DNA of 64,000 bases, taken from the NCBI GenBank assembly GCA_947570215.1, contig CANOTO010000008.1, positions 1 to 64,000 of the forward strand, given 5' to 3'. The stretch comes from an uncultured Clostridia bacterium. GTDB lineage: Bacteria; Bacillota; Clostridia; Christensenellales; CAG-314. Numbering within the stretch: the stretch's first letter is position 1; each line of letters starts with the position of its first letter. This document shows, piece by piece, positions 1 through 64,000 of the stretch. The notes beneath the pieces were generated by a model. The model made no database searches. It was given only the letters and a program-made list of their open reading frames with translations, and was not told the DNA's origin. Made by a program: the position numbers and the translations under genes.

Positions 1-111
1 AAATATATACAGAAGAAAAAAAACGAAAAAGGGGCGAATATTTATTTGACATTTGCCGTATAAATTTTCGCTACGAGCAGCTACCGTATAACAACATGGT
101 AATGCGTATGC

Positions 112-1137
112 TTACCACTTGTTAAATACCTTTTCCGCAAATCCGATCTTGTCGGCTATTTTCAGTGTGGTTCCGTCGTCTAATACGGCAATCCCGTTGA
201 ATCTGCCGAACACTTGATGCTGACGCGACGCAATTACTCCTATATCCGTAATGTCCTTGCGATCGATAATTGGGTAAAAGTCTAACTGTAGTCTGCCTTC
301 GTTGTCGTGTAATTTCCACGGCGACATAAAGTCGTCTTTGCCGTTTTTTTGCGGTATTTCAAACTGCACTTTATTTAGCTTATGGCTTTTTCCGTCAACG
401 AAAAGCATATTTTCGCTTGCTTTGGAAGTGTCGCCGAAGCCGTAGCCCAAGTTGAAGCCGAACGTGCGTCCGTCGTCGAGATATGTCTGCAAGCTGGACC
501 AATACCAAGTGTTTTTGTACGTCCATACTCCGCGTCCCCAATCGAGTGTTCCCAAGCTGTCGTTTTTGCCGAAATCGTAACGATTTCCTTTTACTACGCA
601 GTAGCCTTCCGCCTTCATACAGTTTATTTTTGTGTTGTAATAAAACGCGCGCGGTTTATTGAATGGAGTCGCTATAGTCATTTGTTCGTTCGGAAAGTCA
701 CAAAGAGTAAATTCGCACTCGAAGTCGGTTTTATTCCAGAAATCGTTAAATTTGCAGCTTAATTTGCGTTGCGTTTCCGTTTTGACAAATTTCATTTTGA
801 CTCTTGCCGAATTGTAGACGATATTTCCATTTTCCGGACATGACGGCAGATTCAGCTTGCCGAAGGAGAAAAATTTTATTTGACTTGTGGTTTTGTATTC
901 GGGTTTGCCGAAGTCTAAAAAGCTTGCCGATACCAGCGACATATAGCTGTTGTCCGCAACGGTTAACGCTACGGCTTTGCGCCCGTCGGTAATAATATAA
1001 TAATCCCATTCCTTTATTTTCCATTTTTTGCCGACTATATCACGTCTGTCGTATTCGCGTACGGTCGCGGTGGAGTATCCGGCTTGCAGCAGCTTGCCTT
1101 TTTCAAGTAATTTACCTTCGGTGAGTTTTCGTTGCAT
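112..1137 (-). CDS. DUF2804 family protein
   Basis: A 341-residue protein that I match to the DUF2804 family by overall sequence pattern: aromatic-rich beta-strands, an N-terminal EGKLLEKGKLLQAG segment and a central TLDWGRGVWTYKNTWYWSS stretch. The family has no established reaction; members are single cytoplasmic proteins and some resemble lipocalin/AttH-like beta barrels. No signal peptide is seen. I chose the ATG at 1137 because an AAGGAG site lies about 8 bases upstream; an in-frame ATG at 1185 lacks one. It is transcribed away from the large operon to its right and has no obvious partner. No hairpin terminator is visible before the window edge. Confidence 0.75.
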   Translation of the reverse strand: MQRKLTEGKLLEKGKLLQAGYSTATVREYDRRDIVGKKWKIKEWDYYIITDGRKAVALTVADNSYMSLVSASFLDFGKPEYKTTSQIKFFSFGKLNLPSCPENGNIVYNSARVKMKFVKTETQRKLSCKFNDFWNKTDFECEFTLCDFPNEQMTIATPFNKPRAFYYNTKINCMKAEGYCVVKGNRYDFGKNDSLGTLDWGRGVWTYKNTWYWSSLQTYLDDGRTFGFNLGYGFGDTSKASENMLFVDGKSHKLNKVQFEIPQKNGKDDFMSPWKLHDNEGRLQLDFYPIIDRKDITDIGVIASRQHQVFGRFNGIAVLDDGTTLKIADKIGFAEKVFNKW

Positions 1138-1544
1138 GGCGAGTTCTCCTTCAAATATTCGGTTTATTAATTTTGTTAAAAGCATGCCGAATCTTACGGT
1201 AATTGATGGTAAAGATTTGAGATATTACTGTTATAGAGTGCAATTTTAATTAAAACTGCGTATATTTCGATTCTCCGATTATCTGATAACATTATTATAT
1301 CAAGGCAATAAAATATTTTCAATGGGCAATATTTTACTATTGATATTACGTTATGCTGTCAAACATAAAAAACTTTAACGCGCGTCGCCGCAGGTTGGTT
1401 GCAATATTTTCCGTTTAGCACAGAGCAAGCTTGTAATAACGGGATTTTCCTGTGTGTTCGAAACGCCGTCGCTTGACAATGGCGTCAATGTGTGTTAGCA
1501 TTATACAAAATGGAATATTATGTCCACAAGGAGATTTTTTTCGT
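1138..1544. other. Divergent intergenic region
   Basis: About 400 bases between divergently transcribed genes. It holds the promoter of the housekeeping operon near its right end and is otherwise AT-rich. I looked for a signal recognition particle RNA, which often lies upstream of dnaX in Firmicutes, and did not find a convincing one. Confidence 0.5.
1473..1501 (+). promoter_or_regulatory. Promoter of the GNAT-mrnC-rlmB-sigH-dnaX operon
   Basis: TTGACA at 1473-1478, a 17-base spacer and TAGCAT at 1496-1501. The ATG of the first gene follows 43 bases downstream with an AAGGAG site in between. Confidence 0.6.
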
Positions 1545-2108
1545 ATGACTATTAGACCGTATAACAAAAAGGACTATCGTTACGTGCAGGATATTTGCAT
1601 TGCGACTTCTGCCCTTGCCGATGAAGATACGCCTGTAAACCGCGCGTTTTTAACGGCGTTATATTGCGACTACTACGTGGATTACCAACCGGAAGTTTGT
1701 TTTGTCGCCGTTGACGACGACGATATACCGGTAGGCTACGTTTTGTGCGCCGCCGATTGTTCGGATTACACCGAGAAGATGTCCGATTTGTATCTTCCGC
1801 TTGTAAGAAGGGTGGAAAGCGGCGAATTTTTTAGGTTTAACGCGCTTATGAAATTGGAACAGAAATATATACGTCAGGGATATACGGCGCATTTGCATTT
1901 GGACGTTTTGGACGAATATCGTGGACAGGGACTCGGAACTTTACTGATTGAAAAGCTATGTAACAGATTACAGGAAATGAACGTCGAAGGCGTAAGACTG
2001 ATATGCGGCAAGAATAACGAACAGGCGCGCGCTTTTTACGAAAACCGCGGCTTCGAAGATATAGATTATATTACCGGCGCGGTAGTGTACGGTAAGAAGT
2101 TCTTCTAA
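1545..2108 (+). CDS. GNAT family N-acetyltransferase
   Basis: A 187-residue acyl-CoA-dependent N-acetyltransferase of the GNAT fold. The acetyl-CoA pyrophosphate loop RGQGLGTLL is at about residues 126-134, followed by the C-terminal motif NNEQARAFYENRGFE typical of the family. The substrate cannot be read from sequence. The start at 1545 follows an AAGGAG site; an upstream TTG-type extension to 1452 would run through the promoter and is rejected. First gene of a long operon, nine bases before mrnC. Confidence 0.85.
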   Translation: MTIRPYNKKDYRYVQDICIATSALADEDTPVNRAFLTALYCDYYVDYQPEVCFVAVDDDDIPVGYVLCAADCSDYTEKMSDLYLPLVRRVESGEFFRFNALMKLEQKYIRQGYTAHLHLDVLDEYRGQGLGTLLIEKLCNRLQEMNVEGVRLICGKNNEQARAFYENRGFEDIDYITGAVVYGKKFF

Positions 2109-2117
2109 TAAATCGGT

Positions 2118-2513
2118 ATGGAATTAGGAAAAATTCTTACGGAAAATGAAGCGTGCTTGCTAAACGTTTTGTCGCTTGCGTACGTCGGCGACGCTGTGCA
2201 AAGCTTGTATGTTCGGCATAATCTCGTTGTGCAAAGGAACTGCAAGGCGGGCGAATTGCACAAACTTGCTTCCGGTCAAGTCAACGCGCATAATCAAGCG
2301 GAAACGGCAGAAAAACTGTGGAACGTACTGACGGAAAAGGAACGGTCGGTATACTTGCGCGGCCGTAACGCCAAATCGCATCACAAGGCGAAGAATCAAA
2401 CGGGAGCGGACTATCGCAAGGCTACCGGATTCGAAGCGTTAATCGGTTATTTATATCTTACGGGTAACAGTACAAGAATGACGGAGCTGCTTGGAGAAGC
2501 TTATGAAAATTGA
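2118..2513 (+). CDS. mrnC: Mini-ribonuclease III (23S rRNA maturation)
   Basis: A 131-residue RNase III-like catalytic domain without the dsRNA-binding domain, which is the hallmark of Mini-III. This enzyme trims the 23S rRNA precursor in Firmicutes. The motif LAYVGDAV carries the catalytic Asp25, and YRKATGFEALIGYLYL near the C-terminus carries the second acidic site. The RGRNAKSHHKAKN segment is also characteristic. It overlaps the next gene rlmB by 11 bases, and the same mrnC-rlmB-sigH order occurs in B. subtilis, which supports the call. Confidence 0.95.
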   Translation: MELGKILTENEACLLNVLSLAYVGDAVQSLYVRHNLVVQRNCKAGELHKLASGQVNAHNQAETAEKLWNVLTEKERSVYLRGRNAKSHHKAKNQTGADYRKATGFEALIGYLYLTGNSTRMTELLGEAYEN

Positions 2514-3204
2514 AGGCAGAAACAGCGTTTTAGAAGCGTTAAATTCGTCGTCCGTTACGGTTAACAGTCTAACCTGTGTCAAGGGCGACAACGGATCTGT
2601 CGTGGCTCAGGCTCGAAGCCAAGGCGTTAAAATAACCTATGTGGATAAGTCTGTGCTGGACAAGGAAAGTGCGTCGGGCAAGCATCAAGGCTATATTGCC
2701 GATATTGTGGACTACGATTACTGCGACGTATCCGATATCTTGGCATGTTCTGCCGAGCCTTTCGTAGTAGTGTTGGACGGCATAAACGATCCGCATAATT
2801 TCGGCAGTATTATTCGCTGCTGCGAATGCGCGGGCGTGGACGGAATTATCATCGGACGTAACCGTCAGGTCGCGGTTACCGATACGGTTGTGCGCTGCTC
2901 TGCCGGAGCCGCCGCGCACGTGAAAATCGCACGGGTAACCAACGTAAACAACGCTATTAAACAGTTAAAAGAAAAAGGCGTGTGGGTTTATGCATTGGAT
3001 ATGGACGGAGACGAGATAACGTCTGTCAATCTTCGCGGAGCGGTTGCTCTTGTCGTCGGAAGCGAAGGAGACGGTGTGTCCGCCTATGCCAGGCGTTTGT
3101 GCGACGGCATAGTATCGTTGAAGCTTAAAGGAAAGGTCAATTCTCTTAACGCGTCCGTCGCGTGCGGAGTTGCGGTATACGAAGTCGTACGTCAAAGGGG
3201 ATAA
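2503..3204 (+). CDS. rlmB: 23S rRNA 2'-O-methyltransferase, SpoU/TrmH family (RlmB)
   Basis: A 233-residue SPOUT-class methyltransferase with an N-terminal L30e-like substrate domain (about residues 1-75) and a C-terminal knotted SAM-binding domain. The three SpoU motifs are present: DPHNFGSIIRCCE, LVVGSEGDGVS and KVNSLNASVACGVAVYE. RlmB methylates a guanosine ribose in 23S rRNA. The ATG at 2503 is preferred because GGAG within the end of mrnC sits just upstream; a TTG at 2491 overlaps that site. It ends directly against the sigma factor gene. In B. subtilis rae1 lies between rlmB and sigH; here it is absent. Confidence 0.92.
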   Translation: MKIEGRNSVLEALNSSSVTVNSLTCVKGDNGSVVAQARSQGVKITYVDKSVLDKESASGKHQGYIADIVDYDYCDVSDILACSAEPFVVVLDGINDPHNFGSIIRCCECAGVDGIIIGRNRQVAVTDTVVRCSAGAAAHVKIARVTNVNNAIKQLKEKGVWVYALDMDGDEITSVNLRGAVALVVGSEGDGVSAYARRLCDGIVSLKLKGKVNSLNASVACGVAVYEVVRQRG

Positions 3205-3744
3205 ATGGACGAAATTATATTGCAAGCGAAAAACGGCGATCAATCGGCCATGGAAAAGTTAGCTTCGCAGTACAAGGGGCTTATACGTTCGTTGGCTAAC
3301 AAATTTTATTTGGTAGGCGGAGATAAGGACGATTTACTGCAGGAAGGAATGTTGGGGCTTTTTTACGCCGTTAGCTATTACGACGAAAGCAAGGGCAGCT
3401 TTCCCGCATTTGTGGAACTGTGCGTATTTCGGCAGATAATAGACGCAGTAAAGCGCGATGCGGGTCAGAAAAACAAACCGTTGTCAAACTACGTAGACAT
3501 AGACGATGCCAGGCATATCCCAGCCGAGTCTGAGCCGCTTTCCAGTCTGTTAAAAAAAGAATATGCAAATAAGGTTTCGAAAGTAATCAAAACTCAGCTT
3601 ACCTTTTACGAAAAGCAAGTATTGCAATTGTTTATAGAAGGCTACAGCTACGAAGATATAGCGGAAAAAACCAATAAAAGCTACAAAGCCGTGGACGGCG
3701 CGTTGCAGCGCGCTCGTAAAAAACTGCTTGTAGCTAAGGAGTAA
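3205..3744 (+). CDS. SigH-like RNA polymerase sigma factor
   Basis: A 179-residue sigma-70 family factor with region 2 (GGDKDDLLQEGMLGLFYAV, the core-binding and -10 melting segment) and region 4 (YSYEDIAEKTNKSYKAVDGALQRARKK, a helix-turn-helix). Position directly after mrnC-rlmB matches sigH of B. subtilis, the transition and sporulation factor, so an orthologous role is likely. It is somewhat shorter than the usual sigH product. Its ATG abuts the rlmB stop codon with no gap, which suggests translational coupling; dnaX follows after two bases. Confidence 0.88.
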   Translation: MDEIILQAKNGDQSAMEKLASQYKGLIRSLANKFYLVGGDKDDLLQEGMLGLFYAVSYYDESKGSFPAFVELCVFRQIIDAVKRDAGQKNKPLSNYVDIDDARHIPAESEPLSSLLKKEYANKVSKVIKTQLTFYEKQVLQLFIEGYSYEDIAEKTNKSYKAVDGALQRARKKLLVAKE

Positions 3745-3746
3745 CG

Positions 3747-5246
3747 ATGAACTACGTTGCATTGTATCGCAAATACCGTCCGGAAATATTCGACGACGTT
3801 ATAGGACAAGACCACATAGTCAACACTTTGCGCAACCAGATACTGCGCGACAAGGTGTCGCACGCTTATTTGTTTACTGGTACTCGCGGAACGGGTAAAA
3901 CTACAACTGCAAAAATATTTGCCCGCGCCGTCAATTGTCCCGAAGCCAAGAATCATAACGGCAATCCCTGCCGGGAATGCGCAGTCTGTTCGGATAAGGG
4001 TAACGCGAATCTCGATATTATCGAAATGGACGCGGCTTCCAATAACGGCGTAGACTACGCCCGTGATATACGCGAGAAGGTGCAGTATCCTCCCGTCAAC
4101 GGCAGGTACAAGGTTTATATTATAGACGAAGTTCATATGCTGTCCGTAGGCGCGTTTAACGCGTTGCTGAAAACGCTGGAAGAACCGCCGTCGCACGCTA
4201 TGTTTATATTGTGTACTACCGAAGTGCACAAGATCCCCGCGACTATTCTGTCTCGTTGTATGCGTTTTGATTTCAGATTGGTGCCTACGCCCGTATTGGC
4301 GGAGCATATAGCGAAAATTTACGACAAGGAAGGCAAAAAGTACGACAAGGAAGCCGTATCCGCGATAGCTCAGGCAGGCGAAGGCAGCGTGCGGGACAGT
4401 GTGTCCATAGCGGATAGGTGTTTGTCCGTTTCGAGCGGTAAATTGACGTATAACGACGTTTTGTCCGTTCTCGGGGTGTCGTCGAAAACAAGCGTGGCAA
4501 GTCTTGCCAATGCCGTATTGAACGGCGACGTTGGGCAGATTCTTGCGGAAATAAACGATACTGTTGCAAACGGGAAGGACGTGGCGCGTCTTTCCAAGGA
4601 TTTATCGCTGTATTTCAGAGATTTACTTACGGTAAAAACCTGTCAAAACGCGCGGGATCTTTTGTGCTTGCCTACGGACGTTTACGGAACTCTGCAAGCG
4701 TCGGCGGAAAAGGTGTCGGTTAAAAAGCTGCTGTATGCGATAGACATATTGGTCGGACTGGAAAACGGTTTGAAGTACGCCTTGTCTCCGTTGATGCTGT
4801 TCGAAGCTTCCGCGCTTAAAATAGCTTGCAGTTCGGGCGAAGTGGACGTAGACGGATTAGACAAGCGCATTACAAGGTTAGAACAGCTTCCGCAGAATAT
4901 TTCAGCGGAAAATCAAAGCGTATATATCGTAGACAAGAGTAACGCCAAGTCTGTATGGCGCGGAGTTAAATTGTCTTTGGACGCTAAAAACGAGCCGTTG
5001 CTTTCAGGAGTGTGGAAAGACGTTTCCGTTTCTTTCGACGGCGAAAGGAATTTTGTCGTTACGTGCAGCAACGGCGCGTATTTGTTGATAGATATGCAGT
5101 ACCGAGCCGTTCTCGAAAAGGAAATAAGAAAATTTTGCGATAACAAGGTGGTGTTTGTCAAATCCGATCAGTTAAGCGAAGGTGAAATAGACAGACAATT
5201 AAAGGGCTTAGGCGACAACGTAAAATTCGAAAACAATAAAAAGTGA
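3747..5246 (+). CDS. dnaX: DNA polymerase III subunit gamma/tau
   Basis: The clamp-loader ATPase of the replicative polymerase. The 499 residues contain Walker A GTRGTGKT at 45-52, the four zinc-binding cysteines C64, C75, C78 and C81, Walker [11 protein letters not shown] at about 124-133 and sensor 1 [16 protein letters not shown]. The C-terminal tau-like part (about 370-499) is shorter than in many bacteria. An AAGGAG site overlaps the end of the sigma gene. No obvious slippery sequence for making a separate gamma form was noticed. It is followed closely by ybaB and recR, the usual Firmicute arrangement. Confidence 0.96.
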
Positions 5247-5260
5247 TAAGGAGAAAAATA

Positions 5261-5608
5261 ATGGGCAATAAGTACGGTTATAACGGCGCAGGCGGCGGAT
5301 TCGGAGGCGGCGGAATGCAAAATCTAATGAAGCAGGCGCAGCAAATGCAGCAAAAGCTTCAAGAAGCGCAGCAGCAATTGGAAGAATTGGAAGTTACGGG
5401 CTCGGCGAGCGGCGACATGGTACGCGTTACCGTAAACGGTAAAAAGACCGTTTTGTCGATAAATATAAAGCCGGAAGCGTGCGATCCGGACGACGTGGAA
5501 ATGCTGGAAGATCTTGTAATGGCGGCAATAAACGACGCTTATACCAAGGCGCAAGCGGAAGAAGACCGCCTTATGGCTCCGTTTGCCGCAATGAAAGGAT
5601 TGCTGTAA
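5261..5608 (+). CDS. YbaB/EbfC family nucleoid-associated protein
   Basis: A 115-residue small DNA-binding protein of the YbaB/EbfC family. A glycine-rich N-terminus is followed by the coiled segment [20 protein letters not shown] and the conserved [20 protein letters not shown] core. Family members form dimers that bind DNA without strict specificity. The start at 5261 follows AAGGAG; an in-frame start 18 bases upstream would overlap that site. The gene sits between dnaX and recR with a one-base gap to recR, the classic order. Confidence 0.93.
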
Positions 5609-5609
5609 A

Positions 5610-6200
5610 ATGCCGAATTACATCGAGCCGATAGAAAAGCTGATAAGGCAGTTTGCCAAACTTCCGGGAGTCGGCTCTAAAACCGCGCAAAGATACGCTC
5701 TTACCGTATTGGCAATGACGGAAGAAGAAGCGAACTCCTTTGCCGAAGCCGTTTACGACGCGAAACGAAATGTCAAGGTATGCTCGGTTTGCGGTAACTA
5801 TACCGATACAGACCCTTGCCGCATTTGCGATACTCGCGATAATTCGGTAATATGCGTAGTTCAGGAAGCCAAGGACGTTATAGCAATAGAACGCTTGGGC
5901 GAATACCGCGGAGTATATCACGTTTTAGGCGGAGTGTTAAATCCGCTTAAGGGCGTAGGTCGAGACGATATACGTCTTGCCGAGCTGTTTCAAAGACTTA
6001 CGGGCGACGTAAAGGAAGTTATACTTGCAACCGATACGTCGGCGGAAGGGGAAGCTACGGCAACGTACGTGGCTCGGTTTGTAAAGCAATACGGTATAAA
6101 GGTTACGCGTCTTGCGCAGGGAATATCCATAGGCAGCGAATTGCAGTACGCGGACGAAGTTACATTGTCCCGCGCCTTTGTAAACAGAAAAGAATTATGA
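5610..6200 (+). CDS. recR: Recombination mediator protein RecR
   Basis: A 196-residue recombinational repair protein that works with RecO and RecF to load RecA onto gapped DNA. An N-terminal helix-hairpin-helix (KLPGVGSKTAQRYA) is followed by the zinc finger C58, C61, C70, C73 and a Toprim domain with EAKDVIAIE. The region usually reading ATNPTVEGEAT in the family reads ATDTSAEGEAT here. Length matches the family. The stop overlaps the start of the S4 gene (ATGA). Confidence 0.96.
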   Translation: MPNYIEPIEKLIRQFAKLPGVGSKTAQRYALTVLAMTEEEANSFAEAVYDAKRNVKVCSVCGNYTDTDPCRICDTRDNSVICVVQEAKDVIAIERLGEYRGVYHVLGGVLNPLKGVGRDDIRLAELFQRLTGDVKEVILATDTSAEGEATATYVARFVKQYGIKVTRLAQGISIGSELQYADEVTLSRAFVNRKEL

Positions 6201-6445
6201 GATTAGACAAATTTTTGAAGGTATCTCGTATTTTGAAGCGTCGAACGGTCGCGCAGGAAGCGGCTAACGGCGGCAAGGTGGACGTTAACGGGCGACCCGC
6301 CAAACCTGCTTGTCAGTTGAAAATCGGCGATACCGTTTGCGTGCATTTTGCCGGAGCAGACCTTACGTTCAGAGTTAAAATGCTCAAGGAAACGGTAAAG
6401 AAAGACGAAGCTTCGGATATGTACGAGATTGTTGCCGATTTATGA
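6197..6445 (+). CDS. RNA-binding S4 domain protein (RqcP/YabO-like)
   Basis: An 82-residue single S4 domain: MRLDKFLKVSRILKRR and the GKVDVNG turn are diagnostic. Such stand-alone proteins of Firmicutes include RqcP (YabO), which binds the 50S subunit and assists RqcH in tailing stalled peptides. Assignment to that exact role is inference from family and length. ATGA overlaps couple it to recR upstream and to ispDF downstream. Confidence 0.85.
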   Translation: MRLDKFLKVSRILKRRTVAQEAANGGKVDVNGRPAKPACQLKIGDTVCVHFAGADLTFRVKMLKETVKKDEASDMYEIVADL

Positions 6446-7500
6446 AAAGCGCAGTAATAGTAGCGTCGGGATTGTCGTCCCGTTACGGCTCGGATAAGCT
6501 TAAAATAAATATATTGGGAAAAACCGTTTTGGAACGCTCAGTAGACGTATTCCGCGGTATAGCGGACGAGATAATAGTCGTAGGCGAATGCGATATACAA
6601 GGTGTAAAAACGGTAAAAGGCGGAAGCACGCGGTTTCAGTCGGTTACCAACGGATTGAATGCGGTGTCGGACAAGTGCGATACGGTTGCCGTTCATGACG
6701 GCGCGCGCCCTTTTGCGTCGCGCAGGCTGGTATGCGAGCTGTTTGACGAGTGCGAACGTCACGGCAGCGCGGTTCCGTGTTTACCCGTTACCGATACGGT
6801 ATGGCAACAATACGACGGTAAATTGTTAAAGACCGACCGTAATACTCTTTTGCGGGTGCAAACTCCGCAGGTTTTCGGTTACGCCAAATTAAAGAACGCG
6901 TTTGATAATGCGAAGTACGACTACACCGACGAAAGCTCGCTTTTTGTCGACGCTTACGGCGACGTTCATTTCGTTGACGGCGAATACGGAAATATCAAGA
7001 TTACCTATCCCGAAGATTTAGCTGATTTACGTATAGGCGCAGGCTTCGACGTTCATGCATTTACTTGCGGCGACGGAGTGCTGCTCGGCGGTGTAAAAGT
7101 GCCCTTTACCAAAAGGCTCGCAGGACATTCCGACGCGGACGTATTGTGTCACGCACTGTGCGACGCGGTGCTGTCCGCTTCGGGCAACAAAGACATTGGT
7201 TGGCAGTTCCCCGATACAGATCCGAAGTATAAGGGAGCGAACAGCATGGAACTGCTGAAAAAATGCGTAGACAAAGCGAAAAGCTATGGTTACTCGGTGG
7301 TAAACGTTTCCGCAGTAGTAATCTGTCAGCAGCCTAAATTGGCTCCGTATCTCGACGAAATGTCGGCAAGCTTGGCAAAAGTATTGCAAACGGACGCAAG
7401 TTGTGTTAATTTGTCTGCGACTACGACCGAACGGTTGGGCGCATTGGGCAACGGAGACGGAATCGCTTGTCAGGCTCAGGCGTTGCTTAGGCGAATATAA
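6442..7500 (+). CDS. ispDF: Bifunctional MEP-pathway enzyme IspD-IspF fusion
   Basis: A 352-residue fusion of two isoprenoid enzymes of the methylerythritol phosphate pathway. Residues 1 to about 193 are the IspD cytidylyltransferase (VIVASGLSSRYGSDKLK nucleotide loop, VAVHDGARPF). Residues about 195-352 are the IspF cyclase (RIGAGFDVHAF with metal ligands D203 and H205, LAGHSDADVLCHALCDAV, IGWQFPDTDPKYKGA). IspD makes CDP-methylerythritol and IspF cyclises the phosphorylated product; IspE, which acts between them, is not in the window. The IspD half is shorter than stand-alone IspD. Last gene of the operon, followed by a terminator. Confidence 0.95.
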   Translation: MKSAVIVASGLSSRYGSDKLKINILGKTVLERSVDVFRGIADEIIVVGECDIQGVKTVKGGSTRFQSVTNGLNAVSDKCDTVAVHDGARPFASRRLVCELFDECERHGSAVPCLPVTDTVWQQYDGKLLKTDRNTLLRVQTPQVFGYAKLKNAFDNAKYDYTDESSLFVDAYGDVHFVDGEYGNIKITYPEDLADLRIGAGFDVHAFTCGDGVLLGGVKVPFTKRLAGHSDADVLCHALCDAVLSASGNKDIGWQFPDTDPKYKGANSMELLKKCVDKAKSYGYSVVNVSAVVICQQPKLAPYLDEMSASLAKVLQTDASCVNLSATTTERLGALGNGDGIACQAQALLRRI

Positions 7501-7503
7501 CGT

Positions 7504-7540
7504 AAAAAGCGGCGGGACTTCGTTGGTCCGACCGCTTTTT
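7504..7540. terminator. Bidirectional intrinsic terminator after ispDF
   Basis: A nine-base stem AAAAAGCGG/CCGCTTTTT with inner GGAC/GTCC pairing. T-runs flank it on both strands, so it can also end the convergent TerB-like gene. Confidence 0.8.
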
Positions 7541-7576
7541 ACTGTATTATATAACGTTGCGCTTAATACTTTTCCG

Positions 7577-8029
7577 TTATTTTATCAATTGCTTAATCCA
7601 GTTTTTTTCTTTTAACGAGATTTTGCCGTCTACGGCGCAAATTATCATACATACGACAATTACGTCGTTTTTAAGATCTTCGGATATTTGTCCGAGTAAA
7701 TCTACCATACCGTCTACGCACTTTTTAAGCTCGCGGCTTTGCGGCTTTAACAATTTCGCTGTGTTTTTTACATATTCGTAGTTGATTTCTTCACCGAAGA
7801 AAACACGAAGCAGCGGGTAGCACAGTAAGTATTCTTCTTCGGAGACCTTGCCGTCGGCTACTACAGCTCCCAAAATAAAAGTCGCGTAAACGGACGCTCC
7901 GGTAAGTCCGTCGTTGGAAATTTTCTTTAACGCGGGAAGTATTTTTAATGACTTTTCTGCGATAATATCTCCGTAATTCGATACGTCCAGCTTCTCGAAT
8001 TCTTTGCATATTTGATTAAAGTTACTCAT
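7577..8029 (-). CDS. TerB-like acidic helical protein
   Basis: A 150-residue all-helical acidic protein. Two similar segments, ILGAVVADGKVSEEEYLL and CMIICAVDGKISLKEKNW, match the metal-binding repeats of the TerB (tellurite resistance/DjlA-like) fold, where the DG(K)(I/V)S-x-x-E motif is typical. The exact role of such stand-alone proteins is unknown. The ATG at 8029 has an AGGTG site upstream; a GTG nine bases earlier overlaps that site. It follows the TetR gene after 19 bases in the same direction and is probably co-transcribed with it. Confidence 0.6.
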   Translation of the reverse strand: MSNFNQICKEFEKLDVSNYGDIIAEKSLKILPALKKISNDGLTGASVYATFILGAVVADGKVSEEEYLLCYPLLRVFFGEEINYEYVKNTAKLLKPQSRELKKCVDGMVDLLGQISEDLKNDVIVVCMIICAVDGKISLKEKNWIKQLIK

Positions 8030-8048
8030 TGTATACACCTATTGCACG

Positions 8049-8630
8049 TTATTTTTCCAAGCATTTTATTCCGTACAGAACTACGTTGCCGATTTCCCGA
8101 GACAGATCTTCCAACGGTAGCGACCTGTCGGAATTGAACCAGTACTGATAAGTGGACAGCATTCCGCCGGTAATAAACTGCGCAGCTATGTCTATCTTTT
8201 TTATATTGCCTTGAATAGCGGGGTTATTTGTAAGTCCTTCGCGAACTACTTCCGTAAGCGCCCGCGCAAGCTTGCGTATTATCATTGATTTGGATTCCAG
8301 CTTCATCAGACTGCTGTATAAATCCAAGTTGCCGTTCAGGATCTCTGTCAGAGTTGCGAATATTTGCTGCGGATTGGATATGTTTTTTTCGAAATCGAGC
8401 TTGTCTATCGCTTCTTTCCACAATACGATTAGGTCGTTTTCCAGTTCTTCGCGTATTTCGTATATACCGTTGTAGTAGTTATATACGGTTTTTCTGTCTA
8501 CGTCGGCTGCGTCGGCAATATCTTTTATCGATATGTCGTTTACGTCTTTTTGCGCCATAAGAGTAATAAACGCGTTTCTAATGGCTCTTTTGGTTTTAAT
8601 GACTCTGCGGTCGATTTTCTTTTCGCTCAT
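8049..8630 (-). CDS. TetR/AcrR family transcriptional regulator
   Basis: A 193-residue one-component repressor. The N-terminal helix-turn-helix, about residues 10-57, includes NDISIKDIADAADVDRKTVYNYY, the standard TetR recognition-helix pattern. The C-terminal ligand domain is divergent, so the inducer is unknown. An AGGAG site precedes the ATG. A 17-base palindrome 31 bases upstream is a likely self-operator. The partner gene downstream is the TerB-like protein; no efflux pump lies next to it. Confidence 0.88.
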   Translation of the reverse strand: MSEKKIDRRVIKTKRAIRNAFITLMAQKDVNDISIKDIADAADVDRKTVYNYYNGIYEIREELENDLIVLWKEAIDKLDFEKNISNPQQIFATLTEILNGNLDLYSSLMKLESKSMIIRKLARALTEVVREGLTNNPAIQGNIKKIDIAAQFITGGMLSTYQYWFNSDRSLPLEDLSREIGNVVLYGIKCLEK

Positions 8631-8653
8631 ATTAACTCCTGTTTTCTTTTGTC

Positions 8654-8662
8654 GGGGGGGGG
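8654..8662. repeat. G9 homopolymer in the TetR leader
   Basis: Nine consecutive G on the plus strand (C9 in the transcript) between the TetR promoter and start codon, touching the palindrome at 8661. Such tracts are prone to slippage. Confidence 0.85.
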
Positions 8663-8677
8663 TACTTGTTAAGTACC
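8661..8677. promoter_or_regulatory. Palindromic operator candidate of the TetR gene
   Basis: GGTACTT-GTT-AAGTACC, a perfect 7+3+7 palindrome. It lies just downstream of a minus-strand -10 hexamer (TATAAT, plus coordinates 8691-8696), where a bound repressor would block the start of transcription. Autoregulation is inferred. Confidence 0.65.
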
Positions 8678-9169
8678 ATTGTATGTCTGCATTATAACAG
8701 CGTTTGCTTAAAACAACTTTGCTTTTTGTCGCTTTTTCATACGCAGCTTAGATAATTTACCTATTGTGCGCATGCGGTGCAGATTTTCGATAAGTTGCCG
8801 CATATATAATAAACAGCGATATACGTCGGTTTATTGCGTAATATGCAAAATTGTTTATTTTTATTCTTTCGGCAAGAAGTTGTGCAATATTACTTGTACT
8901 GAAGCGGGCAGAAATTTTAACTGCGAAATCAGCTACGAATTGCGTATGAACTTCGTTGCGGAATTCAAAACGCGAATTTTTTGTAATAAAAAACGATGTA
9001 TAAATATTCGCGACTAATCGTGACCGAAAATAATAATACTTGACGAAGTGAAACATTTTTAGAGCTAACGGCGTTTAATATACAGCGCGTTATGTTTTGG
9101 GGCGGCATTCCGACAGGTCGTATCTAACAAAGACCGATTGTCGAATTGTGCGCGGACGAAGCAAAATTA
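8678..9169. other. Gene-free region
   Basis: About 490 bases holding the minus-strand -10 of the TetR gene at its left end and short frames with no family resemblance or ribosome binding site. I see no other structure. Confidence 0.4.
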
Positions 9170-9198
9170 TTGCCAATATTTTCAACTTATGTTAAACT
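9170..9198 (+). promoter_or_regulatory. Leaderless-type promoter of the transglutaminase gene
   Basis: TTGCCA at 9170-9175, a 17-base spacer and an extended -10 (TGT then TAAACT at 9193-9198). Six bases later comes the ATG at 9205, so transcription should begin at or next to the start codon. No Shine-Dalgarno site exists. Confidence 0.6.
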
Positions 9199-9204
9199 GA
9201 TATT

Positions 9205-11010
9205 ATGAAAAAACTATTTACCGCCGTACTGATAATCGCATTGATATTTTCATGCGCTGTTTATGCGTCTTGCGACTACATTTTGGATCTCATATTCGGA
9301 CCGAGTACACCGCCGGAAAGCGAAAATCCTGCGCACGTTCACTCGTTGGAGTTAAGGAGATTGGATAACTCCGTTTGTTCGGGAAGGGAATCGGCGGAGT
9401 ATTGGAAATGCTCCGAATGCGGAAAGTTTTTCGCTGACGGCGAAGGCTCTGCCGAGTTGACGGGCTTTGACGAGACAAGCGGTCACGCGTATATTACGGA
9501 CAAAAACGAGCAGGGGCATCAGCTTGTTTGTTCTTATTGCTCCGAACCGAACGGCGAACGTCTGCCGCACGAGACGGACAAGTGGCGTTACGACCGTAAC
9601 GGACACTATAAGTCGTGCAACATATGCGGGTACAAGTATAATCGCAATGAACACGAAATGCAGGATTCAATCTGTATTGTGTGCGATTATTCCGTCGACT
9701 ACAAGACAATATGCAATTCGCGTTACGGCTATGAATATTTGGGAACGTTAGATGACGGAGACAAACTGCAAACATTTTACGACGAAATAGACGCGCAGGT
9801 AACGTCAGCGCACGACGACGCGCAATACGTATTCGTGATTGTGCTTAGCGGCGCGGACAAGTATTATACTTTGCCGCAGCTTGCGTTAAACGGCATTACG
9901 GATAATCAAGCGGCGGAAGTCATATCCACCTACCGCAACGACAATCCGTTGTATTATTGGCTGACAAACCGTGTGTCTTACACGGCCGATTCCGTTTCTT
10001 TACACGTCGATTCTCGGTTTACGGACGGCAACTATCGATTGGAGTATAACGAAAAACTTTACGACTCGATACGCGGTTATACCGACGTTTTAGCGGACGA
10101 GACTGACGTTTACCACAAGGCGTTGGCTTTGCACGACGCGCTGACGGACAACGTCGATTACGCCTACGAAACGGACGGAGAAACGCCCGTCTCCGAGCAA
10201 TGGGCGCATACCGTCGAAGGCGCGCTGATGAAGAATGCAGCCGTCTGCGAAAGCTACGCCAAGGCGTACCAGCTGTTGCTTAACGTATGCAACATACCCA
10301 ATATTTACGTAACGGGCAGCAGCCGCGGAGTAGGGCACGCTTGGAATATGGTGCAGCTAAATAACGAGTGGTATTGGTACGACGTCACTTGGGACGATCA
10401 ACCTAATATGCCGGGCGGAATTATTTACGATTACGCCTGTAAAACGGACAAAGAATTTTTGCAGGACCATAAGATAGGCGCGGAGCAAACGGGGCTTAAC
10501 TATTTATACGGCTTGCCGAACAGAGCTGCGGAGCAATACGACAACGCCAACGCGTACGAAGTAGGCGAGCATTTTACCGATGGTAACTTGACGTTTACAG
10601 TATGCGGGTATAACGCGGTGGCTTTGACGGGCGTTAAAGCAAGCGGGCAGGTAATTGTTCCTTCCGCGGTTACCGCAAACGGCAGAACGTACGCGGTGGA
10701 GCAGATAGGCGCGAAAGCGTTTAACGGTTGTTTGACGGTGTCGGCGGTGGAAATCCCCGAAAGCGTAGCGGTTATTTACAACGAATCTTTCGTATACTGT
10801 TCTATAGCGGGAGTGTCGCTTTCCGACGTTAACGGGTGGAGCAGATATCCGCTAAACGGCAAAGAGCCCGTTTACGAAGCGTTGACGGCAGACGAACTTG
10901 CCGCCGCCGAAAAAGTTGCCGCTAAATTAAAAGAAACTTTCCGTAACGACAGCGGCGGAAATAATACGTACGTTTGGGTAAAGTCGCGCCGCGTCGCTGC
11001 GCAAGAATAA
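9205..11010 (+). CDS. Secreted transglutaminase-like protein with zinc-ribbon-like repeats
   Basis: A 601-residue exported protein. Residues 1-22 form a signal peptide, with a cysteine at 23 that may or may not be lipidated. Residues about 55-165 contain four CxxC-type segments (WKCSECGKFF, CSYC, CNICGYKY, CIVC) resembling zinc ribbons. Residues about 290-420 are a transglutaminase/protease-like domain with an apparent triad C348 (AAVCESYAKAY), H378 (GHAWNMV) and D393 (YDVTWDD). A short leucine-rich BspA-like stretch (AKAFNGCLTVSAVEIPESV) follows at about 500-540. Whether it cross-links or cleaves peptides is unknown. It stands alone, with a leaderless-type promoter. Confidence 0.8.
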   Translation: MKKLFTAVLIIALIFSCAVYASCDYILDLIFGPSTPPESENPAHVHSLELRRLDNSVCSGRESAEYWKCSECGKFFADGEGSAELTGFDETSGHAYITDKNEQGHQLVCSYCSEPNGERLPHETDKWRYDRNGHYKSCNICGYKYNRNEHEMQDSICIVCDYSVDYKTICNSRYGYEYLGTLDDGDKLQTFYDEIDAQVTSAHDDAQYVFVIVLSGADKYYTLPQLALNGITDNQAAEVISTYRNDNPLYYWLTNRVSYTADSVSLHVDSRFTDGNYRLEYNEKLYDSIRGYTDVLADETDVYHKALALHDALTDNVDYAYETDGETPVSEQWAHTVEGALMKNAAVCESYAKAYQLLLNVCNIPNIYVTGSSRGVGHAWNMVQLNNEWYWYDVTWDDQPNMPGGIIYDYACKTDKEFLQDHKIGAEQTGLNYLYGLPNRAAEQYDNANAYEVGEHFTDGNLTFTVCGYNAVALTGVKASGQVIVPSAVTANGRTYAVEQIGAKAFNGCLTVSAVEIPESVAVIYNESFVYCSIAGVSLSDVNGWSRYPLNGKEPVYEALTADELAAAEKVAAKLKETFRNDSGGNNTYVWVKSRRVAAQE

Positions 11011-11133
11011 CTGCGAAAAATGATATCGCAAAAACTTCAAAGACGTTGAGTAATTTATATAATATAATTTATATCAGCAATAATCTTGTAGATTGCTTAA
11101 TTGCTTGTGTTTACCGACTGTAGATGAGATATG

Positions 11134-11166
11134 CCGCCTTGCAATATTGTCAATGGCGGTTATTTT
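11134..11166 (+). terminator. Weak terminator downstream of the transglutaminase gene
   Basis: Stem CCGCC/GGCGG with inner TTG/CAA pairing, then TTATTTTC. It lies about 125 bases after the stop codon. Confidence 0.4.
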
Positions 11167-11195
11167 CTACTATTAGGCATTAACCGTTACTGTGC

Positions 11196-11231
11196 AAAAG
11201 AAAAAGAAACCGCAAATGCGATTTCTCTTTC
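11196..11231 (-). terminator. Displaced original terminator of ssrA
   Basis: On the minus strand a stem AAAGAGAAA/TTTCTTTTT with inner CGC/GCG pairing and a T-rich tail. It lies 27 bases beyond the left copy of the ssrA 3' end (11258-11280) and reads in the ssrA direction. It was probably the tmRNA terminator before the island separated them by 4.6 kb. Confidence 0.65.
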
Positions 11232-11257
11232 AGAGGGGTGTGCGTATACCCCCGTAA

Positions 11258-11280
11258 TGGTGGAGGTGACGGGACTTGCA
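11258..11280. repeat. Distal attachment site (copy of the ssrA 3' end)
   Basis: A 23-base sequence identical to 15839-15861, which is the CCA-bearing 3' end of the tmRNA gene. These direct repeats mark the ends of the integrated island. Confidence 0.85.
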
Positions 11281-11510
11281 GTATAACATCAATACGACGC
11301 AACCACAACATATTGTTCAAAACCATCGTATTAATCACAACATATTGTGGTTAAAAACCTCTCTGCCCCAATCTTGCCCCAAAATCAAAAAAACACGAAA
11401 ACTTCACAGCCTTTTCAGTTAATTTGTTAATTTTGAGCTATTCGATTTTTGCGAATAGCTCAAATTTTTATCGTTTTCTACAACGTCGTTAGTATTGACA
11501 CAAAATTCCA

Positions 11511-11545
11511 TTTCCCAAAATTCAAAAATACTTGATTTTGGGAAA
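11511..11545. promoter_or_regulatory. Inverted repeat over the ATPase promoter
   Basis: Perfect 11-base arms TTTCCCAAAAT (11511-11521) and ATTTTGGGAAA (11535-11545) separated by 13 bases. The right arm overlaps the -35 hexamer, as an operator would. Confidence 0.55.
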
Positions 11546-11560
11546 TATAAGTGATATAAT
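11532..11560 (+). promoter_or_regulatory. Promoter of the island ATPase gene
   Basis: TTGATT at 11532-11537, 17-base spacer, TATAAT at 11555-11560, followed by a GGAGG site at 11567-11571. Confidence 0.7.
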
Positions 11561-11576
11561 GCTGATGGAGGTAACA

Positions 11577-12770
11577 ATGAAACTAATTGAACGTGAATTT
11601 TATCTTGAACAGTTAAAACGTGTTATTGGAACGCCTGATATCAAGGTTATAACAGGCGTAAGGCGTAGTGGCAAATCAAAGTTGCTAGAGGCGTTTAAGA
11701 CCTATGTGGAAAACAATATTGATGCATCTAACGTTATTCACATCAACTTCAATTTGGCTCAGTTCGAGAAGTTGAAAGACTATCATGCGTTGAACGAGTT
11801 CGTCGAGAAGGCTTTTGTGCCCAGCAAGCAGAATTTTGTTTTAATAGACGAAGTACAGTTGTGTCCGCAATTCGAATTGACAATCAACAGTCTTCATGCA
11901 TCCGAAAAATACGATATATATATTACCGGCTCGAACGCATTCCTACTAAGTTCCGACCTTGCTACGCTTTTTACTGGTCGTACATTTGAAATAAAAGTAT
12001 ATCCGTTTTCTTTTGCGGAATACATGCAATACTTTGGATATGCTGATAAGTACGATGCACTTAATAAGTATATTAAAGAAGGCGGTATGTCTGGTTCGTA
12101 TCTATATCAAGATGAAAATGCTAAGTACGATTATATTACGGATATTTTTGACACATTAATTGTCCGAGATATAAGACAAAAGTACAAAATAAAGAATCAG
12201 CAGCTAATGGATAGGCTTGTCGATTACTTAATGGACAATGTGTCTAACCTTACTTCCGCACGAAATATTGCCGAAACGCTCACAAGCAATAAGGATAAAA
12301 TCAATCACAAAACAATTAGCGCATATATGCAGTATTTGTGTAATGCTTTTGCGTTTTACAAAGTGAGACGATACGATATACAAGGCAAAAAATATTTAAC
12401 GACCAATGACAAGTATTATTTGAGCGACCACACGTTTAGATATGCCAAGCTTGGCACAAAAAATATGAATTATGGACGGACGCTGGAAAACATCGTAGCA
12501 ATAGAATTATTGCGGCGTGGATATGAAGTGTATGTAGGTGTCCTTTATAAGAAAGAAATTGATTTTGTCGCGCTGAAACGCAACGAAAAAATATATATTC
12601 AGGTCTCGGATAATATAAGTGACGATTTGACTTTCCAAAGAGAAATTTCGCCACTGTTGTCCATCAAGGATGCCTATCCAAAGATGATAATTGCGCGCAC
12701 AAGAAATGATGAGTATTCTTACGAAGGCGTAAGCATCGTAGACATCGCCGATTGGCTAACGAAGAATTAA
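11577..12770 (+). CDS. AAA ATPase with DUF4143-type C-terminus
   Basis: A 397-residue ATP-binding protein of the AAA_14/DUF4143 architecture, common as solitary genes in anaerobic gut bacteria and often on islands. Walker A is GVRRSGKS at residues 27-34, Walker B is FVLIDEVQ with D91 and E92, and TGSNAFLLS plus TGRTFEIKVYPFSFAEY match the sensor and arginine-finger region. The C-terminal part (about 310-397), with LENIVAIELLRRGYEVYVG and a KEIDFVAL core, resembles a nuclease-like fold. Its function is unknown; a toxin or defence role has been suggested for relatives. The start at 11577 is set by GGAGG five bases upstream. Confidence 0.85.
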   Translation: MKLIEREFYLEQLKRVIGTPDIKVITGVRRSGKSKLLEAFKTYVENNIDASNVIHINFNLAQFEKLKDYHALNEFVEKAFVPSKQNFVLIDEVQLCPQFELTINSLHASEKYDIYITGSNAFLLSSDLATLFTGRTFEIKVYPFSFAEYMQYFGYADKYDALNKYIKEGGMSGSYLYQDENAKYDYITDIFDTLIVRDIRQKYKIKNQQLMDRLVDYLMDNVSNLTSARNIAETLTSNKDKINHKTISAYMQYLCNAFAFYKVRRYDIQGKKYLTTNDKYYLSDHTFRYAKLGTKNMNYGRTLENIVAIELLRRGYEVYVGVLYKKEIDFVALKRNEKIYIQVSDNISDDLTFQREISPLLSIKDAYPKMIIARTRNDEYSYEGVSIVDIADWLTKN

Positions 12771-12920
12771 TTGCATTCTATTATATCGCACACGAACAAA
12801 TTAAGCATAAGCTACTGGTTGATTAAGCTATACGATGTAATAGAACGAAGACGAATAGTAATAATTAATTTGGAATGTATACTTGAATGAGACGACAAAT
12901 AATTTAAGGAGAATAAAGAT

Positions 12921-13214
12921 ATGTTAGGATTTAAAGCTAAAAAACCACAAGATAGAATTAGAATTGCAGATAAAAAAATTCAATGCTTACGTAGCAAAAG
13001 AGCTAATGTCAATAGGTTTTCTGATCCGGATAAATATTGGCAAATTAACCAAAAGATACATCAGAATAAAATTGAAATTGAGATTGCAAAGGCGGAAATG
13101 AGCCAACCAGTTAAGAAAACTACCAATATCAGTACTCAGGTTACGCTCAATAAGACAGATAAAAGTAAGTCCATACACTTTCACGGACATTATCATAATA
13201 ACAAAAAGAAATAA
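12921..13214 (+). CDS. Small basic protein of unknown function
   Basis: A 97-residue lysine- and histidine-rich protein I do not recognise. Residues 1-60 look like an amphipathic coiled region (KKIQCLRSKRANVNRF); the tail contains HFHGHYHNNKKK, a possible metal or nucleic-acid binding cluster. A good AAGGAG site precedes the ATG. It lies within the ssrA island, 45 bases before the next gene in the same direction, so the two may be expressed together. Confidence 0.55.
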   Translation: MLGFKAKKPQDRIRIADKKIQCLRSKRANVNRFSDPDKYWQINQKIHQNKIEIEIAKAEMSQPVKKTTNISTQVTLNKTDKSKSIHFHGHYHNNKKK

Positions 13215-13259
13215 TTGTGTTAATGTAATAGAACTACACTAATTATACTGAGGCGTATT

Positions 13260-13772
13260 ATGATTACCAAAGAACAGATTAGAGAAGACCTTTATAAATT
13301 AATAAAGAATCATTATAATCAAGGCGATTATACAGAGGCGTTGAGGGATGCTATGTTTTTCGTCAAAGATTTATTACAAGAAAAAAGTGGTTTTATTGAT
13401 AAAGATAACACAAAATTAATTGAATCGTCGCTTTTGGGAAAAAATGCAGCGATAAAGATAAATAAGTATGCAACTGAATCTGAAATCAATTTCCAGGAGG
13501 GAATAGGCTTTGCCCTAAAAGGATTGGTGATGCATTTAAGAAACCCAATAAGTCATGAAAGGATCGAATATAGCGAACAAGACGCAGATGCACAGTTATT
13601 ATATATCAATTATTTGATTAACCAAATAGACAATTCTTCGGGGAGGCAATTAATCACCGATTGGTTACAATATTTGCAAAGTAACAGCTTTACTTCATCG
13701 AAAGTTTTTGCACAAGAACTAATTAAAGAATTGCCTAAAAAGCAACAATATGATTTACTTGTTTCTTTATAA
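13260..13772 (+). CDS. TIGR02391/Ymh-like protein with RNPxSHE motif
   Basis: A 170-residue protein. Its core (EGIGFALKGLVMHLRNPISHE, about residues 80-100) matches the TIGR02391/Ymh pattern, a family often found near restriction and other defence genes. The R-x4-H spacing in RNPISH resembles the catalytic motif of HEPN ribonucleases, so an RNase role is possible but unproven. GAGG lies ten bases before the ATG. Its position in an integrated island beside a restriction specificity remnant fits an accessory defence function. Confidence 0.6.
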   Translation: MITKEQIREDLYKLIKNHYNQGDYTEALRDAMFFVKDLLQEKSGFIDKDNTKLIESSLLGKNAAIKINKYATESEINFQEGIGFALKGLVMHLRNPISHERIEYSEQDADAQLLYINYLINQIDNSSGRQLITDWLQYLQSNSFTSSKVFAQELIKELPKKQQYDLLVSL

Positions 13773-13833
13773 AAGAAAGAGAGTCAAGTAAACGTCAAGA
13801 CTATATTGATTATTCAAAGTCAAAAATAAATGA

Positions 13834-14361
13834 ATCCGCAAGCGGGGGGGGGCGCTATTAGAAGTTGAGTGGCGCGAGTTTTACATAAAAGATATTTTCC
13901 CAACTATACAGCGCGGAAAAAGACTTGTTCGTGAAAAGCAATCTGCGGGAAATACACCATATGTTTCATCGTCAGCATTAAACAATGGTGTTGATTATTT
14001 TGTTTCAAATAGTGAGAATATACGTCGTTTTGCGAATTGTATAAGTTTGGCAAATAGTGGTAGTGTTGGATCATGTTTTTATGAGCCGTTTGAATTTATA
14101 GCAAGTGATCATGTTACACATTTAAAAAATCCAAAACTGAATAAATGGCACTACCTATTTATTGCAACAATAATGAAACGGCTATCTGCGAAGTATAATT
14201 TTAATCGAGAAATTAGCGATTCTCGTATTTCGCGCGAAAAGGTGCTATTACCGATCTGTCAGAATGGAGAAATAGACTATAGGTTTATGGAAACATTCAG
14301 TAAGAGCATAGCGAATAGCAGATGCAACGATTATTTGAAATATTGCGGTTGTATTTCGTGA
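13834..14361 (+). pseudogene. Type I restriction specificity subunit remnant (single target-recognition domain)
   Basis: The open frame 13834-14361 encodes a target-recognition domain: EWREFYIKDIFPTIQRGKR, then YVSSSALNNGVDYF, ISLANSGSVGSCFYEP and the closing VLLPICQNGEIDYRFMETF, all typical of HsdS-like or fused methylase-specificity proteins. Only one domain (about 175 residues) remains where HsdS has two. No start codon with a ribosome binding site exists; an ATG at 13830 would join the frame if the G9 tract at 13844-13852 lost one base. No methylase or nuclease gene is nearby. Confidence 0.7.
13844..13852. repeat. G9 homopolymer at the N-terminus of the specificity remnant
   Basis: Nine G in a row. 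With eight, the ATG at 13830 reads into the target-recognition domain; with nine it reaches a stop 13 codons on. It is either a phase-variation switch or a homopolymer sequencing artefact. Confidence 0.7.
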
Positions 14362-14566
14362 AAAACAAAGTAAGTAAATTCGTAATAGATGCTATTTGAT
14401 AAAATGACTGACGCAGTTTTTATAATTAGTTTGTATATAAATTGAGTAATGCAATAAATAAATTGTAAAACTGATAGGTGCTTCATATAACTTTTTGGTG
14501 CAATTAAAAAATGAAAGGATAAAAACTATTTTGTGATTTGTATATTATTTATTTTTATTGTTAAAA

Positions 14567-14638
14567 TCAAAAGCGGGTTTCCCGCTTGTTGAGAGGTGAA
14601 GGTGGTGCGGAAATGTACCACCTTTCTTATCCTGCTTA
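14567..14638. repeat. Left arm of a long imperfect inverted repeat
   Basis: Inverted copy of 15071-15138. The outer 25 bases match 24/25 and the inner 13 match fully; between them the sequences differ but each arm keeps its own hairpin (AAGGTGGT/ACCACCTT here). It also contains the hairpin AAGCGGG/CCCGCTT. Confidence 0.75.
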
Positions 14639-14736
14639 TTTTTTTAAAGCAAAAAGCTACCACTTTAACGAGGGGTATTTTTAATAGATTGGGGTATTAA
14701 ATAAATATTTTATTTAGAATAAATGTTCTAAAACTA

Positions 14737-14765
14737 TTGACGTTATTGAAGTGTTGTGCTACAAT
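14737..14765 (+). promoter_or_regulatory. Strong promoter inside the inverted repeats
   Basis: TTGACG at 14737-14742, 17-base spacer, TACAAT at 14760-14765. No start codon with a ribosome binding site follows before the terminator at 14872-14919, so the product is probably a short RNA. Confidence 0.65.
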
Positions 14766-14771
14766 ACGCTT

Positions 14772-14919
14772 GAACAGAATATTGGGTAGTGGGATTCCAT
14801 TGAATGTTATTACTAACGTCTTGTTTGAACTGGACTTGATGAGAAGGTCAAGAGGAGTCTGACGGACAGTTTTTACCTTATGGGGTAAATTTTGTCTGTT
14901 GGACTTTTTGTTTTACTAA
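14772..14919 (+). ncRNA. Putative small RNA of the island
   Basis: Predicted from the promoter at 14737-14765 and a terminator-like hairpin pairing 14872-14887 with 14894-14909, followed by five T. The predicted length is about 150 bases. No family is recognised. It could instead be a leader that reads through to the genes downstream. Confidence 0.4.
14872..14919 (+). terminator. Terminator of the putative small RNA
   Basis: A 16-base interrupted stem (14872-14887 with 14894-14909; two mismatches, two GU pairs) and CTTTTTG at the end. Confidence 0.55.
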
Positions 14920-14996
14920 AAGATTATTTTTGACAATTTTTCAAAAATGGTTGCGAAAACGACGTTTTCGTGAGCTACCACATAGAGGGACATACA

Positions 14997-15021
14997 AAAG
15001 GAGGTGATGCGTATGCTCTGA
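14997..15021 (+). promoter_or_regulatory. Perfect 12-base Shine-Dalgarno and two-codon frame
   Basis: AAAGGAGGTGAT is complementary to the whole 3' tail of 16S rRNA. Four bases later comes ATG CTC TGA (15013-15021), a start-plus-one-codon frame. It may be a ribosome trap or leader element for the gene at 15165. Confidence 0.5.
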
Positions 15022-15070
15022 TTTAACCCACTTAGTAACTAAAAAAGTGGGAGGAATTTATATAAAGAAG

Positions 15071-15138
15071 TAAGCAGGATAAGGAAGTGGGATGTTTTCC
15101 CTACTTCGACTTGCAACAAGCAGGAAACCCGCTTTTGA
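15071..15138. repeat. Right arm of the long imperfect inverted repeat
   Basis: Inverted partner of 14567-14638. Its internal hairpin GAAGT-GGG/CCC-ACTTC differs in sequence from the left arm but keeps the pairing. Confidence 0.75.
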
Positions 15139-15164
15139 ATTAAGCACAAAAAAGGGAGAAAAAA

Positions 15165-15533
15165 TTGAAAGATAAAAGCAAAATTATCGGCGTCGAAAAA
15201 CACGTTCGTATTACGAATACGGATATAAGCGATCAGATAGATAGGCTAATGGAACTGCCCGAATATAAGAGTTTCAACAAGGTAGTAAATGATGCTTTGT
15301 TCTACGGCTTACCCAAACTTACAGAAAGCATATTCGGCGAAGTAAAGTTGGCCAAACGAATATTACCACGCAAAGATAGCGGGCGATTTTATTGTGACCG
15401 TCAACAGCAAGTGCAAAAACGGCAAGGTCGAATACAAAAAAATTACTATCACGCCAATGTTACGTCCGTACCTAAAAGGCGTAAGCGAATTAACTTTTTA
15501 CGTGCAAAACCGTATTCGCGAACGCTTCCATAA
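15165..15533 (+). CDS. Small mobile-element protein, ribbon-helix-helix-like, fused out of frame
   Basis: TTG start behind an AAGGGAG site. Residues 1 to about 62 (HVRITNTDISDQIDRLMELP, FNKVVNDALFYGLPKL) look like a small DNA-binding protein of the kind found beside integrases in Clostridial elements. From about residue 65 the frame runs over the integrase remnant, which is read in a different frame, so this second half is meaningless. A deletion probably joined the two genes. The original C-terminus is lost. Confidence 0.5.
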   Translation: MKDKSKIIGVEKHVRITNTDISDQIDRLMELPEYKSFNKVVNDALFYGLPKLTESIFGEVKLAKRILPRKDSGRFYCDRQQQVQKRQGRIQKNYYHANVTSVPKRRKRINFLRAKPYSRTLP

Positions 15534-15717
15534 GGTTTTACCGGACAATAGACTTTACGATCTGCGCACGACATTTTACACAAGATGTCAAGAATGTGGT
15601 GTAGCGGACGTCGCTCGTAACGTATTTGTAGGGCACTCGTTAGGCGCATTGGGTGACACTTATACGGAATTATCCGATGAGTTTCTGCTAAAAGAAGGAC
15701 GCAAACTTAAATATTAG
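15346..15717 (+). pseudogene. Tyrosine recombinase (integrase), C-terminal remnant
   Basis: About 123 residues of the catalytic domain of a phage-type integrase. Visible are the beta-sheet KNGKVEYKKITITPML, the second catalytic box YDLRTTFYTRC, the GHS box and the C-terminal DTYTELSDEFLLKEG, whose tyrosine is the expected nucleophile. The N-terminal arm- and core-binding domains and the first catalytic arginine are missing, and the open frame starts directly after a stop codon at 15343. It lies 120 bases from the attachment site in ssrA, so it is presumably what is left of the enzyme that inserted the island. Confidence 0.8.
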
Positions 15718-15790
15718 TTTTATGCCCCAAAATCGACTTTTGAACGGTTAACGGTGGTTGCAAATCCCTAAAAAACACCAAAATTGCATT

Positions 15791-15832
15791 AAAAATGGGG
15801 TAATAATGGTTGCAAAAACCTAAAATTACCCC
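15791..15832 (-). terminator. Replacement terminator downstream of ssrA
   Basis: On the minus strand GGGGTAAT pairs with ATTACCCC across a 20-base loop, then ATTTTTAA. It lies just past the tmRNA 3' end and is island DNA. Confidence 0.5.
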
Positions 15833-15838
15833 AAAAAT

Positions 15839-15861
15839 TGGTGGAGGTGACGGGACTTGCA
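15839..15861. repeat. Proximal attachment site in ssrA
   Basis: The 23 bases at the 3' end of ssrA, identical to 11258-11280. Confidence 0.85.
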
Positions 15862-16215
15862 CCCGTGTACCAACGCAAGACTACTTGACTTTCTCCGTAC
15901 GCAGTTTGTCTTTTTATAGTAGCGGACGGAAGACAAACAAACCAACCGTTACTCGTGTCGGAATATATCTCAAACCGTAACGTTCCGCCACAGCCGTTAC
16001 AATTCTATTCGCGCTGTCTTACGCAGAACATTCCGCCGCGCGCCCAAGCGGAAGTCTACGAGCCGGTATTAATTAAGCGGCGTAAGCCATTCCATAGGAA
16101 CGGCTCGTATTTGTGCTATTGTTAGCGTTTAATTTAAGTTTGCCTTATTACGCAGATGCGCTGCGGTACGCTTATCAAATCTCCTTCAACGTCGGGCGAA
16201 TCTAAAAACACCCCC
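15839..16215 (-). ncRNA. ssrA: Transfer-messenger RNA (tmRNA)
   Basis: About 377 nt. The 5' end GGGGGTGTTTTTAGATTCG (from 16215) and the 3' end ACCTCCACCA (to 15839) form the tRNA-like acceptor stem with the CCA encoded. The tag frame is read from 16126 to 16073 and gives ANNSTNTSRSYGMAYAA before TAA. tmRNA with SmpB rescues stalled ribosomes and tags the nascent peptide for proteolysis. The tag ends AYAA where many Firmicutes have ALAA. The 3' end doubles as the island attachment site. Confidence 0.95.
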
Positions 16216-16237
16216 AAAGAAGTTTGCTAACTTAATT

Positions 16238-16266
16238 ATTATACTATATTTTTACCCAAAATGCAA
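16238..16266 (-). promoter_or_regulatory. ssrA promoter
   Basis: On the minus strand TTGCAT (16266-16261), 17-base spacer, TATAAT (16243-16238). The mature 5' end lies 22 bases past the -10, so a short leader is presumably removed by RNase P. Confidence 0.75.
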
Positions 16267-16337
16267 ACGTTATATAAGGCTTATCAAATTATCCGTAATA
16301 TGTTATTCTTTATTTTCATATTGATGGAGACGTGTCT

Positions 16338-17168
16338 ATGAAATTTTCGGAATATTTAGAAATTATGAATACCCGCGGAATAGGCGAGTTGTCTTTTATA
16401 TACGACGACGCGGAGTACGATATAGAAACGGTTGTTGATAATTTTGACGAATTTGTTAAAGGTCAGCCGTTAAAGATAATTTATGGAGTAAATTGGGATC
16501 AATACGTTTATAACAGTTTTGACGAACTGCTTCAAGCGGATATATTCGACGGTAAAACGCTGCAAGAAGTATGGCAGGATATAGAAAACGTTTTGTTTAA
16601 CGGAGAAAGCGAAGAAGAATTTCTCGCGGAAAATTACGTATCGACGTTTGCCGAAATAATGGAATTGCGCAAGCGGGAATATTTGGAAGAAAACGGTGTT
16701 GAGCAATGGTCGCATACTCTAAGCGACAGGCAGTCTTATTGGTACCGTTTTAAGTTTGCGGCAATAGGAGCGTCAATTCTGCCCGTACTGCTGCAAATTT
16801 TTCCTATTTTAGGCGTTGCGAACTGGTATTTTGAATTGCTGTTGGGCGGAGTGCTGATTTTGTCTCTTGTAATTGCGGCAATCGCAATGTTACACGTAAA
16901 CGTTATTATCAACTACGTTGTAACGGATAAACTGATTAAAACTTTTAACGGAATAGAGTGTCAAACCGTTTACGGTAATATTCGCAAGATTACAATGCGC
17001 AAGTATCGCCGTAAGCAGGGCTACGGCAGAATACAGATTTATGTCAAAAGGGGGCTGTCGCTCAACTTCCGTATGGTGCATGTTCCCGACGTGGAAACGG
17101 TGTACAAGCTTATAACGGACAATTGGCAAAACAGTAAAAATTCCGCAGACGATTCATTTGCGGTTTAG
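16338..17168 (+). CDS. Membrane protein of unknown function
   Basis: A 276-residue protein I cannot place in a family. Residues 1 to about 135 are acidic and soluble; residues about 138-190 form two hydrophobic segments (IGASILPVLLQIFPILGVA and LLLGGVLILSLVIAAIAML). The C-terminal 80 residues are basic beta-rich sequence (TVYGNIRKITMRKYRRKQG) resembling bacterial PH-like domains after a membrane hairpin. GGAGA lies seven bases before the ATG at 16338; a GTG six bases earlier overlaps it. It stands alone between ssrA and ppdK. Confidence 0.6.
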   Translation: MKFSEYLEIMNTRGIGELSFIYDDAEYDIETVVDNFDEFVKGQPLKIIYGVNWDQYVYNSFDELLQADIFDGKTLQEVWQDIENVLFNGESEEEFLAENYVSTFAEIMELRKREYLEENGVEQWSHTLSDRQSYWYRFKFAAIGASILPVLLQIFPILGVANWYFELLLGGVLILSLVIAAIAMLHVNVIINYVVTDKLIKTFNGIECQTVYGNIRKITMRKYRRKQGYGRIQIYVKRGLSLNFRMVHVPDVETVYKLITDNWQNSKNSADDSFAV

Positions 17169-17342
17169 TATTGCGGCGGGTTTTCGTTACCCGTCGTTAT
17201 TTTTTTTTGGTACGTGCGCAAATGCGGCGTAATGCGCTTTATTTTTCGTCGATGTATTCGGCGAAAATTTATTCTTCGAGTGTTATCCAAATTTATAATA
17301 ATTGTAATAATATCGTTAAAAAATATTATTGACAAAAAATAC

Positions 17343-17371
17343 TTGTCTATTTTGCCGAAATATTGTAAAAT
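17343..17371 (+). promoter_or_regulatory. ppdK promoter
   Basis: TTGTCT at 17343-17348, 17-base spacer, TAAAAT at 17366-17371. A TTGACA at 17329-17334 also occurs but lacks a well-placed -10. Confidence 0.5.
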
Positions 17372-17431
17372 ATCTTCGATTGGGTAGATTTATTTTCTGC
17401 CTAACTTCTAAAATTCAGGAGGAAAAACAAA

Positions 17432-20077
17432 GTGGCAAAAAAGTATACTTATTTGTTCAGTGAAGGCGACGCGTCTATGCGCGAACTGTTGGGCGGTAAA
17501 GGCGCAAACCTTGCGGAAATGACCAAAATCGGTCTCCCCGTACCCCAAGGCTTTACCATTTCAACCGAAGCCTGCACGCAGTACTACGAAGACGGCAGAC
17601 ATATCAACGATGAAATCAAGGGCCAGATAATGGATTACATCGAAAAGATGGAAAAAATTACCGGCAAAAAGTTCGGCGACAAGGAAAACCCCCTTCTCGT
17701 ATCCGTACGCAGCGGCGCGCGCGCGTCCATGCCCGGTATGATGGATACCATTCTTAATCTCGGATTGAACGAAGAAGTCGTCGAAACCTTGGCGAAGAAA
17801 TCCGGCAACCCCCGTTGGGCGTACGACTGCTACCGTCGTTTTATACAAATGTTCTCCGACGTAGTAATGGAAGTCGGCAAAAAGTATTTCGAAAAGCTTA
17901 TCGACGATATGAAAACCAAGCGCGGCGTAACCAACGACGTAGACTTGACTGCAGACGACCTTAAAGAACTTGCAAACCAATTTAAGGCGGAATATAAGGC
18001 TAAAATAGGCAAGGAATTCCCGCGCGATCCCAAAGAACAGCTGTTTGCGGCGGTAGAAGCGGTGTTCCGCAGCTGGGATAACCCCCGCGCAAACATTTAC
18101 CGTATGGACCACGATATCCCGTATTCTTGGGGTACCGCCGTTAACGTACAGATGATGGCGTTCGGTAATATGGGCGACGATTGCGGTACGGGCGTAGCGT
18201 TTACGCGTAACCCCGCAACGGGCGAAAAGGGTCTTATGGGCGAATTTCTTATGAACGCTCAGGGCGAAGACGTTGTTGCCGGCGTACGCACCCCCATGCA
18301 CATAGACGAAATGGCACGTATACTGCCCGACGTATACAAGCAATTCCTTGAAGTTTGCGAAACGTTGGAACATCATTACAGAGATATGCAGGATATGGAG
18401 TTCACTATCGAACAGGGCAAGCTGTATATGCTTCAAACCCGTAACGGTAAGCGTACGGCTGCCGCCGCTATAAAAATTGCCTGCGACTTAATTGACGAAG
18501 GTATGATTACCGAACAGGAAGCGTTAATGCAAATCGACGCAAAATCTCTCGATATGCTTCTTCACCCCACGTTCGACGCCAAGGCGCTTGCCGCTGCGGA
18601 TAAGAGCAACGTGGTAGGCAAAGGTATTGCCGCAAGCCCCGGAGCAGCCGCCGGCGCAATAGTATTTACGCCGGAAGACGCGGTTGAATTGGGCAAGCAA
18701 AAGAAAAAGGTTATACTTGTGCGTTTGGAAACTTCTCCCGAAGATATCGAAGGTATGAAGTACGCGCAGGGTATTTTGACCGTTCGCGGCGGACAGACTT
18801 CTCACGCGGCGGTTGTTGCCCGCGGTATGGGTACCTGCTGCGTATCCGGCTGCGGCGACATAAAGATGGACGAAGAAAACAAGCAGTTCGAGCTTGGCGG
18901 AAAAATGTTCCGCGAAGGCGACGAATTGTCGCTTGACGGCTCCACGGGTAAAATTTATGACATCGCAATCAAGACCGTTCCCGCCGATCCCTCCAGCGGT
19001 TACTTCGGACGTATTATGAAGCTTGCCGACAAGTACAAGGCTTTGGAAGTTCGCACCAACGCGGATACTCCCGCCGACGCTCAAAACGCTGCCCGTCTTG
19101 GCGCGCAAGGTATCGGTTTGTGCCGTACCGAGCATATGTTCTTCGGCGAAGGACGTATCGACAAGATTCGCGAAATGATTGTTTCCGAAACGGTGGAAGA
19201 ACGCGAAGCCGCTCTTGCTAAAATCGAACCGCTTCAACAGGCGGACTTTGAAGGACTTATGGAAGCGTTGGAAGGTAAGCCGGTTATCATCCGTTACCTT
19301 GACCCGCCGCTTCACGAGTTTGTTCCCACTGCGGAAAAGGATATAGAAGAACTTGCCGCTGCGCAGCACAAGACGGTTGCGCAAATCAAGCAAATCTGCA
19401 ATTCTCTCCACGAATTCAACCCGATGATGGGTCACCGCGGATGCCGTCTTGCGGTAACGTACCCCGAAATTGCCGTTATGCAGACAAAGGCAGTTATCAA
19501 GGCTGCTTTGGCTGTACAAAAACGTCACAAGAATTGGCACGTAGTTCCCGAAATTATGATACCGCTTATCGGTGAAATCAAGGAGCTTGCCTATGTTAAA
19601 AAGGTGGTTTGCGAAACTGCCGACGCAGTTATCAAGGCTGCCAAGTCCAACTTGAAATATCAAGTGGGCACGATGATTGAAATCCCCCGCGCGGCTTTGA
19701 CGGCGGACGAAATCGCTCAGGAAGCGGAATTCTTCAGCTTCGGTACCAACGACCTTACGCAGATGACCTTCGGCTTCAGCCGTGACGACGCAAGCAAATT
19801 CCTTCCCAGCTATTACAGCGCGAAGATTTACGAAAGCGACCCGTTTGCACGTTTGGACACCAAGGGCGTAGGCAAACTTATGAAGATGGCTGTAACGCTT
19901 GGACGCGAAACCCGTCCCGAACTTCAATGCGGTATCTGCGGCGAACACGGCGGCGACCCGTCCAGCATCGAGTTTGCTCACAAGATAGGTTTGACGTACG
20001 TATCCTGCTCGCCTTACCGCGTACCTATCGCGCGTTTGGCTGCGGCGCAGGCAAATATCAAAAATCCTCGCAAATAA
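17432..20077 (+). CDS. ppdK: Pyruvate, phosphate dikinase
   Basis: An 881-residue enzyme interconverting pyruvate, ATP and phosphate with PEP, AMP and diphosphate; in anaerobes it often works in glycolysis to make ATP from diphosphate. The N-terminal ATP-grasp domain opens with GGKGANLAEMTKIGLPVPQGF. The swivelling phosphohistidine domain has GGQTSHAAVVARGMG with His458. The C-terminal PEP-binding barrel has the CGICGEHGG motif at 833-841. Length matches the family. The start is a GTG behind AGGAGG, and codon use is biased as for a highly expressed gene. Single-gene unit with its own promoter and terminator. Confidence 0.97.
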   Translation: MAKKYTYLFSEGDASMRELLGGKGANLAEMTKIGLPVPQGFTISTEACTQYYEDGRHINDEIKGQIMDYIEKMEKITGKKFGDKENPLLVSVRSGARASMPGMMDTILNLGLNEEVVETLAKKSGNPRWAYDCYRRFIQMFSDVVMEVGKKYFEKLIDDMKTKRGVTNDVDLTADDLKELANQFKAEYKAKIGKEFPRDPKEQLFAAVEAVFRSWDNPRANIYRMDHDIPYSWGTAVNVQMMAFGNMGDDCGTGVAFTRNPATGEKGLMGEFLMNAQGEDVVAGVRTPMHIDEMARILPDVYKQFLEVCETLEHHYRDMQDMEFTIEQGKLYMLQTRNGKRTAAAAIKIACDLIDEGMITEQEALMQIDAKSLDMLLHPTFDAKALAAADKSNVVGKGIAASPGAAAGAIVFTPEDAVELGKQKKKVILVRLETSPEDIEGMKYAQGILTVRGGQTSHAAVVARGMGTCCVSGCGDIKMDEENKQFELGGKMFREGDELSLDGSTGKIYDIAIKTVPADPSSGYFGRIMKLADKYKALEVRTNADTPADAQNAARLGAQGIGLCRTEHMFFGEGRIDKIREMIVSETVEEREAALAKIEPLQQADFEGLMEALEGKPVIIRYLDPPLHEFVPTAEKDIEELAAAQHKTVAQIKQICNSLHEFNPMMGHRGCRLAVTYPEIAVMQTKAVIKAALAVQKRHKNWHVVPEIMIPLIGEIKELAYVKKVVCETADAVIKAAKSNLKYQVGTMIEIPRAALTADEIAQEAEFFSFGTNDLTQMTFGFSRDDASKFLPSYYSAKIYESDPFARLDTKGVGKLMKMAVTLGRETRPELQCGICGEHGGDPSSIEFAHKIGLTYVSCSPYRVPIARLAAAQANIKNPRK

Positions 20078-20085
20078 TTGCGGAT

Positions 20086-20115
20086 AAAAAGGAAGGCGAA
20101 AGCCTTCCTTTTTTT
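20086..20115 (+). terminator. ppdK terminator
   Basis: Perfect stem AAAAAGGAAGGC/GCCTTCCTTTTT with a GAAA loop and a T-run. Confidence 0.92.
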
Positions 20116-20194
20116 GTGCGCTGCAAGGTTAGCGTACCGCAAGCGGAAAAGTTCGGCGGTTTCGCTAAAAAACTATTAAAAAAAGTTATAAATC

Positions 20195-20223
20195 TTGACG
20201 AAAAATGAACTTGGGTGTAAAAT
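20195..20223 (+). promoter_or_regulatory. Leaderless-type promoter of the hypB cluster
   Basis: TTGACG at 20195-20200, 17-base spacer, TAAAAT at 20218-20223. The ATG of hypB follows after exactly six bases, so the transcript should start at or next to it. Confidence 0.65.
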
Positions 20224-20229
20224 AGGCTT

Positions 20230-20904
20230 ATGAGTAGCGTGCAAATTGTAGAGATTAAAGAAAACGTTCTGTCGAGAAATAACGAGCAGGCAAAAGAAAT
20301 AAAGGCAGAGCTTAAAAGCAAAAAAATATTTTTTCTTAACGTTATGTCGTCGCCGGGGAGCGGAAAAACCACTCTGCTTATTAACCTTATAAACAGGTTA
20401 AAGCAGGATTATGCCGTCGGCGTCATAGAGGCGGATATCGATTCGGCTGTAGACGCGGAAAAAATAGCATCGGAAACGGGAGTTAAAACAATTCAGATGC
20501 ACACTTGCGGAGCTTGCCATATCACTTGCCAGATGTCGTATGACAGTCTTTGCGCACTGGGCGTAGACGGACTTGACGTAGTTATCCTCGAAAATATCGG
20601 CAATCTCGTCTGCCCCGCCGAATTCGATACGGGCGCAACGAAAAACTTAGTACTTCTGTCCGTTCCCGAGGGCGATGATAAACCTTTAAAATACCCTTTA
20701 ATGTTTGAAGTGGCTTCGGCGGTTGCAATTACTAAAAAAGACGTGTCGCCCGTATTCGATTTTTCGTTTGAAAACGCAGAAAAGAACGTGCATTTACGCA
20801 ACCCGCACGTACCCGTATTTTTTACTTCCGCACTTAAAAACGACGGGCTTGAAGGGCTTGAAAAATATCTCAGAGGAGAAATAGAGAAAGTTAAAAATGA
20901 GTAA
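20230..20904 (+). CDS. HypB-type nickel GTPase, paralog 1 (variant)
   Basis: A 224-residue SIMIBI-class GTPase of the HypB family, which hands nickel to hydrogenase or urease-type apoenzymes. P-loop SSPGSGKTT ends at residue 48; ENIGNLVCPAEFDTGA and LSVPEGDDKPLKYP are family signatures. The metal site differs from standard HypB: C93, C96, H97 and C100 (HTCGACHITC) give extra cysteines. The guanine-specificity motif reads ITKKD rather than NKxD. The N-terminal CxxCGC nickel site is absent. First gene of the cluster, with a leaderless-type promoter; it overlaps the next gene by eight bases. Confidence 0.85.
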   Translation: MSSVQIVEIKENVLSRNNEQAKEIKAELKSKKIFFLNVMSSPGSGKTTLLINLINRLKQDYAVGVIEADIDSAVDAEKIASETGVKTIQMHTCGACHITCQMSYDSLCALGVDGLDVVILENIGNLVCPAEFDTGATKNLVLLSVPEGDDKPLKYPLMFEVASAVAITKKDVSPVFDFSFENAEKNVHLRNPHVPVFFTSALKNDGLEGLEKYLRGEIEKVKNE

Positions 20905-22039
20905 TACGAAGAAGCTTTGTTTTTCGGCGATAATGCTTGCGGTCGGTATACTTTTGCCTATGGCGTTCCACGCGATACCCAACGGCGGAAATATATTCGC
21001 GCCTATGCATTTGCCCGTTTTTATTACGGGTTTCCTTTGCGGACCTATGTACGGCGCGATAGTCGGGCTCGTCTGCCCGCTTATGTCCTGTCTGTTTACG
21101 GGTATGCCTTCCGTTGCTTTTTTGCCTAATATGATGGCTGAGCTGCTTGTTTACGGCACGGTCACGGGTTTGCTTTTCCGCATTATCAAAACGGGCAAAA
21201 TAATTCCCGACGCAATATTGACGCTTATTTTAAGTATGCTTGCGGGCAGAATAGTCGGCGGATTCGTGGCGTATCTTCTCTTTCTCGGCGGAACGCGTTC
21301 CGAATATTCGTGGGCAATCTTTTTTACGGGTTATTTCGTAACCTGCTGGCCCGCGATAGTTATTCAGATTTTGCTTATTCCAACGGTGGTTACTCTTGCA
21401 AAAAAATACCGCTTTATCCGTGAAAGCGACAGATATCTCGACCTTTCGCATCACAGCAAAAACATTGCAAAGCAAAAGCAATTTTTCAACGGTCTTGCCG
21501 AAAATTGGAGAAAGGAATCCACTCTTGACGAAACGGCAATCAGCGCTCTTTTTTCGCAAGTGAGCTTGCCTGCCGGCGGCAGCGTGCTTGACGCGGGCTG
21601 CGGAACGGGCGTTATAGACGGTTATCTGAAAACAGTATGCCGCAACGTCGACGCCGTGGATATATCCGAAAAAATGATTGAAAAAGCAAGGATAAATAAT
21701 CCGGAAGTCAATTATTACGTTGCCGATTTCTACGAATTTAAAAACACGGAGCTTTACGACTGCATAGTCATCTTTGACGCCTATCCGCATTTTATGGATA
21801 AGGAGAATTTTGCGGTAAAAGCAAATTCGCTTTTAAACGACTCCGGCACGCTGTGGATTTTGTTCGATGAAAGCCGTGAGCGTATAAACGGCTATCACTC
21901 GGGGCGTTCCGATATTTCCGTATCTTTGCTGCCCGCTGAAAGGGAGGCGGCAAAACTTAACGAATTTTTCGAAGTAATTTGTAATATTGACGACGCCGAA
22001 CGCTATATTCTCGGTTTAAAGAAAAAGATAAAAAAATGA
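20897..22039 (+). CDS. ECF transporter S component fused to a SAM methyltransferase
   Basis: A 380-residue fusion. Residues 1 to about 170 form five or six membrane helices with the ECF S-component style (AIMLAVGILLPMAFHAIPNG, PMHLPVFITGFLCGPMYGA). Residues about 185-380 are a cytoplasmic class I methyltransferase, with the SAM loop VLDAGCGTG at 230-238, then VDISEKMIEKA. The S component should bind a small substrate and pair with a shared ECF energy module encoded elsewhere. The fused enzyme suggests the substrate or a derivative is methylated on entry. The ligand is unknown. Coupled by overlap to hypB paralog 1. Confidence 0.8.
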   Translation: MSNTKKLCFSAIMLAVGILLPMAFHAIPNGGNIFAPMHLPVFITGFLCGPMYGAIVGLVCPLMSCLFTGMPSVAFLPNMMAELLVYGTVTGLLFRIIKTGKIIPDAILTLILSMLAGRIVGGFVAYLLFLGGTRSEYSWAIFFTGYFVTCWPAIVIQILLIPTVVTLAKKYRFIRESDRYLDLSHHSKNIAKQKQFFNGLAENWRKESTLDETAISALFSQVSLPAGGSVLDAGCGTGVIDGYLKTVCRNVDAVDISEKMIEKARINNPEVNYYVADFYEFKNTELYDCIVIFDAYPHFMDKENFAVKANSLLNDSGTLWILFDESRERINGYHSGRSDISVSLLPAEREAAKLNEFFEVICNIDDAERYILGLKKKIKK

Positions 22040-22131
22040 AAATTTTTTGAAATAGGTATTTACTTATCGATTAAAAAGTAGTAATATATTATATGAAAAA
22101 ATACAGTTTTACTGTAAGATAAGGAGTAAAT

Positions 22132-23514
22132 ATGAATAATAAGGACATCAGAATCTGTATTATCGGCGGCGGTCCCGCAGGCACAAGCGCGGCAATGTAT
22201 CTTGAAAAAAAAGGGTATGAAAACTACGTCATTTACGAAAAGACCGACCGCGTCGGCGGCAAGGCTTTTTCGCCTATGATGAAGTGTAAAACGTCCGACG
22301 GCAAGTGGGAAGACAGAACGATTGAAATGGGCGCTGTCATGGGCTGCGAAACGTATTTCGCCGTTCATGAATGTGAGGAATTCGGCGGCACCACCCACCT
22401 CGACGGTCCTCCTATGGGACGTCGCTTTATGATGACCGACGGCACTCCGCAGAAATCTTCAAAGCTTGCTCTCTTGAAAAAGTTTATGAAGATGAAAAAG
22501 CTCAATAAGCTTCTCAATAAAAAATATTACGGATATGACGTAAACGGACACCGCGGCGTTGCGCAGGGCAGGTATGAAGGTCTTTGCCCTTCGCCCAAAA
22601 TGAAATTAAAGCGCATAGAGGGAGTTAACCCTAACCTCAAAGAGCTGTCTATGCCCTTCTCCGAATTCTTGAAAAAGAACAAGTGCGAGGATGCGACTCT
22701 TGTCTGGAAAGGTCCTTTCACTTCTTTCGGATACGGCTACTTTGACGAAATTCCCGCCGCATACGTTTTGAAATATCTTGACGCGTTCACCGTTCAGCAA
22801 TTCCTTTCCACCGGAAAGCTGTGGACGTGGAGAGACGGTACGCAGTCTATATGGGAGGGCGTGAACAGACACCTCAAGCATCCCGTAAATCTCAATTCCG
22901 AAGTAACGAATATAGAGCGCAAAGACGGTAAAGTTTACGTAACGGTAAACGGCAAAGTCGAAGAATTTGACAAGCTCATTATCTGCACGCCGCTTGAACT
23001 GTTCTTGAAATACGGCGACCCCAGAGATGAGGAGAAAGAGCTGTTTTCAAAGATTGTACATAAAGAATACTTTACTATGGCTGTCAGAACTGCCGAAGGC
23101 AATTGTCCCGACATTTCTTACTACTTCTTTGAAAATATGACCAACGAAACGCGCGGACACCTGATGGTGTTCTATCACCGCTGGCCGCAGTCGGAAATTA
23201 CTGACCAGCCTCTCGTAACCTTTACGTTGAGAAACCACGAGGGTATGGAGGACGTTCCTTTTGATGAAGCGCGCGACATCACTCTTGCAGATATGACCAA
23301 GTGCGGTTTGCCCGTTGACGTTACCGAGCGTATCGACGACTGGTATTACTTCCCTCACGTTTCTTCCAAGGACTATGCCGACGGCTGGTACGACAAGGTT
23401 GAAGCAATGCAGGGCAAGGACAATACGTACTACGCAGGCGAGGTTATGTCATTCGGCGATATGGAAGAAACTGTTGAATACAGCCGTGACCTGATAGAAA
23501 GATTCTTTAAATAA
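22132..23514 (+). CDS. FAD-dependent oxidoreductase, amine oxidase/phytoene desaturase-like
   Basis: A 460-residue flavoprotein. The N-terminal dinucleotide fold has IIGGGPAGTSA (GGGPAG at 12-17) and YEKTDRVGGKAF, the FAD-binding pattern of the NAD(P)-binding-8 / amine oxidase-like group. The C-terminal YYAGEVMSFGDMEETVEYSRDL closes the FAD site. No membrane segment or export signal is present. The substrate is unknown; absence of close similarity to known amine oxidases suggests a reductase or dehydrogenase in this anaerobe. An AAGGAG site precedes the ATG. It lies 93 bases after the ECF-methyltransferase gene, so a second promoter is possible. Confidence 0.8.
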   Translation: MNNKDIRICIIGGGPAGTSAAMYLEKKGYENYVIYEKTDRVGGKAFSPMMKCKTSDGKWEDRTIEMGAVMGCETYFAVHECEEFGGTTHLDGPPMGRRFMMTDGTPQKSSKLALLKKFMKMKKLNKLLNKKYYGYDVNGHRGVAQGRYEGLCPSPKMKLKRIEGVNPNLKELSMPFSEFLKKNKCEDATLVWKGPFTSFGYGYFDEIPAAYVLKYLDAFTVQQFLSTGKLWTWRDGTQSIWEGVNRHLKHPVNLNSEVTNIERKDGKVYVTVNGKVEEFDKLIICTPLELFLKYGDPRDEEKELFSKIVHKEYFTMAVRTAEGNCPDISYYFFENMTNETRGHLMVFYHRWPQSEITDQPLVTFTLRNHEGMEDVPFDEARDITLADMTKCGLPVDVTERIDDWYYFPHVSSKDYADGWYDKVEAMQGKDNTYYAGEVMSFGDMEETVEYSRDLIERFFK

Positions 23515-23538
23515 ACTGAAAAGCATTAAAAGGCGGTT

Positions 23539-24210
23539 ATGGGTAAGGTAAGGACGATACTTTTACAAAAAGGCGTTTTCGACGATAACGATTTTGAAGC
23601 GGATAAGCTGAGGAAAGAGCTACGTACACGGGGAACCTTTCTGATAAACGTAATGTCTTCGCCCGGCGCGGGTAAGACAACCACGCTCGTAGGACTTATT
23701 AACCGCCTTAAACAATATCTGAAAATAGGCGTAATGGAAGCCGATATTGATTACGATATCGACGCAGTGCGCGTTGCCGGTAAAACAGGCTGTAAATCAA
23801 TTCAGCTTCATACGGGCGGAATGTGTCATCTTGACGCTTGTATGACAAAGCAGGGCATAGACGGTTTTGGGGGAAACCTTGATTTGATTTTCCTTGAAAA
23901 CGTGGGTAATCTCGTCTGCCCCGCCGAATTCGATACGGGCGCGCATTTGGATACGGTAATACTTTCTGTTCCCGAAGGGGACGATAAACCGCTCAAATAT
24001 CCGCTTATTTTTGAAAAATGCAATCTTGTCATCATAAACAAGATTGACGCTTTAAGTTATTTCACTTTCGATATGCAGGCGTGTATGAAAAATATTTTTT
24101 CGCGTAATCCGCACGCGGCAGTGTTCCCCGTATCGGCTAAGACGGGCGAGGGAATGGAAGAACTTTCAGATTACATTTTAAAACTAATAAACTGCAAGGA
24201 GAAAACGTAA
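23539..24210 (+). CDS. hypB: HypB-type nickel GTPase, paralog 2
   Basis: A 223-residue HypB family GTPase, closer to the canonical protein than paralog 1. The P-loop SSPGAGKTTT is at residues 40-49, the metal site C96-H97 sits in TGGMCHLDACM, ENVGNLVCPAEFDTGA is conserved, and the guanine motif is NKID. As in paralog 1 the N-terminal CxxCGC nickel site is missing. The two are clearly paralogs from an old duplication. The stop codon overlaps the next start (TAATG), so translation is coupled to the large flavoprotein. Confidence 0.9.
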   Translation: MGKVRTILLQKGVFDDNDFEADKLRKELRTRGTFLINVMSSPGAGKTTTLVGLINRLKQYLKIGVMEADIDYDIDAVRVAGKTGCKSIQLHTGGMCHLDACMTKQGIDGFGGNLDLIFLENVGNLVCPAEFDTGAHLDTVILSVPEGDDKPLKYPLIFEKCNLVIINKIDALSYFTFDMQACMKNIFSRNPHAAVFPVSAKTGEGMEELSDYILKLINCKEKT

Positions 24211-27068
24211 TGCCTAAGCAGAACGATAAAATTATCAGCAAATATCAAGGCGAAAAAAATCCTGATAAGCGCTATATTAAATTGGGTAAAAAAATAACCG
24301 ACGTCGTGCCGCATAAAATTTTCGGAGTTAAGTCGGACGACCCGGAATATTGGGGTCTTAAAGAGGTCTTAACCCCCGAAATGTGCGACGTCGCAAATAA
24401 AATGAAGCTTCGTAAATTCTACACTTTCGAAGAGCTTCTGAAAAAGAATAAAGGTTATGAGCCGGCTGCTTTCCAAAAGCTTCTCGACGAAATGTCTTAT
24501 ATCGGTATTCTCGAATACGATTACGGCGACAATTACGACCACTACGGAGAGCTTAAAGACAAACCGCGCATAAAGAGGTATCGCGTACCTTTCTACGTGC
24601 CGGGTTCGGCGGAGCTTTTCAATTCGTCTGTCGACCGTATAGAAAAAAATCCCGCGGTTGCATCCTTTTTCGAGAGAATGACGTTCATTCCGCTTGCAGG
24701 AATTACACAGATGATTCCGCCCGGCGGCGACGGCATAGGTATGCACGTCATACCCGTTGAACAAGCGATAAACGCAGAAAACAAGTCGGTGGATTTAGAA
24801 CATATTTCCTATTGGCTTAAAAAATACGAGGGTCATATTTCCGCAGGCATTTGCTCTTGCCGCGCTTCGCGCGCCGTGCTTGGCGACGGCTGTACGGACG
24901 ACGTCGACGATTGGTGCATCCAGCTTGGCGATATGGCGGATTATACCGTGGAAACGGGTCGCGCCCATTACATAACAAAAGAACGTGCGCTGGAAATTCT
25001 GGAGCTTGCTGAAAAGAACGGTTACGTCCACCAGATTACCAACATAGACGGAGAAAACAAGATATTCGATATTTGCAACTGCAACGTTAAAATTTGTAAC
25101 GCGTTAAGAACGTCTATGCTCTTCAATACGCCAAACCTTTCGCGTAGCGCCTATACAGCTAAGGTCGAAAGGAATAAGTGCGTCGCATGCGGTAAGTGCG
25201 TTGAAATTTGTCCTGCCGGCGCAGTCAAGTTGGGGCAGAAGCTCTGCAATAAGGGCGGCGATGAAGTCAAGTATCCTCATGCGCCGTTACCCGATAACAA
25301 TATATGGGGACAGTATGCTTGGGACGAAGAATACCGCGATACCGCCAGACTTTCCAATACATATGAAAGCGGCAGTTCTCCTTGCAAAGCGGCGTGCCCG
25401 GCGCACGTGCCCGTTCAAGCATATTTAAAGCTTGCGCACGACGGAAAGTACAGGGAAGCCCTTGCAATGATAAAGACGGAAAATCCGTTCCCCGCGGTAT
25501 GCGGAAGAGTTTGTAATAAGAGATGCGAGCTTGCCTGCACGCGCGGAGACATCGATTCGCCGGTTTCCATAGACGCAGTAAAGAAATTCGTTGCGGATTT
25601 AGAAATAAAATCCGGTAATCGTTACGTTCCGGAAAAAGTAGTGCAGTCCGTTTACGGTAAATTTGACGAAAAAATTGCTATAATCGGCGGCGGTCCTGCC
25701 GGACTTTCCGCGGCGTATTATCTAGCGCAGAAGGGTTATAAGCCTACCGTATTTGAAAAGAACCCCGTTGCGGGCGGTATGTTGACTTACGGTATTCCTA
25801 CCTATAAACTCGAAAAGGACGTAATAGCTTCCGAAATAGAGGTAATAAAAGAACTCGGCGTAGAAATCAAATGTAACGTCGAGGTCGGTAAGGATATAAC
25901 AATAGCTCAGCTCAAAGAACAAGGTTATAAAGCTTTTTACATAGCAATAGGTTGTCAAGGCGGTAGGCGTCCCGGAGTTGTAAACGATACGGCAATCGGG
26001 TGCGAAATAGCCGTGGAATATCTTCGCAACAGTTTCGATAAGAAAGAGCAGTTCACCGGTAACGTGGTCGTTGTAGGCGGTGGTAACGTTGCAATCGACT
26101 GCGCCCGTAATGCGCACAGATTAGGCTCGCATAACGTGAGTATGTATTGCCTTGAAACAAAAGAAGATATGCCCGCTTCCCGTGAAGAAATAAGTGAAGC
26201 CGAAGAAGAAGCTGTTTCTATAAATAATTCTTGGGGACCCAAAGAAATCAAAATCAATGAAAACGGTGAAGTTTGCGGTATCGTGTTCAAAAAATGTCTA
26301 AGAACCATTGACCCCGAAACGAAGGCTTTCGCGCCCGTTTACGATGAAAATCAGACGGTAGAAGTAAACGCAGACAAGATAGTGTTTGCAATCGGTCAAT
26401 CTGTGGAATGGGGCAATCTCTTAGAAGGAACAAAGGTTACGCTAAGAGGAGGCAGATATCCCGTTGCGGATACGTTTACCTATCAAACAGCCGACCCCGA
26501 CGTGTTCGTCGGAGGCGACGTGTTTACGGGACCCCGTTTCGTTATCGACGCCATAGCTCAGGGACACGAGGCGGCAGAAAGTCTTCACCGTCGCGTTCGT
26601 CCAAATGCGCATATGACAATCGGCAGGGACAGAAGATACTATGCAATTCTCGATAAAGAGAACGTAACTTATCCTTCTTATGATAAGACGCCCAGACAAG
26701 TTGAAAAGGACGACCAAACTATCGATTGCAAAAATTCATTCCGCGATGCGCACGGAACTTTAACCGAACAGCAGGTAAAAGCGGAAACTAACAGATGCTT
26801 GTCTTGCGGAGCTTCTTATGTCGACCCGCACAAGTGTATCGGTTGCGGACTTTGCACTACAAAATGCGAGTTTGATGCAATTCACTTAGTGCGCGACCAT
26901 CCCAAGTGTACAAATATGCGGGTTGCCGAAAAGAAAATAGGCGGACTTTTGAATTATTCTGTTAAACGCGCTTTCAAAATAATAGCGCACTCAAGTTCAA
27001 AAGAGGCAAGACAGCTTGCTCAAAAGCGAAAGGCTTTCAAAAAAGAGAACAAGAAAAAGGATAATTAA
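24210..27068 (+). CDS. Multidomain iron-sulfur flavoprotein with GltD-like core
   Basis: A 952-residue soluble redox protein. Residues 1 to about 320 carry a cysteine-rich region (ICSCRASRAVLGDGC, CIQLGD, ICNCNVKICN) like other FeS-binding proteins of anaerobes. A 4Fe-4S motif CVACGKCVEIC starts at C324. From about 390 comes a glutamate synthase beta-like module: FeS region (CKAACPAHVPV, CGRVCNKRCELAC), FAD fold GGGPAG at 493-498, and a second nucleotide fold VVVGGGNVAIDCAR for NAD(P)H. A C-terminal ferredoxin motif CIGCGLCTTKC starts at C876. It should move electrons between NAD(P)H, FAD and several clusters; the acceptor is unknown. HypA follows without a gap. Confidence 0.85.
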   Translation: MPKQNDKIISKYQGEKNPDKRYIKLGKKITDVVPHKIFGVKSDDPEYWGLKEVLTPEMCDVANKMKLRKFYTFEELLKKNKGYEPAAFQKLLDEMSYIGILEYDYGDNYDHYGELKDKPRIKRYRVPFYVPGSAELFNSSVDRIEKNPAVASFFERMTFIPLAGITQMIPPGGDGIGMHVIPVEQAINAENKSVDLEHISYWLKKYEGHISAGICSCRASRAVLGDGCTDDVDDWCIQLGDMADYTVETGRAHYITKERALEILELAEKNGYVHQITNIDGENKIFDICNCNVKICNALRTSMLFNTPNLSRSAYTAKVERNKCVACGKCVEICPAGAVKLGQKLCNKGGDEVKYPHAPLPDNNIWGQYAWDEEYRDTARLSNTYESGSSPCKAACPAHVPVQAYLKLAHDGKYREALAMIKTENPFPAVCGRVCNKRCELACTRGDIDSPVSIDAVKKFVADLEIKSGNRYVPEKVVQSVYGKFDEKIAIIGGGPAGLSAAYYLAQKGYKPTVFEKNPVAGGMLTYGIPTYKLEKDVIASEIEVIKELGVEIKCNVEVGKDITIAQLKEQGYKAFYIAIGCQGGRRPGVVNDTAIGCEIAVEYLRNSFDKKEQFTGNVVVVGGGNVAIDCARNAHRLGSHNVSMYCLETKEDMPASREEISEAEEEAVSINNSWGPKEIKINENGEVCGIVFKKCLRTIDPETKAFAPVYDENQTVEVNADKIVFAIGQSVEWGNLLEGTKVTLRGGRYPVADTFTYQTADPDVFVGGDVFTGPRFVIDAIAQGHEAAESLHRRVRPNAHMTIGRDRRYYAILDKENVTYPSYDKTPRQVEKDDQTIDCKNSFRDAHGTLTEQQVKAETNRCLSCGASYVDPHKCIGCGLCTTKCEFDAIHLVRDHPKCTNMRVAEKKIGGLLNYSVKRAFKIIAHSSSKEARQLAQKRKAFKKENKKKDN

Positions 27069-27413
27069 ATGCACGAGTTGGGTATTGTGATGCACGTAAT
27101 AAAGCAAGTGGAAGCTGTTGCCGAAGAAAACAAGGTTGAAAAAGTAACCGCATTGAATATGGAAGTCGGCGAAGTTTCTTCAATTGTACCCGATTTGTTC
27201 CGCGATTGTTTTGATTGGGCAAAGAAAAAAACAAAGTTTATGCGTGACACACAATTAAATCTTATCGTGTTGGAAGCTGTTTCGTACTGCAATAATTGTA
27301 AAAGGACGTATAAAACCTCTGAATATGCAAAGATTTGTCCGTATTGCGGAAATAGCGATACCTATCTCGTAACGGGTAACGAAATGAATATTAAAGATAT
27401 CGAGGTAAAATAA
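27069..27413 (+). CDS. hypA: Nickel metallochaperone HypA
   Basis: A 114-residue HypA: N-terminal nickel-binding MHE (M1, H2, E3) and the zinc ribbon C74, C77, C90, C93. HypA brings nickel to HypB and on to the target apoenzyme. Length and motif spacing are canonical. The ATG directly follows the stop of the flavoprotein. No hypC, hypD, hypE, hypF or hydrogenase subunit lies within the window, so the client of this HypA and the two HypB paralogs is not apparent. Confidence 0.93.
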   Translation: MHELGIVMHVIKQVEAVAEENKVEKVTALNMEVGEVSSIVPDLFRDCFDWAKKKTKFMRDTQLNLIVLEAVSYCNNCKRTYKTSEYAKICPYCGNSDTYLVTGNEMNIKDIEVK

Positions 27414-27515
27414 CCCCGATAGTCAAAGTTATTACCCGTTAGGTAACACAGCCGCACAGGCGGCAATTAAATATCCGCGTTAGTAGCAGATAGAACAGAT
27501 ATTTATAAATATATA

Positions 27516-27545
27516 GACGGCGGGAAGTATTTTCTCGCCGTCTTT
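27516..27545 (+). terminator. Terminator of the hyp/flavoprotein cluster
   Basis: Stem GACGGCG/CGCCGTC with extra GAA/TTC pairing, then TTT. Confidence 0.7.
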
Positions 27546-27604
27546 ACTTGTAACTTACTTTATAGTGGTTTTACGAAAGGAAACGTATGTCTTAAAGGAG
27601 AATT

Positions 27605-28996
27605 ATGACTGTTAATTATTATGTGGAATGTCCTGTGTGTCACACTGTAACCCGTATGCGATCGCCTGCGGGATACGTGTATTCTACTCCGGTAAGGGTG
27701 CATTGCGGTAAATGTCAAACATTGTTATTTGGCGAGTTTATTTCGGATAATGAGCATTTGAAAGCGTATTTCAAACCGCAAAACTGTAAAACGGTTAATA
27801 AAGGTAAGTATGAGTACCGTGCCGAAGCATCGGGGGAAATTATTTGTGGTAAAATGGTTGCAGAAGAAGGCGATGTGAGTAGACCTTGTTTGACTGCGGT
27901 TTCGCCTGTGCTCTCATTCTTGCAATCTATGTCAATGGAAAATAAAGATGCCTTTATTGATTATGTGTGCTACGCAAGCGACTTGTCTGATAATATGGAT
28001 AAAGCAAGAATTAAATACGATTTGTATTTGAACGAACAATTCGAATTGCTAAAAAAGCATTTCGGACATATCGCATCAACTTGCGGCTATAATTTATACG
28101 ATAATGACGAACTCTTTCAATATATTTACTACTCGCTATTTTTTGATTGTGCAGGGTTATTTAAAGAAGTGGAGTTAAAAAAACTGTTAACAGAAATTAA
28201 TTACAAGATTTATCACTTGGATATAAAAAATATTAATGATTACTTGCGGTATTTAGAGCAAAATAATCGCTTGGATGAAATAGAAAGTAAATTATTCGAG
28301 TTAGTAAGACTATATCTATCGATATTTAAATTTTTAGCTCCGGCAGTAGGGCTGTTCTATTATGATGATGCAAGCCGAATCAATAAAGAAACACAGGGGA
28401 TATCAACCTGTTCGTTCAATGATATAAAAAATTTTTATTTGGACGCATTTGAAATCTTGGCAGATTGCTGTGACATAGTTATAGGGTTGGATAATATTGA
28501 TAAAAGATTTAACTACAATGCGTTCACAAATCGTATTGATATGATTAAGTTTAGAAATCAAACAAAGGGAGTACGCATAAAAAATCTTTCTCTCGACGAA
28601 TTTTTTGCCGCTCGTTTTAACTTGAAAACTGATTCTAACGAACTAAGAAATGCTGTTGGACACAATAATTTTGAATATAACGGAATTACGCAAAAATTGA
28701 GTTTTGCGACAGCCAAGGGCGAAAATAAATCGGCGTATTTAATTGACGTAGCGTTGGAATGCGTCTCACTATCAAGAAGTGCTTATGTTCTTTTATTTTA
28801 TGTGTATGAGTTGAAACGATACTGCTTTTTACAGAAAGGGAAGCGTTTATTACTTAATCCGTTATTTTACCGCTTAGCTAAACCGCAAAATCACTGTCCG
28901 TGCGGGAGTGGTGCCAAATATCGAAATTGTTGTAAAAATGATGTGGAAAAAAGAAAGAAAATAAAAATGATGCGTTATCCAAAAATGTCAAGTTGA
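27605..28996 (+). CDS. Putative HEPN-type protein with zinc ribbon and SEC-C motif
   Basis: A 463-residue protein with no match I can name. The N-terminus has two CxxC pairs (C9-C12, C34-C37), a likely zinc ribbon. The middle is helical and contains ELRNAVGHNN, whose R348-x4-H353 spacing matches the catalytic motif of HEPN ribonucleases. The C-terminus has a SEC-C zinc motif, CPCGSGAKYRNCC at 431-443. Sequence is more AT-rich than the neighbours and codon use differs, as in acquired genes. A defence or stress RNase is a reasonable guess, not a conclusion. AAAGGAG precedes the ATG. Confidence 0.6.
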   Translation: MTVNYYVECPVCHTVTRMRSPAGYVYSTPVRVHCGKCQTLLFGEFISDNEHLKAYFKPQNCKTVNKGKYEYRAEASGEIICGKMVAEEGDVSRPCLTAVSPVLSFLQSMSMENKDAFIDYVCYASDLSDNMDKARIKYDLYLNEQFELLKKHFGHIASTCGYNLYDNDELFQYIYYSLFFDCAGLFKEVELKKLLTEINYKIYHLDIKNINDYLRYLEQNNRLDEIESKLFELVRLYLSIFKFLAPAVGLFYYDDASRINKETQGISTCSFNDIKNFYLDAFEILADCCDIVIGLDNIDKRFNYNAFTNRIDMIKFRNQTKGVRIKNLSLDEFFAARFNLKTDSNELRNAVGHNNFEYNGITQKLSFATAKGENKSAYLIDVALECVSLSRSAYVLLFYVYELKRYCFLQKGKRLLLNPLFYRLAKPQNHCPCGSGAKYRNCCKNDVEKRKKIKMMRYPKMSS

Positions 28997-29048
28997 GTGT
29001 ATGGGATGCGCATTTCAATATGAATAATTGCTTAATTTAATAAGCGTC

Positions 29049-29077
29049 TTGCAATTTGTGTTGCATTAGTATATAAT
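29049..29077 (+). promoter_or_regulatory. Promoter of the G9-leader lipoprotein gene
   Basis: TTGCAA at 29049-29054, 17-base spacer, TATAAT at 29072-29077. The predicted leader is only about 22 bases and contains the G9 tract. Confidence 0.7.
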
Positions 29078-29093
29078 TAAAAAAACGATTTGT

Positions 29094-29102
29094 GGGGGGG
29101 GG
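29094..29102. repeat. G9 homopolymer in place of the ribosome binding site
   Basis: Nine G ending three bases before the ATG at 29106. No AGGAGG is present, so the tract itself must serve as ribosome binding site and its length could tune translation. Confidence 0.8.
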
Positions 29103-29105
29103 CGT

Positions 29106-29654
29106 ATGAAAAGGTTTGTCACGCGTGTTGGGAGTATATGCGTTGCGCTGATGATTGTAATGCTTTCCGCTTTGTTTTGCGGCTGCGGTTTCAACAAAAT
29201 TATGCGCGAACACCTTTCCGACCCCGACAACTACTATGAGTTTACGATAGAAGTTACCCGAATTTATACTTACAACGGCAGTAAAGCTGAAAACCGTTAT
29301 ACCGACGTCACGTCGCCCGCAGATATAAATCTTGACGCCGCGGATTGGTATTACATAGACGGAAAAGTGTTGGACGGAAATGAGCCTGACTTAGGCGACG
29401 ATTATTATTCCAAACGCTATGAGCTCAATTTTGAAATTTCGCAAGCGAATGTGCTGCACCTTCTATCTACAGACTTTTATAATGTTATAGAAGTAGGCGA
29501 TAAACTTCAAGTACGTTCGACTTGGTGGGTGTACGGCGATAGAGATTGGCGTTATATCGCGGAAATTAAACTCAACAATACCGTCTATCTCGGCTTTGAC
29601 GAAGGCTTGCAAAATATTATCGACTATATGAACGCAAACAAAAGTTTATTTTAA
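29106..29654 (+). CDS. Small exported (lipo)protein of unknown function
   Basis: A 182-residue protein. Residues 1-27 form a signal sequence ending LSALFCGCG, where one cysteine may be lipidated although the lipobox is poor. The rest is acidic with aromatic residues (YYEFTIEVTRIYTYNG, WWVYGDRDWRYIAEIKL) and beta-strand character. I do not recognise the family. It stands alone with its own strong promoter, a G9 tract before the start and a hairpin after the stop. Confidence 0.65.
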   Translation: MKRFVTRVGSICVALMIVMLSALFCGCGFNKIMREHLSDPDNYYEFTIEVTRIYTYNGSKAENRYTDVTSPADINLDAADWYYIDGKVLDGNEPDLGDDYYSKRYELNFEISQANVLHLLSTDFYNVIEVGDKLQVRSTWWVYGDRDWRYIAEIKLNNTVYLGFDEGLQNIIDYMNANKSLF

Positions 29655-29691
29655 TTCGAAAGCGTGGCGTTTTCGATAGCAGTACGTTAAT

Positions 29692-29714
29692 CGACGCGGA
29701 GATTATCCGCGTCG
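29692..29714 (+). terminator. Hairpin after the small lipoprotein gene
   Basis: CGACGCGGA/TCCGCGTCG stem with a five-base loop; only a weak T-tract follows. Confidence 0.5.
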
Positions 29715-29913
29715 TTTGCATTTTGTAAATATCGGTAAAATATTTCAAACGCAACCGCAAGTTTACATAAAGAAACCGCAAAGCGGTGGAGTTTTCCGCA
29801 AAATCGGTATATAATTAAACTGCAAAACGGGTTTGGTTAAGCTTGTTCGGCTTAATTATGCCGTAAAACGATTTTACGGTCTAAACTCGGAAATGGACAA
29901 GGAGAATAATTAT

Positions 29914-30741
29914 ATGACCTTCGGCGACAAACTTGCCAAGCTCAGGCGCGAGCAGAATTACACTCAGGAGCAATTCGCTGATATCCTCGGCGTATCGCGG
30001 CAGTCGGTAAGCAAGTGGGAAAGCGACACTGCGTATCCCGAAACGGACAAGCTGATAAAAATATGTGAACTGTTTAACTGTTCATCCGACTATCTGCTGC
30101 TTAACGACGGAAATCTCGGCAAAACAGCCGACGTACAGACCGTCGAACAGTCCAATAGCGAGCGTGACGATGCCGCCGAATCTTTCGAAATACGCGTTCC
30201 TAAAATAAAGGAACGCAAAAGCAAGCGTACAATATGGGGTATGCCGCTGTGGCACGTTGCAAGAAACGCCCGCGGATTTATCGCTGTAGGGTTAAAGGCG
30301 CGCGGGGTAGTAGCGGTGGGCGTCAGTTCCTGCGGCGTCCTGTCGGTTGGCGTATTGTCGCTCGGCGTTATATCCAGCGGAACGCTGTCTTTGGGATTGA
30401 TTTTTGCCGTAGGTTTGTTTTCGGCAGCGCTGTTTAGCGTAGGCACTATTTGCGCGGGAATATTCGCAGTGGGGGCTATCGGCTTCGGCGTGTTTTCGCT
30501 CGGGGCGGTTGCGATAGGCGACGTGTCTGTCGGCGCGCTTGCAATAGGCAAATACGTAGCGGTGGGCGATACGGCCCGAGCAATGATTGCGATAGGCGGT
30601 CATAGGGCGGACGGCAGCGTATTTCAGCACGTAGGCAAGCTTTCCGCCGAGATGAAGGAACAGGTAAAGGCTTTAATAGACGAAACCGTCCCGCAGATTA
30701 TCAAATGGGCGGGCGAAATAGTAAAGGGTATGCTGTCCTAA
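29914..30741 (+). CDS. XRE regulator with glycine-rich pentad-repeat tail
   Basis: A 275-residue protein. Residues 5-62 are a Cro/C1-type helix-turn-helix (YTQEQFADILGVSRQSVSKW). From about 110 to 215 it has short repeats of roughly five residues with G-V-x-S-x character (VGVLSLGVISSGTLSLG, VGAIGFGVFSLGAVAIG), forming a hydrophobic solenoid or membrane-associated stack. An amphipathic C-terminal helix follows. Similar XRE-plus-repeat proteins occur in Clostridia; their signal is unknown. The ATG at 29914 has AAGGAG ten bases upstream. Confidence 0.75.
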   Translation: MTFGDKLAKLRREQNYTQEQFADILGVSRQSVSKWESDTAYPETDKLIKICELFNCSSDYLLLNDGNLGKTADVQTVEQSNSERDDAAESFEIRVPKIKERKSKRTIWGMPLWHVARNARGFIAVGLKARGVVAVGVSSCGVLSVGVLSLGVISSGTLSLGLIFAVGLFSAALFSVGTICAGIFAVGAIGFGVFSLGAVAIGDVSVGALAIGKYVAVGDTARAMIAIGGHRADGSVFQHVGKLSAEMKEQVKALIDETVPQIIKWAGEIVKGMLS

Positions 30742-30768
30742 TGTAGATAATTTGTCGGCTTAAAAAAC

Positions 30769-30795
30769 CTCCGCAATTTTTTGCGGAGATTTTTG
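30769..30795. terminator. Bidirectional terminator between convergent XRE genes
   Basis: CTCCGCAA/TTGCGGAG stem with TTTT loop; T-runs follow on both strands. Confidence 0.85.
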
Positions 30796-30801
30796 TTGTG
30801 T

Positions 30802-31035
30802 TTAATCTGTAATATTTTCGTTGTTGAACAGCGGCGAATCGAAAAACTGCTGCAAAGTAATGTTAAGTCCGTCGCATATTCCGTATACGGTGGACAGCTT
30901 TACGGTTGAGCTGTTCGTCATAGTTATGATAGTAGTGCGCGGAACTCCGCTTGCGTTGGACAATGCGTTCATTGAAAGCTTGCGCGACTTAGCCAATTCG
31001 ACAATCCGCGCGTATACTGCGTCGACTAATCTCAT
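30802..31035 (-). CDS. Small XRE family regulator
   Basis: A 77-residue Cro/C1-type DNA-binding protein: LSMNALSNASGVPRTTIITM is the helix-turn-helix, followed by LSTVYGICDGLNITLQQFF. It is only the DNA-binding domain. AAGGAG lies nine bases before the ATG. It is transcribed away from the small gene at 31166; its target is unknown. Confidence 0.85.
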   Translation of the reverse strand: MRLVDAVYARIVELAKSRKLSMNALSNASGVPRTTIITMTNSSTVKLSTVYGICDGLNITLQQFFDSPLFNNENITD

Positions 31036-31119
31036 TTTTGTATCTCCTTGTACGGTGTACCGACAGTGTTAGTATATGTAACAAGTAAAATTTATGCTGT
31101 TGGCACACCAACTTTTTGT

Positions 31120-31148
31120 TTGACTGCTATATATATTTGTGCTATTAT
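31120..31148 (+). promoter_or_regulatory. Promoter of the 59-residue gene
   Basis: TTGACT at 31120-31125, 17-base spacer, TATTAT at 31143-31148. Confidence 0.6.
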
Positions 31149-31165
31149 ACTTTGGGTAAAACGAT

Positions 31166-31345
31166 ATGAACGACTATTTAATTCATCAACTTATTGAAAA
31201 ACAAAATCCGGAAAAGAAGCAAAAGCTGTGGAAAAGAATCGAAAAGGAACTTGCCGAACAGAAAACGGCAAGCGGCAGCTCTACTAATGACTGTTCGCAA
31301 GGCAGCGCCGAAAACGGACATAAACAATACAAAAACTACCGTTAA
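31166..31345 (+). CDS. Small hydrophilic protein (59 residues)
   Basis: A short gene: MNDYLIHQLIEKQNPEKKQK, then charged and serine/asparagine-rich sequence ending HKQYKNYR. No family is recognised. Support comes from a good promoter 18 bases upstream, an immediate terminator downstream and coding-like composition; the ribosome binding site is weak (TTTGGG). It could be a small regulatory or spore-related protein, but nothing shows this. Confidence 0.45.
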   Translation: MNDYLIHQLIEKQNPEKKQKLWKRIEKELAEQKTASGSSTNDCSQGSAENGHKQYKNYR

Positions 31346-31347
31346 AC

Positions 31348-31372
31348 AAAAGCGGCGCGACGCGTCGCTTTT
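31348..31372. terminator. Bidirectional terminator
   Basis: AAAAGCGGCG/CGTCGCTTTT stem (one mismatch) with a five-base loop between two convergent genes. Confidence 0.7.
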
Positions 31373-31383
31373 GCTATGGTTTT

Positions 31384-31881
31384 TCACGAATATTTTTTTA
31401 ACATATTTTTAAGCGTTTCAAGGTGCAGCTGTTCGTCTAATATTATGCGTTGTATTAGGGCTTCCACTTGTTCGTTTTTGAGTATAAACAGCATTTTTTG
31501 ATAGTCCGCAATGGCGTTCATTTCGCCCTGCACGTCGTCCATCAGCATTTTGGCGGGCGTAACAGCCTGTGATACGGTGGAGGCGTTGTAGTACGTTTGC
31601 GTGTTAGGGCATTGCATGTATTTGGGGCTTACGCCGAGTTTCAACATTGCTTCGCCCAATATTTCTATATGCTTCATTTCCGCAATGCCGATACTCATCA
31701 GCGTTTGCGCGTCGTCTTTGTCCGTTTGTCCCATGTAAAAGTGGTGATATGTATATTGCAGCGTGGCGGTAAGCTCTCCGCGCAGCGTAGCGTAGGCGAA
31801 GGAAATAATCTGTCCGCTTCGAACGTCTTTAGAAAGCGTTTCGACTGAAGGGTAGGGTAAATCGCAAATTAAAGGTTTCAA
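31384..31881 (-). CDS. Ferritin-like diiron/dimanganese protein (CotJC/manganese-catalase-like)
   Basis: A 165-residue four-helix bundle. The metal-ligand pattern is visible: RGELTATLQYTYHH (helix 1 Glu), GIAEMKHIE (ExxH, helix 2), DVQGEMNAIADYQ (helix 3) and ILDEQLHLETL (ExxH, helix 4). This fits ferritin-like proteins such as CotJC and the manganese catalases of Clostridia; whether it removes peroxide or is a spore coat component is unknown. The start is a TTG with AAGGAG eight bases upstream. Confidence 0.75.
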   Translation of the reverse strand: MKPLICDLPYPSVETLSKDVRSGQIISFAYATLRGELTATLQYTYHHFYMGQTDKDDAQTLMSIGIAEMKHIEILGEAMLKLGVSPKYMQCPNTQTYYNASTVSQAVTPAKMLMDDVQGEMNAIADYQKMLFILKNEQVEALIQRIILDEQLHLETLKNMLKKYS

Positions 31882-32020
31882 TGATGAGGCTCCTTAACTT
31901 TTTGTTTCAATGTATGCGCATCGTAAACAATCGGTGCTTAAACTAACTCGATAAAAAATTTATAATATTCGCGCTCAAAAAAGGAATAACGCGTCGGCGT
32001 TTTGCGGCATATCCTGTTAT

Positions 32021-33049
32021 ATGACTATTTCCGTTACATTGATTTGCAAGAACGAAGAAGCGAATCTTAAAAGACTATTGCCGACCTTGACGTTCGCCGA
32101 CGAAATTGTCGTTGTGGACACAGGCTCCTGCGACGGTACGGTAACCGTTGCGCGGCGTTACACCCAACGCGTCTACTTTTACGCGTGGCGCGAAGACTTT
32201 GCTTCCGCGCGCAACTACGCCGTCAAAAAGGCGAATTGCGACTACGTGATGTGGCTGGACGCCGACGACGAACTGCCCGAAGCTACCGTAAACAAGCTTG
32301 CCGAACTCAAACGCGCGCCCGAGCCTGCCGACACCTACTTTATGCGATACCGTATGGGACAAGACGGCGAGTATTGGTTTTGGCGGGAGCGCATCGTCAG
32401 GCGGTGCGACCGATGCCGTTTTAACGGGTTTATTCACGAAGCTATTACGCCGTTTGGCAGGACGGAATATATTTCGGCAGACGTTGTTCACACGTCAAGC
32501 GCAGACCATTCGGCGCGCAATTTGGCAATTTACCAAAACGCCTTAGCCCGTGGCAAACGCTTTACAGCCCGCGACAGGTATTACTACGCGCGCGCTTTGA
32601 TTGAAAACGGTATGACTGCGGAAGCGGAGCCGATTCTTGTCCGTTTCTGTAGGAACGTCCGCGCCCACGGAGTGGATCGCGCGCAGGGCTGCAAACTGCT
32701 TGCACGTATCAGTCTTACCCGCAAGGATTATGCCAAGGCGTTGTCTTACTTGTGCGCGTCGGTTGCTATTCTTCCGCCCGATGCCGAGACGTGCTGTCTT
32801 TTCGGCGACGTTTATCTTGCGGTGATGCGGTACGATTGGGCGGCGGCATGGTACGAATACGCTTTGTCGTCCAACTGTCAATACGGTTTCGTAAACGGGT
32901 ACTACAAGCTGTTTTATCCGTGCGTGAGTCTGTCCGTGTGCTATTGGAACCTAAACGACAGGCTAAAAGCCAAGGAATACCATCTTCGGGCGCGAGCGCT
33001 CCGCCCGACCGATTCGACTGTGATTAGCAACGACAAATGGTTTGCTTAG
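32021..33049 (+). CDS. Family 2 glycosyltransferase with TPR-like tail
   Basis: A 342-residue cytoplasmic GT-A enzyme. Residues 1-105 contain ISVTLICKNEEANLKRLL, EIVVVDTGSCDGT and the metal-binding WLDADDEL. The C-terminal half (about 190-340) is helical and TPR-like (YYYARALIENGMTAEAEPIL, DYAKALSYLCASVAILPP). Similar enzymes include SunS-type peptide or surface-glycan transferases; the acceptor here is unknown. No ribosome binding site is evident before the ATG. A terminator follows at 33056. Confidence 0.85.
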   Translation: MTISVTLICKNEEANLKRLLPTLTFADEIVVVDTGSCDGTVTVARRYTQRVYFYAWREDFASARNYAVKKANCDYVMWLDADDELPEATVNKLAELKRAPEPADTYFMRYRMGQDGEYWFWRERIVRRCDRCRFNGFIHEAITPFGRTEYISADVVHTSSADHSARNLAIYQNALARGKRFTARDRYYYARALIENGMTAEAEPILVRFCRNVRAHGVDRAQGCKLLARISLTRKDYAKALSYLCASVAILPPDAETCCLFGDVYLAVMRYDWAAAWYEYALSSNCQYGFVNGYYKLFYPCVSLSVCYWNLNDRLKAKEYHLRARALRPTDSTVISNDKWFA

Positions 33050-33055
33050 ATGTAG

Positions 33056-33086
33056 CGCGGCTGCATAAAAACAGCCGCGTATTTTT
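33056..33086 (+). terminator. Terminator of the glycosyltransferase gene
   Basis: CGCGGCTG/CAGCCGCG stem, eight-base loop, TATTTTT tail. Confidence 0.88.
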
Positions 33087-33185
33087 GCGTTTTTTCGACG
33101 TATCTGAAAAGCGTTCGGGGTGTATTTTTTGTGCGTTATAAATTTATCTTGCGTTCGACCCAAACATTTTGCAATAGCTTTTTAC

Positions 33186-33214
33186 TTGACAACGTTGCCG
33201 TTGAAAACTATAAT
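33186..33214 (+). promoter_or_regulatory. Consensus promoter of the pgk-tpiA operon
   Basis: TTGACA at 33186-33191, 17-base spacer, TATAAT at 33209-33214: a perfect sigma-A consensus, suited to high expression of glycolysis. Confidence 0.9.
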
Positions 33215-33285
33215 TGTATATGTCAAAGTTCGGCGTTTTATTGCTGTCGGACATTCAAAAAATATTTTAAGGAGCGACGCTATTA

Positions 33286-34599
33286 ATGAATAAAAAAAGC
33301 ATTAAAGACGTAAACGTAAAAGGCAAGAAATGTTTGGTGCGCGTAGATTTTAACGTGCCTATGAAGGACGGCGTTATTACGGACGAAAACCGTATTAACG
33401 GAGCGCTTCCTACCATAAAGTATCTGTTAGAGCATGGCGCAAAGGTTATTTTGTGCTCGCATTTGGGCAAGCCCCACAACATTTTTACGCCTAACTTCAA
33501 GCTTAACAAGAAGGAAAAGAAGGCGGTGGAAGCTTTACCCGCGGAAGAACAGGCTGCGGCTAAGGCTGAGTATATTGCCAAGGCGTTGAAGGGCGACGCG
33601 AAGAAATTCTCGCTTAAACCCGTTGCCGACAGGCTTAATCAGCTGTTGGACGGCAAAGTTACGTTTGCGGCAGATATAGTGGGCGCGGACGCTCAGGCCA
33701 AGGTTGCCGCGTTGAAGGAAGGAGAAGCGGTACTGTTGGAAAACACCCGTTTCGACGCAGGCGAAGAAGGGCGCGATGAGGAATTCTGCAAAAAGCTTGC
33801 CGCATTTGCGGATATTTACGTTAACGACGCATTCGGAACGGCCCACCGTTCGCACGCAAGCACGGCGGCTATTGTGGAATACGGATTTGTAAAAGACGCC
33901 GTTTGCGGTTTCTTGATTGAAAAGGAGCTTTCCGTTATGGCGGACGCATTGGACAACCCCGTTCGTCCCTTCGTAGCAATCTTGGGCGGAGCGAAGGTTG
34001 CGGACAAACTCAACGTAATCAATAATCTGCTTGAAAAGTGCGATTCGCTCGTTATAGGCGGCGGAATGGCTTACACTTTCTTGAAGTCTCAGGGTTATGA
34101 AATAGGCAAGTCGCTTCTTGACGAAGAAAAGCTCGGATACTGCCGCGATATGTTAGAAAAGGCTGCCAAGGCAGGCAAGAAGATTTATCTTCCCGTAGAC
34201 TGCGTAACTATCGCCGACTTCCCCAACCCCATCGACGCGCCCGTATCTACCGAGACGGTAGACGTAGACAAGATACCCGCCGACCGCGAAGGCGCGGATA
34301 TCGGCCCCAAAACCTGCGAGCTGTACGCTAAAGTAATAAAGAGCGCAAAGACAGTTATATGGAACGGACCTATGGGCGTATTCGAAAATCCCACGCTTGC
34401 CAAGGGTACCAACGCGGTTGCCAAGGCTATGGCTGAAAGCGACGCTACTACCATTATCGGCGGCGGAGATTCGGCGGCGGCTGTGGCGCAGCTTGGCTAC
34501 GCCGACAAGATGAGTCATGTATCCACAGGCGGCGGAGCAAGTCTTGAATTGTTCGAAGGCAAGGTTCTGCCCGGTATTGCCTGCTTAAACGAAAAATAA
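33286..34599 (+). CDS. pgk: Phosphoglycerate kinase
   Basis: Glycolytic enzyme making ATP from 1,3-bisphosphoglycerate. N-terminal substrate motif [28 protein letters not shown], and the C-terminal nucleotide loop [13 protein letters not shown] with the [14 protein letters not shown] end are all present. At 437 residues it is about 40 longer than the usual enzyme, owing to a lysine-rich insertion at about residues 67-105 ([20 protein letters not shown]), as in some Clostridial relatives. AAGGAG precedes the ATG. First of pgk-tpiA-gpmI; gap and eno are not here. Confidence 0.97.
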
Positions 34600-34730
34600 C
34601 AGATAAATATAGCAAAAATTATCATACGGCATACGATTACGCATTGTATGCCGTTAGCCATAAAGCACTTGGAACGCCGTTAAACTTTAATATTTCAGTT
34701 TATGTACGGCTGCTAATAAAAGGAGAAATT

Positions 34731-35483
34731 ATGAAAAACAAGATTATAGCGGGCAACTGGAAGATGAACAACAACCGCGAACAAACGGAACAGCTTATTA
34801 CCGCGCTTATACCGTTGGTGCAGGATACGAACAATACCGTAATTATCTGCGTGCCGTTTACGGACCTATGCAAAGCGGTAAAGCTTACCAAGGGAACCAA
34901 TATTCACGTAGGCGCGCAAAACTGCCACTGGAAGGAATCGGGCGCGTTTACAGGTGAAATAGCTCCGTCTATGCTTACGGAAATAGGCGTGGAGTACGTA
35001 GTGATAGGACACTCCGAACGTCGTACGTATTTCGGCGAGACGGACGCGACGGTGCTTGCGCGTACCAAGGCGGCGTTGAACGCTGGGCTTAAACCCATCG
35101 TTTGCATAGGCGAAACGTTGGAAGAACGCAACGGCGGTAAAATGGAAGAAGTGCTTCGCCGTCAGGTTTTGGAAGGTTTCAAGGATATTTCCGTTCAAGA
35201 ACTCGAACACATTATTGTAGCTTACGAGCCCGTATGGGCTATCGGCACGGGAGTCACGGCAACGGACGAGCAAGCTAACGACGCTATCCGTTTCGTCCGC
35301 GAAGTATTTGCCGAAAAATACGGCAAACAAGCCGCCGACGCATTATATATTCAGTACGGCGGAAGTATGAACGACAAGAACGCCGAAGGACTGCTTGCTA
35401 TGCCGCAAATCGACGGCGGTTTAATAGGCGGAGCGAGCCTTGTGGCGGAAAAGTTTGCCGCAGTTGTTAAGGCGCATGCATAG
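34731..35483 (+). CDS. tpiA: Triosephosphate isomerase
   Basis: A 250-residue TIM barrel. Catalytic regions: AGNWKMN (Asn, Lys), VIGHSERR (His) and AYEPVWAIGTG (Glu), plus the phosphate loop YGGSMNDKN and LIGGASL. It interconverts dihydroxyacetone phosphate and glyceraldehyde 3-phosphate. The ATG at 34731 follows AGGAG; an upstream in-frame ATG at 34644 lies in the intergenic stretch, which contains a nine-base hairpin (34626-34634 with 34646-34654). Confidence 0.97.
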   Translation: MKNKIIAGNWKMNNNREQTEQLITALIPLVQDTNNTVIICVPFTDLCKAVKLTKGTNIHVGAQNCHWKESGAFTGEIAPSMLTEIGVEYVVIGHSERRTYFGETDATVLARTKAALNAGLKPIVCIGETLEERNGGKMEEVLRRQVLEGFKDISVQELEHIIVAYEPVWAIGTGVTATDEQANDAIRFVREVFAEKYGKQAADALYIQYGGSMNDKNAEGLLAMPQIDGGLIGGASLVAEKFAAVVKAHA

Positions 35484-35641
35484 CGCGTTACTGTGTTAGA
35501 CTTGCGTTTTCTTTACGGTTGCGTACGGGTAGTACGCTTCTTCGGAAAATACGCATTTGCCGACTGTTTCGTTCGCCCACGTCTTCACAAGGTGTTAATC
35601 TATAAAATAGCGAAGTAGTTCAATAAATATAGGAGATTATT

Positions 35642-37198
35642 ATGGATAAAAGAATTACTGCATTGGTAATTATGGACGGCTACGGCTTGTCCAAGCAGGA
35701 ACGCGGCAACGCAATAGGCGTCGGCTGCTCTCCCTATGTACGGTATCTTATGTCGACTTATCCTACGACGACGCTCGAAGCAAGCGGTCTTGCGGTGGGG
35801 CTTCCCGAAGGGCAAATGGGCAACAGCGAAGTAGGTCACTTAAATATAGGCGCGGGGCGTGTGGTGTATCAGGAGCTTACGCGTATTACCAAGTCCATTG
35901 CGGACGGCGATTTCTTTACGAACCCCGCCTTTTTGAACGCGATACAAGCCGCCAAGAAGAACGGCGGCAAGCTACACGTTATGGGGCTTACGTCCAACGG
36001 CGGCGTACACTCGCATATTACGCATTTGTTCGCTTTGATAGAGCTTGCCAAGCGCGAAGGGCTGGACAATGTATACGTACACTGTTATATGGACGGGCGA
36101 GACGTTTCGCCAACAAGCGGAGTGACTTTTATTCAGCAATTGCAGGAAAAAATTGCCGAGCTTAACTTCGGTAAAATAGCCACGGTGTGCGGCAGATACT
36201 ACGCTATGGACCGCGACAACCGTTGGGAGCGTGTGGAAAAGGCTTACGATATGTTAACGCTCGGCGTAGGCGACAGATATACAGATAACCCTGCCGAAGA
36301 ATTGAAGCGCAGTTACAGGGAAGGCGTTACGGACGAATTTATCGTTCCCACCGTCGTTACGGAAAACGGCAAGCCTGTCGCTACAATCGAAAACGGCGAT
36401 TCGGTTATATTCTTCAACTTCCGTCCCGACCGCGCAAGGGAGATGACCCGCGCCTTTACGCAAAGCGGCTTCGACGGCTTCGAGCTTAAAGGCAAAGCGC
36501 GCAAGGTGCATTGGGTGTGTATGACGCAGTACGACGAAAAGTTTACCGATATCGACATTGCTTTCCGTCCCGAAGCGTACGTCAATACGTTAGGCGAATA
36601 CCTTGCCAAACAGGGTAAAACGCAGCTTCGCATTGCGGAAACGGAAAAGTACGCTCATGTGACGTTTTTCTTTAACGGCGGCGTAGAGCAGGCTAACGAC
36701 AACGAAACGCGCGTGCTCATCGCTTCGCCCAAGGTTGCTACCTACGACCTTCAACCGGAAATGAGCGCGGAAGAAGTGTGCGAACGCGCAATAGCGGAAA
36801 TAGAAAAGGACAAGTACGACGTGATGATTCTCAACTACGCCAACTGCGATATGGTCGGACACACGGGCGTTATACCTGCGACGGAGCAGGCTGTAGCCAA
36901 GGTGGACGACTGCGTTCGCCGAGTGGTAGAGTGCATTTTGCAGCAGGGCGGCAGAGTATTCGTAACCGCCGATCACGGCAATGCGGAAAAGATGCTTGCC
37001 GAAGACGGCTCGCCCTTTACCGCGCATACAACCAACAAGGTGCCGTTTATTATGGTGGACGAACAGCTTCGCGGCAAGGTGACGCTTGACGAAGGCGCGC
37101 TGTGCGACATTGCCCCCACAATGCTTTATTCTATGGGTATGGATATTCCGAACGAAATGACGGGCAAGGTGCTTATAAAGTCGGCGAAAACGGAATAG
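35642..37198 (+). CDS. gpmI: 2,3-bisphosphoglycerate-independent phosphoglycerate mutase
   Basis: A 518-residue manganese-dependent member of the alkaline phosphatase superfamily. The catalytic serine is S62 in MGNSEVGHLNIGAGR. Metal-binding regions are VIMDGYG, NYANCDMVGHTG and VTADHGNAEKM. It converts 3-phosphoglycerate to 2-phosphoglycerate without a bisphosphate cofactor. AGGAG precedes the ATG. A 158-base gap separates it from tpiA. Confidence 0.97.
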   Translation: MDKRITALVIMDGYGLSKQERGNAIGVGCSPYVRYLMSTYPTTTLEASGLAVGLPEGQMGNSEVGHLNIGAGRVVYQELTRITKSIADGDFFTNPAFLNAIQAAKKNGGKLHVMGLTSNGGVHSHITHLFALIELAKREGLDNVYVHCYMDGRDVSPTSGVTFIQQLQEKIAELNFGKIATVCGRYYAMDRDNRWERVEKAYDMLTLGVGDRYTDNPAEELKRSYREGVTDEFIVPTVVTENGKPVATIENGDSVIFFNFRPDRAREMTRAFTQSGFDGFELKGKARKVHWVCMTQYDEKFTDIDIAFRPEAYVNTLGEYLAKQGKTQLRIAETEKYAHVTFFFNGGVEQANDNETRVLIASPKVATYDLQPEMSAEEVCERAIAEIEKDKYDVMILNYANCDMVGHTGVIPATEQAVAKVDDCVRRVVECILQQGGRVFVTADHGNAEKMLAEDGSPFTAHTTNKVPFIMVDEQLRGKVTLDEGALCDIAPTMLYSMGMDIPNEMTGKVLIKSAKTE

Positions 37199-37264
37199 AA
37201 GCGGCTTGCGTTATTCCGCCAAGGGCGTTGCCTCGCGCGGAGAACGTAACATAGTATTATACAT

Positions 37265-37298
37265 AAAAACCCTTCCCTGCGAAAGGGTTTTTATTTTT
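37265..37298 (+). terminator. gpmI terminator
   Basis: AAAAACCCTT/AAGGGTTTTT stem with an eight-base loop and a T-rich tail. Confidence 0.88.
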
Positions 37299-37384
37299 GC
37301 TTTTAACAAATTATGCAATTTTTCGGCGGCTGCGCATAATTTATAGCGTGCGCAATTATTTTTGCAAAATAACCGCGAAAAAAA

Positions 37385-37413
37385 TAGACAAAATTTTACA
37401 ATATGTGTATAAT
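37385..37413 (+). promoter_or_regulatory. Ferredoxin gene promoter
   Basis: TAGACA at 37385-37390, 17-base spacer, TATAAT at 37408-37413. Confidence 0.75.
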
Positions 37414-37451
37414 TGAACTATCCAAAATAAATTATGGAAGGAGAGAGAACA

Positions 37452-37622
37452 ATGGCTCACAAAATCACAAACGACTGTATTGCTTGCGGCGGTTGCCAAA
37501 GCGTTTGTCCCTGCGAAGCGATTTCGGAAGGCGACGGCAAGTTTGAAATTGCGGCTGATCTTTGCGTAGACTGCGGCGCTTGCGCGGCGCAATGTCCCGT
37601 TGGGGCTATCGAAGAAGCCTAA
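37452..37622 (+). CDS. 2[4Fe-4S] ferredoxin
   Basis: A 56-residue Clostridial ferredoxin. Two C-x2-C-x2-C-x3-C-P motifs: C9, C12, C15, C19 (CIACGGCQSVCP) and the second CVDCGACAAQCP. An extra cysteine follows the first motif (CPCEAI). It carries low-potential electrons for pyruvate oxidation, hydrogenase and similar reactions. The ATG at 37452 is placed by GGAAGGAG; an in-frame ATG 18 bases upstream lies before that site. Single gene with its own promoter and two tandem terminators. Confidence 0.96.
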   Translation: MAHKITNDCIACGGCQSVCPCEAISEGDGKFEIAADLCVDCGACAAQCPVGAIEEA

Positions 37623-37640
37623 TTTTAGGACTGTCCTTAT

Positions 37641-37669
37641 TCGCTTCCGCAGCTGCGGAAGCGATTTTT
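37641..37669 (+). terminator. Ferredoxin terminator 1
   Basis: Perfect 12-base inverted repeat centred on AGCT (37641-37664), then TTTTT. Confidence 0.9.
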
Positions 37670-37681
37670 CGTTTAATGCAA

Positions 37682-37715
37682 AACGGCTGCGATAACGATT
37701 CGCAGCCGTTTTTTA
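37682..37715 (+). terminator. Ferredoxin terminator 2
   Basis: AACGGCTGCG/CGCAGCCGTT stem with a nine-base loop and T-run, directly after terminator 1. Confidence 0.85.
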
Positions 37716-38122
37716 GGGAATGATGTGGGTAAACTTAACGGCGGACATTGTGCTTGGAATTTGAGTGTTTGGAAACCGCCTTTTTTGTTTACTCATATTA
37801 TTTACACCGACAAGTTAATAATTGTTAACCTGTTTTTTGAAATTTTTTAATTTTTTTGTAACAAACGTATTTTGCTTAGCCGAGCGTTGCTTGCAACGCG
37901 AATATTGACGTTTATCGAACGGCAGTAAGGTGGTTTTTCGACCGCTCTAAACTCAAGCCGCTTTGAATGATGTTCGTCAATGTCATTTCGAGCATGCAGG
38001 CGTAAAGCCAAACACTACCAATGCGGTGTTGTTAGCGAGCCGTCGGTAAAAGTTTTTTTGATTTTATTAAAGGTTAATAGTTGTGTTAATCTGAATGTAA
38101 TGTCGTGTTAAATAACGTTCGA
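37716..38122. other. Gene-free region with repeat fragment
   Basis: About 400 bases without a supported gene. CAATGTCATTTCGAGC at 37978-37993 matches the end of the 131-base palindromic repeat that starts at 38123, so a fragment of the same repeat family may lie here. Confidence 0.45.
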
Positions 38123-38253
38123 CAATGTCACTTCGACCAAGCGAAGCGCGTGGAGAAGTCCAGCGAAGCGAAACCTTATAAAAAACAGTGCGGCTCGTGA
38201 ACTCGCCTGGATTTCTCCGTGCGCTCCTTCGTCGCTTAGTCGAAATGACATTG
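38123..38253. repeat. REP/MITE-like palindromic element
   Basis: 131 bases ending in CAATGTCA and TGACATTG. The two halves pair imperfectly (CTTCGACCAAGCGAAGCG against CGCTTAGTCGAAATG). Related but degraded sequences occur at 39706-39735 and 48081-48130, also between genes. Confidence 0.6.
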
Positions 38254-38279
38254 AAAAAGCTGTCTTACTCAAAACTTTT

Positions 38280-38489
38280 TTATCTTCTATCACTTACTCC
38301 GAGTAAATAGTCGCAGGATACATTGAAATATTTGGCAAGAGTTACAATTGCCTGTGCGTTAGGTACTCGTTCGCTCACTTCCCAATAAGCAATCGCGCTT
38401 TTACTTAGATTAGTATCAATAGCCAACTGTGTTTGTGACAACTTTTTTTCTGTTCGTAATTCTTTTAATCTATCAGCAAATTCTTTCAT
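38280..38489 (-). CDS. XRE family regulator (69 residues)
   Basis: A Cro/C1-type DNA-binding domain only: LSQTQLAIDTNLSKSAIAYW helix-turn-helix, then PNAQAIVTLAKYFNVSCDYLLG, the typical end of the fold. It is divergent from the DUF6809 gene, and three copies of a palindrome between them are likely its operators. No good ribosome binding site is seen before the ATG at 38489. Confidence 0.85.
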   Translation of the reverse strand: MKEFADRLKELRTEKKLSQTQLAIDTNLSKSAIAYWEVSERVPNAQAIVTLAKYFNVSCDYLLGVSDRR

Positions 38490-38501
38490 AAATTTATCTT
38501 A

Positions 38502-38574
38502 CCACATTTGTGGACATAATGCTTGACTTTCCACAATTGTGGGCGTACAATATAATTGCTTTCCACAATTGTGG
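38502..38574. promoter_or_regulatory. Three-operator control region of the XRE/DUF6809 pair
   Basis: CCACATTTGTGG (38502-38513), CCACAATTGTGG (38531-38542) and CCACAATTGTGG (38563-38574). The middle site lies between the -35 (TTGACT, 38523-38528) and -10 (TACAAT, 38546-38551; 17-base spacer) of the rightward promoter, and the right one covers its start region. Repression by the XRE protein is inferred. Confidence 0.8.
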
Positions 38575-38613
38575 AAAGCAAAACAATTGTTAAGTAAAGA
38601 TTGGAGACATTGT

Positions 38614-38886
38614 ATGAAATCGAAATCGATAATACGAGAAATACTTAGCGGTAATTGCTCGATAGAAAGTATCAAAATGAGCGAAACTTATAACAAATTG
38701 ATGGACAAGCTGATAACCGCCGACGAGCAATTGCAAAAAGAATTTGCCGCAAACGAGAAGCTGATGCAGCTGTACAAAAGGTATCAGGACGTTTGCGACG
38801 AATTATCAATGGAAGAAACGGCGATTTTTTTTGAAGAAGGGTTCAAGTTAGGCTTGCGGCTCGGGATACAGACGGCGGGTAAATAG
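38614..38886 (+). CDS. DUF6809-like small protein
   Basis: A 90-residue helical protein: SIIREILSGNCSIESIKMSE at the N-terminus and EETAIFFEEGFKLGLRLGIQT at the C-terminus fit the DUF6809 pattern common in Clostridia, often beside XRE regulators or phage-type genes. No function is known. GGAG precedes the ATG at 38614. Controlled by the promoter and operators just upstream. Confidence 0.65.
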   Translation: MKSKSIIREILSGNCSIESIKMSETYNKLMDKLITADEQLQKEFAANEKLMQLYKRYQDVCDELSMEETAIFFEEGFKLGLRLGIQTAGK

Positions 38887-38915
38887 TTGCCCGATTGCAA
38901 AATTTATTGTACAAT
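38887..38915 (+). promoter_or_regulatory. Leaderless-type promoter of the TrmN6-like gene
   Basis: TTGCCC at 38887-38892, 17-base spacer, TACAAT at 38910-38915, then exactly six bases to the ATG at 38922. No ribosome binding site. Confidence 0.65.
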
Positions 38916-38921
38916 AAAGCT

Positions 38922-39608
38922 ATGGTGCAATTAAAGCCGTATGAAAAAATAGAAGACCTGCAATGCGACGGACTGCGCATTATCCAAAGCGACGCCGAAT
39001 ACCGCTTTACCTGCGACGCGGTGCTGCTTGCAAACTTCTGTAACGATATGAAGGGCAAGCTGTGCGTAGAGTTCGGTGCGGGCAGCGGGGTAATAAGCAT
39101 ACTTGTCGCACACAAAAAGCGTCCCGCGCGCGTTATTGCAATCGAACTGCAAAGTCAGCTTGCGGACATGGCGCGCCGCAGCGTAGAGCTTAACGGTTTA
39201 TCCGACCAAATACAAGTAGTGTGCGGCGACTTGAAGAATGCTGCTGAATATGTAGACAAGCCCGCGGACGTTGTGGTATGCAACCCGCCTTATCGCAAGC
39301 AAAACAGCGGCGAAACGCAATTGGCGCAAAACTTGGCTTTGTGTCGGCACGAGATAGCGGCCACGCTGCGCGACGTTATCTCGTCCGCAAGCAGGATACT
39401 CAACAACCGCGGAACGCTTTACCTTGTGCATCAGGCGGAGCGTATTGCCGAGATAATTACCGAATGCTCGGATTGCAGGCTTGCCGTCAAGGAAATAGCG
39501 CCCGTCTGTCCGCGCAAAGGCAAGGAACCTAATTTGGTGCTTGTCCGCGCAGTAAAATGCGGAGGCACGGATTGCAAGCTGCGTCTGCCCAAGTATATTG
39601 ACGAATAG
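38922..39608 (+). CDS. tRNA1(Val) A37 N6-methyltransferase-like protein (YabB/TrmN6 family)
   Basis: A 228-residue class I methyltransferase. The SAM loop is VEFGAGSGVISIL; the catalytic N6-adenine motif NPPY occurs in VVCNPPYRKQNSG. The start MVQLKPYEKIEDLQCDGLRI matches family N-termini. It most likely methylates adenine in tRNA or rRNA. In B. subtilis the homolog yabB lies near the rsmI gene, as here, which supports the call. Leaderless-type start at 38922. Confidence 0.85.
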   Translation: MVQLKPYEKIEDLQCDGLRIIQSDAEYRFTCDAVLLANFCNDMKGKLCVEFGAGSGVISILVAHKKRPARVIAIELQSQLADMARRSVELNGLSDQIQVVCGDLKNAAEYVDKPADVVVCNPPYRKQNSGETQLAQNLALCRHEIAATLRDVISSASRILNNRGTLYLVHQAERIAEIITECSDCRLAVKEIAPVCPRKGKEPNLVLVRAVKCGGTDCKLRLPKYIDE

Positions 39609-39705
39609 CCTGCAAGGCAATGAACGAACAGCGGAAAGTATACGACTAACCGTATTTAATAGCGCATTGACTAATATATGCCGTTGCGGTTTACTGTATA
39701 ATATT

Positions 39706-39735
39706 GCTTCGACCGCTCGAAGCGCGCAGAAATCC
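39706..39735. repeat. Degraded copy of the palindromic repeat
   Basis: GCTTCGACCGCTCGAAGCGC followed by GCAGAAATCC resembles the left half of the element at 38123-38253. Confidence 0.4.
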
Positions 39736-39796
39736 GGCCAAGCCGCGTAATCAGGCGGCGGCAGCATTATTGGTTTAACAAAAAAACAGGTAAATT

Positions 39797-40582
39797 ATGG
39801 TCTATTTTGTAGCAACCCCGATAGGTAATCTCGGCGAAATAACATATCGCGCCGTGGAAACGTTAAAAAACGTCTCCGCCGTTTTCTGCGAAGATACTCG
39901 GCATTCCAAAACGCTGTTGAATCATTACGGCATAAACAAGCCGCTGTACAGCTATCACAAATTTAACGAACGCGCAAGCTTGGATTTCGTCCTGTCCTTT
40001 TGCGAACGTGGTGACGACATTGCGGTCATTTCCGACGCGGGTATGCCTTGTATAAACGATCCCGGCAACGTTTTGGTCAACGCTCTAAAAGAAAAAAACT
40101 ACTCCTACACGGTAGTAAGCGGCGCAAGCGCGTTTGTAAACGCCTTCGTCCTGTCGGGCTACGAACCGCCCTTTACCTACTACGGATTTCTTCCCGAAAA
40201 GCGCAAAGACCGCGACGCATTGTTGGACGGGACGGTAGGCGTAGCGGTGTTTTACGTGTCGGTACACGATATCAAGGAAAACATGGCTTATCTTGCCGAA
40301 CGCTTGGGGGACAGGGACTGCTGTTTGGTCAAGGAGCTGTCCAAGTCTCACGAACGTGCGCGTTTTTGCAGACTTTCGGACGTAATAGACGACGACAGGG
40401 GAGAATTCGTATTGGTGGTCAACCGCCGTAAGGACTCGAATCCGCTGTGCGACCTGACTGTTTCGGAGCATCTCGATTACTATTTGTCAAGCGGTATGAG
40501 CAAGAACGAAGCAGTGAAAGCCGTTGCAAAGGACCGCAACGTTCCCAAAAACGATATATACAAGCTGACTATCAAAAAATAA
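39797..40582 (+). CDS. rsmI: 16S rRNA C1402 ribose 2'-O-methyltransferase
   Basis: A 261-residue tetrapyrrole-methylase-fold enzyme. Signatures: YFVATPIGNLGEITYRAVE, CEDTRHSKTLLNHYGI, SDAGMPCINDPGNVLV and the proline-rich GYEPPFTYYGFLPEKRKDRD. It modifies C1402 in the ribosomal P site together with RsmH. Length is a little short but normal for Firmicutes. AGGT lies upstream of the ATG. Confidence 0.94.
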   Translation: MVYFVATPIGNLGEITYRAVETLKNVSAVFCEDTRHSKTLLNHYGINKPLYSYHKFNERASLDFVLSFCERGDDIAVISDAGMPCINDPGNVLVNALKEKNYSYTVVSGASAFVNAFVLSGYEPPFTYYGFLPEKRKDRDALLDGTVGVAVFYVSVHDIKENMAYLAERLGDRDCCLVKELSKSHERARFCRLSDVIDDDRGEFVLVVNRRKDSNPLCDLTVSEHLDYYLSSGMSKNEAVKAVAKDRNVPKNDIYKLTIKK

Positions 40583-40626
40583 CGTTTAGGAGTTATTTTT
40601 TTGAAAAAATTGTTTTATTTGCAATA

Positions 40627-40653
40627 TAACGCGTCTTTGGCGCGTTATTTTTA
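40627..40653 (+). terminator. rsmI terminator
   Basis: TAACGCG/CGCGTTA stem with a seven-base loop and TTTTTAT tail. Confidence 0.75.
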
Positions 40654-40671
40654 TGAAAAGAGGAAAACGTT

Positions 40672-41232
40672 ATGCCCTTTAATACAAATGACGGGCGCAT
40701 AAACGCGGCAGACGTTGACGAATGTCTGTACGCCGTTGCGCAGGACGACGTGGAAGCGCTGTCAAGGCTTTATGCGCTTACAAGCGGAGCAATCTACGCC
40801 TACGCCTTGTCTATCACTAAAAACGCGTTTGACGCGGAAGACGTTACGCACGACGTATACGTCAAAGCGTACGAAAACGCTCACAGCTACTCGTCGCAGG
40901 GCAAGCCTATGGCGTGGCTTATGACCATAACCAAAAATCTGTGCTATACCCGATTTAGAAAGCGGTCTAAAATAGCCGACGTCACTGACGACGACTTGGA
41001 GCGGCAGTTCGCAGCCGATCCGCGCCTTGACGCGGAAGACCGAATGGTAGTTAACGCATGTCTATCGCGTCTAAGCGATTCCGAACGGCAAATAGTAATT
41101 ATGCATTCTATGACGGATTTGAAGCACATAGATATCGCGCGTGTGTTGAGTATACCGCTTGCCACGGTAATTTCCAAGTATAACCGCGCAGTAAAAAAGC
41201 TTCGGCGAATTTTCGGCAAAGGTGACTTATGA
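40672..41232 (+). CDS. ECF-type RNA polymerase sigma factor
   Basis: A 186-residue extracytoplasmic-function sigma factor. Region 2 (FDAEDVTHDVYVKAYEN, PMAWLMTITKNLCYTRFRKR) and region 4 (LSDSERQIVIMHSMTDLKH, then IARVLSIPLATVISKYNRAV) are clear. The gene overlaps the following RsgI-like anti-sigma gene by ATGA, the usual sigma/anti-sigma arrangement, so the factor is probably held inactive at the membrane until a signal arrives. Confidence 0.92.
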   Translation: MPFNTNDGRINAADVDECLYAVAQDDVEALSRLYALTSGAIYAYALSITKNAFDAEDVTHDVYVKAYENAHSYSSQGKPMAWLMTITKNLCYTRFRKRSKIADVTDDDLERQFAADPRLDAEDRMVVNACLSRLSDSERQIVIMHSMTDLKHIDIARVLSIPLATVISKYNRAVKKLRRIFGKGDL

Positions 41233-42917
41233 ATAAACAAAGAATAGAAAACAAAATAAACGACAGCTTTAATAAACTTTCGCCCGACGGCTTTGAAAAG
41301 GTGCGTGCCGTTGTGGACGGCGCGTGCGTCAGCCGTAATACCGCCGTAACTTCACGTAAAGGCGGCTTTTGGCTGTGGAAGGCGGCGACGTTCGCATTGG
41401 CGTTCGTTTTGGTTGCCGTTGCGGTATGGGGGATTGTCGGTTACTCCAACGAACACGCGCAGGCTTCCACCGTGTCGTTAGACGTAAATCCCAGCGTGCA
41501 GATAGTTTTAAGCCGCAACAAAAAGGTATTGAAAGTGGAAGCTCTGAACGACGACGGAGCGATAATTATAGGTAACATGGACTTTAACGGCTGTCAGTTA
41601 GAAGTGTGCGTAAACGCGCTTATCGGCTCGATGCTGCGCAACAATTACCTTACTACCGAGACCAATTCCGTACTGGTAAGCGTAGACGCCGCTAAAAAGG
41701 ACTACAAAACTCTTGCCGACATAGTGGCGAACGAAATAACGGTAACGTTAAAGGAAATGCAAATCGACGCGTCCGTCGTTAGCCAATGGCTAACGGACAA
41801 CGACCAAGTGTCGCAGATAGCCAAGGATAACAACATTTCCTTCGGCAAGGCGCAGATAATTTACAAGATAGCCGACCGAAGCGATTATACGGTCGAACAG
41901 CTTGCGGGTATGAGCGTAAGCGAGCTGTCGCTGCTGCTGTCTAATCTCGATATACAGGACGACGACGTAACTCAAAGCGGAGCTGTAACGGAAATAGGCA
42001 AGGACGCCGCGCTTCAAAAGGCGTTGAATACATTAAACGTTCCCGACCTTACGGCGGATAACGCGCAGGAAAAGGGAGTAAAAATACGCAAACACAAGTT
42101 GGATTACGACGACGGAGTTATGGCGTACGAAACGGAGCTGACGTATAACGGCTTCGCTTACGAAACTTCTATCGGCGCGGTAAGCGGCAGAACGCTTTCC
42201 TACAAGCGCGAGAGCGTAACCTATAAGCCCGCGGATGAGACGGAAATAACGCTCGGCACAGTAGAAGAAGCGCAGGCGTTCGCCCTTGCAGACGCCGGCG
42301 TAACAGCCGAGCAGGCTACCGATTTGTTCGCGGCCAAATCGCATTACCATTACCGCAACCAAGCGTACGTAGTAAGCTTCAACGCCAACGGACTGTATTA
42401 CGAATACGAAATCGATTGCTACGGCAACGTTATGTATCTTAGTTACGAAGTAGTAGAACTGGACGGCGAAGACAGCTACCTTACTCGCGACAGATTGACC
42501 GAGTGGTTTATAGCCAACAACAAGCAGGGCTTTACCGCTTTGAACAAGCTGGAACGCTACCGCGTAACTACCGAAAAGACGGGCGACGGGCTTACGTATA
42601 CGATACAGTTCGTTTACGGCGACAGCCGCTACACCTACAAGGTGGACGCGGTAAACAAGGCGATAACGTTCTTCGAATGCATTGCCGAACAGGACGCCGT
42701 CAAGGAAGACATAAAGGATAAGCTTCACGATTTTTACGACTTCGACGACGACTTTTTCGAAGAATTCGACAAATTTTGGGACGAATGGGACGAAGATTCG
42801 GACGACTTCGAATACGGAGGGCATCGCTTCGAATTTGACAGATACGGCAACGTTTACGAACGCAATCCATTCGCTTCGCCCGACCACGGTCCGCACGAAC
42901 CGCACTTCGGTTGGTAA
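41229..42917 (+). CDS. Membrane-bound anti-sigma factor, RsgI-like, with PepSY-type domains
   Basis: A 562-residue single-pass membrane protein. Residues 1 to about 45 face the cytoplasm and should bind the sigma factor. A transmembrane helix lies at about 48-72 (TFALAFVLVAVAVWGIV). Outside, residues about 78-185 match the RsgI middle domain (STVSLDVNPSVQIVLSRNKK, then ALNDDGAII). Residues about 260-480 contain repeated PepSY-like modules (KHKLDYDDGVMAYETELTYN). The C-terminal 80 residues are extremely acidic and aromatic (DFDDDFFEEFDKFWDEW). The external ligand is unknown. Coupled to the ECF sigma gene. Confidence 0.85.
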   Translation: MNKQRIENKINDSFNKLSPDGFEKVRAVVDGACVSRNTAVTSRKGGFWLWKAATFALAFVLVAVAVWGIVGYSNEHAQASTVSLDVNPSVQIVLSRNKKVLKVEALNDDGAIIIGNMDFNGCQLEVCVNALIGSMLRNNYLTTETNSVLVSVDAAKKDYKTLADIVANEITVTLKEMQIDASVVSQWLTDNDQVSQIAKDNNISFGKAQIIYKIADRSDYTVEQLAGMSVSELSLLLSNLDIQDDDVTQSGAVTEIGKDAALQKALNTLNVPDLTADNAQEKGVKIRKHKLDYDDGVMAYETELTYNGFAYETSIGAVSGRTLSYKRESVTYKPADETEITLGTVEEAQAFALADAGVTAEQATDLFAAKSHYHYRNQAYVVSFNANGLYYEYEIDCYGNVMYLSYEVVELDGEDSYLTRDRLTEWFIANNKQGFTALNKLERYRVTTEKTGDGLTYTIQFVYGDSRYTYKVDAVNKAITFFECIAEQDAVKEDIKDKLHDFYDFDDDFFEEFDKFWDEWDEDSDDFEYGGHRFEFDRYGNVYERNPFASPDHGPHEPHFGW

Positions 42918-42962
42918 TACGCAAGATCTTCATATTTCTCTTGGCCGTGCCTGCGTACGGCA

Positions 42963-43004
42963 AACGGGTCGGCGCTTATAATGCGTCGCCCGTTTTTTTT
43001 TTGT
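42963..43004 (+). terminator. Terminator of the sigma/anti-sigma operon
   Basis: AACGGG-CG/CG-CCCGTT stem with inner pairing and a run of ten T. Confidence 0.8.
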
Positions 43005-43136
43005 GTGACACACAATTTGCTTTTTCTCTTTGCAATGTGATACAATTATATCGGCGGCATAGGTACGGGACTGCCCGCGCCGCAAATAATGAAATCTCGG
43101 GGCTGTGTTTCTTACTTAAAAGGAGAAATGCAAACA

Positions 43137-43811
43137 ATGGATTTTGAAGTATTTATCGAGTCGCTGTTAAAGCTGTTCAATAACGGCGACAACGCGTATT
43201 TTGTTTTGTACGCGGTTGTTACTTGCTTGCTTACGCAAGTATTGAAAAAACTGTTCGTCAACAAGGTAAGGGTGGACGTTCTGCATAAATTCGATTTTGC
43301 GGTTATACTGCCTTTCGTTTTGGGACTTGTATTCGCCGTTGCAGACGTGTTCTGGTTTAGGGGCATAAGATATTTTAGCTGCGGTGTCGCCGTCGATATA
43401 GCCGTTACGGCGGCTACGGTGGGCGCGCTTGCTACGGCTCTGTTCAGACTGTTTTCGTCCGTTTCGGGCAAGAGTTTGAATAGCTTGTTAAAGGACGACG
43501 TATTCGGAATATTTTATACTCAACTGCTTTATTACGGCAACGTAAGGCAGCAACTGTTGGATAAAACCATTACTCTGCGCGACTTTTTCGCGCAGGTAAA
43601 GTTAATTGCAGCAAACGCCGAGAAGATCTACGTTCAAGATATGTCCGAAGACGACAAACGGCGCAAGCTGTTTGAACTGCTTAACGGAGTTGTGGATGCG
43701 GAGAGTATATCCGCCTGCGTAAACGTGCTTAATAAGGCTCTTATCAATCGAGCGGCGCAAGTCAAATCGGATAAAAATTCCAAACGCGCAAGCGAAGGCA
43801 AGGACAAATAG
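43137..43811 (+). CDS. Membrane protein of unknown function, holin-like
   Basis: A 224-residue protein with three predicted membrane segments: FVLYAVVTCLLTQVLKKLF, FAVILPFVLGLVFAVADVF and CGVAVDIAVTAATVGALATA. A soluble, charged C-terminal domain follows (about 120-224). The small multi-helix N-terminus recalls phage holins, but no lysin or phage gene is nearby and I assign no function. The ATG at 43137 has AAAGGAG at a suitable distance (11 bases); an ATG at 43128 is too close to it. Confidence 0.6.
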   Translation: MDFEVFIESLLKLFNNGDNAYFVLYAVVTCLLTQVLKKLFVNKVRVDVLHKFDFAVILPFVLGLVFAVADVFWFRGIRYFSCGVAVDIAVTAATVGALATALFRLFSSVSGKSLNSLLKDDVFGIFYTQLLYYGNVRQQLLDKTITLRDFFAQVKLIAANAEKIYVQDMSEDDKRRKLFELLNGVVDAESISACVNVLNKALINRAAQVKSDKNSKRASEGKDK

Positions 43812-43816
43812 TTTTA

Positions 43817-43846
43817 ACGGATGCGAGCAATCGCATCCGTATTTTT
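43817..43846 (+). terminator. Terminator after the membrane protein gene
   Basis: Perfect ACGGATGCGA/TCGCATCCGT stem, GCAA loop, ATTTTT tail. Confidence 0.92.
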
Positions 43847-43862
43847 ATTTTGCTTTTCGCGC

Positions 43863-43891
43863 TTGTATTTTATCCGTTATTGTGTTAGAAT
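43863..43891 (+). promoter_or_regulatory. Promoter of the GH2 gene
   Basis: TTGTAT at 43863-43868, 17-base spacer, TAGAAT at 43886-43891. Confidence 0.6.
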
Positions 43892-43924
43892 GACGATATA
43901 AATCAATCGGAGATAAAACGATTT

Positions 43925-46228
43925 ATGAGAACATACCTAAACGACGGTTGGCAGTTTTTCAAAACGTGGTCGGACGATATATTCGGCGGCGAAGTCGGTC
44001 AAAGCGTGCGTATTCCCCATACCAATGTTACTACGCCGTTTAATAATTTCGATGAAAGCGTTTATCAGTTTGTATCCGGCTACAAACTCAATTTGCATTT
44101 GGACGACGTCGACGGCAGGACGTTTATGCTAACCTTCGACGGCGTTGCGCACTATGCCGAAGTGTTTGTAAACAGCGTTCTTGCGGCAAGTCACGCTTGC
44201 GGCTACACGGCGTTTACCGCGGATATATCACAGTACGTCCGCGCGGGGGACAATCAGATTGTCGTCAAAGTAGACAGCCGCGAAACGCTCAATCAGCCGC
44301 CCTTCGGATACGTAATAGATTACCTTACCTACGGCGGAATATACCGCGACGTTTATTTGGACGAGCGCAAGGGCGTATATGTCAAGGACGTTTTCGTAAA
44401 AGCCGCGCCCGACAGCCCTGTGATTGCGGACGTTATGCTTGCCGATTTCTGCGGCGAGTGTCAGCTGTCGGCCAGAATAAGCGATGCGGCAGGCAAAACG
44501 GTGTTTTCCTGCTGCTATACGGCAAATACGGACAAGCTGACCCTCAGCCTGCCTTGTAAGCTTAAAACATGGGATATTACCGACCCCAACCTGTATACTC
44601 TGACTGTTACAGCAGGAAACGAAGAATATAACGTCGCATTCGGCTCGCGCAAAGCCGAGTTTACTCGAGACGGCTTTTACTTAAACGGTAAAAGGGTAAA
44701 AATAGTGGGGCTTAACCGCCATCAGAGTTATCCGTACGTAGGGTACGCAATGCCCGAGAGTATGCAGCGTTTGGACGCTCGTATTCTCAAAAACAAACTG
44801 GGCGTAAACGCCGTAAGAACGTCGCATTATCCGCAGTCGCATTACTTTATAGACGAATGCGACCGCTTGGGCTTACTTGTGTTTACCGAAATCCCCGGTT
44901 GGCAGCATATAGGGGACAAAGACTGGCAGCGGCAAGCAGTGGAAAACGTTACCGAAATGGTAACGCAGTACCGTAATCATCCGTCCGTCGTGCTGTGGGG
45001 CGTCAGGATAAACGAGTCGCAGGACAACGACGGGCTGTACGCTGAAACGAACAGAGTAGCGCGAGAGTTGGACGGCACCCGTCAAACGGGCGGGGTCAGG
45101 TATATACGCCAATCGCATTTGTTAGAAGACGTATATACGTACAACGATTTCAACCGCGACGGCGCAAGCGACCGCCGTGATATCTGCGACAAATCCGCGC
45201 CCTACCTTGTTACGGAATACAACGGACATATGTACCCGACCAAAGCATTCGACGACGCTCCGCACCGTTTACAGCACGTTTTGCGTTATGCAAATATGCT
45301 GGACGGCGTGTTCGCGGCGGAAAATACAAGCGGCTGCTTCGGGTGGTGTATGTTCGACTACAACACGCACAAAGATTTCGGCAGCGGGGACAGAATATGC
45401 TACCACGGCGTATTGGATATGTTCCGCAATCCCAAGTGGGCGGCGGGAGTGTTTACGTCGTCGGGCTGCGGCGAACCGTATCTCGAAGCCTGCTTTTCCG
45501 CCGATATAGGCGATTATCCCGAAGGCGTAGTCGGCGACAGATACATCCTTACAAATGCGGACGAAGTAAGGGTGTACAGGGGCGGACAATTCGTCAAGAC
45601 TTATACTCACGCCGATTCGCCTTATCAAAATATGCCTAATCCGCCTATTTTATTAAACGACCTAATAGGCGACAGACTGATTACGGAAGAAGGGTTTTCG
45701 CGTAAAAATTCCGACAAAGCCAAACGCTGCTTTGCGGCTGTACGCAAGTACGGCTTAAACCTTCTGCCGTTAAAATACAAGTTTGCGATAGCACGGGTAA
45801 TGGCTTCGGAAAAGCTTTCGATGGAAAGGGTGATAGAATTATACGGCAAATACGACGGCAATTGGGGCGGAAAGGCAAACGATTTGACCGTCGAAGCGTA
45901 CAAGAACGGCAAGGCGGTTGCAAGCAAGACGGTGGGAAGCTTTTATCGATATTCTTTGGACGTTACGCCGTCTCACACTCGACTGCACGAAAATACGAGT
46001 TACGACGTTGCGGCAGTCAGCATAATCGCCCGCGACCAAAACGGTAATGTATGTCCGTACGTAAGTAAAGCCGTAGCGTTGAGAACCGACGGCGTAATAG
46101 AACTGATGGGCGATGACGTTGTCGCGCTTCAAGGAGGAATGTTCGGAACATACGTTAAAACGATCGGACGGACGGGCAAGGGTACGTTGTACGTGGACGA
46201 CGTATCGGTGGAATTCGAAGTGGTGTAA
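43925..46228 (+). CDS. Glycoside hydrolase family 2 (beta-galactosidase/beta-glucuronidase-like)
   Basis: A 767-residue cytoplasmic retaining glycosidase. Domains: N-terminal jelly-roll (1 to about 150, YGGIYRDVYL at its end), immunoglobulin-like domain (about 155-245), TIM barrel (about 250-540) and C-terminal beta domains. The catalytic acid/base is E364 in VLWGVRINES and the nucleophile E431 in LVTEYNGH; the barrel opens with VKIVGLNRHQSYPYVG. The specific sugar (galactoside, glucuronide or mannoside) cannot be decided. No signal peptide, so it acts on imported oligosaccharides. No sugar transporter lies beside it. Confidence 0.9.
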   Translation: MRTYLNDGWQFFKTWSDDIFGGEVGQSVRIPHTNVTTPFNNFDESVYQFVSGYKLNLHLDDVDGRTFMLTFDGVAHYAEVFVNSVLAASHACGYTAFTADISQYVRAGDNQIVVKVDSRETLNQPPFGYVIDYLTYGGIYRDVYLDERKGVYVKDVFVKAAPDSPVIADVMLADFCGECQLSARISDAAGKTVFSCCYTANTDKLTLSLPCKLKTWDITDPNLYTLTVTAGNEEYNVAFGSRKAEFTRDGFYLNGKRVKIVGLNRHQSYPYVGYAMPESMQRLDARILKNKLGVNAVRTSHYPQSHYFIDECDRLGLLVFTEIPGWQHIGDKDWQRQAVENVTEMVTQYRNHPSVVLWGVRINESQDNDGLYAETNRVARELDGTRQTGGVRYIRQSHLLEDVYTYNDFNRDGASDRRDICDKSAPYLVTEYNGHMYPTKAFDDAPHRLQHVLRYANMLDGVFAAENTSGCFGWCMFDYNTHKDFGSGDRICYHGVLDMFRNPKWAAGVFTSSGCGEPYLEACFSADIGDYPEGVVGDRYILTNADEVRVYRGGQFVKTYTHADSPYQNMPNPPILLNDLIGDRLITEEGFSRKNSDKAKRCFAAVRKYGLNLLPLKYKFAIARVMASEKLSMERVIELYGKYDGNWGGKANDLTVEAYKNGKAVASKTVGSFYRYSLDVTPSHTRLHENTSYDVAAVSIIARDQNGNVCPYVSKAVALRTDGVIELMGDDVVALQGGMFGTYVKTIGRTGKGTLYVDDVSVEFEVV

Positions 46229-46251
46229 AATCGGAGAGAAAACCAAAAATA

Positions 46252-46295
46252 AAGGATAACTTTATTTAACCGTCTCGGTTTGTAAAGTTATCCTT
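46252..46295. terminator. Bidirectional terminator between GH2 and the minus operon
   Basis: AAGGATAACTTT/AAAGTTATCCTT perfect stem with a 20-base loop. Confidence 0.7.
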
Positions 46296-46303
46296 AAAAT
46301 ATA

Positions 46304-46792
46304 TTACAAATAAGCTTTGAGCGATTCGAAGCAGCCTTCTTCGTAGCGTAGAATCTGCTTTTCCAACAGCGTTACGTCGGGGTGGACGGCGTCATTCTCG
46401 CGTATTAAGCGGTACAGGTCTATTATACCGTTTAACGTTCCTTGCAGCATAATTTTTGCTACGTGCGTTATGCTTTTGTCCGTCATCATCTTGGCTCGTA
46501 TACCCATATTTGCCATTGTAAGCAGCATTTTCGGGGCGGGCGTAGGCTCGAAGTTAAGGTTTTCCGCAATCGTGCCCAGCTGCTCTATATAGTGGTCGTA
46601 CTGTTCCACTTGTTTGTGCAGTACTTTTGTAACCTCCTGTTTGTCGACGTAGGGCAGAAGCGACTTGATACTGTTTTGCGCCATAGTGACGTTTTTGTAA
46701 AGGTCGGATAGCTCTTGACGCGTTTTTTCTACGTCGCAGTTATTTTCGTTGGCGGCTTCCGCCGTGGGTTTTACAGTGGTTTTAGTCGTCAT
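46304..46792 (-). CDS. Helical protein of unknown function
   Basis: A 162-residue all-helical protein: a polar N-terminus (MTTKTTVKPTAEAANENN), then helices such as LYKNVTMAQNSIKSLLPYV and VLHKQVEQYDHYIEQLGTIA. The four-helix layout recalls ferritin-like or DUF2383-type bundles, but metal ligands are not clear. Second gene of a two-gene minus operon; it overlaps the end of the 50-residue gene by 11 bases. Confidence 0.6.
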   Translation of the reverse strand: MTTKTTVKPTAEAANENNCDVEKTRQELSDLYKNVTMAQNSIKSLLPYVDKQEVTKVLHKQVEQYDHYIEQLGTIAENLNFEPTPAPKMLLTMANMGIRAKMMTDKSITHVAKIMLQGTLNGIIDLYRLIRENDAVHPDVTLLEKQILRYEEGCFESLKAYL

Positions 46793-46934
46793 ATTCTTGC
46801 TCGAAAGCCTCCTTGTAGCTCAAGTGTACGTCTTCGTTTTGCAGTTCGTCGGGGTCCCAATCGTCGAACATACGGTTGCGGCACGTTTCGTAATTTGCAT
46901 AGTATTCGTGGTTTATTTGTCTGCTTTTTGCCAT
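46782..46934 (-). CDS. Small acidic protein (50 residues)
   Basis: MAKSRQINHEYYANYETCRN, followed by FDDWDPDELQNEDVHLSYKE and an acidic end. No family is recognised. A good AAGGAG site precedes the ATG and the gene overlaps the next one, so it is a real part of a two-gene operon. Confidence 0.65.
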   Translation of the reverse strand: MAKSRQINHEYYANYETCRNRMFDDWDPDELQNEDVHLSYKEAFEQEYDD

Positions 46935-47387
46935 AACGTTACTCTCCTTTTTTGATAGTATGAACATATATTCGTCAAAATATGCTACCGATTTCGTGCA
47001 AGGCAACGCTTATGCGGCAAGCTCTGTAGTAATACCTTCGAAATTTCAATGCGGTGTAACGGCGGTTTTAATCGAAAGTATGCGTAGTTGTGTTATTCGA
47101 AGCAATGAAATTTTTCTTTTATATCTTTCTTTCGTAAAAATAAACAAAAAGTTTAGAAATTGTAAAAAAAGTTTAGTAAAAGTAATTAAAACGTTTGACA
47201 ATACTTAATGCGTTGTATATAATCGTATCGTTGCCTGTGGCAAACAAAATTTATTGTATATGCTATCCGTCGTGATAGCGTCGTGAAATGCGGCGTTTAG
47301 TATGTATAATGCGTTTTGTTCGGTCGGGCTTATTTTTTTGCTTTATTCGGTAATTTTGCATGCGAAATTTGTCGCTAAGGAGAAATA
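46935..47387. other. Divergent intergenic region
   Basis: About 450 bases between the minus operon and the XRE-cupin gene. It contains the consensus promoter at 47195-47223, giving the regulator a leader of about 158 bases with no recognised riboswitch. Confidence 0.5.
47195..47223 (+). promoter_or_regulatory. Consensus promoter of the XRE-cupin gene
   Basis: TTGACA at 47195-47200, 17-base spacer, TATAAT at 47218-47223. Confidence 0.85.
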
Positions 47388-47924
47388 ATGATAGAAATCG
47401 GTCGGAAAATTAAGCAATACAGATTGCAGTTAGACTTGACACAAGAAGAATTGGCGCAGCGTACCGAGCTTACCAAGGGCTATATTTCCCAATTGGAAAA
47501 CGACCTATGCTCCCCGTCCATTGCTACCTTGCAGGATATTCTCAATATTCTCGGTGTATCGCTGCAAGAGTTTTTTACCGAACCGAAGGCGGAAAAGGTG
47601 GTTTACACTTCCAACGATTACTTCGTGTCCAAAAACGGCGACGGCAATAACACTTGGCTTATTCCCAATTCGCAAATTAAAGAAATGGAACCTATCATCC
47701 TGACCCTGCCCGAAGGCGGCTGTTGCGAAGAAAGGTATCCCTTCGAAGGTGAAGAATTCGGCTACGTGTTAGAAGGCAAGGTGGAAATAGTAACGCCGAA
47801 AGAAAAGTACAAGCTTAAAAAGGGCGATTCTTTTTCCATCGACGGCAAAAAACAGCATACTCTCGTTAACGGCGGCAAAACGGAAGCAAGAGTTTTGTGG
47901 GTAACAACCCCGTCCAACTTTTAA
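47388..47924 (+). CDS. XRE-cupin transcriptional regulator (PuuR-like)
   Basis: A 178-residue regulator: N-terminal Cro/C1 helix-turn-helix (LTQEELAQRTELTKGYISQL, residues about 8-62) and a C-terminal cupin barrel (EEFGYVLEGKVEIVTPKEKY, KKGDSFSIDGKKQHTLVN). Proteins of this architecture often stand before potABCD in Firmicutes and respond to polyamines. That is the likely role here because potA follows 260 bases downstream in the same direction. AAGGAG precedes the ATG. Confidence 0.9.
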   Translation: MIEIGRKIKQYRLQLDLTQEELAQRTELTKGYISQLENDLCSPSIATLQDILNILGVSLQEFFTEPKAEKVVYTSNDYFVSKNGDGNNTWLIPNSQIKEMEPIILTLPEGGCCEERYPFEGEEFGYVLEGKVEIVTPKEKYKLKKGDSFSIDGKKQHTLVNGGKTEARVLWVTTPSNF

Positions 47925-48080
47925 CTTTTTTGACGGCGTATAGCGGCGCGTCTACTGCGTTAAACTGCGCGCTTGCGTTTTCAGGCGTTTACGTATAGTA
48001 AGCTTCTTCGCGCTCTGCTTGTTTGCTTGTATCCGCAACTGCTCTCTGCCGTCAAAATGGGGAATGAAATAACAGTATTC

Positions 48081-48130
48081 CGCTTCAACCAAGCGGTCCT
48101 GCGCGGAGAAGTTTGGCGTAGCGAAATCTG
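48081..48130. repeat. Degraded copy of the palindromic repeat
   Basis: CGCTTCAACCAAGCGG, then GCGCGGAGAAG and GCGTAGCGAAATC resemble the element at 38123-38253. Confidence 0.4.
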
Positions 48131-48183
48131 AATAATAATTAATATAACGTCATTTTATTACCGTACCAAAGGAGAAATTTCCT

Positions 48184-49668
48184 ATGAACGATATCATAAT
48201 CGAACTTAAAAACGTCAACAAATCATATGACGACAAGCCCGTAGTCAAAAACTTATCTTTGGCAATTCGTCGCGGCGAGTTTGTAACCTTGCTCGGCCCG
48301 TCCGGTTGCGGCAAGACTACTACGCTTCGAATGCTTGCCGGCTTCGAACAGCCTACAAGCGGCAGCGTATACTTCAACGGGCAGGATATAACGGAAATCC
48401 CACCGCACAAACGCAATATCAACACGGTTTTCCAAAAGTACGCTTTGTTTCCGCATCTCAACGTATTCGGAAATATCGCCTACGGCTTAAAGTTGAAGCT
48501 GGTCCCCGACGGCGAGCCGTATACGGACAAGAAGGGCAACACGGTGCAAAAAATGCGCCGTTTAACCAAAGCGGAAATCTCCGAAAAAGTTAACAGCGCA
48601 CTCAAAATGGTGGACTTGGAAGACTACGGACACCGCGCAGTTAATTCGCTTTCAGGCGGACAGCAGCAGCGCGTAGCCATTGCCCGCGCGTTGGTTAACG
48701 AGCCGCAGGTGTTGCTGCTTGACGAGCCGCTCGGCGCGTTGGACCTTAAAATGCGCAAGGATATGCAGTTGGAGCTTATGCAGATGCACAAACAGTTGGG
48801 CATTACTTTCGTTTACGTCACGCACGATCAGGAAGAAGCGCTTACCATGTCGGACAAAATCGTCGTAATGAAGGACGGAGTTATTCAGCAGATAGGAACC
48901 CCCACCAAAATTTACGACGAACCCGCAAACGCTTTTGTCGCCGACTTTATCGGCGAATCCAACATTCTGTCGGGCATTATGGTCAAGGATTTTTGCGTAG
49001 ATATTTCCGGACACAAGTTCGAGTGCGTGGACAAGGGTTTCAAGCGTAACGAGCCAATCGACGTCATTATCCGTCCCGAAGATATCCGCATAGTCGACAC
49101 CGACAATAAGAAATGTCTTGTGGAAGCGGATGTATTAACCTGTGTATTCAAGGGCGACCACTATCAGGTCACGGCTTTAACGCGCGGCGACGAACGCAAC
49201 GAGATAATAATTCACGACAATGTTCAGGTAAACTCGGGCGATACGATAGGCATTTACATCAAGCCATTCGACTTCCACATTATGCACAAGTCACGCATAA
49301 TCAACACATTGGACGGCAAAATCTACGACGAAAACGTTGTGGAATTCTGCGGCGGACGTTTTCCATGCGTTTCCGTTTTGCCTGCGGGTACTCCCGTAAA
49401 GGTTACGGTGGACTTTGACGACGTGGAGCTTACCGACGACGAACAAGACGGAGTAATAGGCGCTACTATCATTTCGTCTATTTACAAAGGCAGCTACTGG
49501 CAGTATATAGTTCGTACGGACGACTATTACGACTTTTTTGTAGATAACGATTACGAATGGACGCTAAACGACCGCGTAGGCATAAAAATTGCGCCCGACA
49601 AGATTATTTTGGACGAGATAGTCGTGCATGACGAGCCGACGGCAGGCAAAGGAGAAGGCGATGACTAA
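48184..49668 (+). CDS. potA: Spermidine/putrescine ABC transporter ATP-binding protein
   Basis: A 494-residue transport ATPase, longer than the usual 360-380. Walker A GPSGCGKTT at 38-46, signature LSGGQQQRVAIARAL, Walker B VLLLDEPLGALD and the switch VTHDQEEALTMSDKI are complete. A lysine-rich insertion at about residues 102-135 (PDGEPYTDKKGNTVQKMRR) lies between the Q-loop and signature. The C-terminal 240 residues include TOBE-type regulatory domains. It energises uptake of spermidine or putrescine with PotB, PotC and PotD. AAAGGAG precedes the ATG; it overlaps potB by eight bases. Confidence 0.95.
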   Translation: MNDIIIELKNVNKSYDDKPVVKNLSLAIRRGEFVTLLGPSGCGKTTTLRMLAGFEQPTSGSVYFNGQDITEIPPHKRNINTVFQKYALFPHLNVFGNIAYGLKLKLVPDGEPYTDKKGNTVQKMRRLTKAEISEKVNSALKMVDLEDYGHRAVNSLSGGQQQRVAIARALVNEPQVLLLDEPLGALDLKMRKDMQLELMQMHKQLGITFVYVTHDQEEALTMSDKIVVMKDGVIQQIGTPTKIYDEPANAFVADFIGESNILSGIMVKDFCVDISGHKFECVDKGFKRNEPIDVIIRPEDIRIVDTDNKKCLVEADVLTCVFKGDHYQVTALTRGDERNEIIIHDNVQVNSGDTIGIYIKPFDFHIMHKSRIINTLDGKIYDENVVEFCGGRFPCVSVLPAGTPVKVTVDFDDVELTDDEQDGVIGATIISSIYKGSYWQYIVRTDDYYDFFVDNDYEWTLNDRVGIKIAPDKIILDEIVVHDEPTAGKGEGDD

Positions 49669-50458
49669 ACTGAAATTTCGTTTTTCCCGTAAAGCGTTTG
49701 CTTATCCGTATATGATTTTTTTACTGCTGTTTGTGGTAGTTCCGTTGGTAATAGTTCTTATCAACGCGTTTTTAGGAGACGACGGCAAGCTGACGTTTGC
49801 TAACTTCGCAGAGTTTTTCTCCGACAAGGGCGGCGGATTGACCGTTCTTGGAAATTCGCTCATTATCGGCTTTGTTACAACGCTTATATGTCTTGTTATC
49901 GGATACCCGTGCGCTTACTTTCTTGCCAAGTACCACGCGAGCAACAAGGTGCTTGTACTGCTGTTTATATTGCCTATGTGGGTTAATTTCCTTATACGTA
50001 CGCTGTCTACCAAGGCTATTTTTATGGCGTTGGACGTAAAGCTCGGTATGGGCACAGTTATGTTCGGTATGGTGTACAACTATCTTCCCTATATGATATT
50101 GCCGCTGCACACTACGTTGGTGTCAATAGATCACAGTTATATCGAAGCTGCGGAAGACCTTGGAGCGGATAGATTTACAGTACTGTGGAAAACCGTTTTG
50201 CCGCTGTCCGTACCCGGAATCGTCAGCGGTATAACTATGACGTTTATTCCCGCAATTTCTACGTTCGCAATATCCGAGATTTTGTCCAGCAGCAAGATTT
50301 TCCTGTTCGGCGACGCGATAAATATGCACTTTTCCAAAACCACCAACAGCTTCGGTGTGGGCAGCGTAATGAGCCTTGTAATGCTGTTTATGGTTATTAT
50401 CGCAAACGTGCTTGTAAGCCTTACGGAAAAGAAAGAGGAGGTAAAAAGCTCGTTATGA
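49661..50458 (+). CDS. potB: Spermidine/putrescine ABC transporter permease PotB
   Basis: A 265-residue inner-membrane permease with six predicted helices, the first being FAYPYMIFLLLFVVVPLVIVL. The coupling motif EAAEDLGADRFTVLWKTVLP (EAA loop) contacts PotA. The ATG at 49661 follows GGAGAAGG and overlaps the potA stop. Its own stop overlaps potC (ATGA). Confidence 0.94.
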   Translation: MTKLKFRFSRKAFAYPYMIFLLLFVVVPLVIVLINAFLGDDGKLTFANFAEFFSDKGGGLTVLGNSLIIGFVTTLICLVIGYPCAYFLAKYHASNKVLVLLFILPMWVNFLIRTLSTKAIFMALDVKLGMGTVMFGMVYNYLPYMILPLHTTLVSIDHSYIEAAEDLGADRFTVLWKTVLPLSVPGIVSGITMTFIPAISTFAISEILSSSKIFLFGDAINMHFSKTTNSFGVGSVMSLVMLFMVIIANVLVSLTEKKEEVKSSL

Positions 50459-51273
50459 AAAACAAACTCAGACGTATTTTTGCCGACGGCTACTTGGGAC
50501 TCGTGCTTGCGCTTATGTATCTGCCGATATTCCTTATAATAGTATTCAGCTTTTCGGGGACGAGTAATTTCAGCTTCAAGAACGGCTTTACGTTGGACTC
50601 GTACGCGTCGCTGTTTTCCGACAGCAATCAAGCTGAAAGCCTGCTGTCAGCCTTGAAGTATACTCTTATTCTCGCGGTATCCGCAAGCGTAATCTCTACC
50701 GTAATCGGTACGTTCGCTACAATAGGCATTTATTATCTCGGCAGAAAAATCAAGAAAATTACCCTTACCGTAAATCAGCTGCCGATGATTAACAGCGAAG
50801 TTGTGATGGCGGTTTCGCTAATGGTGTTTTTTGGGGCGTTCAGTTTTATTTTTCCGCAAGGGATGACTCGGCTTATCATCAGTCACGTCGCCTTTTGTAC
50901 TCCGTATGTAGTGCTGTCTATCTTGCCGAGATTGCAGAAGATGGACCCGAATATGTACGAAGCGGCGTTGGATTTGGGGTCAAGTCCGTTATCGGCAATA
51001 TTCAAGGTGGTAATCCCTTTCTTAACGCCCGGAATCGTGTCGGGGTTTGCAATGGCGTTTACGCTGTCGCTCGACGACTTTATTATTACGCAGTTCAACA
51101 AGGGCGACACGGGCATAGAAACGCTGTCCACCTACATTTACGAAGACGCGAGAGTAAAGAGCTTGGAGCCCTTTTGGTTTGCTGTTTTCTCCATATTCTT
51201 CGTCGTTATGCTAACGTTTTTGCTGCTTATAAATATAAAGAAAAACGGTAAGAAGGAGACTGTAAAACAATGA
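50455..51273 (+). CDS. potC: Spermidine/putrescine ABC transporter permease PotC
   Basis: A 272-residue second permease, six helices (LGLVLALMYLPIFLIIVFSF first), EAA loop YEAALDLGSSPLSAIFKVVI. The start at 50455 has GAGGAGG upstream within potB. The stop overlaps the start of potD. Confidence 0.94.
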   Translation: MKNKLRRIFADGYLGLVLALMYLPIFLIIVFSFSGTSNFSFKNGFTLDSYASLFSDSNQAESLLSALKYTLILAVSASVISTVIGTFATIGIYYLGRKIKKITLTVNQLPMINSEVVMAVSLMVFFGAFSFIFPQGMTRLIISHVAFCTPYVVLSILPRLQKMDPNMYEAALDLGSSPLSAIFKVVIPFLTPGIVSGFAMAFTLSLDDFIITQFNKGDTGIETLSTYIYEDARVKSLEPFWFAVFSIFFVVMLTFLLLINIKKNGKKETVKQ

Positions 51274-53015
51274 GAAAAATATTGCCTATATTTTTGTGCG
51301 CAGTTTTGCTTTTGTCCGTAGCCGTTTCCGCCGCCGCGTGCAATCCGGATAACGTTCCGACCGACGAATTGGTGGTATACAATTGGGCGGATTACATTTA
51401 CGACTACAAGGACGATTTCTACGCTTACTACAAGTCGCTTACCGGTCGTAACATCAAGGTGACGTACGTAACCTTCGATACCAACGAAACGATGCTTGCA
51501 AAAATTATGCAGGGCGACGCTAAGGTGGACGTTATTTGTCCCAGCGAATACGCCATTCAAAAGCTGTTGGAAAAAGACCTGTTGCTGCCGCTTAACTACT
51601 TCGACGAAGACAAATACGTTGCGGATATGCAGGCAGATTTCGCAAAATACGTTCACAACGGCGGCAACGTAGACCGTAACGTACTGGGTAAAATAGACGA
51701 AGCCTTCGGCGCGGTGTCGGTGGAGGGACAGGACGGAACGCGCAAGATGTCCGATTATATGGTGCCGTATATGTACGGAACGCTGGGTATTTTGTACAAT
51801 AAGTACGCCTTTATCGACTCGGGCATTTACGATTACGGCATTATGAACAAAGCCAACTGGGGCATACTGTTCAACGACGACGGCGACGGCAATTTACTGT
51901 CAAACGGGCTTACGGGCAATATTCTGATGAAGGACAGTATACGCGACAGCTACGCCGCAACGCTGTTTTATCTCAAAGAAAGCGGCAAGCTCGACGGTCT
52001 TACTTCGACGGACGAATCGAGCTCGTACTACGGAAAGGCGTATTCCGAGCTTTCGGTGGGCGAATTTATCAACGCCGTAGACGATCAGCTTTTAAGCCTG
52101 TGTCAGCAGGCGTTGACGCAGCAGAAGGAGCAGTTGTTCGGCTACGAAGTGGACTTCGGTAAGGACGACCTGTTAAAGGGCAACGCAATGGTAGACCTTG
52201 CTTGGAGCGGCGACGCTATGTACGCAGTGGAAGAAAGTTGGGACGACTCTTTGTGCGCGGCGTGCTCGGAAGAACGCGGCGAGCGCGTTTACGGCGAAGA
52301 ACAACGCGACGAAAACGGAAATAAATACTACGTTTGCAAGCACTGTCAAGAAGAATGCGGCGATTACGAGCTTTCCTACTACGTTCCGCACTCCGCAGGT
52401 AATATATGGTTCGACGGTTGGGCTATTCCCAAAAACACGTACAACCCCGAGCATCTCAACGCAATAAAGATTTTTATAAATTTTCTCAATTCGCCGCGAG
52501 TCGCCGCGGAAAATATGATGGAAATAGGCTATTCTTCCGCAGTCGATCCCGAAGCCGTCCGTCAGGATGCGGATGCCCGCGCAACGCTGTCGCGCGTCTA
52601 TTTGGTAGACTGCGACTATTGGGATAAAAAGGACGAAAACGGCAATGACGTTGCGGAATTCGATTACGGCAGTTGGGAAGAATTCGAAGAATACTTTTTC
52701 GACAGCCGAGACGTAATGGACAACAGCAACTGGCGGTATCCCTTCGTTCTGTCAGACGACGAAACGCGCGCCTTGGAAACCTTGGGAGTTATGCGAGATT
52801 TCGGCGTAAACAACAAGGCTGTGGTTACTATGTGGAACTATGCGCGCTCAACGGGAGAAAACGCGCTGCCGCTGCTCGGATGGACGGCGCTTGTATTAGT
52901 TGTAGCCGCGGGAATAATCGTTTTGTGCGAATATATAAAACGCTTGCGTAACTCCAAAATAAAAATAGCCCCTGCCGCATCGGGGGGGGAATCGCCCGAT
53001 AAATCCGACGAATAA
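51270..53015 (+). CDS. potD: PotD-like polyamine-binding protein with cysteine-rich insert and C-terminal membrane anchor
   Basis: A 581-residue substrate-binding protein, far longer than typical PotD (about 350). Signal sequence with a probable lipidated C24 (VSAAAC), then the type 2 periplasmic-binding fold beginning ELVVYNWADYIYDY and ending in the domain with AGNIWFDGWAIPKNT. An insert at about 325-370 has C329, C332, C356, C359 and C363, like a zinc ribbon. A C-terminal transmembrane helix at about 540-560 (LLGWTALVLVVAAGIIVLCE) adds a second anchor. A G8 tract lies in the tail codons. It captures spermidine or putrescine outside the cell. Confidence 0.9.
   Translation: MRKILPIFLCAVLLLSVAVSAAACNPDNVPTDELVVYNWADYIYDYKDDFYAYYKSLTGRNIKVTYVTFDTNETMLAKIMQGDAKVDVICPSEYAIQKLLEKDLLLPLNYFDEDKYVADMQADFAKYVHNGGNVDRNVLGKIDEAFGAVSVEGQDGTRKMSDYMVPYMYGTLGILYNKYAFIDSGIYDYGIMNKANWGILFNDDGDGNLLSNGLTGNILMKDSIRDSYAATLFYLKESGKLDGLTSTDESSSYYGKAYSELSVGEFINAVDDQLLSLCQQALTQQKEQLFGYEVDFGKDDLLKGNAMVDLAWSGDAMYAVEESWDDSLCAACSEERGERVYGEEQRDENGNKYYVCKHCQEECGDYELSYYVPHSAGNIWFDGWAIPKNTYNPEHLNAIKIFINFLNSPRVAAENMMEIGYSSAVDPEAVRQDADARATLSRVYLVDCDYWDKKDENGNDVAEFDYGSWEEFEEYFFDSRDVMDNSNWRYPFVLSDDETRALETLGVMRDFGVNNKAVVTMWNYARSTGENALPLLGWTALVLVVAAGIIVLCEYIKRLRNSKIKIAPAASGGESPDKSDE
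52982..52989. repeat. G8 homopolymer near the end of potD
   Basis: Eight G encoding Gly-Gly in the C-terminal tail. Slippage would change only the last dozen residues, after the membrane helix. Confidence 0.7.
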
Positions 53016-53038
53016 AGTTGAATAATTTTTTAATTGTA

Positions 53039-53064
53039 CGCCGCAAAGAATAATCTTTGCGGCG
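53039..53064 (+). terminator. Hairpin after potD
   Basis: CGCCGCAAAGA/TCTTTGCGGCG, 11-base perfect stem and four-base loop; no clear T-run follows. Confidence 0.6.
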
Positions 53065-53168
53065 CGCTGTTTGTGATAAGCATATCTATAACCTAAGTCT
53101 TTTGCAAAAGCTTTTTGCTTTTATTGCGTCTATTAGGTTGTAATCGAGTCGGTTTTGTGTTAAAATGA

Positions 53169-53189
53169 ATTATCATAAAAATTGATAAT
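53169..53189. promoter_or_regulatory. Palindromic operator candidate before the GH20 gene
   Basis: ATTATCA-TAAAAAT-TGATAAT, 7+7+7. It lies just downstream of a promoter (TTGTAA, 17-base spacer, TAAAAT at 53161-53166), a repressor position. A direct repeat GGTACTT (53191, 53202) follows. Confidence 0.45.
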
Positions 53190-53225
53190 CGGTACTTAAA
53201 AGGTACTTTCTATATAAAGGTTAAT

Positions 53226-54782
53226 ATGAAAATAATTCCACAGCCACAGAAATTAGTAAAAATAAGCGGAAATTTTACGTTAGATTGCGACTGTTTTGTT
53301 TTTTGTGACGCCAAGTTTTCTTCTCTTGCCGAGCGGCTGGCGACTATGATATACGATAGCTGTAATATAACCGTTACTTTAACCGACGAGATTGACCAAG
53401 CGAAAATCATCTTCAACAGCGATGACAGTATCCCCCGCGAAGGCTATCACATAATGCTTGCGCAGAGCGGACATGCAACCGTTACGGCAAGCGACGTTTC
53501 CGGCTGCTACTATGCGGTGGAAACGCTTAGACAGATGTTTAATCTCGATGCGGAACAGCAGCTTGTCACATGCGCTAACTGTTACGTCGAAGACGCTCCC
53601 AAGTTTACATATCGCGGGCTGCACGTGGACGTATGCCGTCATTTTTTCGGTGTTGACGTTATAAAACGGATTATAGACCTTATGTCGCAGGACAAGCTCA
53701 ACAAGCTGCATCTGCATTTGACTGACGATCAGGGGTTCCGTATAGAGATAGACAAGTATCCGTTGTTAAAGGAAATATCAACTGTGCGCGACGGTTCGGA
53801 AGTTACAGCAGACGGTAAAACGTTTGTGGACGAGCAGCCGCACGGCGGATATTACACTAAGGACGATATTCGCGAAATTGTCCGTTACGCCGCCGAGCAC
53901 AACGTAGAAGTTATACCCGAAGTGGACGTTCCGGGGCATATGGTTGCCGCGCTTGCCGCGTATCCCGAATACAGCTGTAACGGCGCTCCGCTCGAAGTAC
54001 GTAAAACGTGGGGGATTTCCAAGGATATTTTGTGCGCAGGCAACGACGCGACTTACGGTTTTATATGCGATATATTGGACGAGGTAAGCGAGCTGTTCCC
54101 GTCGGAATATTTCCATTTGGGCGGCGACGAAGCCCCCAAGGACAGATGGTGCAATTGCAAAGCCTGCCGCGAAAGGTTATCGGAGCTGCAACTGTCCAAC
54201 TTCGAACAGCTGCAAACGTATATGGTTGAAGTGTTCCGTAAGCATTTGGAAAGTAAGGGCAAGACGGTGATATGTTGGAACGACGGTATAGCCGCCGATT
54301 CCGACAAAAAAATAGTCTGTCAGGTTTGGAAGCCGTTTACGACTAAAAGCGGAATTAAGGAAGCAAATAACGGACGTAAAATAATCATGTCGCCGTTTTC
54401 TCGCACTTATTTCGATTATCCTTACGCAATGACTCCGTTAAAACGGACGTATAACTTCCGCCCGACTAAGGGCGTAATGAAGAGCGGTTTGCATAACGTA
54501 TTGGGAGTGGAAGGCTGTGTGTGGACGGAGCATATAGCGGATACCGATAAACTGTTTTTTAATCTACTTCCGCGTTTGGACGCGCTGTCCGAATGCGCGT
54601 GGGGGTATCGCGGCGCGAATTTCGGCAAACGGCTGAAAAAGCGCTGCGAGCTGTACGACAAAGTCGGTTTAACGTATAACGGCGACGCAACGCTTAGCCG
54701 CTGTCGCAATTTAAGTATGATACGCAAGTTTTTTAAGAAAGACGCAAATATAGAATTAAACAAGTACAAGAATAAAAGATAA
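53226..54782 (+). CDS. Glycoside hydrolase family 20 beta-N-acetylhexosaminidase
   Basis: A 518-residue exo-hexosaminidase without signal peptide, hence cytoplasmic. Residues 1 to about 120 are the GH20b alpha/beta domain; the TIM barrel starts with YRGLHVDVCRHFFGVDVIKR. The catalytic pair D301-E302 is in HLGGDEAPKDRW, where the Asp orients the substrate acetamido group. It releases terminal GlcNAc or GalNAc from oligosaccharides, for example from mucin glycans or peptidoglycan turnover. AAAGG precedes the ATG. Fourteen bases separate it from pfkA. Confidence 0.93.
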   Translation: MKIIPQPQKLVKISGNFTLDCDCFVFCDAKFSSLAERLATMIYDSCNITVTLTDEIDQAKIIFNSDDSIPREGYHIMLAQSGHATVTASDVSGCYYAVETLRQMFNLDAEQQLVTCANCYVEDAPKFTYRGLHVDVCRHFFGVDVIKRIIDLMSQDKLNKLHLHLTDDQGFRIEIDKYPLLKEISTVRDGSEVTADGKTFVDEQPHGGYYTKDDIREIVRYAAEHNVEVIPEVDVPGHMVAALAAYPEYSCNGAPLEVRKTWGISKDILCAGNDATYGFICDILDEVSELFPSEYFHLGGDEAPKDRWCNCKACRERLSELQLSNFEQLQTYMVEVFRKHLESKGKTVICWNDGIAADSDKKIVCQVWKPFTTKSGIKEANNGRKIIMSPFSRTYFDYPYAMTPLKRTYNFRPTKGVMKSGLHNVLGVEGCVWTEHIADTDKLFFNLLPRLDALSECAWGYRGANFGKRLKKRCELYDKVGLTYNGDATLSRCRNLSMIRKFFKKDANIELNKYKNKR

Positions 54783-54796
54783 ACGGAGATCGGGTT

Positions 54797-55765
54797 ATGA
54801 AAAAAATCGGAGTTTTGACAAGCGGCGGAGATTCTCAGGGAATGAATGCCGCGGTATACGCAGTTGTACGATACGGCATTGAACACGGTATGCAGGTATA
54901 CTTGATTCACAGCGGCTACCAAGGACTTATAGACGGCAAGGTTACGCAAGCCGACGCTAAAAGCGTAGAAGACATAATTCACCGCGGCGGCACAGTTATT
55001 CAAACGTCACGCTGCCCCGATATGAAGACGGAAGAAGGACAGAAAAAAGCCGTCAACACGTTGAAGCGTTACGGCATAGAAGGCCTGGTCGTAATAGGCG
55101 GCGACGGCAGTTTCCAAGGGGCAAAGGTGTTATCCACCAAATACGGTGTAAAAACAATAGGTATTCCCGGTACAATCGATAACGATCTTGCGTATACCGA
55201 TTTTACATTGGGATTCGACAGCGCGACTACGGTTGTTATCAACTCGGTGCAGATGTTGCGGGATACTATGGCGTGCAACGGACGTACGTGCGTGGTGGAA
55301 GTTATGGGCAGACATTGCGGAGACATAGCGCTGTACGGCGGACTTGCAAGCGGAGCGGAAGTAGTAATAGTTCCGGAAGTGGGCTACGATATCGACGAAA
55401 CGGTCGCTCGGCTTAGAGCCAACGCAGCGCATGGCAAAACGGACAATATTATTGTAGTTGCCGAAGGCGTTTGCTCCGCCGAAAAGGTGGCCGCCGACGT
55501 GAAGGAACGTTTGCCCGAGATGGAAATACGTTCTTTGACGCTCGGACATATTCAGCGCGGCGGAAATGCGACGTTGCAGGACAGACTGCTTGGTATAAGA
55601 ATGGGCGCGCTTGCGGTGGAATGCTTAGCTTGCGGCAAGACCGACCGTGTTATAGGCATCAAGGATAACGCCGTGTTCGACGACGATATGCTGGAAGCGC
55701 TTGCCAAAACCAAGCAGTTTAATACCGAACTGTATAAGCTCGCAAACAAATTGTCGCAGTATTAA
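54797..55765 (+). CDS. pfkA: ATP-dependent 6-phosphofructokinase
   Basis: A 322-residue bacterial phosphofructokinase committing fructose 6-phosphate to glycolysis. N-terminal LTSGGDSQGMNAA, nucleotide motif GGDGS at 101-105 (the glycine typical of ATP rather than diphosphate users), catalytic PGTIDND, MGRHCGDIALY and LGHIQRGG are present. Standard length. GGAG precedes the ATG; it may be co-transcribed with the GH20 gene, linking amino-sugar use to glycolysis. Confidence 0.96.
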   Translation: MKKIGVLTSGGDSQGMNAAVYAVVRYGIEHGMQVYLIHSGYQGLIDGKVTQADAKSVEDIIHRGGTVIQTSRCPDMKTEEGQKKAVNTLKRYGIEGLVVIGGDGSFQGAKVLSTKYGVKTIGIPGTIDNDLAYTDFTLGFDSATTVVINSVQMLRDTMACNGRTCVVEVMGRHCGDIALYGGLASGAEVVIVPEVGYDIDETVARLRANAAHGKTDNIIVVAEGVCSAEKVAADVKERLPEMEIRSLTLGHIQRGGNATLQDRLLGIRMGALAVECLACGKTDRVIGIKDNAVFDDDMLEALAKTKQFNTELYKLANKLSQY

Positions 55766-55848
55766 GCAAAAAACCTGCAGCATAAAGCGTTTTTAATCGC
55801 GATGCGCTTTGTAATCTGTTTTTGTTTTATTTATTGCTGTGATTTCGG

Positions 55849-55877
55849 TTGTATTGTATATGAAAATGTGTTACAAT
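55849..55877 (+). promoter_or_regulatory. Promoter of the ABC-F gene
   Basis: TTGTAT at 55849-55854, 17-base spacer, TACAAT at 55872-55877, followed by a leader of about 210 bases. Confidence 0.65.
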
Positions 55878-55883
55878 ACAATT

Positions 55884-56095
55884 AAATTAAAGATTGAGGT
55901 GCAAGGAGTGATTATTTTTTCTTGTTAATTATAATATCATAAGCGGAAGAGTCGTCTTATGCTCTTTTGTCTTGTGCAATTGCAAGAAAGTTTAATCTGA
56001 CACGCTCAAATATAAGCATACATGTTTTTGAGAATTTATTAAGTTATGAGATTGCTTTCTCATAACTTTTTTATTTATTAAGGGGATAATAATTT
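55884..56095 (+). promoter_or_regulatory. Attenuator leader of the ABC-F gene
   Basis: A leader with a possible short peptide gene (GTG at 55908, six codons, stop at 55928, behind GAGGTG) and several hairpins, ending in an intrinsic terminator 24 bases before the ABC-F start codon. This is the layout of antibiotic-induced ABC-F genes, where a stalled ribosome on the leader peptide prevents termination. The mechanism here is inferred. Confidence 0.6.
56041..56072 (+). terminator. Regulatory terminator in the ABC-F leader
   Basis: AAGTTATGAG/CTCATAACTT perfect stem, eight-base loop, TTTTTT tail. Confidence 0.88.
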
Positions 56096-57556
56096 ATGTC
56101 TATTATAACGGTGGAAAATCTTACGTTTTCATATGCGTCGGGCTACGATAATATTTTCGAAAACGTCAGCTTTCAAATCGATACCGATTGGAAACTCGGT
56201 TTTATTGGAAGAAACGGCAGGGGCAAAACGACTTTCTTAAAACTTCTGCAAGGCAAATACGAATATAGCGGTAAAATCGTTTCGTCCGTTCAATTCGATT
56301 ACTTTCCGTATGATATTGAAGATAAAACAAAATTGACGGAAGATATTTTGCGCGAAATTTGTCCGACTGCCGAAGAATGGCGTATTATGCGCGAATTGTC
56401 CTACCTTGACGTGAATTGCGATTGCTTGTCAAGACCGTTCAACACATTGTCTCACGGAGAGCAAACCAAGGTTTTACTTGCGGCGCTGTTTTTGAACGAA
56501 GGACGTTTTTTGCTTATAGACGAACCGACAAATCATTTGGATACGCAGGCGCGGGCGTTGCTGTCGGCGTATTTACGCAAGAAAAAAAGCTTTATTCTTA
56601 TATCTCACGACAGGCGTTTATTAGACGGCTGCGTCGACCATATTCTGTCCATTAACCGCGCTAATATAGAAGTGCAGAGCGGTAACTATACTTCTTTTTC
56701 GGAAAACTTCGAACGTAAGCAGGAGCTCGAACGCCGGCAATACTCCCGTTTGCAAACGGATATAAGACGGTTGCAGGATACGGCAAGACGTACGGCTGAT
56801 TGGGCGGATGCAGTTGAAACTTCGAAAAGCGGAGCCGTAGATAAAGGCTATGTGGGTCATAAATCGGCAAAAATGATGAAACGCGCAAAGGTTGCGGAAG
56901 CGCGTCGGCAAAAAGAAATAGAACAAAAATCGGCATTGCTTAAAAATACGGAAAACGAAAGCGCTCTTAAAATCAGCCCGTTAAGTTTTCCCGCGGAGCG
57001 GCTTGCCGCCTTTTTTGCGGTTGCGCCCGTTTACAACGGCAAGGAAATCTGTTCGCCCGTAACATTTGATATAAAGCGCGGCGAACGGATTGCTCTCGAA
57101 GGCAAAAACGGTAGCGGCAAAAGCAGTTTACTTAAATTATTGTGCGGTCGGCGTATAGAGCATTCGGGCGTTATAGCCGTGGGAGCCAACCTTGTTGTTT
57201 CCTACGTGCCGCAAGACGCTTCGTATTTACAAGGAACGCTTGCGGACTGCGCAGTTAACGACAAAATAGACGAAAGCCTATTCAAATCCATTCTTTATAA
57301 AATGGGCTTCGACAGACGTCAGTTTGAAAAAAATATCGCGGAATTTTCGGACGGTCAAAAGAAAAAAGTCCTGCTCGCTAAAAGCTTGTGCGAGCAAGCT
57401 CATTTGTACGTTTGGGACGAGCCTTTGAACTTTATAGACATTTATTCGCGTATTCAGATCGAGAATCTGATAACGGAATACAAGCCAACAATGATATTTG
57501 TCGAACACGACAAAGCCTTTCAAGATAAAATCGCAACAAGCGTTATCCGTCTATAA
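56096..57556 (+). CDS. ABC-F ribosomal protection protein, Lsa/CplR-like
   Basis: A 486-residue cytoplasmic ABC-F ATPase with two nucleotide-binding domains: Walker A GRNGRGKT and GKNGSGKS, signatures LSHGEQTK and FSDGQKKK, Walker B LLIDEPTNHLD and VWDEPLNFIDIY. The inter-domain linker (about 195-290) is charged and includes the antibiotic-resistance determinant region. FSYASGYDNIFENVSFQIDT and WDEPLNFIDIYSRIQIENLI closely resemble Lsa/CplR proteins of Firmicutes, which protect the ribosome from lincosamides, streptogramin A and pleuromutilins. The attenuator leader supports that role. The resistance spectrum cannot be fixed from sequence. Confidence 0.88.
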   Translation: MSIITVENLTFSYASGYDNIFENVSFQIDTDWKLGFIGRNGRGKTTFLKLLQGKYEYSGKIVSSVQFDYFPYDIEDKTKLTEDILREICPTAEEWRIMRELSYLDVNCDCLSRPFNTLSHGEQTKVLLAALFLNEGRFLLIDEPTNHLDTQARALLSAYLRKKKSFILISHDRRLLDGCVDHILSINRANIEVQSGNYTSFSENFERKQELERRQYSRLQTDIRRLQDTARRTADWADAVETSKSGAVDKGYVGHKSAKMMKRAKVAEARRQKEIEQKSALLKNTENESALKISPLSFPAERLAAFFAVAPVYNGKEICSPVTFDIKRGERIALEGKNGSGKSSLLKLLCGRRIEHSGVIAVGANLVVSYVPQDASYLQGTLADCAVNDKIDESLFKSILYKMGFDRRQFEKNIAEFSDGQKKKVLLAKSLCEQAHLYVWDEPLNFIDIYSRIQIENLITEYKPTMIFVEHDKAFQDKIATSVIRL

Positions 57557-57560
57557 TTAT

Positions 57561-57606
57561 AGCCATACGCAGCTTGAAATTTACAGATTTCAAGCTGCGT
57601 ATGGCT
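57561..57606. terminator. Long perfect hairpin between convergent genes
   Basis: A 20-base perfect stem (57561-57580 with 57587-57606) and a six-base loop. T-runs are weak on both sides, but the position suggests termination of the ABC-F and GntR transcripts. Confidence 0.65.
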
Positions 57607-57632
57607 AATAAATAAAACCGTTTGCGGTTGCT

Positions 57633-57998
57633 TCAACCTAAATATTTTTCTATCAGCGTAGTAACTTCGTCGCCGCTCAGTCCTAATTCATCGGCGGTGT
57701 TTTTAAGCTCGACTATTTTTTTCGTTACTATCCGTTGTTTTTTCAGGCGTAATTCGTCGCCCAAGTCTTTTACAAAGCAACCCTTGCCTTGTTGAGTGTA
57801 GATGTATCCGTCCTGTTCTAACATTTCGTATGCGGTTTTGACTGGAATTACGCTTATTTGCAGCTCCTTTGCAACCAACCGTATAGACGGCAGACATTCG
57901 TTGGCGGTCAGCTGACCGCTGAGAATTTCCGATACTATCTGCGAGTACAGCTGTTCGTATATCGGTTTTTCGATTTTTGTTTGTATTAATAGCTTCAT
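57633..57998 (-). CDS. GntR family regulator, YtrA-type
   Basis: A 121-residue short GntR repressor: KPIYEQLYSQIVSEILSGQL, then CLPSIRLVAKELQISVIPVK (winged helix) and YIYTQQGKGCFV, with a brief C-terminal helical tail instead of a ligand domain. YtrA-type proteins typically repress neighbouring ABC transporter genes. The ATG at 57998 overlaps the stop of the permease gene (TAATG), so the two are co-translated. Confidence 0.9.
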   Translation of the reverse strand: MKLLIQTKIEKPIYEQLYSQIVSEILSGQLTANECLPSIRLVAKELQISVIPVKTAYEMLEQDGYIYTQQGKGCFVKDLGDELRLKKQRIVTKKIVELKNTADELGLSGDEVTTLIEKYLG

Positions 57999-58573
57999 TA
58001 CAAATTTACTCTTTCGAATTTTTTTATCGCAATTCTGTTTGCAAGGAATGTCGTTACACAATATATTATAATACCCGCAAGCAATACTGTCAACCGCGCC
58101 CACAAGTAGGACGTATCATAGCCGTCCAACGACTTGGCAAGAACGGGTATAACCTGAATAGGCACTTCGCAAATAAGATAAAATGCAACGAATGATACTA
58201 ACCCCAATATAAGCGTTACGCCGTATTTATACCCCGTTTTGAAATAGCGCGGAATAACCACAACGTTGAATATTCCGAGACACGCAAGCGCCGCCCCGAA
58301 AAAAGTCAGGTTGGCGTCCAAACCTACGAAGTTGCTTCCGTTAGGATTGATTAGGCGCGAAGGATACGCGCATACGGCGGATATCGCCACGTTAATAATC
58401 TGACAGATAACGAATACGGCGGTGGTGGAAGATACGATATCCCGCCGTCTTATCGGCAGCGTTGCGGAAAATTCCTGCGAGCGGTTTTCGTTGGAAAACT
58501 GCAAATATAACATTATATGCATAATTGTGTATCCCGTGCCGACAATGTAAGGGTAATTAGGTATAAGTATCAT
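57998..58573 (-). CDS. ABC-2 type transporter permease, probably N-terminally truncated
   Basis: A 191-residue membrane protein with about five helices (LACLGIFNVVVIPRYF, YGVTLILGLVSFVAFYLICE, LTVLLAGIIIYCVTTFLANR). ATLPIRRRDIV is a motif of ABC-2 permeases found beside GntR regulators. The frame stays open upstream of the ATG at 58573 and reads YKLSQYKRLTLGAM, which looks like the normal start of such proteins, but a stop follows at about 58615 and no start codon or ribosome binding site is found. The N-terminus seems lost. No ATPase gene accompanies it. Confidence 0.7.
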   Translation of the reverse strand: MILIPNYPYIVGTGYTIMHIMLYLQFSNENRSQEFSATLPIRRRDIVSSTTAVFVICQIINVAISAVCAYPSRLINPNGSNFVGLDANLTFFGAALACLGIFNVVVIPRYFKTGYKYGVTLILGLVSFVAFYLICEVPIQVIPVLAKSLDGYDTSYLWARLTVLLAGIIIYCVTTFLANRIAIKKFERVNL

Positions 58574-58653
58574 TGCGCCGAGTGTTAAGCGTTTGTATTG
58601 CGACAGTTTATATTACGATAAATATTTTATATGATTTTTATTGATGAAATGGT

Positions 58654-58682
58654 TTGCATAAAATAAAACGGTGTGCTACAAT
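58654..58682 (+). promoter_or_regulatory. ribU promoter
   Basis: TTGCAT at 58654-58659, 17-base spacer, TACAAT at 58677-58682. Confidence 0.7.
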
Positions 58683-58701
58683 ATAATCATCAAATAAATA
58701 T

Positions 58702-58818
58702 ATTCTTTGGGGCGTGGCGCAAATCCACACCGATAGTACAGCCTATGAACGCAGCGTAAGCCGCGCCGATCGGGTGAAATTCCCGAGCCGACGGTAACAG
58801 TCCGGATGAGAAAAGAAT
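58702..58818 (+). promoter_or_regulatory. FMN riboswitch (RFN element)
   Basis: The conserved RFN core is clear: GGGGCGTGGCGCAAATCCAC at the 5' side, GGGTGAAATTCCCGAGCCGA and CGGTAACAGTCCGGATGAGA at the 3' side, closed by ATTCTTT/AAAAGAAT. FMN binding favours the terminator at 58846-58872 and shuts off the riboflavin transporter. Confidence 0.95.
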
Positions 58819-58845
58819 TGTTGACATATTTTTATGCACACGTAC

Positions 58846-58872
58846 GCCCTTGTAGTTTTTACAGGGGCTTTT
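58846..58872 (+). terminator. Riboswitch-controlled terminator
   Basis: GCCCTTGTA/TACAGGGGC stem, five-base loop, TTTT tail, between the RFN aptamer and ribU. Confidence 0.8.
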
Positions 58873-58923
58873 AGTATGCAAAAAACGTCAACGCCGATGC
58901 CTTTTCAAAGAGAAGGAGAAAAA

Positions 58924-59736
58924 ATGAAACAAGAAACTCAACAAGACCAAACGTATTCGACGGATTATTCGGTAACGCCGCAAGACGCGTCAGCTCCCGA
59001 GCTTGCCGAGCGTAAGCCCAAGATAAAGTTCTTTACCGCGGGCAATATCGCGGTAATGGCGATACTTACGGCAATTTCCTTTATTTTGTACGCTTTTGTC
59101 AAGTTTCCGCTGCCCTTTATGTTCCCGTCCTTTTTGGATATGCAAATATCCGACTTGCCCGCGCTTTTGGGCGGTTTTGCGTTAGGGCCGGTTGCGGGGT
59201 GCATAATTATAGTTATCAAGTGCTGCATCAAGATGGCGATGACTACGACGGCGTGTATAGGCGAGCTTGCGGATATAATCATAGGTATCGCCAACGTTCT
59301 GCCCGCGTCGCTCGTCTACCGTTTCGTAAAAAACCGCAAGGGCGCGGCTATCGGTTTGGCGGCGGGAACCGTAAGCGCCATAGCGGCAAGCTTGCTTGCC
59401 AATTGGCTTATACTTATCCCGTTTTATACCGAGCGCTTCGGTATGGAAGCGGTGCTCGGTATGATGAAAGCGCTGTATCCCGATATTACTGCGGATACCC
59501 TGTACAATTACTATCTGCCGATGGCTGTTTTGCCCTTTAACGCCTTGCGCTGCATTGTGTGCGCGCTTATAACCTTCTTTACTTATAAGCCGTTATCCAA
59601 GGCGCTGCATTGGGAAATAAAAATAAAGAAGAAGTCTGCCGAAACGGATGCCGACGCGTCCGCAGAGCAAGCGTCCGACGGTTTTATCGATACGACAGCC
59701 GCGGACGAATCCGCAAACGCGCCTATCGAAAAATAA
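58924..59736 (+). CDS. ribU: Riboflavin ECF transporter S component
   Basis: A 270-residue membrane substrate-binding subunit for riboflavin. About six helices (residues 38-225): IAVMAILTAISFILYAFVKF, then FLDMQISDLPALLGGFALGP and IIVIKCCIKMAMTTTACIGE, all typical of RibU. N- and C-terminal tails are polar. It needs the shared EcfA1A2T module encoded elsewhere. The ATG at 58924 follows AAGGAG. The FMN riboswitch upstream confirms the substrate. Confidence 0.96.
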   Translation: MKQETQQDQTYSTDYSVTPQDASAPELAERKPKIKFFTAGNIAVMAILTAISFILYAFVKFPLPFMFPSFLDMQISDLPALLGGFALGPVAGCIIIVIKCCIKMAMTTTACIGELADIIIGIANVLPASLVYRFVKNRKGAAIGLAAGTVSAIAASLLANWLILIPFYTERFGMEAVLGMMKALYPDITADTLYNYYLPMAVLPFNALRCIVCALITFFTYKPLSKALHWEIKIKKKSAETDADASAEQASDGFIDTTAADESANAPIEK

Positions 59737-59752
59737 TTGAGATTGATAACGT

Positions 59753-59785
59753 ATTCCCGACGTGTTTTCGCGTCGGGAATTTTTT
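59753..59785 (+). terminator. ribU terminator
   Basis: ATTCCCGACG/CGTCGGGAAT stem, eight-base loop, T-run. Confidence 0.9.
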
Positions 59786-59836
59786 GCCGTCGGTATTACG
59801 GCATAAACGGTTGTCCGCTTCATTCGCGCTATACGC

Positions 59837-59865
59837 TTGATTATAACGGCGGTTTGCGGTATAAT
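59837..59865 (+). promoter_or_regulatory. Leaderless-type promoter of tsaE-tsaB-rimI
   Basis: TTGATT at 59837-59842, 17-base spacer, TATAAT at 59860-59865, then exactly six bases to the ATG at 59872. Confidence 0.7.
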
Positions 59866-59871
59866 ATCGTT

Positions 59872-60291
59872 ATGATAGAAACATTTGAAACGGCATCCGT
59901 TACGGAAACGGAGCAAATAGCCGAACAATTCGGACAAACGCTTGTCGGAGGAGAAGTAGTATTGCTTCAAGGCGAGATGGGCGCGGGCAAGACGCATTTT
60001 TGCAAGGGGCTTGCCAAGGGGCTCGGCGTGGACGACGTAGTTACAAGTCCCACGTTCGCTTTGCACAATAGTTATAAAGGACGGTTGACTCTCAACCATT
60101 TCGACTTTTACCGCATAGACGATCCCGCGGAAGCGGAGATTCTTGGACTGGACGAATTCTTTTACGACAAGCAAGGCGTTTCGGTAATAGAGTGGGGCGA
60201 CAACGTCAAGGACTTGATTCCTCCGACGCGTATAACCGTAACGATTGACAAGATTGGCGGCGACAGCCGTCGCATTACGATAGAAAGATAA
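59872..60291 (+). CDS. tsaE: tRNA t6A biosynthesis ATPase TsaE
   Basis: A 139-residue P-loop ATPase required with TsaB, TsaC and TsaD to make N6-threonylcarbamoyl-adenosine at tRNA position 37. Walker A is LQGEMGAGKTHFCKGLAKGL; SPTFALHNSY, NHFDFYRI and EWGDNVKDLIPP are family signatures. The natural N-terminus MIETFETASVTETEQIAE begins at an ATG with no ribosome binding site but a -10 hexamer six bases upstream. An in-frame ATG at 59737 would read through the ribU terminator and promoter and is rejected. Confidence 0.95.
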   Translation: MIETFETASVTETEQIAEQFGQTLVGGEVVLLQGEMGAGKTHFCKGLAKGLGVDDVVTSPTFALHNSYKGRLTLNHFDFYRIDDPAEAEILGLDEFFYDKQGVSVIEWGDNVKDLIPPTRITVTIDKIGGDSRRITIER

Positions 60292-60297
60292 AATGGT

Positions 60298-60882
60298 ATG
60301 AAGGTATTATTCGTAGATACGACTACCGCCGACTTGGTGGCGGCGGTAATAGAGAAAGACAAAATATATTCCGTTATGGACAAAGCGGTGGGCGTTCGTC
60401 ACAGCGAAACTCTATGCGGTAAGGTAGACGAAGTTTTGCGCAAAGCAAACGTTAATTTTGCCGACTTGGACGCATACGCCTGCGCCGTAGGACCGGGAAG
60501 CTTTACTGGTATACGTATCGGCGTGTCCACGGTTAAGGGGTATGCAACCGCATATAACCGTCCGTACATTGCGGTAAACTGTCTGGAAGCGATAGCGCGA
60601 TCCGTAAATTTGGGCGCTGTCGGTTATTCCGTTATCGACGCCGGCAACGGCTACTATTATATGGGGCGCGACGGCGTAGCGTCTCCGTCAGTAATAGCGT
60701 ACGACGACGAGCGCGCAGTCGGCGCAGGACGCACCGATTCGGCGGCGGAGTACTTTGACGGGGCGGCGGATATAATCCGCTGCAAATTCGGCAAGGGCGA
60801 GTTTGATTGCGACCTTGCCCCGGTTTACATTCGCAAAAGTCAAGCGGAAGTAACGCTGCAAAATAAGGAAAAGACGAAATGA
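60298..60882 (+). CDS. tsaB: tRNA t6A biosynthesis protein TsaB
   Basis: A 194-residue ASKHA-fold partner of TsaD. VLFVDTTTADLVAAVIE, RHSETLCGKVDEVL and GPGSFTGIRIGVSTVKG are typical; the C-terminal part is divergent, as usual. It follows tsaE by six bases and overlaps rimI (ATGA). Confidence 0.93.
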   Translation: MKVLFVDTTTADLVAAVIEKDKIYSVMDKAVGVRHSETLCGKVDEVLRKANVNFADLDAYACAVGPGSFTGIRIGVSTVKGYATAYNRPYIAVNCLEAIARSVNLGAVGYSVIDAGNGYYYMGRDGVASPSVIAYDDERAVGAGRTDSAAEYFDGAADIIRCKFGKGEFDCDLAPVYIRKSQAEVTLQNKEKTK

Positions 60883-61334
60883 TTAAAGAATTGGTTTTCA
60901 GTATGCCCAATATTTTTCAGCTTGCCGATATCGAAAAGGAATGCTTCGGCAAAGACGCTTGGAGTATACCCGCTTTGCGCGGAGAGTTCTCCAATGCCTA
61001 TTCGCATTTTTTCGGCGCGCTTGCCGACAACAAAATTGTGGGGTACGTTTGCGTTCGACTTATGTACGAAGAAGCGCAGATTTGTAATATTTGCGTTGTA
61101 AATAAATATCGCAGGCAGGGGCTTGCGTCTAAACTTTTGGACACCGTTGCCGACTACGCTCGTGAAAACGGAGCCGAGCGGTGCGAGTTGGAAGTAAATA
61201 CCGCAAACGTTCCGGCGGTGGAGCTGTACCGTAAGTGCGGATACGAAGTGGAAGGAATACGCAAGGATTTTTACCGTCGCAGCCGTTACGCAACGCGCGA
61301 TGCGTTTACGATGGTCAAACGTTTGACCGAATAA
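60879..61334 (+). CDS. rimI: Ribosomal protein alanine N-acetyltransferase RimI
   Basis: A 151-residue GNAT enzyme. The acetyl-CoA loop is KYRRQGLASKLLDTVADYA; LEVNTANVPAVELYRKCGYE and the preceding ICNICVVNKYR match RimI. It acetylates the N-terminus of ribosomal protein S18 in E. coli; in Firmicutes it accompanies tsaB and tsaE, as here. Ends before a strong terminator. Confidence 0.92.
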   Translation: MIKELVFSMPNIFQLADIEKECFGKDAWSIPALRGEFSNAYSHFFGALADNKIVGYVCVRLMYEEAQICNICVVNKYRRQGLASKLLDTVADYARENGAERCELEVNTANVPAVELYRKCGYEVEGIRKDFYRRSRYATRDAFTMVKRLTE

Positions 61335-61377
61335 ATACGTTTGCAGGCTACTATTTCACACATAGTATTGTTTTTTT

Positions 61378-61417
61378 GCCCGATTAGAACCGTTTTGGTT
61401 CGAATCGGGCTTTTTTT
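61378..61417 (+). terminator. Terminator of the tsaE-tsaB-rimI operon
   Basis: GCCCGATT-GAACC/GGTTC-AATCGGGC stem with a TTTTTTT tail. Confidence 0.93.
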
Positions 61418-61505
61418 GCGCGGTAATAATTTATCGGCTTCGTTTGCTGTAAGTGTCACAATTTGTCGAAGTGCGACATAAAATATTTTACGAAAGGTAA
61501 CCCAA

Positions 61506-62198
61506 GTGACTACGCATTATGAGCAAACGGGCAGCGGCAGCCCTATAATTTATCTGCACGGGTGGGGCTGCGACAAAAGCGTTTTTCGTCCGATTACGGA
61601 CAGATTGCCGAATTTCTGTAATTATTGCATCGATTTTGCCGGGTTCGGCGACAGTTCCTCTCCGCCTAAGCGCGGTTGGACCGTATTCGATTACGCCAAT
61701 CAGCTTATAGAGTTTTTGGACGAACGCGTAGGCGCTGCCGTCACGGTCGTGGCGCACAGCTTCGGCTGCCGCATAGCGGCGATAGCAGCCGTTCTCCGTC
61801 CCGAGCTGATTTCGGGGCTGCTACTGATTGCGCCCGCGGGACTTAGGAGATTTTCCTTGAAGCGATGGTTTAAGGTTCGTCGCTATAAACTGAAAAAACT
61901 GCTGCGCAAAGCGGACGGCTTGGGAAGCGACGATTACAAGCAGTGCGGCGAAGCTATGCGCAATACGTTTGTCAAGGTGGTAAATCAGGACCTGTCCGCT
62001 TACGTGCGCCGAATAACTCAACCTACGCTTATAGTGGCGAGTAAAGCGGACCGAGCGGTGTCCGTCAAGGACGCGCGCCGATACGCCAAGTTGGTAAAGT
62101 CAAGCGATCTCGTGGAAATCGAAGGCGACCATTTTGCGTTTTTTTATGCGCCTAAGGCGTTTGCCGAAACGGTGTCGCTATTTGCAAACAGGGGGTAA
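61506..62198 (+). CDS. Alpha/beta hydrolase
   Basis: A 230-residue serine hydrolase. Oxyanion segment YLHGWGCDK, nucleophile elbow AHSFGCRIA (Ser), acid in ASKADRAVSVKDA and catalytic His in IEGDHFAFF. The substrate is unknown. GTG start with AAAGG upstream. The next genes are a MurF-like ligase and D-Ala-D-Ala ligase in the same direction, so a link to cell-wall precursor metabolism is possible but not shown. Confidence 0.88.
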   Translation: MTTHYEQTGSGSPIIYLHGWGCDKSVFRPITDRLPNFCNYCIDFAGFGDSSSPPKRGWTVFDYANQLIEFLDERVGAAVTVVAHSFGCRIAAIAAVLRPELISGLLLIAPAGLRRFSLKRWFKVRRYKLKKLLRKADGLGSDDYKQCGEAMRNTFVKVVNQDLSAYVRRITQPTLIVASKADRAVSVKDARRYAKLVKSSDLVEIEGDHFAFFYAPKAFAETVSLFANRG

Positions 62199-62236
62199 TA
62201 ACAATAAATATCGTATATTCCGTAATAGACGCGTTA

Positions 62237-63655
62237 TTGCTCTCCGTTGCGTCTTTCGAATGTTTAAGAATGTTGCAGTCGCTGTCCTACCGTCCGAAGC
62301 GCGGTTATGCCAAAATACTGTTAACTTGGTATTTCGGCGCGCTGCTGCTGGCGCAGACCGCCGCTGCGCTGTTTTACGCGTACGGTTTCCCCGAGCATTC
62401 GATAACCGTAGCTTACGCTCTTTGCGCGTTTCCCTTTTTATGTGTAAAGCGCAAAGCTCCGTTGAAATTTACCAAGCGCATTTTGCGTATAACGGCGGCG
62501 CAGACGGCGCTGTTGTTTGTGTTGTGCTATTTTGTCGGCAATGCGTTTTTCGCAGCCCTATTGCCCGTTATTACGCTTGTAGGCTGGGCGGTGTGTTTGC
62601 CTTTGGATAACGCGATAGCCCGCCGATATTTGCGTAAGGCGTGCAGGAAGCTGTCCGAAAGCGACGTAACCGTAATAGCCGTTACGGGCAGCTACGGCAA
62701 AACTTCCGTAAAGGATATGCTAACGTCGTTATTGGACGATTCGGTATCTCCGTCGGGCAGCTGCAATACGCCGCTCGGTATCGCAAGGTTTATCAATTCC
62801 ACCGACTTGTATTACGTCAAGTATCTCGTTTTGGAATTCGGCGCAAGGCAAAAGGGCGATATAACAGAACTTTGCAAACTGTTTAAGCCCGCGTGCGGTG
62901 TTATAACGGGCGTTTGCCCGCAGCACTTGTCTACGTTTAAGTCTTTTGAAAACGTCGTAACAGCCAAGCGTGAGCTTGCGGAATATCTGCCTGCAAACGG
63001 TTTTTGCGTGCTTAACTCCAAGGACGAATACGCGCGCGGCTTTGCGGATTGCGGCGTATGCCGCAAGGTGCTGTCCAACGAAAACATTGCCGTAACTACG
63101 GAAAACGTAGACTTCGGCGGGACTACCCTTGCCGTTACATACGGCAAAACCACAAAGCGCGTTATACTGCCGCAGATATCTTCCTACGTTGCCGATACCT
63201 TCGTAATGTGTTTGCAAACGGCTCTGCAGCTTAAACAGTGCTTTACCAAAACAATCTCGCGCTCGATATACGTCAAGCAAACTCCGCACCGTATGGAGCT
63301 TGTTCGCGGCGCAAACTGTTACATTTTGGACGACGGCTATAACGGAAGTATAGCGGGCGTAACAAGCTGCTGCGATACGCTTAAACGCTTCGAGTGCCGT
63401 AAGGTTGTTATTACCCAAGGCTTGGCGGAGTGCGGAAAACGCCGCGCGGAGTTAAACGAGCAGTGCGGGCGCATTTTGGGGCAGGCGTGTTCCTTTGCCG
63501 TCGTTGTCGGCAAAAATGCCAAGTATCTTGTAAAAGGGCTTGCCGATACGCCATGTAAATTCGTCTATGCCAAAAATCTCAAACAAGCCGTGGCTTTTGC
63601 GCAGCCCCACTTGAACGGCGGAATACTGCTGTTTCAAAACGACCTTCCGGATTAG
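62237..63655 (+). CDS. Membrane-anchored MurF-like ligase
   Basis: A protein of at least 472 residues. Residues 1 to about 125 contain several membrane segments (ILLTWYFGALLLAQTAAALF, ITAAQTALLFVLCYFVGNAF). The rest is a Mur ligase: P-loop VTGSYGKTSVKD at 149-160, LEFGARQKGDITELC, ITGVCPQHLSTF, and the C-terminal PHRMELVRGANCYILDDGYN. MurF adds D-Ala-D-Ala to the UDP-MurNAc tripeptide; ddl directly downstream supports this. The start is uncertain: TTG 62237 has no ribosome binding site, whereas an in-frame ATA at 62204 lies eight bases after GGGGG and would add a fitting N-terminus. Confidence 0.82.
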   Translation: MLSVASFECLRMLQSLSYRPKRGYAKILLTWYFGALLLAQTAAALFYAYGFPEHSITVAYALCAFPFLCVKRKAPLKFTKRILRITAAQTALLFVLCYFVGNAFFAALLPVITLVGWAVCLPLDNAIARRYLRKACRKLSESDVTVIAVTGSYGKTSVKDMLTSLLDDSVSPSGSCNTPLGIARFINSTDLYYVKYLVLEFGARQKGDITELCKLFKPACGVITGVCPQHLSTFKSFENVVTAKRELAEYLPANGFCVLNSKDEYARGFADCGVCRKVLSNENIAVTTENVDFGGTTLAVTYGKTTKRVILPQISSYVADTFVMCLQTALQLKQCFTKTISRSIYVKQTPHRMELVRGANCYILDDGYNGSIAGVTSCCDTLKRFECRKVVITQGLAECGKRRAELNEQCGRILGQACSFAVVVGKNAKYLVKGLADTPCKFVYAKNLKQAVAFAQPHLNGGILLFQNDLPD

Positions 63656-63758
63656 TCGCCGAGTGTACTGCGCGATTTGCGATTGAAAACGGCGCAAAAA
63701 ATCGGATGCGTTCGGGCGGCGTTTCGAACGGAATATATACTGCAAGGAGTTAAATGCT

Positions 63759-64000
63759 ATGAATATACTGCTTATCTACGGCGGAACAAGCTGCGAACAC
63801 GACGTGTCTGTGATAACGGCGTGTCTTGCGCGCGGGTACTTTCAAGGCAATTTGTACTGCGCTTATCTTAGCAAGAGCAACGAGTGCTTTCTCGTACCAA
63901 ACGACTACACACCCGCAAGACACATAACGGAAAAGCTCAAAAACAGGGTGGCTTTCCTTTTCGGCGAAGGTAAATTCGCAGTTATGCGGGGCAAACGGAT
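63759..64000 (+). CDS. ddl: D-alanine-D-alanine ligase, 5' part (cut by window end)
   Basis: The first 80 codons of an ATP-grasp ligase. The opening MNILLIYGGTSCEHDVSVIT is the N-terminal signature of D-Ala-D-Ala ligases. It makes the dipeptide used by MurF, the likely product of the gene just upstream. AAGGAG lies nine bases before the ATG. The ATP-grasp and catalytic domains are outside the window. Confidence 0.9.
   Translation, partial: MNILLIYGGTSCEHDVSVITACLARGYFQGNLYCAYLSKSNECFLVPNDYTPARHITEKLKNRVAFLFGEGKFAVMRGKR

Follow-up and report, generated by a model that had tools for sequence, protein, structure and literature searches.

Two facing putative origins of transfer for MobL relaxases on an ssrA-integrated element of an uncultured Clostridia bacterium

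A small element at ssrA and its inverted arms

The window, that is, the whole stretch of DNA analysed (64,000 nucleotides of contig CANOTO010000008.1, from an uncultured Clostridia bacterium), contains an ssrA gene whose 3' end, a known integration site, is repeated at 11258-11280, giving two direct 23-bp att repeats (Table 1). The element delimited by these repeats holds three stretches of cargo coding sequence, two inverted arms around a noncoding core, the 5' part of a gene that we call F5 and the end of an integrase gene; no relaxase gene was found in it. The integrase remnant shows the motif RTTF...GHS...Y when read by eye and had no Pfam or PHROG match; as this 107-aa C-terminal fragment is all that the element has of such an enzyme, a functional integrase is absent. 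The window copy may be immobile now, since both its integrase and its F5 gene are truncated, and is either a remnant or reliant on an integrase supplied in trans. A run of nine G residues just upstream of the HsdS-like fragment (13844-13852) is a possible phase-variable tract. The Rfam scan of the window returned the tmRNA and an FMN riboswitch (58699-58821; RF00050, 98 bits) only.

Table 1. Features of the ssrA-integrated element, in window positions
Feature	Position	Strand	Remarks
Second copy of the 23-bp att repeat	11258..11280		Element runs from 11258 to about 15838, ~4.6 kb
Cargo: AAA_14-DUF4143 ATPase, candidate defence family PDC-S01	11532..12770	+	8.1e-149
Cargo: Hypoth_Ymh / HEPN-like protein	13260..13772	+	
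Cargo: restriction specificity subunit fragment (HsdS-like)	13861..14361	+	
Left arm, putative oriT-L	14567..14638	+	Conserved hairpin 1, hairpin 2 and TTATCCTGC
Hairpin 1 of oriT-L, AAGCGGG-TTT-CCCGCTT	14571..14587	+	Arm alignment, covariation
Hairpin 2 of oriT-L, variable, presumed specificity hairpin	14598..14625	+	Covariation
Nick region of oriT-L, TTATCCTG^C	14627..14635	+	Consensus (C/T)ATCCTG(C/T), PMC3772185
Predicted nick, oriT-L	between 14634 and 14635	+	Leading end enters core
Core between both nick sites, noncoding	14636..15073	+	No homology to most other cores
Promoter-like TTGACG-17-TACAAT with TG, in core	14737..14765	+	Not above shuffled expectation
Right arm, putative oriT-R	15071..15138	-	Arm comparison
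Nick region of oriT-R, TTATCCTG^C	15074..15082	-	
Predicted nick, oriT-R	between 15075 and 15074	-	Leading end enters core
Hairpin 2 of oriT-R, unlike that of oriT-L	15084..15107	-	
Hairpin 1 of oriT-R, AAGCGGG-TTT-CCTGCTT, one G-U pair	15118..15134	-	
F5-type gene, 5' part, truncated	15165..15386	+	Ribbon-helix-helix-like N-terminus; position of a MOBL accessory gene
Tyrosine-recombinase-like integrase, C-terminal fragment, 107 aa	15394..15717	+	Homologues are open frames of 400-420 aa
att repeat at ssrA 3' end, TGGTGGAGGTGACGGGACTTGCA	15839..15861		
ssrA (tmRNA), 3' end is the integration site	15839..16215	-	RF00023, 110.2 bits

An earlier note, made from the letters of this DNA, had described an inverted repeat with arms of about 70 bases, and both arms lie where it placed them. 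Their outer ~24 bases are the same except for one C/T difference and the inner CTTATCCTGCTTA is identical, while the middles form two unlike hairpins, as that note had also read: GAAGGTGG..ACCACCTT on the left and GAAGT-A-GGG..CCC-ACTTC on the right. The inverted match scored 22; the highest score among 200 dinucleotide shuffles of the surrounding 2.4 kb was 16. Both single strands fold much better than shuffled sequence (z of -12.7 and -11.2), largely because of the inverted repeat itself. That stability is what a large structured RNA closed by the arms would display, yet the region had no Rfam match, the cores of different pairs of arms are unrelated or only ~60-90 bp long, and the promoter-like site would begin transcription inside such an RNA; given also the source of the z-scores, we regard this explanation as extremely improbable.

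Fold, nick motif and copies of the arm

The earlier note had taken the difference between the two middles for covariation and concluded that the fold matters, a view that holds in relatives. Across 36 aligned arms, 97% of cells pair, a share that drops to 49-58% if the partners are shifted by 1-3 columns, and hairpin 2 contains five pairs with changes on both sides; column pair 36/57 alone is G-C in 17 arms, A-U in 14 and U-A in four. This pattern indicates that the arm fold is under selection. Some 90 unique arms, of which two or three are chance matches, have in common AAGCGGG-TTT-CCCGCTT followed by a spacer, a variable second hairpin and then TTATCCTGC.

MOBP relaxases nick at the consensus (C/T)ATCCTG(C/T), directly after an inverted repeat (PMC3772185). 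The arms have the same layout, with a sequence fitting this consensus immediately 3' of the hairpin. The best reading is that each ~70-base arm is one complete putative origin of transfer (oriT) for MobL-family (MOBL) relaxases supplied in trans. Among the three explanations in the earlier note (invertible promoter, transfer origin and transposon ends), the transfer origin is thus the one that gains support, in a form which that note lacked: each arm alone would be a complete oriT, and the pair two facing oriTs. An integron attC-like site was also considered and dropped, as the MOBP nick motif and the linkage to MobL genes account for the arms.

The search for further copies suggested by the earlier note turned up single arms in the window's own genome, in its family and in many gut Clostridia; the whole 572-bp unit has no second copy in the own genome or the family. 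A pattern of hairpin 1, a spacer of 25-50 bases and TTATCCTG occurred in 16 of 396 genomes of the order, and a reversed-pattern control in none. A looser pattern recovered 69 stretches in GTDB contigs, mostly from rabbit-gut Clostridia together with one isolate, Pumilibacter intestinalis. The arm pattern was absent from IMG/VR and viral contigs; plasmid and phage collections gave no DNA match to the region, and neither the MobL relaxase nor F5 had a match in plasmids.

Relaxases, accessory genes and paired arms

The relaxases linked to arms are of the MobL type (MOBL family, PF18555; E 3.5e-13 for the Pumilibacter protein), scoring above the MobL cut-off and matching PF03432 weakly. PF03432 was rejected as their family: the weak matches near arms are MobL proteins, which fit PF18555 better. 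Genuine PF03432 relaxases do exist in these genomes, at loci without a full arm. An arm-type oriT lies upstream of the MobL relaxase at four distinct loci (L144, L145, L146 and L152, whose relaxases form a group of ~445 aa), at L143/L148, which is one duplicated locus present as two near-identical loci in a single genome, and at L151. A variant oriT, ending TTAGCCTGC, was found at L150 and the fragment L147, and neither form was seen at L149. The arm is located 0.7-0.8 kb upstream of the relaxase, and at the MobL loci of the genomes searched its outer end always faces the relaxase, so that the relaxase genes would be transferred last.

A small gene, F5, occupies the interval between arm and relaxase in L143/L148, L144, L145, L146 and L152, at the place of the MOBL accessory gene. 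F5 also follows the right arm of the window element, and the product of the truncated gene (up to about 15386) is 55% identical over 98 aa to the F5 protein adjoining the Pumilibacter MobL relaxase. F5 is of the relaxosome type and, judged from its N-terminal sequence pattern and weak hits, would encode a ribbon-helix-helix-like protein; a PDB profile search gave weak matches, including the ribbon-helix-helix protein NikR (E 1.2). AlphaFold models of F5 and of a second protein, F8, were of low confidence, that of F5 being too poor to show a ribbon-helix-helix fold. The window's own genome (G000, 93% complete) yielded no MobL gene; a MobL gene with this type of oriT is present in another genome of the same genus (G007).

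Two other genes were seen near arms. In elements of the MobL/F5 type, a PF01555 DNA adenine-type methyltransferase gene immediately adjoins the oriT on its leading side (L082, 4142-5086, minus strand; L120, 2230-3174, plus strand), a position where anti-restriction genes would be expected. F8, of 250-270 aa, is encoded in arm-bearing elements (L049:10887-11702, L071:1547-2296, L088:5246-5995, L107:1582-2331) and is a distant relative of MobV relaxases by weak NCBIfam matches. By eye it does not have the usual HxH motif, with RRNLFVYYLP in its place, although a His close to the N-terminus is invariant; it may be an altered relaxase or a partner that has no activity.

Arms recur in three arrangements: (A) a single arm that leads into genes of sigma-like and MobV-like type, followed by a small gene, F7, and the gene for a large serine recombinase; (B) a left arm, core and right arm, often followed by F5 and then by F7 and the recombinase; and (C) a single arm flanked by F5 at its outer end, MobL adjoining in some cases. 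The window would be either type B minus F7 and the recombinase, or a type B oriT region captured into a tyrosine-integrase element. Single arms outnumber pairs and are found at the same positions, with the proviso that GTDB-contig loci were cut at 8 kb, so that distant partners of single arms may be missed. All 18 non-redundant pairs (15, plus the close pairs in L091, L099 and L105) face inward, although they are not independent, most coming from one related group of mainly rabbit-gut assemblies. Their spacing ranges from about 60 bp to 4.1 kb, being usually 340-800 bp and ~60-90 bp in three.

The two arms of a pair also differ in kind. In the 16 bases that directly precede the nick region, hairpin-2 identity is 0.60 within pairs, compared with 0.83 among left arms and 0.72 among right arms. 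Left arms mostly end in ..GTTGTGGCACTTTCC, like the oriTs beside the L144, L145 and L146 relaxases, whereas many right arms end in ..TACCACTTTCC, which is close to the Pumilibacter relaxase's oriT, or in ..GCCCACTTTCC. The pairs accordingly combine arms of different types. This contrast in hairpin 2 is milder in the window pair than in the others. Upstream of the right arm, the cores of L054, L056, L065 and L104 contain conserved, leader-peptide-like tiny overlapping frames (GGAGGTGATACCAATGCAGAAC..ATGACTTCC..). Separately, L039, L065, L088 and L121 share an outer flank at the left arm despite different inner genes (343 bp at about 94-96%, and more than that in two pairs among the four); homology stops 0-4 bases from the arm's outer edge, as if cargo had been swapped there.

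These comparisons bear on the other two explanations in the earlier note. Recombination between the arms could in principle invert the segment that they enclose, which does contain a promoter-like site; that note called it a strong promoter, and whereas the site is present and matches at 10 of 12 positions, its strength is not borne out, shuffles of the region averaging 2.5 such sites. In 12 related elements with homologous cores, moreover, the core has one constant orientation relative to the two distinguishable arms, whose sequences differ, and no invertase adjoins the arms in the window; an invertible promoter is accordingly highly unlikely. Much the same weight attaches to the idea that the arms are terminal repeats of a small, MITE-like transposable unit. 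Arm copies at many loci, and a left-flank homology that stops near the left arm's outer edge, are what such a unit would leave. Single arms are the commoner state, however, the right arm keeps a fixed place upstream of the F5, F7 or integrase genes, the window has no obvious target duplication, and the interior of the arm is built as an oriT, a reading at odds with transposon ends as is the linkage to MobL; we consider this idea very improbable.

Proposed mobilisation in trans and comparison with known systems

We propose, with a probability of roughly 0.8, that the window element is a relaxase-less hitchhiker at ssrA that carries two oriT subtypes and is mobilised in trans by MobL elements. 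In this model, read from sequence comparison, a MobL relaxase would bind the hairpins of an arm, nick TTATCCTG^C between its G and its C, remain on the 5' end and guide the nicked strand into the conjugation channel. With two oriTs of different subtype on opposite strands and facing each other, the 4.6-kb element would be open to MobL helpers of more than one class and would be, or have been, a hitchhiker borrowing the machinery of other mobile elements. An opposite-strand layout would be expected because a relaxase that starts at one of two same-strand oriTs and ends at the other deletes them. Nicking, transfer in trans, the dual helper range and this reason for the orientation are what we infer from the arms and their neighbours.

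The deletion argument covers opposite strands; it does not explain the constant inward facing or the closeness of the arms. Deletion bias alone does not predict inward over outward pairs, and the uniform orientation and usual spacing described above, down to ~60-90 bp in three cases, could instead mean that the two inward nick sites act as one joint unit, for instance through opposite-strand nicks in one complex. The outcome might be that both complementary strands are led out, that the direction of transfer can be chosen or that the core undergoes a special kind of resolution, and would represent a transfer mode not described for mobilizable elements. The higher frequency of single arms at the same positions and a core length of ~60 bp to 4.1 kb weigh against such a unit, and arms of different type are a better fit to separate recognition, making it unlikely. 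The preferred reading, two separately recognised oriTs on a hitchhiker, would provide a signature by which to search for the oriTs of a relaxase family that is common in gut Firmicutes, and islands of defence genes without a relaxase could then be recognised as mobilizable.

Judged from the open-licence literature, this oriT family and the inward-facing pair look undescribed, while the kind itself is known; that literature held no direct match for inward-facing or paired oriTs in integrative mobilizable elements (IMEs). Like IMEs and oriT hitchhikers (PMC5704250, PMC11389934), the window element has att repeats at a conserved RNA gene, cargo and an oriT and no conjugation genes, but it differs from them in its two inward-facing oriTs of different subtype and its truncated integrase. 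The (C/T)ATCCTG(C/T) sequence just 3' of an inverted repeat is shared with MOBP or IncP-type oriTs (RP4, Ti, H. pylori tfs4; PMC3772185), whereas the relaxase linked to the arms is MobL, with a weak PF03432 match. The order oriT-aux1-aux2-rel is the MOBL layout of pLS20, and aux2 homologues precede 387 MOBL relaxases (PMC5313138, PMC5675868); the arm-linked loci resemble this relaxosome in being from Firmicutes and in having, after the oriT, one or two small genes of putative ribbon-helix-helix type together with a MobL relaxase. In pLS20, the founding MOBL plasmid, the nick follows GAATCGGGGGCCGG, which is unrelated to TTATCCTGC; as far as is known, the nick sequence is not defining for the whole MOBL family.

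The closest parallel is with the OT49, OT45 and OTUNa oriT-mimic plasmids of S. aureus, which have two or three mimics; the excerpts of PMC4652767 used here describe relaxase-less carriers with opposite-strand oriTs, one differing hairpin (IR2), a ribbon-helix-helix specificity gene beside the oriT and captured oriTs before a truncated accessory gene, all of which have their likeness in the elements studied here. According to those excerpts, two-oriT (pWBG749-type) plasmids always have the oriTs on opposite strands with mostly different IR2 hairpins, the ribbon-helix-helix-like SmpO is the specificity factor, relaxases delete whatever DNA lies between two oriTs on one strand, and a truncated smpO follows some of the captured oriTs. 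The S. aureus plasmids differ in relaxase family and oriT sequence, and the present elements are integrated; a close inward-facing pair unit is not described for these plasmids in the same excerpts of PMC4652767. Each S. aureus point nevertheless has a counterpart or a natural reading here, deletion and specificity by analogy. Opposite-strand oriT pairs of differing specificity would be common to S. aureus plasmids and to integrated elements of Clostridia, and this recurrence suggests a general rule, that hitchhikers collect oriT subtypes of which only opposite-strand pairs persist.

Follow-up and report, generated by a model that had tools for sequence, protein, structure and literature searches.

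A fused ECF transporter S component and class I methyltransferase encoded among nickel-maturation genes in an uncultured Clostridia bacterium

Why would a subunit of a membrane importer be joined to a methyltransferase, and why should the joint gene lie among genes for nickel maturation? The question is raised by a 380-residue protein encoded in the window, a stretch of 64,000 nucleotides from an uncultured Clostridia bacterium. The original prediction, made from the letters of the DNA, had described an ECF transporter S component and a class I methyltransferase with a VLDAGCGTG motif in one open frame between hyp genes, and had suggested that an imported ligand, perhaps a metal or a cofactor, might be methylated at the membrane. 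We refer to the two halves and their families as S and M. The genes and domains concerned, all on the plus strand, are as follows.

20230..20904, plus strand: hypB, nickel GTPase (TIGR00073, 214 bits vs 121.2), overlapping the start of the fused gene by 8 bp
20897..22039, plus strand: fused ECF S component and class I SAM methyltransferase, 380 aa, with an ATG start and an uninterrupted single frame
20909..21391, plus strand: S-component domain PF12822, aa 5-165 (aa 1-180 by the S-family profile), from Pfam and fold match
21005..21010, plus strand: Met37-His38 of the invariant PMHxP motif, in loop 1 or at the start of TM2 (44/44 aligned sequences)
21104..21142, plus strand: Met70-Pro71, Met79 and Glu82, invariant, in loop 3 and TM4 (44/44 aligned sequences)
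21455..22030, plus strand: methyltransferase domain (M family), aa 187-378, with VLDAGCGTG and family-invariant W, PHF and H (Pfam, alignment of 17/17 rows, fold)
22132..23514, plus strand: FAD oxidoreductase of the flavin amine-oxidase family (PF01593, E 5e-16)
23539..24210, plus strand: second hypB (TIGR00073, 215 bits)
24210..27068, plus strand: IsrA-like FAD/4Fe-4S oxidoreductase, 952 aa (PF14691, PF07992, two Fer4 domains; CxC at 215-217 and 289-291)
27069..27413, plus strand: hypA, nickel metallochaperone (PF01155, E 3e-31; 78.8 bits, below the TIGR00100 cut-off of 88.1)

The gene order in the window is HypB-[S-MT]-FAD oxidoreductase-HypB-IsrA-like oxidoreductase-HypA, so that the fusion does lie between hyp genes, with one hypB upstream and the second hypB and hypA downstream. 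We confirmed that the joining of the two domains is genuine and more than chance, because each half scores above curated cut-offs and six further genomes carry the fusion as well. The N-terminal half matches PF12822 (ECF_trnsprt) over residues 5-165 with an E value of 5e-15 and 56.4 bits against a curated Pfam cut-off of 30.7. The C-terminal half matches Methyltransf_25 (residues 230-316, E 4.9e-12) and Methyltransf_11 (residues 231-321, E 6.3e-12), both above their curated Pfam cut-offs, in agreement with the architecture of the original prediction. SAM motif I reads VLDAGCGTG, and its LD...G.G pattern is kept in 17/17 rows of the M alignment. AlphaFold2, run with a 44-row alignment, modelled the protein as two domains with a mean pLDDT of 92.5 and a pTM of 0.77. 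Among the literature matches listed, we found no description of an S component-methyltransferase fusion in the open-licence literature.

Seven genomes, the window's included, carry the S-M fusion. The further copies are L034, L035, L036 (where a contig edge falls within the S half), L037 (the same as L005 and G230), L006 (G109) and L007 (G213). Full-length, single-frame fused relatives were recovered from 4/396 genomes searched in the order, including that of the window, and from 4/56 loci of a contig collection, one of these sharing its contig with the G230 copy; together these make up the seven genomes. S and M also occur as adjoining unfused genes at ten further loci and in both gene orders: S precedes M in L052, L076, L082, L088, L016, L018 (= L169), G086 and L041 (its S gene detected by tblastn but not by the gene caller), and M precedes S in L073 and L164. 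The linker between the halves is short and conserved among near relatives. That two genes had been joined by an assembly error or frameshift was the doubt raised at the outset, and the source, with its 17 contigs, does have the look of a draft assembly. The presence of the fusion in seven genomes and of unfused neighbours in either order rules this out, and we regard an artefact as vanishingly improbable.

It had also been proposed that separate, unlinked halves in relatives would speak against a functional connection, and on this the outcome was mixed. Relatives of either half are mostly found without the other half alongside, whereas among the 12 genomes of S1 type (best S match >200 bits) M is present in 7, and in 7/7 of these the two are fused or adjoining. 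In 8 M genomes the best S match falls in the S2 class (about 143-186 bits; a class of 55 genomes), and no S gene was called at their fetched M loci. The complete gene order is retained in the window, L035 and L037 (= L216); L166 retains the fusion, HypA, the IsrA-like gene and HypB; in L152 and L168 the Hyp and IsrA genes are retained and M stands as a separate gene. In L152 and L168, hypB overlaps the unfused M by 8 bp, the same overlap that joins hypB to the fusion in the window, while the overlap with the fusion is 4 bp in L035 and absent in L037. A tree of 32 M domains placed the fused proteins together with unfused L010 and L015 on one side of a branch with weak support (84/63); monophyly of the fused proteins alone was rejected (p 0.003), three state changes being required. 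The shared hypB overlap and the tree topology therefore indicate that the S half came or went while the operon was left undisturbed.

When the whole fusion model was searched with Foldseek and VIA, solely methyltransferases appeared among the best 50 matches, and the S half was therefore folded and searched alone. This model (pLDDT 90.9) has an S-component fold, nearest to PanT (Z 16.5, 171 residues, rmsd 2.9), RibU (15.8), ThiT (15.4) and BioY (14.9), Z values within 1 of each other being treated as tied; the nickel/cobalt S components NikM (12.6) and CbiM (11.4) scored lower. By sequence, 24/31 S members match the FolT family with E values no higher than 0.001. The S half of the fusion in the window fell under the cut-off of every NCBIfam S-component model that it matched, and scored 25.8 bits against a cut-off of 60 for the folate-family model TIGR04518. 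AxxxA is a contact motif in TM1 of ECF S components; A11 is kept in 37/44 rows and A15 in 39/44, and both are present in the window. The protein shares with vitamin-type S components (PanT, RibU, ThiT, FolT) the Pfam family PF12822, a fold match at Z 15-16.5, the AxxxA motif and an EcfT in the genome, and differs from them in its C-terminal methyltransferase and in the invariant set of PMHxP, M70, M79 and E82.

The nickel and cobalt importers NikM and CbiM (PF01891) have the S-component fold in common with the S half, which would likewise serve nickel enzymes. Their N-terminal Met-His coordinates metal. Membership in the NikM/CbiM family was rejected: PF01891 is not among the protein's 9 Pfam matches, and its N-terminus reads MSNTKK rather than MH. 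LarMNQO, named in the portion of a report on isoprene reduction available to us (PMC10134865), is grouped here with NikM and CbiM as a nickel/cobalt importer and offers the same likeness of service to nickel enzymes. Within the S family, Met37, His38, Met70, Pro71, Met79 and Glu82 are invariant in 44/44 rows and His25 is kept in 37/44. Taking as analogue ThiT Glu84, which the available excerpt of a structural study places in helix 4 (PMC5037267), the region of Met70, Met79 and Glu82 likely faces the ligand pocket. The window's genome has one EcfT (G000:C1:72418-73083), unlinked to the fusion gene; since this single copy sits elsewhere, the S half probably uses a shared ECF module.

By fold the M half is a class I methyltransferase, its best structural match having Z 20.3 over 186 aligned residues (rmsd 2.4). 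It matched 18 NCBIfam models, the best at 49.7 bits against a cut-off of 158.9, and none of the named methyltransferase equivalogs among them (BchM, UbiG, CpaM, DVU_1556, NodS and others) exceeded its NCBIfam cut-off. The family is sharply bounded: 22/248 genomes sampled from the order scored at least 118.9 bits with the M profile, and the next best score was 82.3. Membership follows nickel maturation. HypA was found in 15/22 M-positive and 23/226 M-negative genomes (p = 3e-9), and HypA or LarC in 19/22 and 48/226 (p = 1.5e-9), p values that are optimistic because the genomes come from one order and are related rather than independent. LarC alone showed no significant association with M (6/22 against 30/226, p = 0.08). 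For these counts HypA was taken at E < 1e-20 (38 genomes; 40 above the tool cut-off) and LarC from all 36 matches, with thresholds set after the scores had been seen and genome lists compiled by hand. The M-positive genomes lacking HypA or LarC are G048, G071 and G213, and G213 carries the fusion with no strong match to HypA, LarC or LarA.

S showed no such association: HypA or LarC occurred in 5/12 S1-type genomes (p = 0.2), in 18/55 of the S2 class (p = 0.18), and in 0/5 S1-type genomes without M. The nickel link thus belongs mainly to M, and a plain nickel role for the S family as a whole does not find support in co-occurrence. Among 30 genomes with a standalone S, picked from a larger set, strong matches (E <= 3.2e-15) were found to HypA in 3, to LarA in 15, to either in 17 and to neither in 13, any M elsewhere in the genome being left out of account for 25/30. 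The original interpretation therefore holds for the fusion, for its not being an artefact and for the hint of a metal, and needs qualifying in that the hint from the hyp context attaches to the methyltransferase and not to the S component.

The neighbourhoods of M, labelled by single-query BLAST and an in-house gene caller, point the same way. Hyp, Ech or IsrA genes were found at 11/22 M loci, an S component or FecB/FecC importer at 12/22, and either kind at 17/22, compared to 0/20 with Hyp/Ech/IsrA genes, a FecB/FecC importer or an S component at control loci of 4.5 to 16 kb around the next-ranked methyltransferase matches. The 5/22 M loci without any partner gene are L150, L151, L153, the short L162 and L165; we kept in the denominators the poorly judged L162 (a 3.3-kb contig), L165 (no intact M called) and G086 (short flanks). 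In L155 and L156 an Ech-type [NiFe] hydrogenase subunit and HypA/F/C/D/E genes lie upstream of M; L163 shows the same arrangement without a HypE call. HypA adjoins M in L157, and L041 has the order DUF3842-S-M-toxin/antitoxin-LarE-LarB-LarC. FecB/FecC/ATPase importers adjoin M in L158, L159, L160 and L161, and L154 shows FecC and ATPase only; these FecBCD-type importers are candidates for the import of nickel or a nickel chelate. This association of the M family with nickel-maturation genes and importers was computed directly, as were both folds, the recurrence of the fusion and the operon. Among the matches listed, no nickel-linked methyltransferase family of this kind was described in the open-licence literature. 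As observations in their own right, the M gene of L155, L156 and L163 lies at the end of, or just past, the Ech/hyp gene run, and upstream of S/M there is a gene resembling pyruvate phosphate dikinase (a name given by eye) in the window (17432-20077), in L052 (4349-7363) and in L041 (1-2469, 63% identity to the window's), which may be chance.

Which enzyme would the nickel be for? In the window's genome (93% completeness), PF00374, PF09861, PF01969, TIGR01702 and PF01891, the markers of [NiFe] hydrogenase, LarA, LarC, CooS and CbiM, had no match, and its sole HypA is the window's copy. HypA and HypB therefore most likely serve the operon of the fusion itself. Two other clients were considered and rejected: CO dehydrogenase as a hidden nickel enzyme gave weak matches in 7/40 genomes and 0 above the cut-off, and [NiFe] hydrogenase was present in 1/18 genomes selected because of their S/M loci, a genome other than that of the window. 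The remaining candidate in the operon resembles IsrA, the putative isoprene reductase of Acetobacterium wieringae, for which the accessible part of the published account describes the same domains (PMC10134865). The window's protein has PF14691, PF07992, two Fer4 domains and the CxC pairs that mark the IsrA type, with HypA and HypB adjoining, IsrA being compared by its published description; on that description, as far as it was available, the spacing of 74 between the CxC pairs equals that of IsrA (180-182/254-256; PMC10134865).

The operons are alike in their IsrA-like oxidoreductase, HypA and HypB and in a genome without [NiFe] hydrogenase, according to the excerpt of the report (PMC10134865). 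They differ in content: as described there, the isr operon encodes HypA twice and HypB once together with a ferredoxin, whereas the window encodes HypB twice and HypA once, along with an extra FAD oxidoreductase and the S-MT fusion. The same excerpt gives HypA nearby in 73% and HypB nearby in 56% of 988 IsrA homologues, advances nickel insertion into IsrA as its authors' hypothesis since the A. wieringae genome lacks [NiFe] hydrogenase, and mentions an isoprene-induced methyltransferase of 327 aa encoded outside the isr operon (PMC10134865). By analogy, the IsrA-like oxidoreductase of the window is putatively nickel-dependent.

The settings of S outside the fusion bear on what it carries. Many standalone members lie in DUF3842-EcfA-EcfA-EcfT-S-kinase operons. 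A distant S relative is fused in a single frame to a uridine-kinase-like P-loop domain (L215:7333-8553, minus strand, 406 aa), found once, in genome G109. Further distant relatives are fused to DUF1893 (PF08973, TM1506 domain) in L219:3974-4909, L220:3312-4274, L221:3256-4194 and L230:3408-4517, drawn from 13 loci mostly picked for long open frames and thus giving no measure of frequency. These DUF1893-fused S components carry a PM[HY]xP motif, the S part of L230 lying just under the PF12822 cut-off. The kinase-like and DUF1893 fusions favour an organic or chelated ligand that is modified on entry. A sister S subfamily abuts LarC in 4/36 LarC-positive genomes (G097, G099, G139 and G198), from three genera.

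Reading the ligand class from S and the nickel link from M leads to a joint reading: the importer and its tethered, predicted cytosolic methyltransferase would act on an organic or chelated ligand related to nickel, handled for HypB/HypA and the IsrA-like enzyme, and so serve the nickel supply of the operon. We put this forward tentatively, at somewhat less than an even chance. We infer the nature of the ligand (an organic compound or metal chelate), its role as methyl acceptor and the identity of the supplied metal as nickel. The S half would capture the scarce small ligand outside the cell and, on being turned over by the shared EcfA-EcfA-EcfT module, give it up to the interior; the tethered methyltransferase would then methylate the ligand, or its chelating part, with SAM, and methylation would trap the ligand or free the metal for HypB/HypA and finally for the IsrA-like enzyme. 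Several observations weigh against this reading: the S fold is nearer the vitamin type than NikM or CbiM, S itself has no association with nickel, 13/30 standalone-S genomes lack both strong HypA and strong LarA, LarC taken singly is not significantly associated with M, G213 carries the fusion with no strong nickel marker, and 5/22 M loci showed no partner gene. In addition, M need not act on the S ligand, because it often occurs without an adjoining S component, in Ech/Hyp and FecBCD contexts. A more specific form, which seems unlikely, would have nickel arrive in anaerobes bound to a small organic chelator through the ECF S component (through FecBCD-type importers in relatives). A dedicated methyltransferase, here joined to the importer, would methylate the chelator so that the metal becomes available to HypB/HypA and to an IsrA-like nickel enzyme, and the S family with its relatives would form a general import-and-modify platform with methyltransferase, kinase and DUF1893 partners.

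The same evidence can be read in other ways. The ligand could be a vitamin-like organic compound unrelated to nickel uptake, from which M makes a cofactor for the IsrA-like or FAD enzymes, so that the association with nickel would arise indirectly through their need for HypA/HypB. The vitamin-type fold (PanT Z 16.5), the weak FolT matches (24/31) and the occurrence of some DUF3842-EcfA-EcfA-EcfT-S-kinase operons in genomes without strong HypA or LarA all fit, yet M also lies downstream of Ech [NiFe] hydrogenase and hyp genes and beside LarEBC, where nickel is the common factor; to our knowledge, no such cofactor is known for those settings. On balance we think this account unlikely, though it deserves to be kept in view. 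Direct import of Ni2+, or of some other soft divalent metal, by way of a His/Met/Glu site, with M as a SAM-dependent gate or regulator or as a modifier of a partner protein, appears less probable again. It would explain the invariance of Met37, His38, Met70, Met79 and Glu82 (44/44) and the near-constancy of His25 (37/44) as well as the sister S genes next to LarC in 4/36 genomes, but a metal ion cannot be phosphorylated, as fusion to a kinase-like domain (beside that to DUF1893) would suggest of the cargo, S by itself is not associated with nickel markers, PanT, RibU and ThiT match its fold more closely than NikM or CbiM do, and three methionines are an unusual ligand set for Ni2+.

CbiM, the known Ni/Co S component, also favours direct metal import by its rarity: it is strong (E < 1e-50; 8 genomes, 15 above the cut-off) in just 7/67 HypA/LarC genomes, or in 10/67 if every match above the curated cut-off counts, and other nickel importers must therefore exist. 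A precedent for cytosolic control of a nickel importer is the action of SlyD on NiuD in Helicobacter pylori, described in the available part of one report (PMC7840056). The likeness to that system, the NiuBDE nickel ABC importer with SlyD, lies in a cytosolic protein acting directly on a nickel importer; as described in that part, SlyD is a peptidyl-prolyl isomerase and chaperone separate from the transporter and, unlike M, no methyltransferase (PMC7840056). Finally, the fusion might do nothing beyond fixing the stoichiometry or co-expression of proteins that act separately, with neither channelling nor modification on entry. The 8-bp hypB overlap kept by the unfused M of L152 and L168 and the rejected monophyly of fused proteins (p 0.003; branch 84/63 with two unfused proteins) fit this account, whereas the repeated pairing of unfused S and M in both orders and the fusion of S relatives to two other domains speak against it, and we judge it improbable.

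The bounded M family, which tracks nickel maturation and is paired with two unrelated importer types, provides a handle on nickel acquisition and on the proposed nickel need of IsrA-type enzymes. The small share of nickel-marker genomes of the order that carry CbiM bears on how the others acquire nickel, and related S components fused to a methyltransferase, to a kinase-like domain or to DUF1893 point to a possible direct coupling of ECF uptake with chemical modification of the cargo.

Several other observations were made along the way. DUF3842 is a frequent first gene of EcfA-EcfA-EcfT-S operons and is present at 39 loci, with many examples among L038-L084; no paper on it was found in the open-licence literature. 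A PMHxP-type S component directly adjoins the gene for LarC, a nickel insertion protein, in L177, L178, L179 and L180, from four genomes. The S part of L215 is of a sister type with the pattern LTGQIP..PMHLP, and its genome, G109, also carries an S-methyltransferase fusion (L006/L166). An aldo/keto-reductase-like gene, named by eye, adjoins the S-DUF1893 fusion in 2/4 cases (L220 and L230). Lastly, a short open reading frame at 15394-15717 of the window, in a stretch with few called genes, resembles by eye the C-terminal end of a phage-type integrase.
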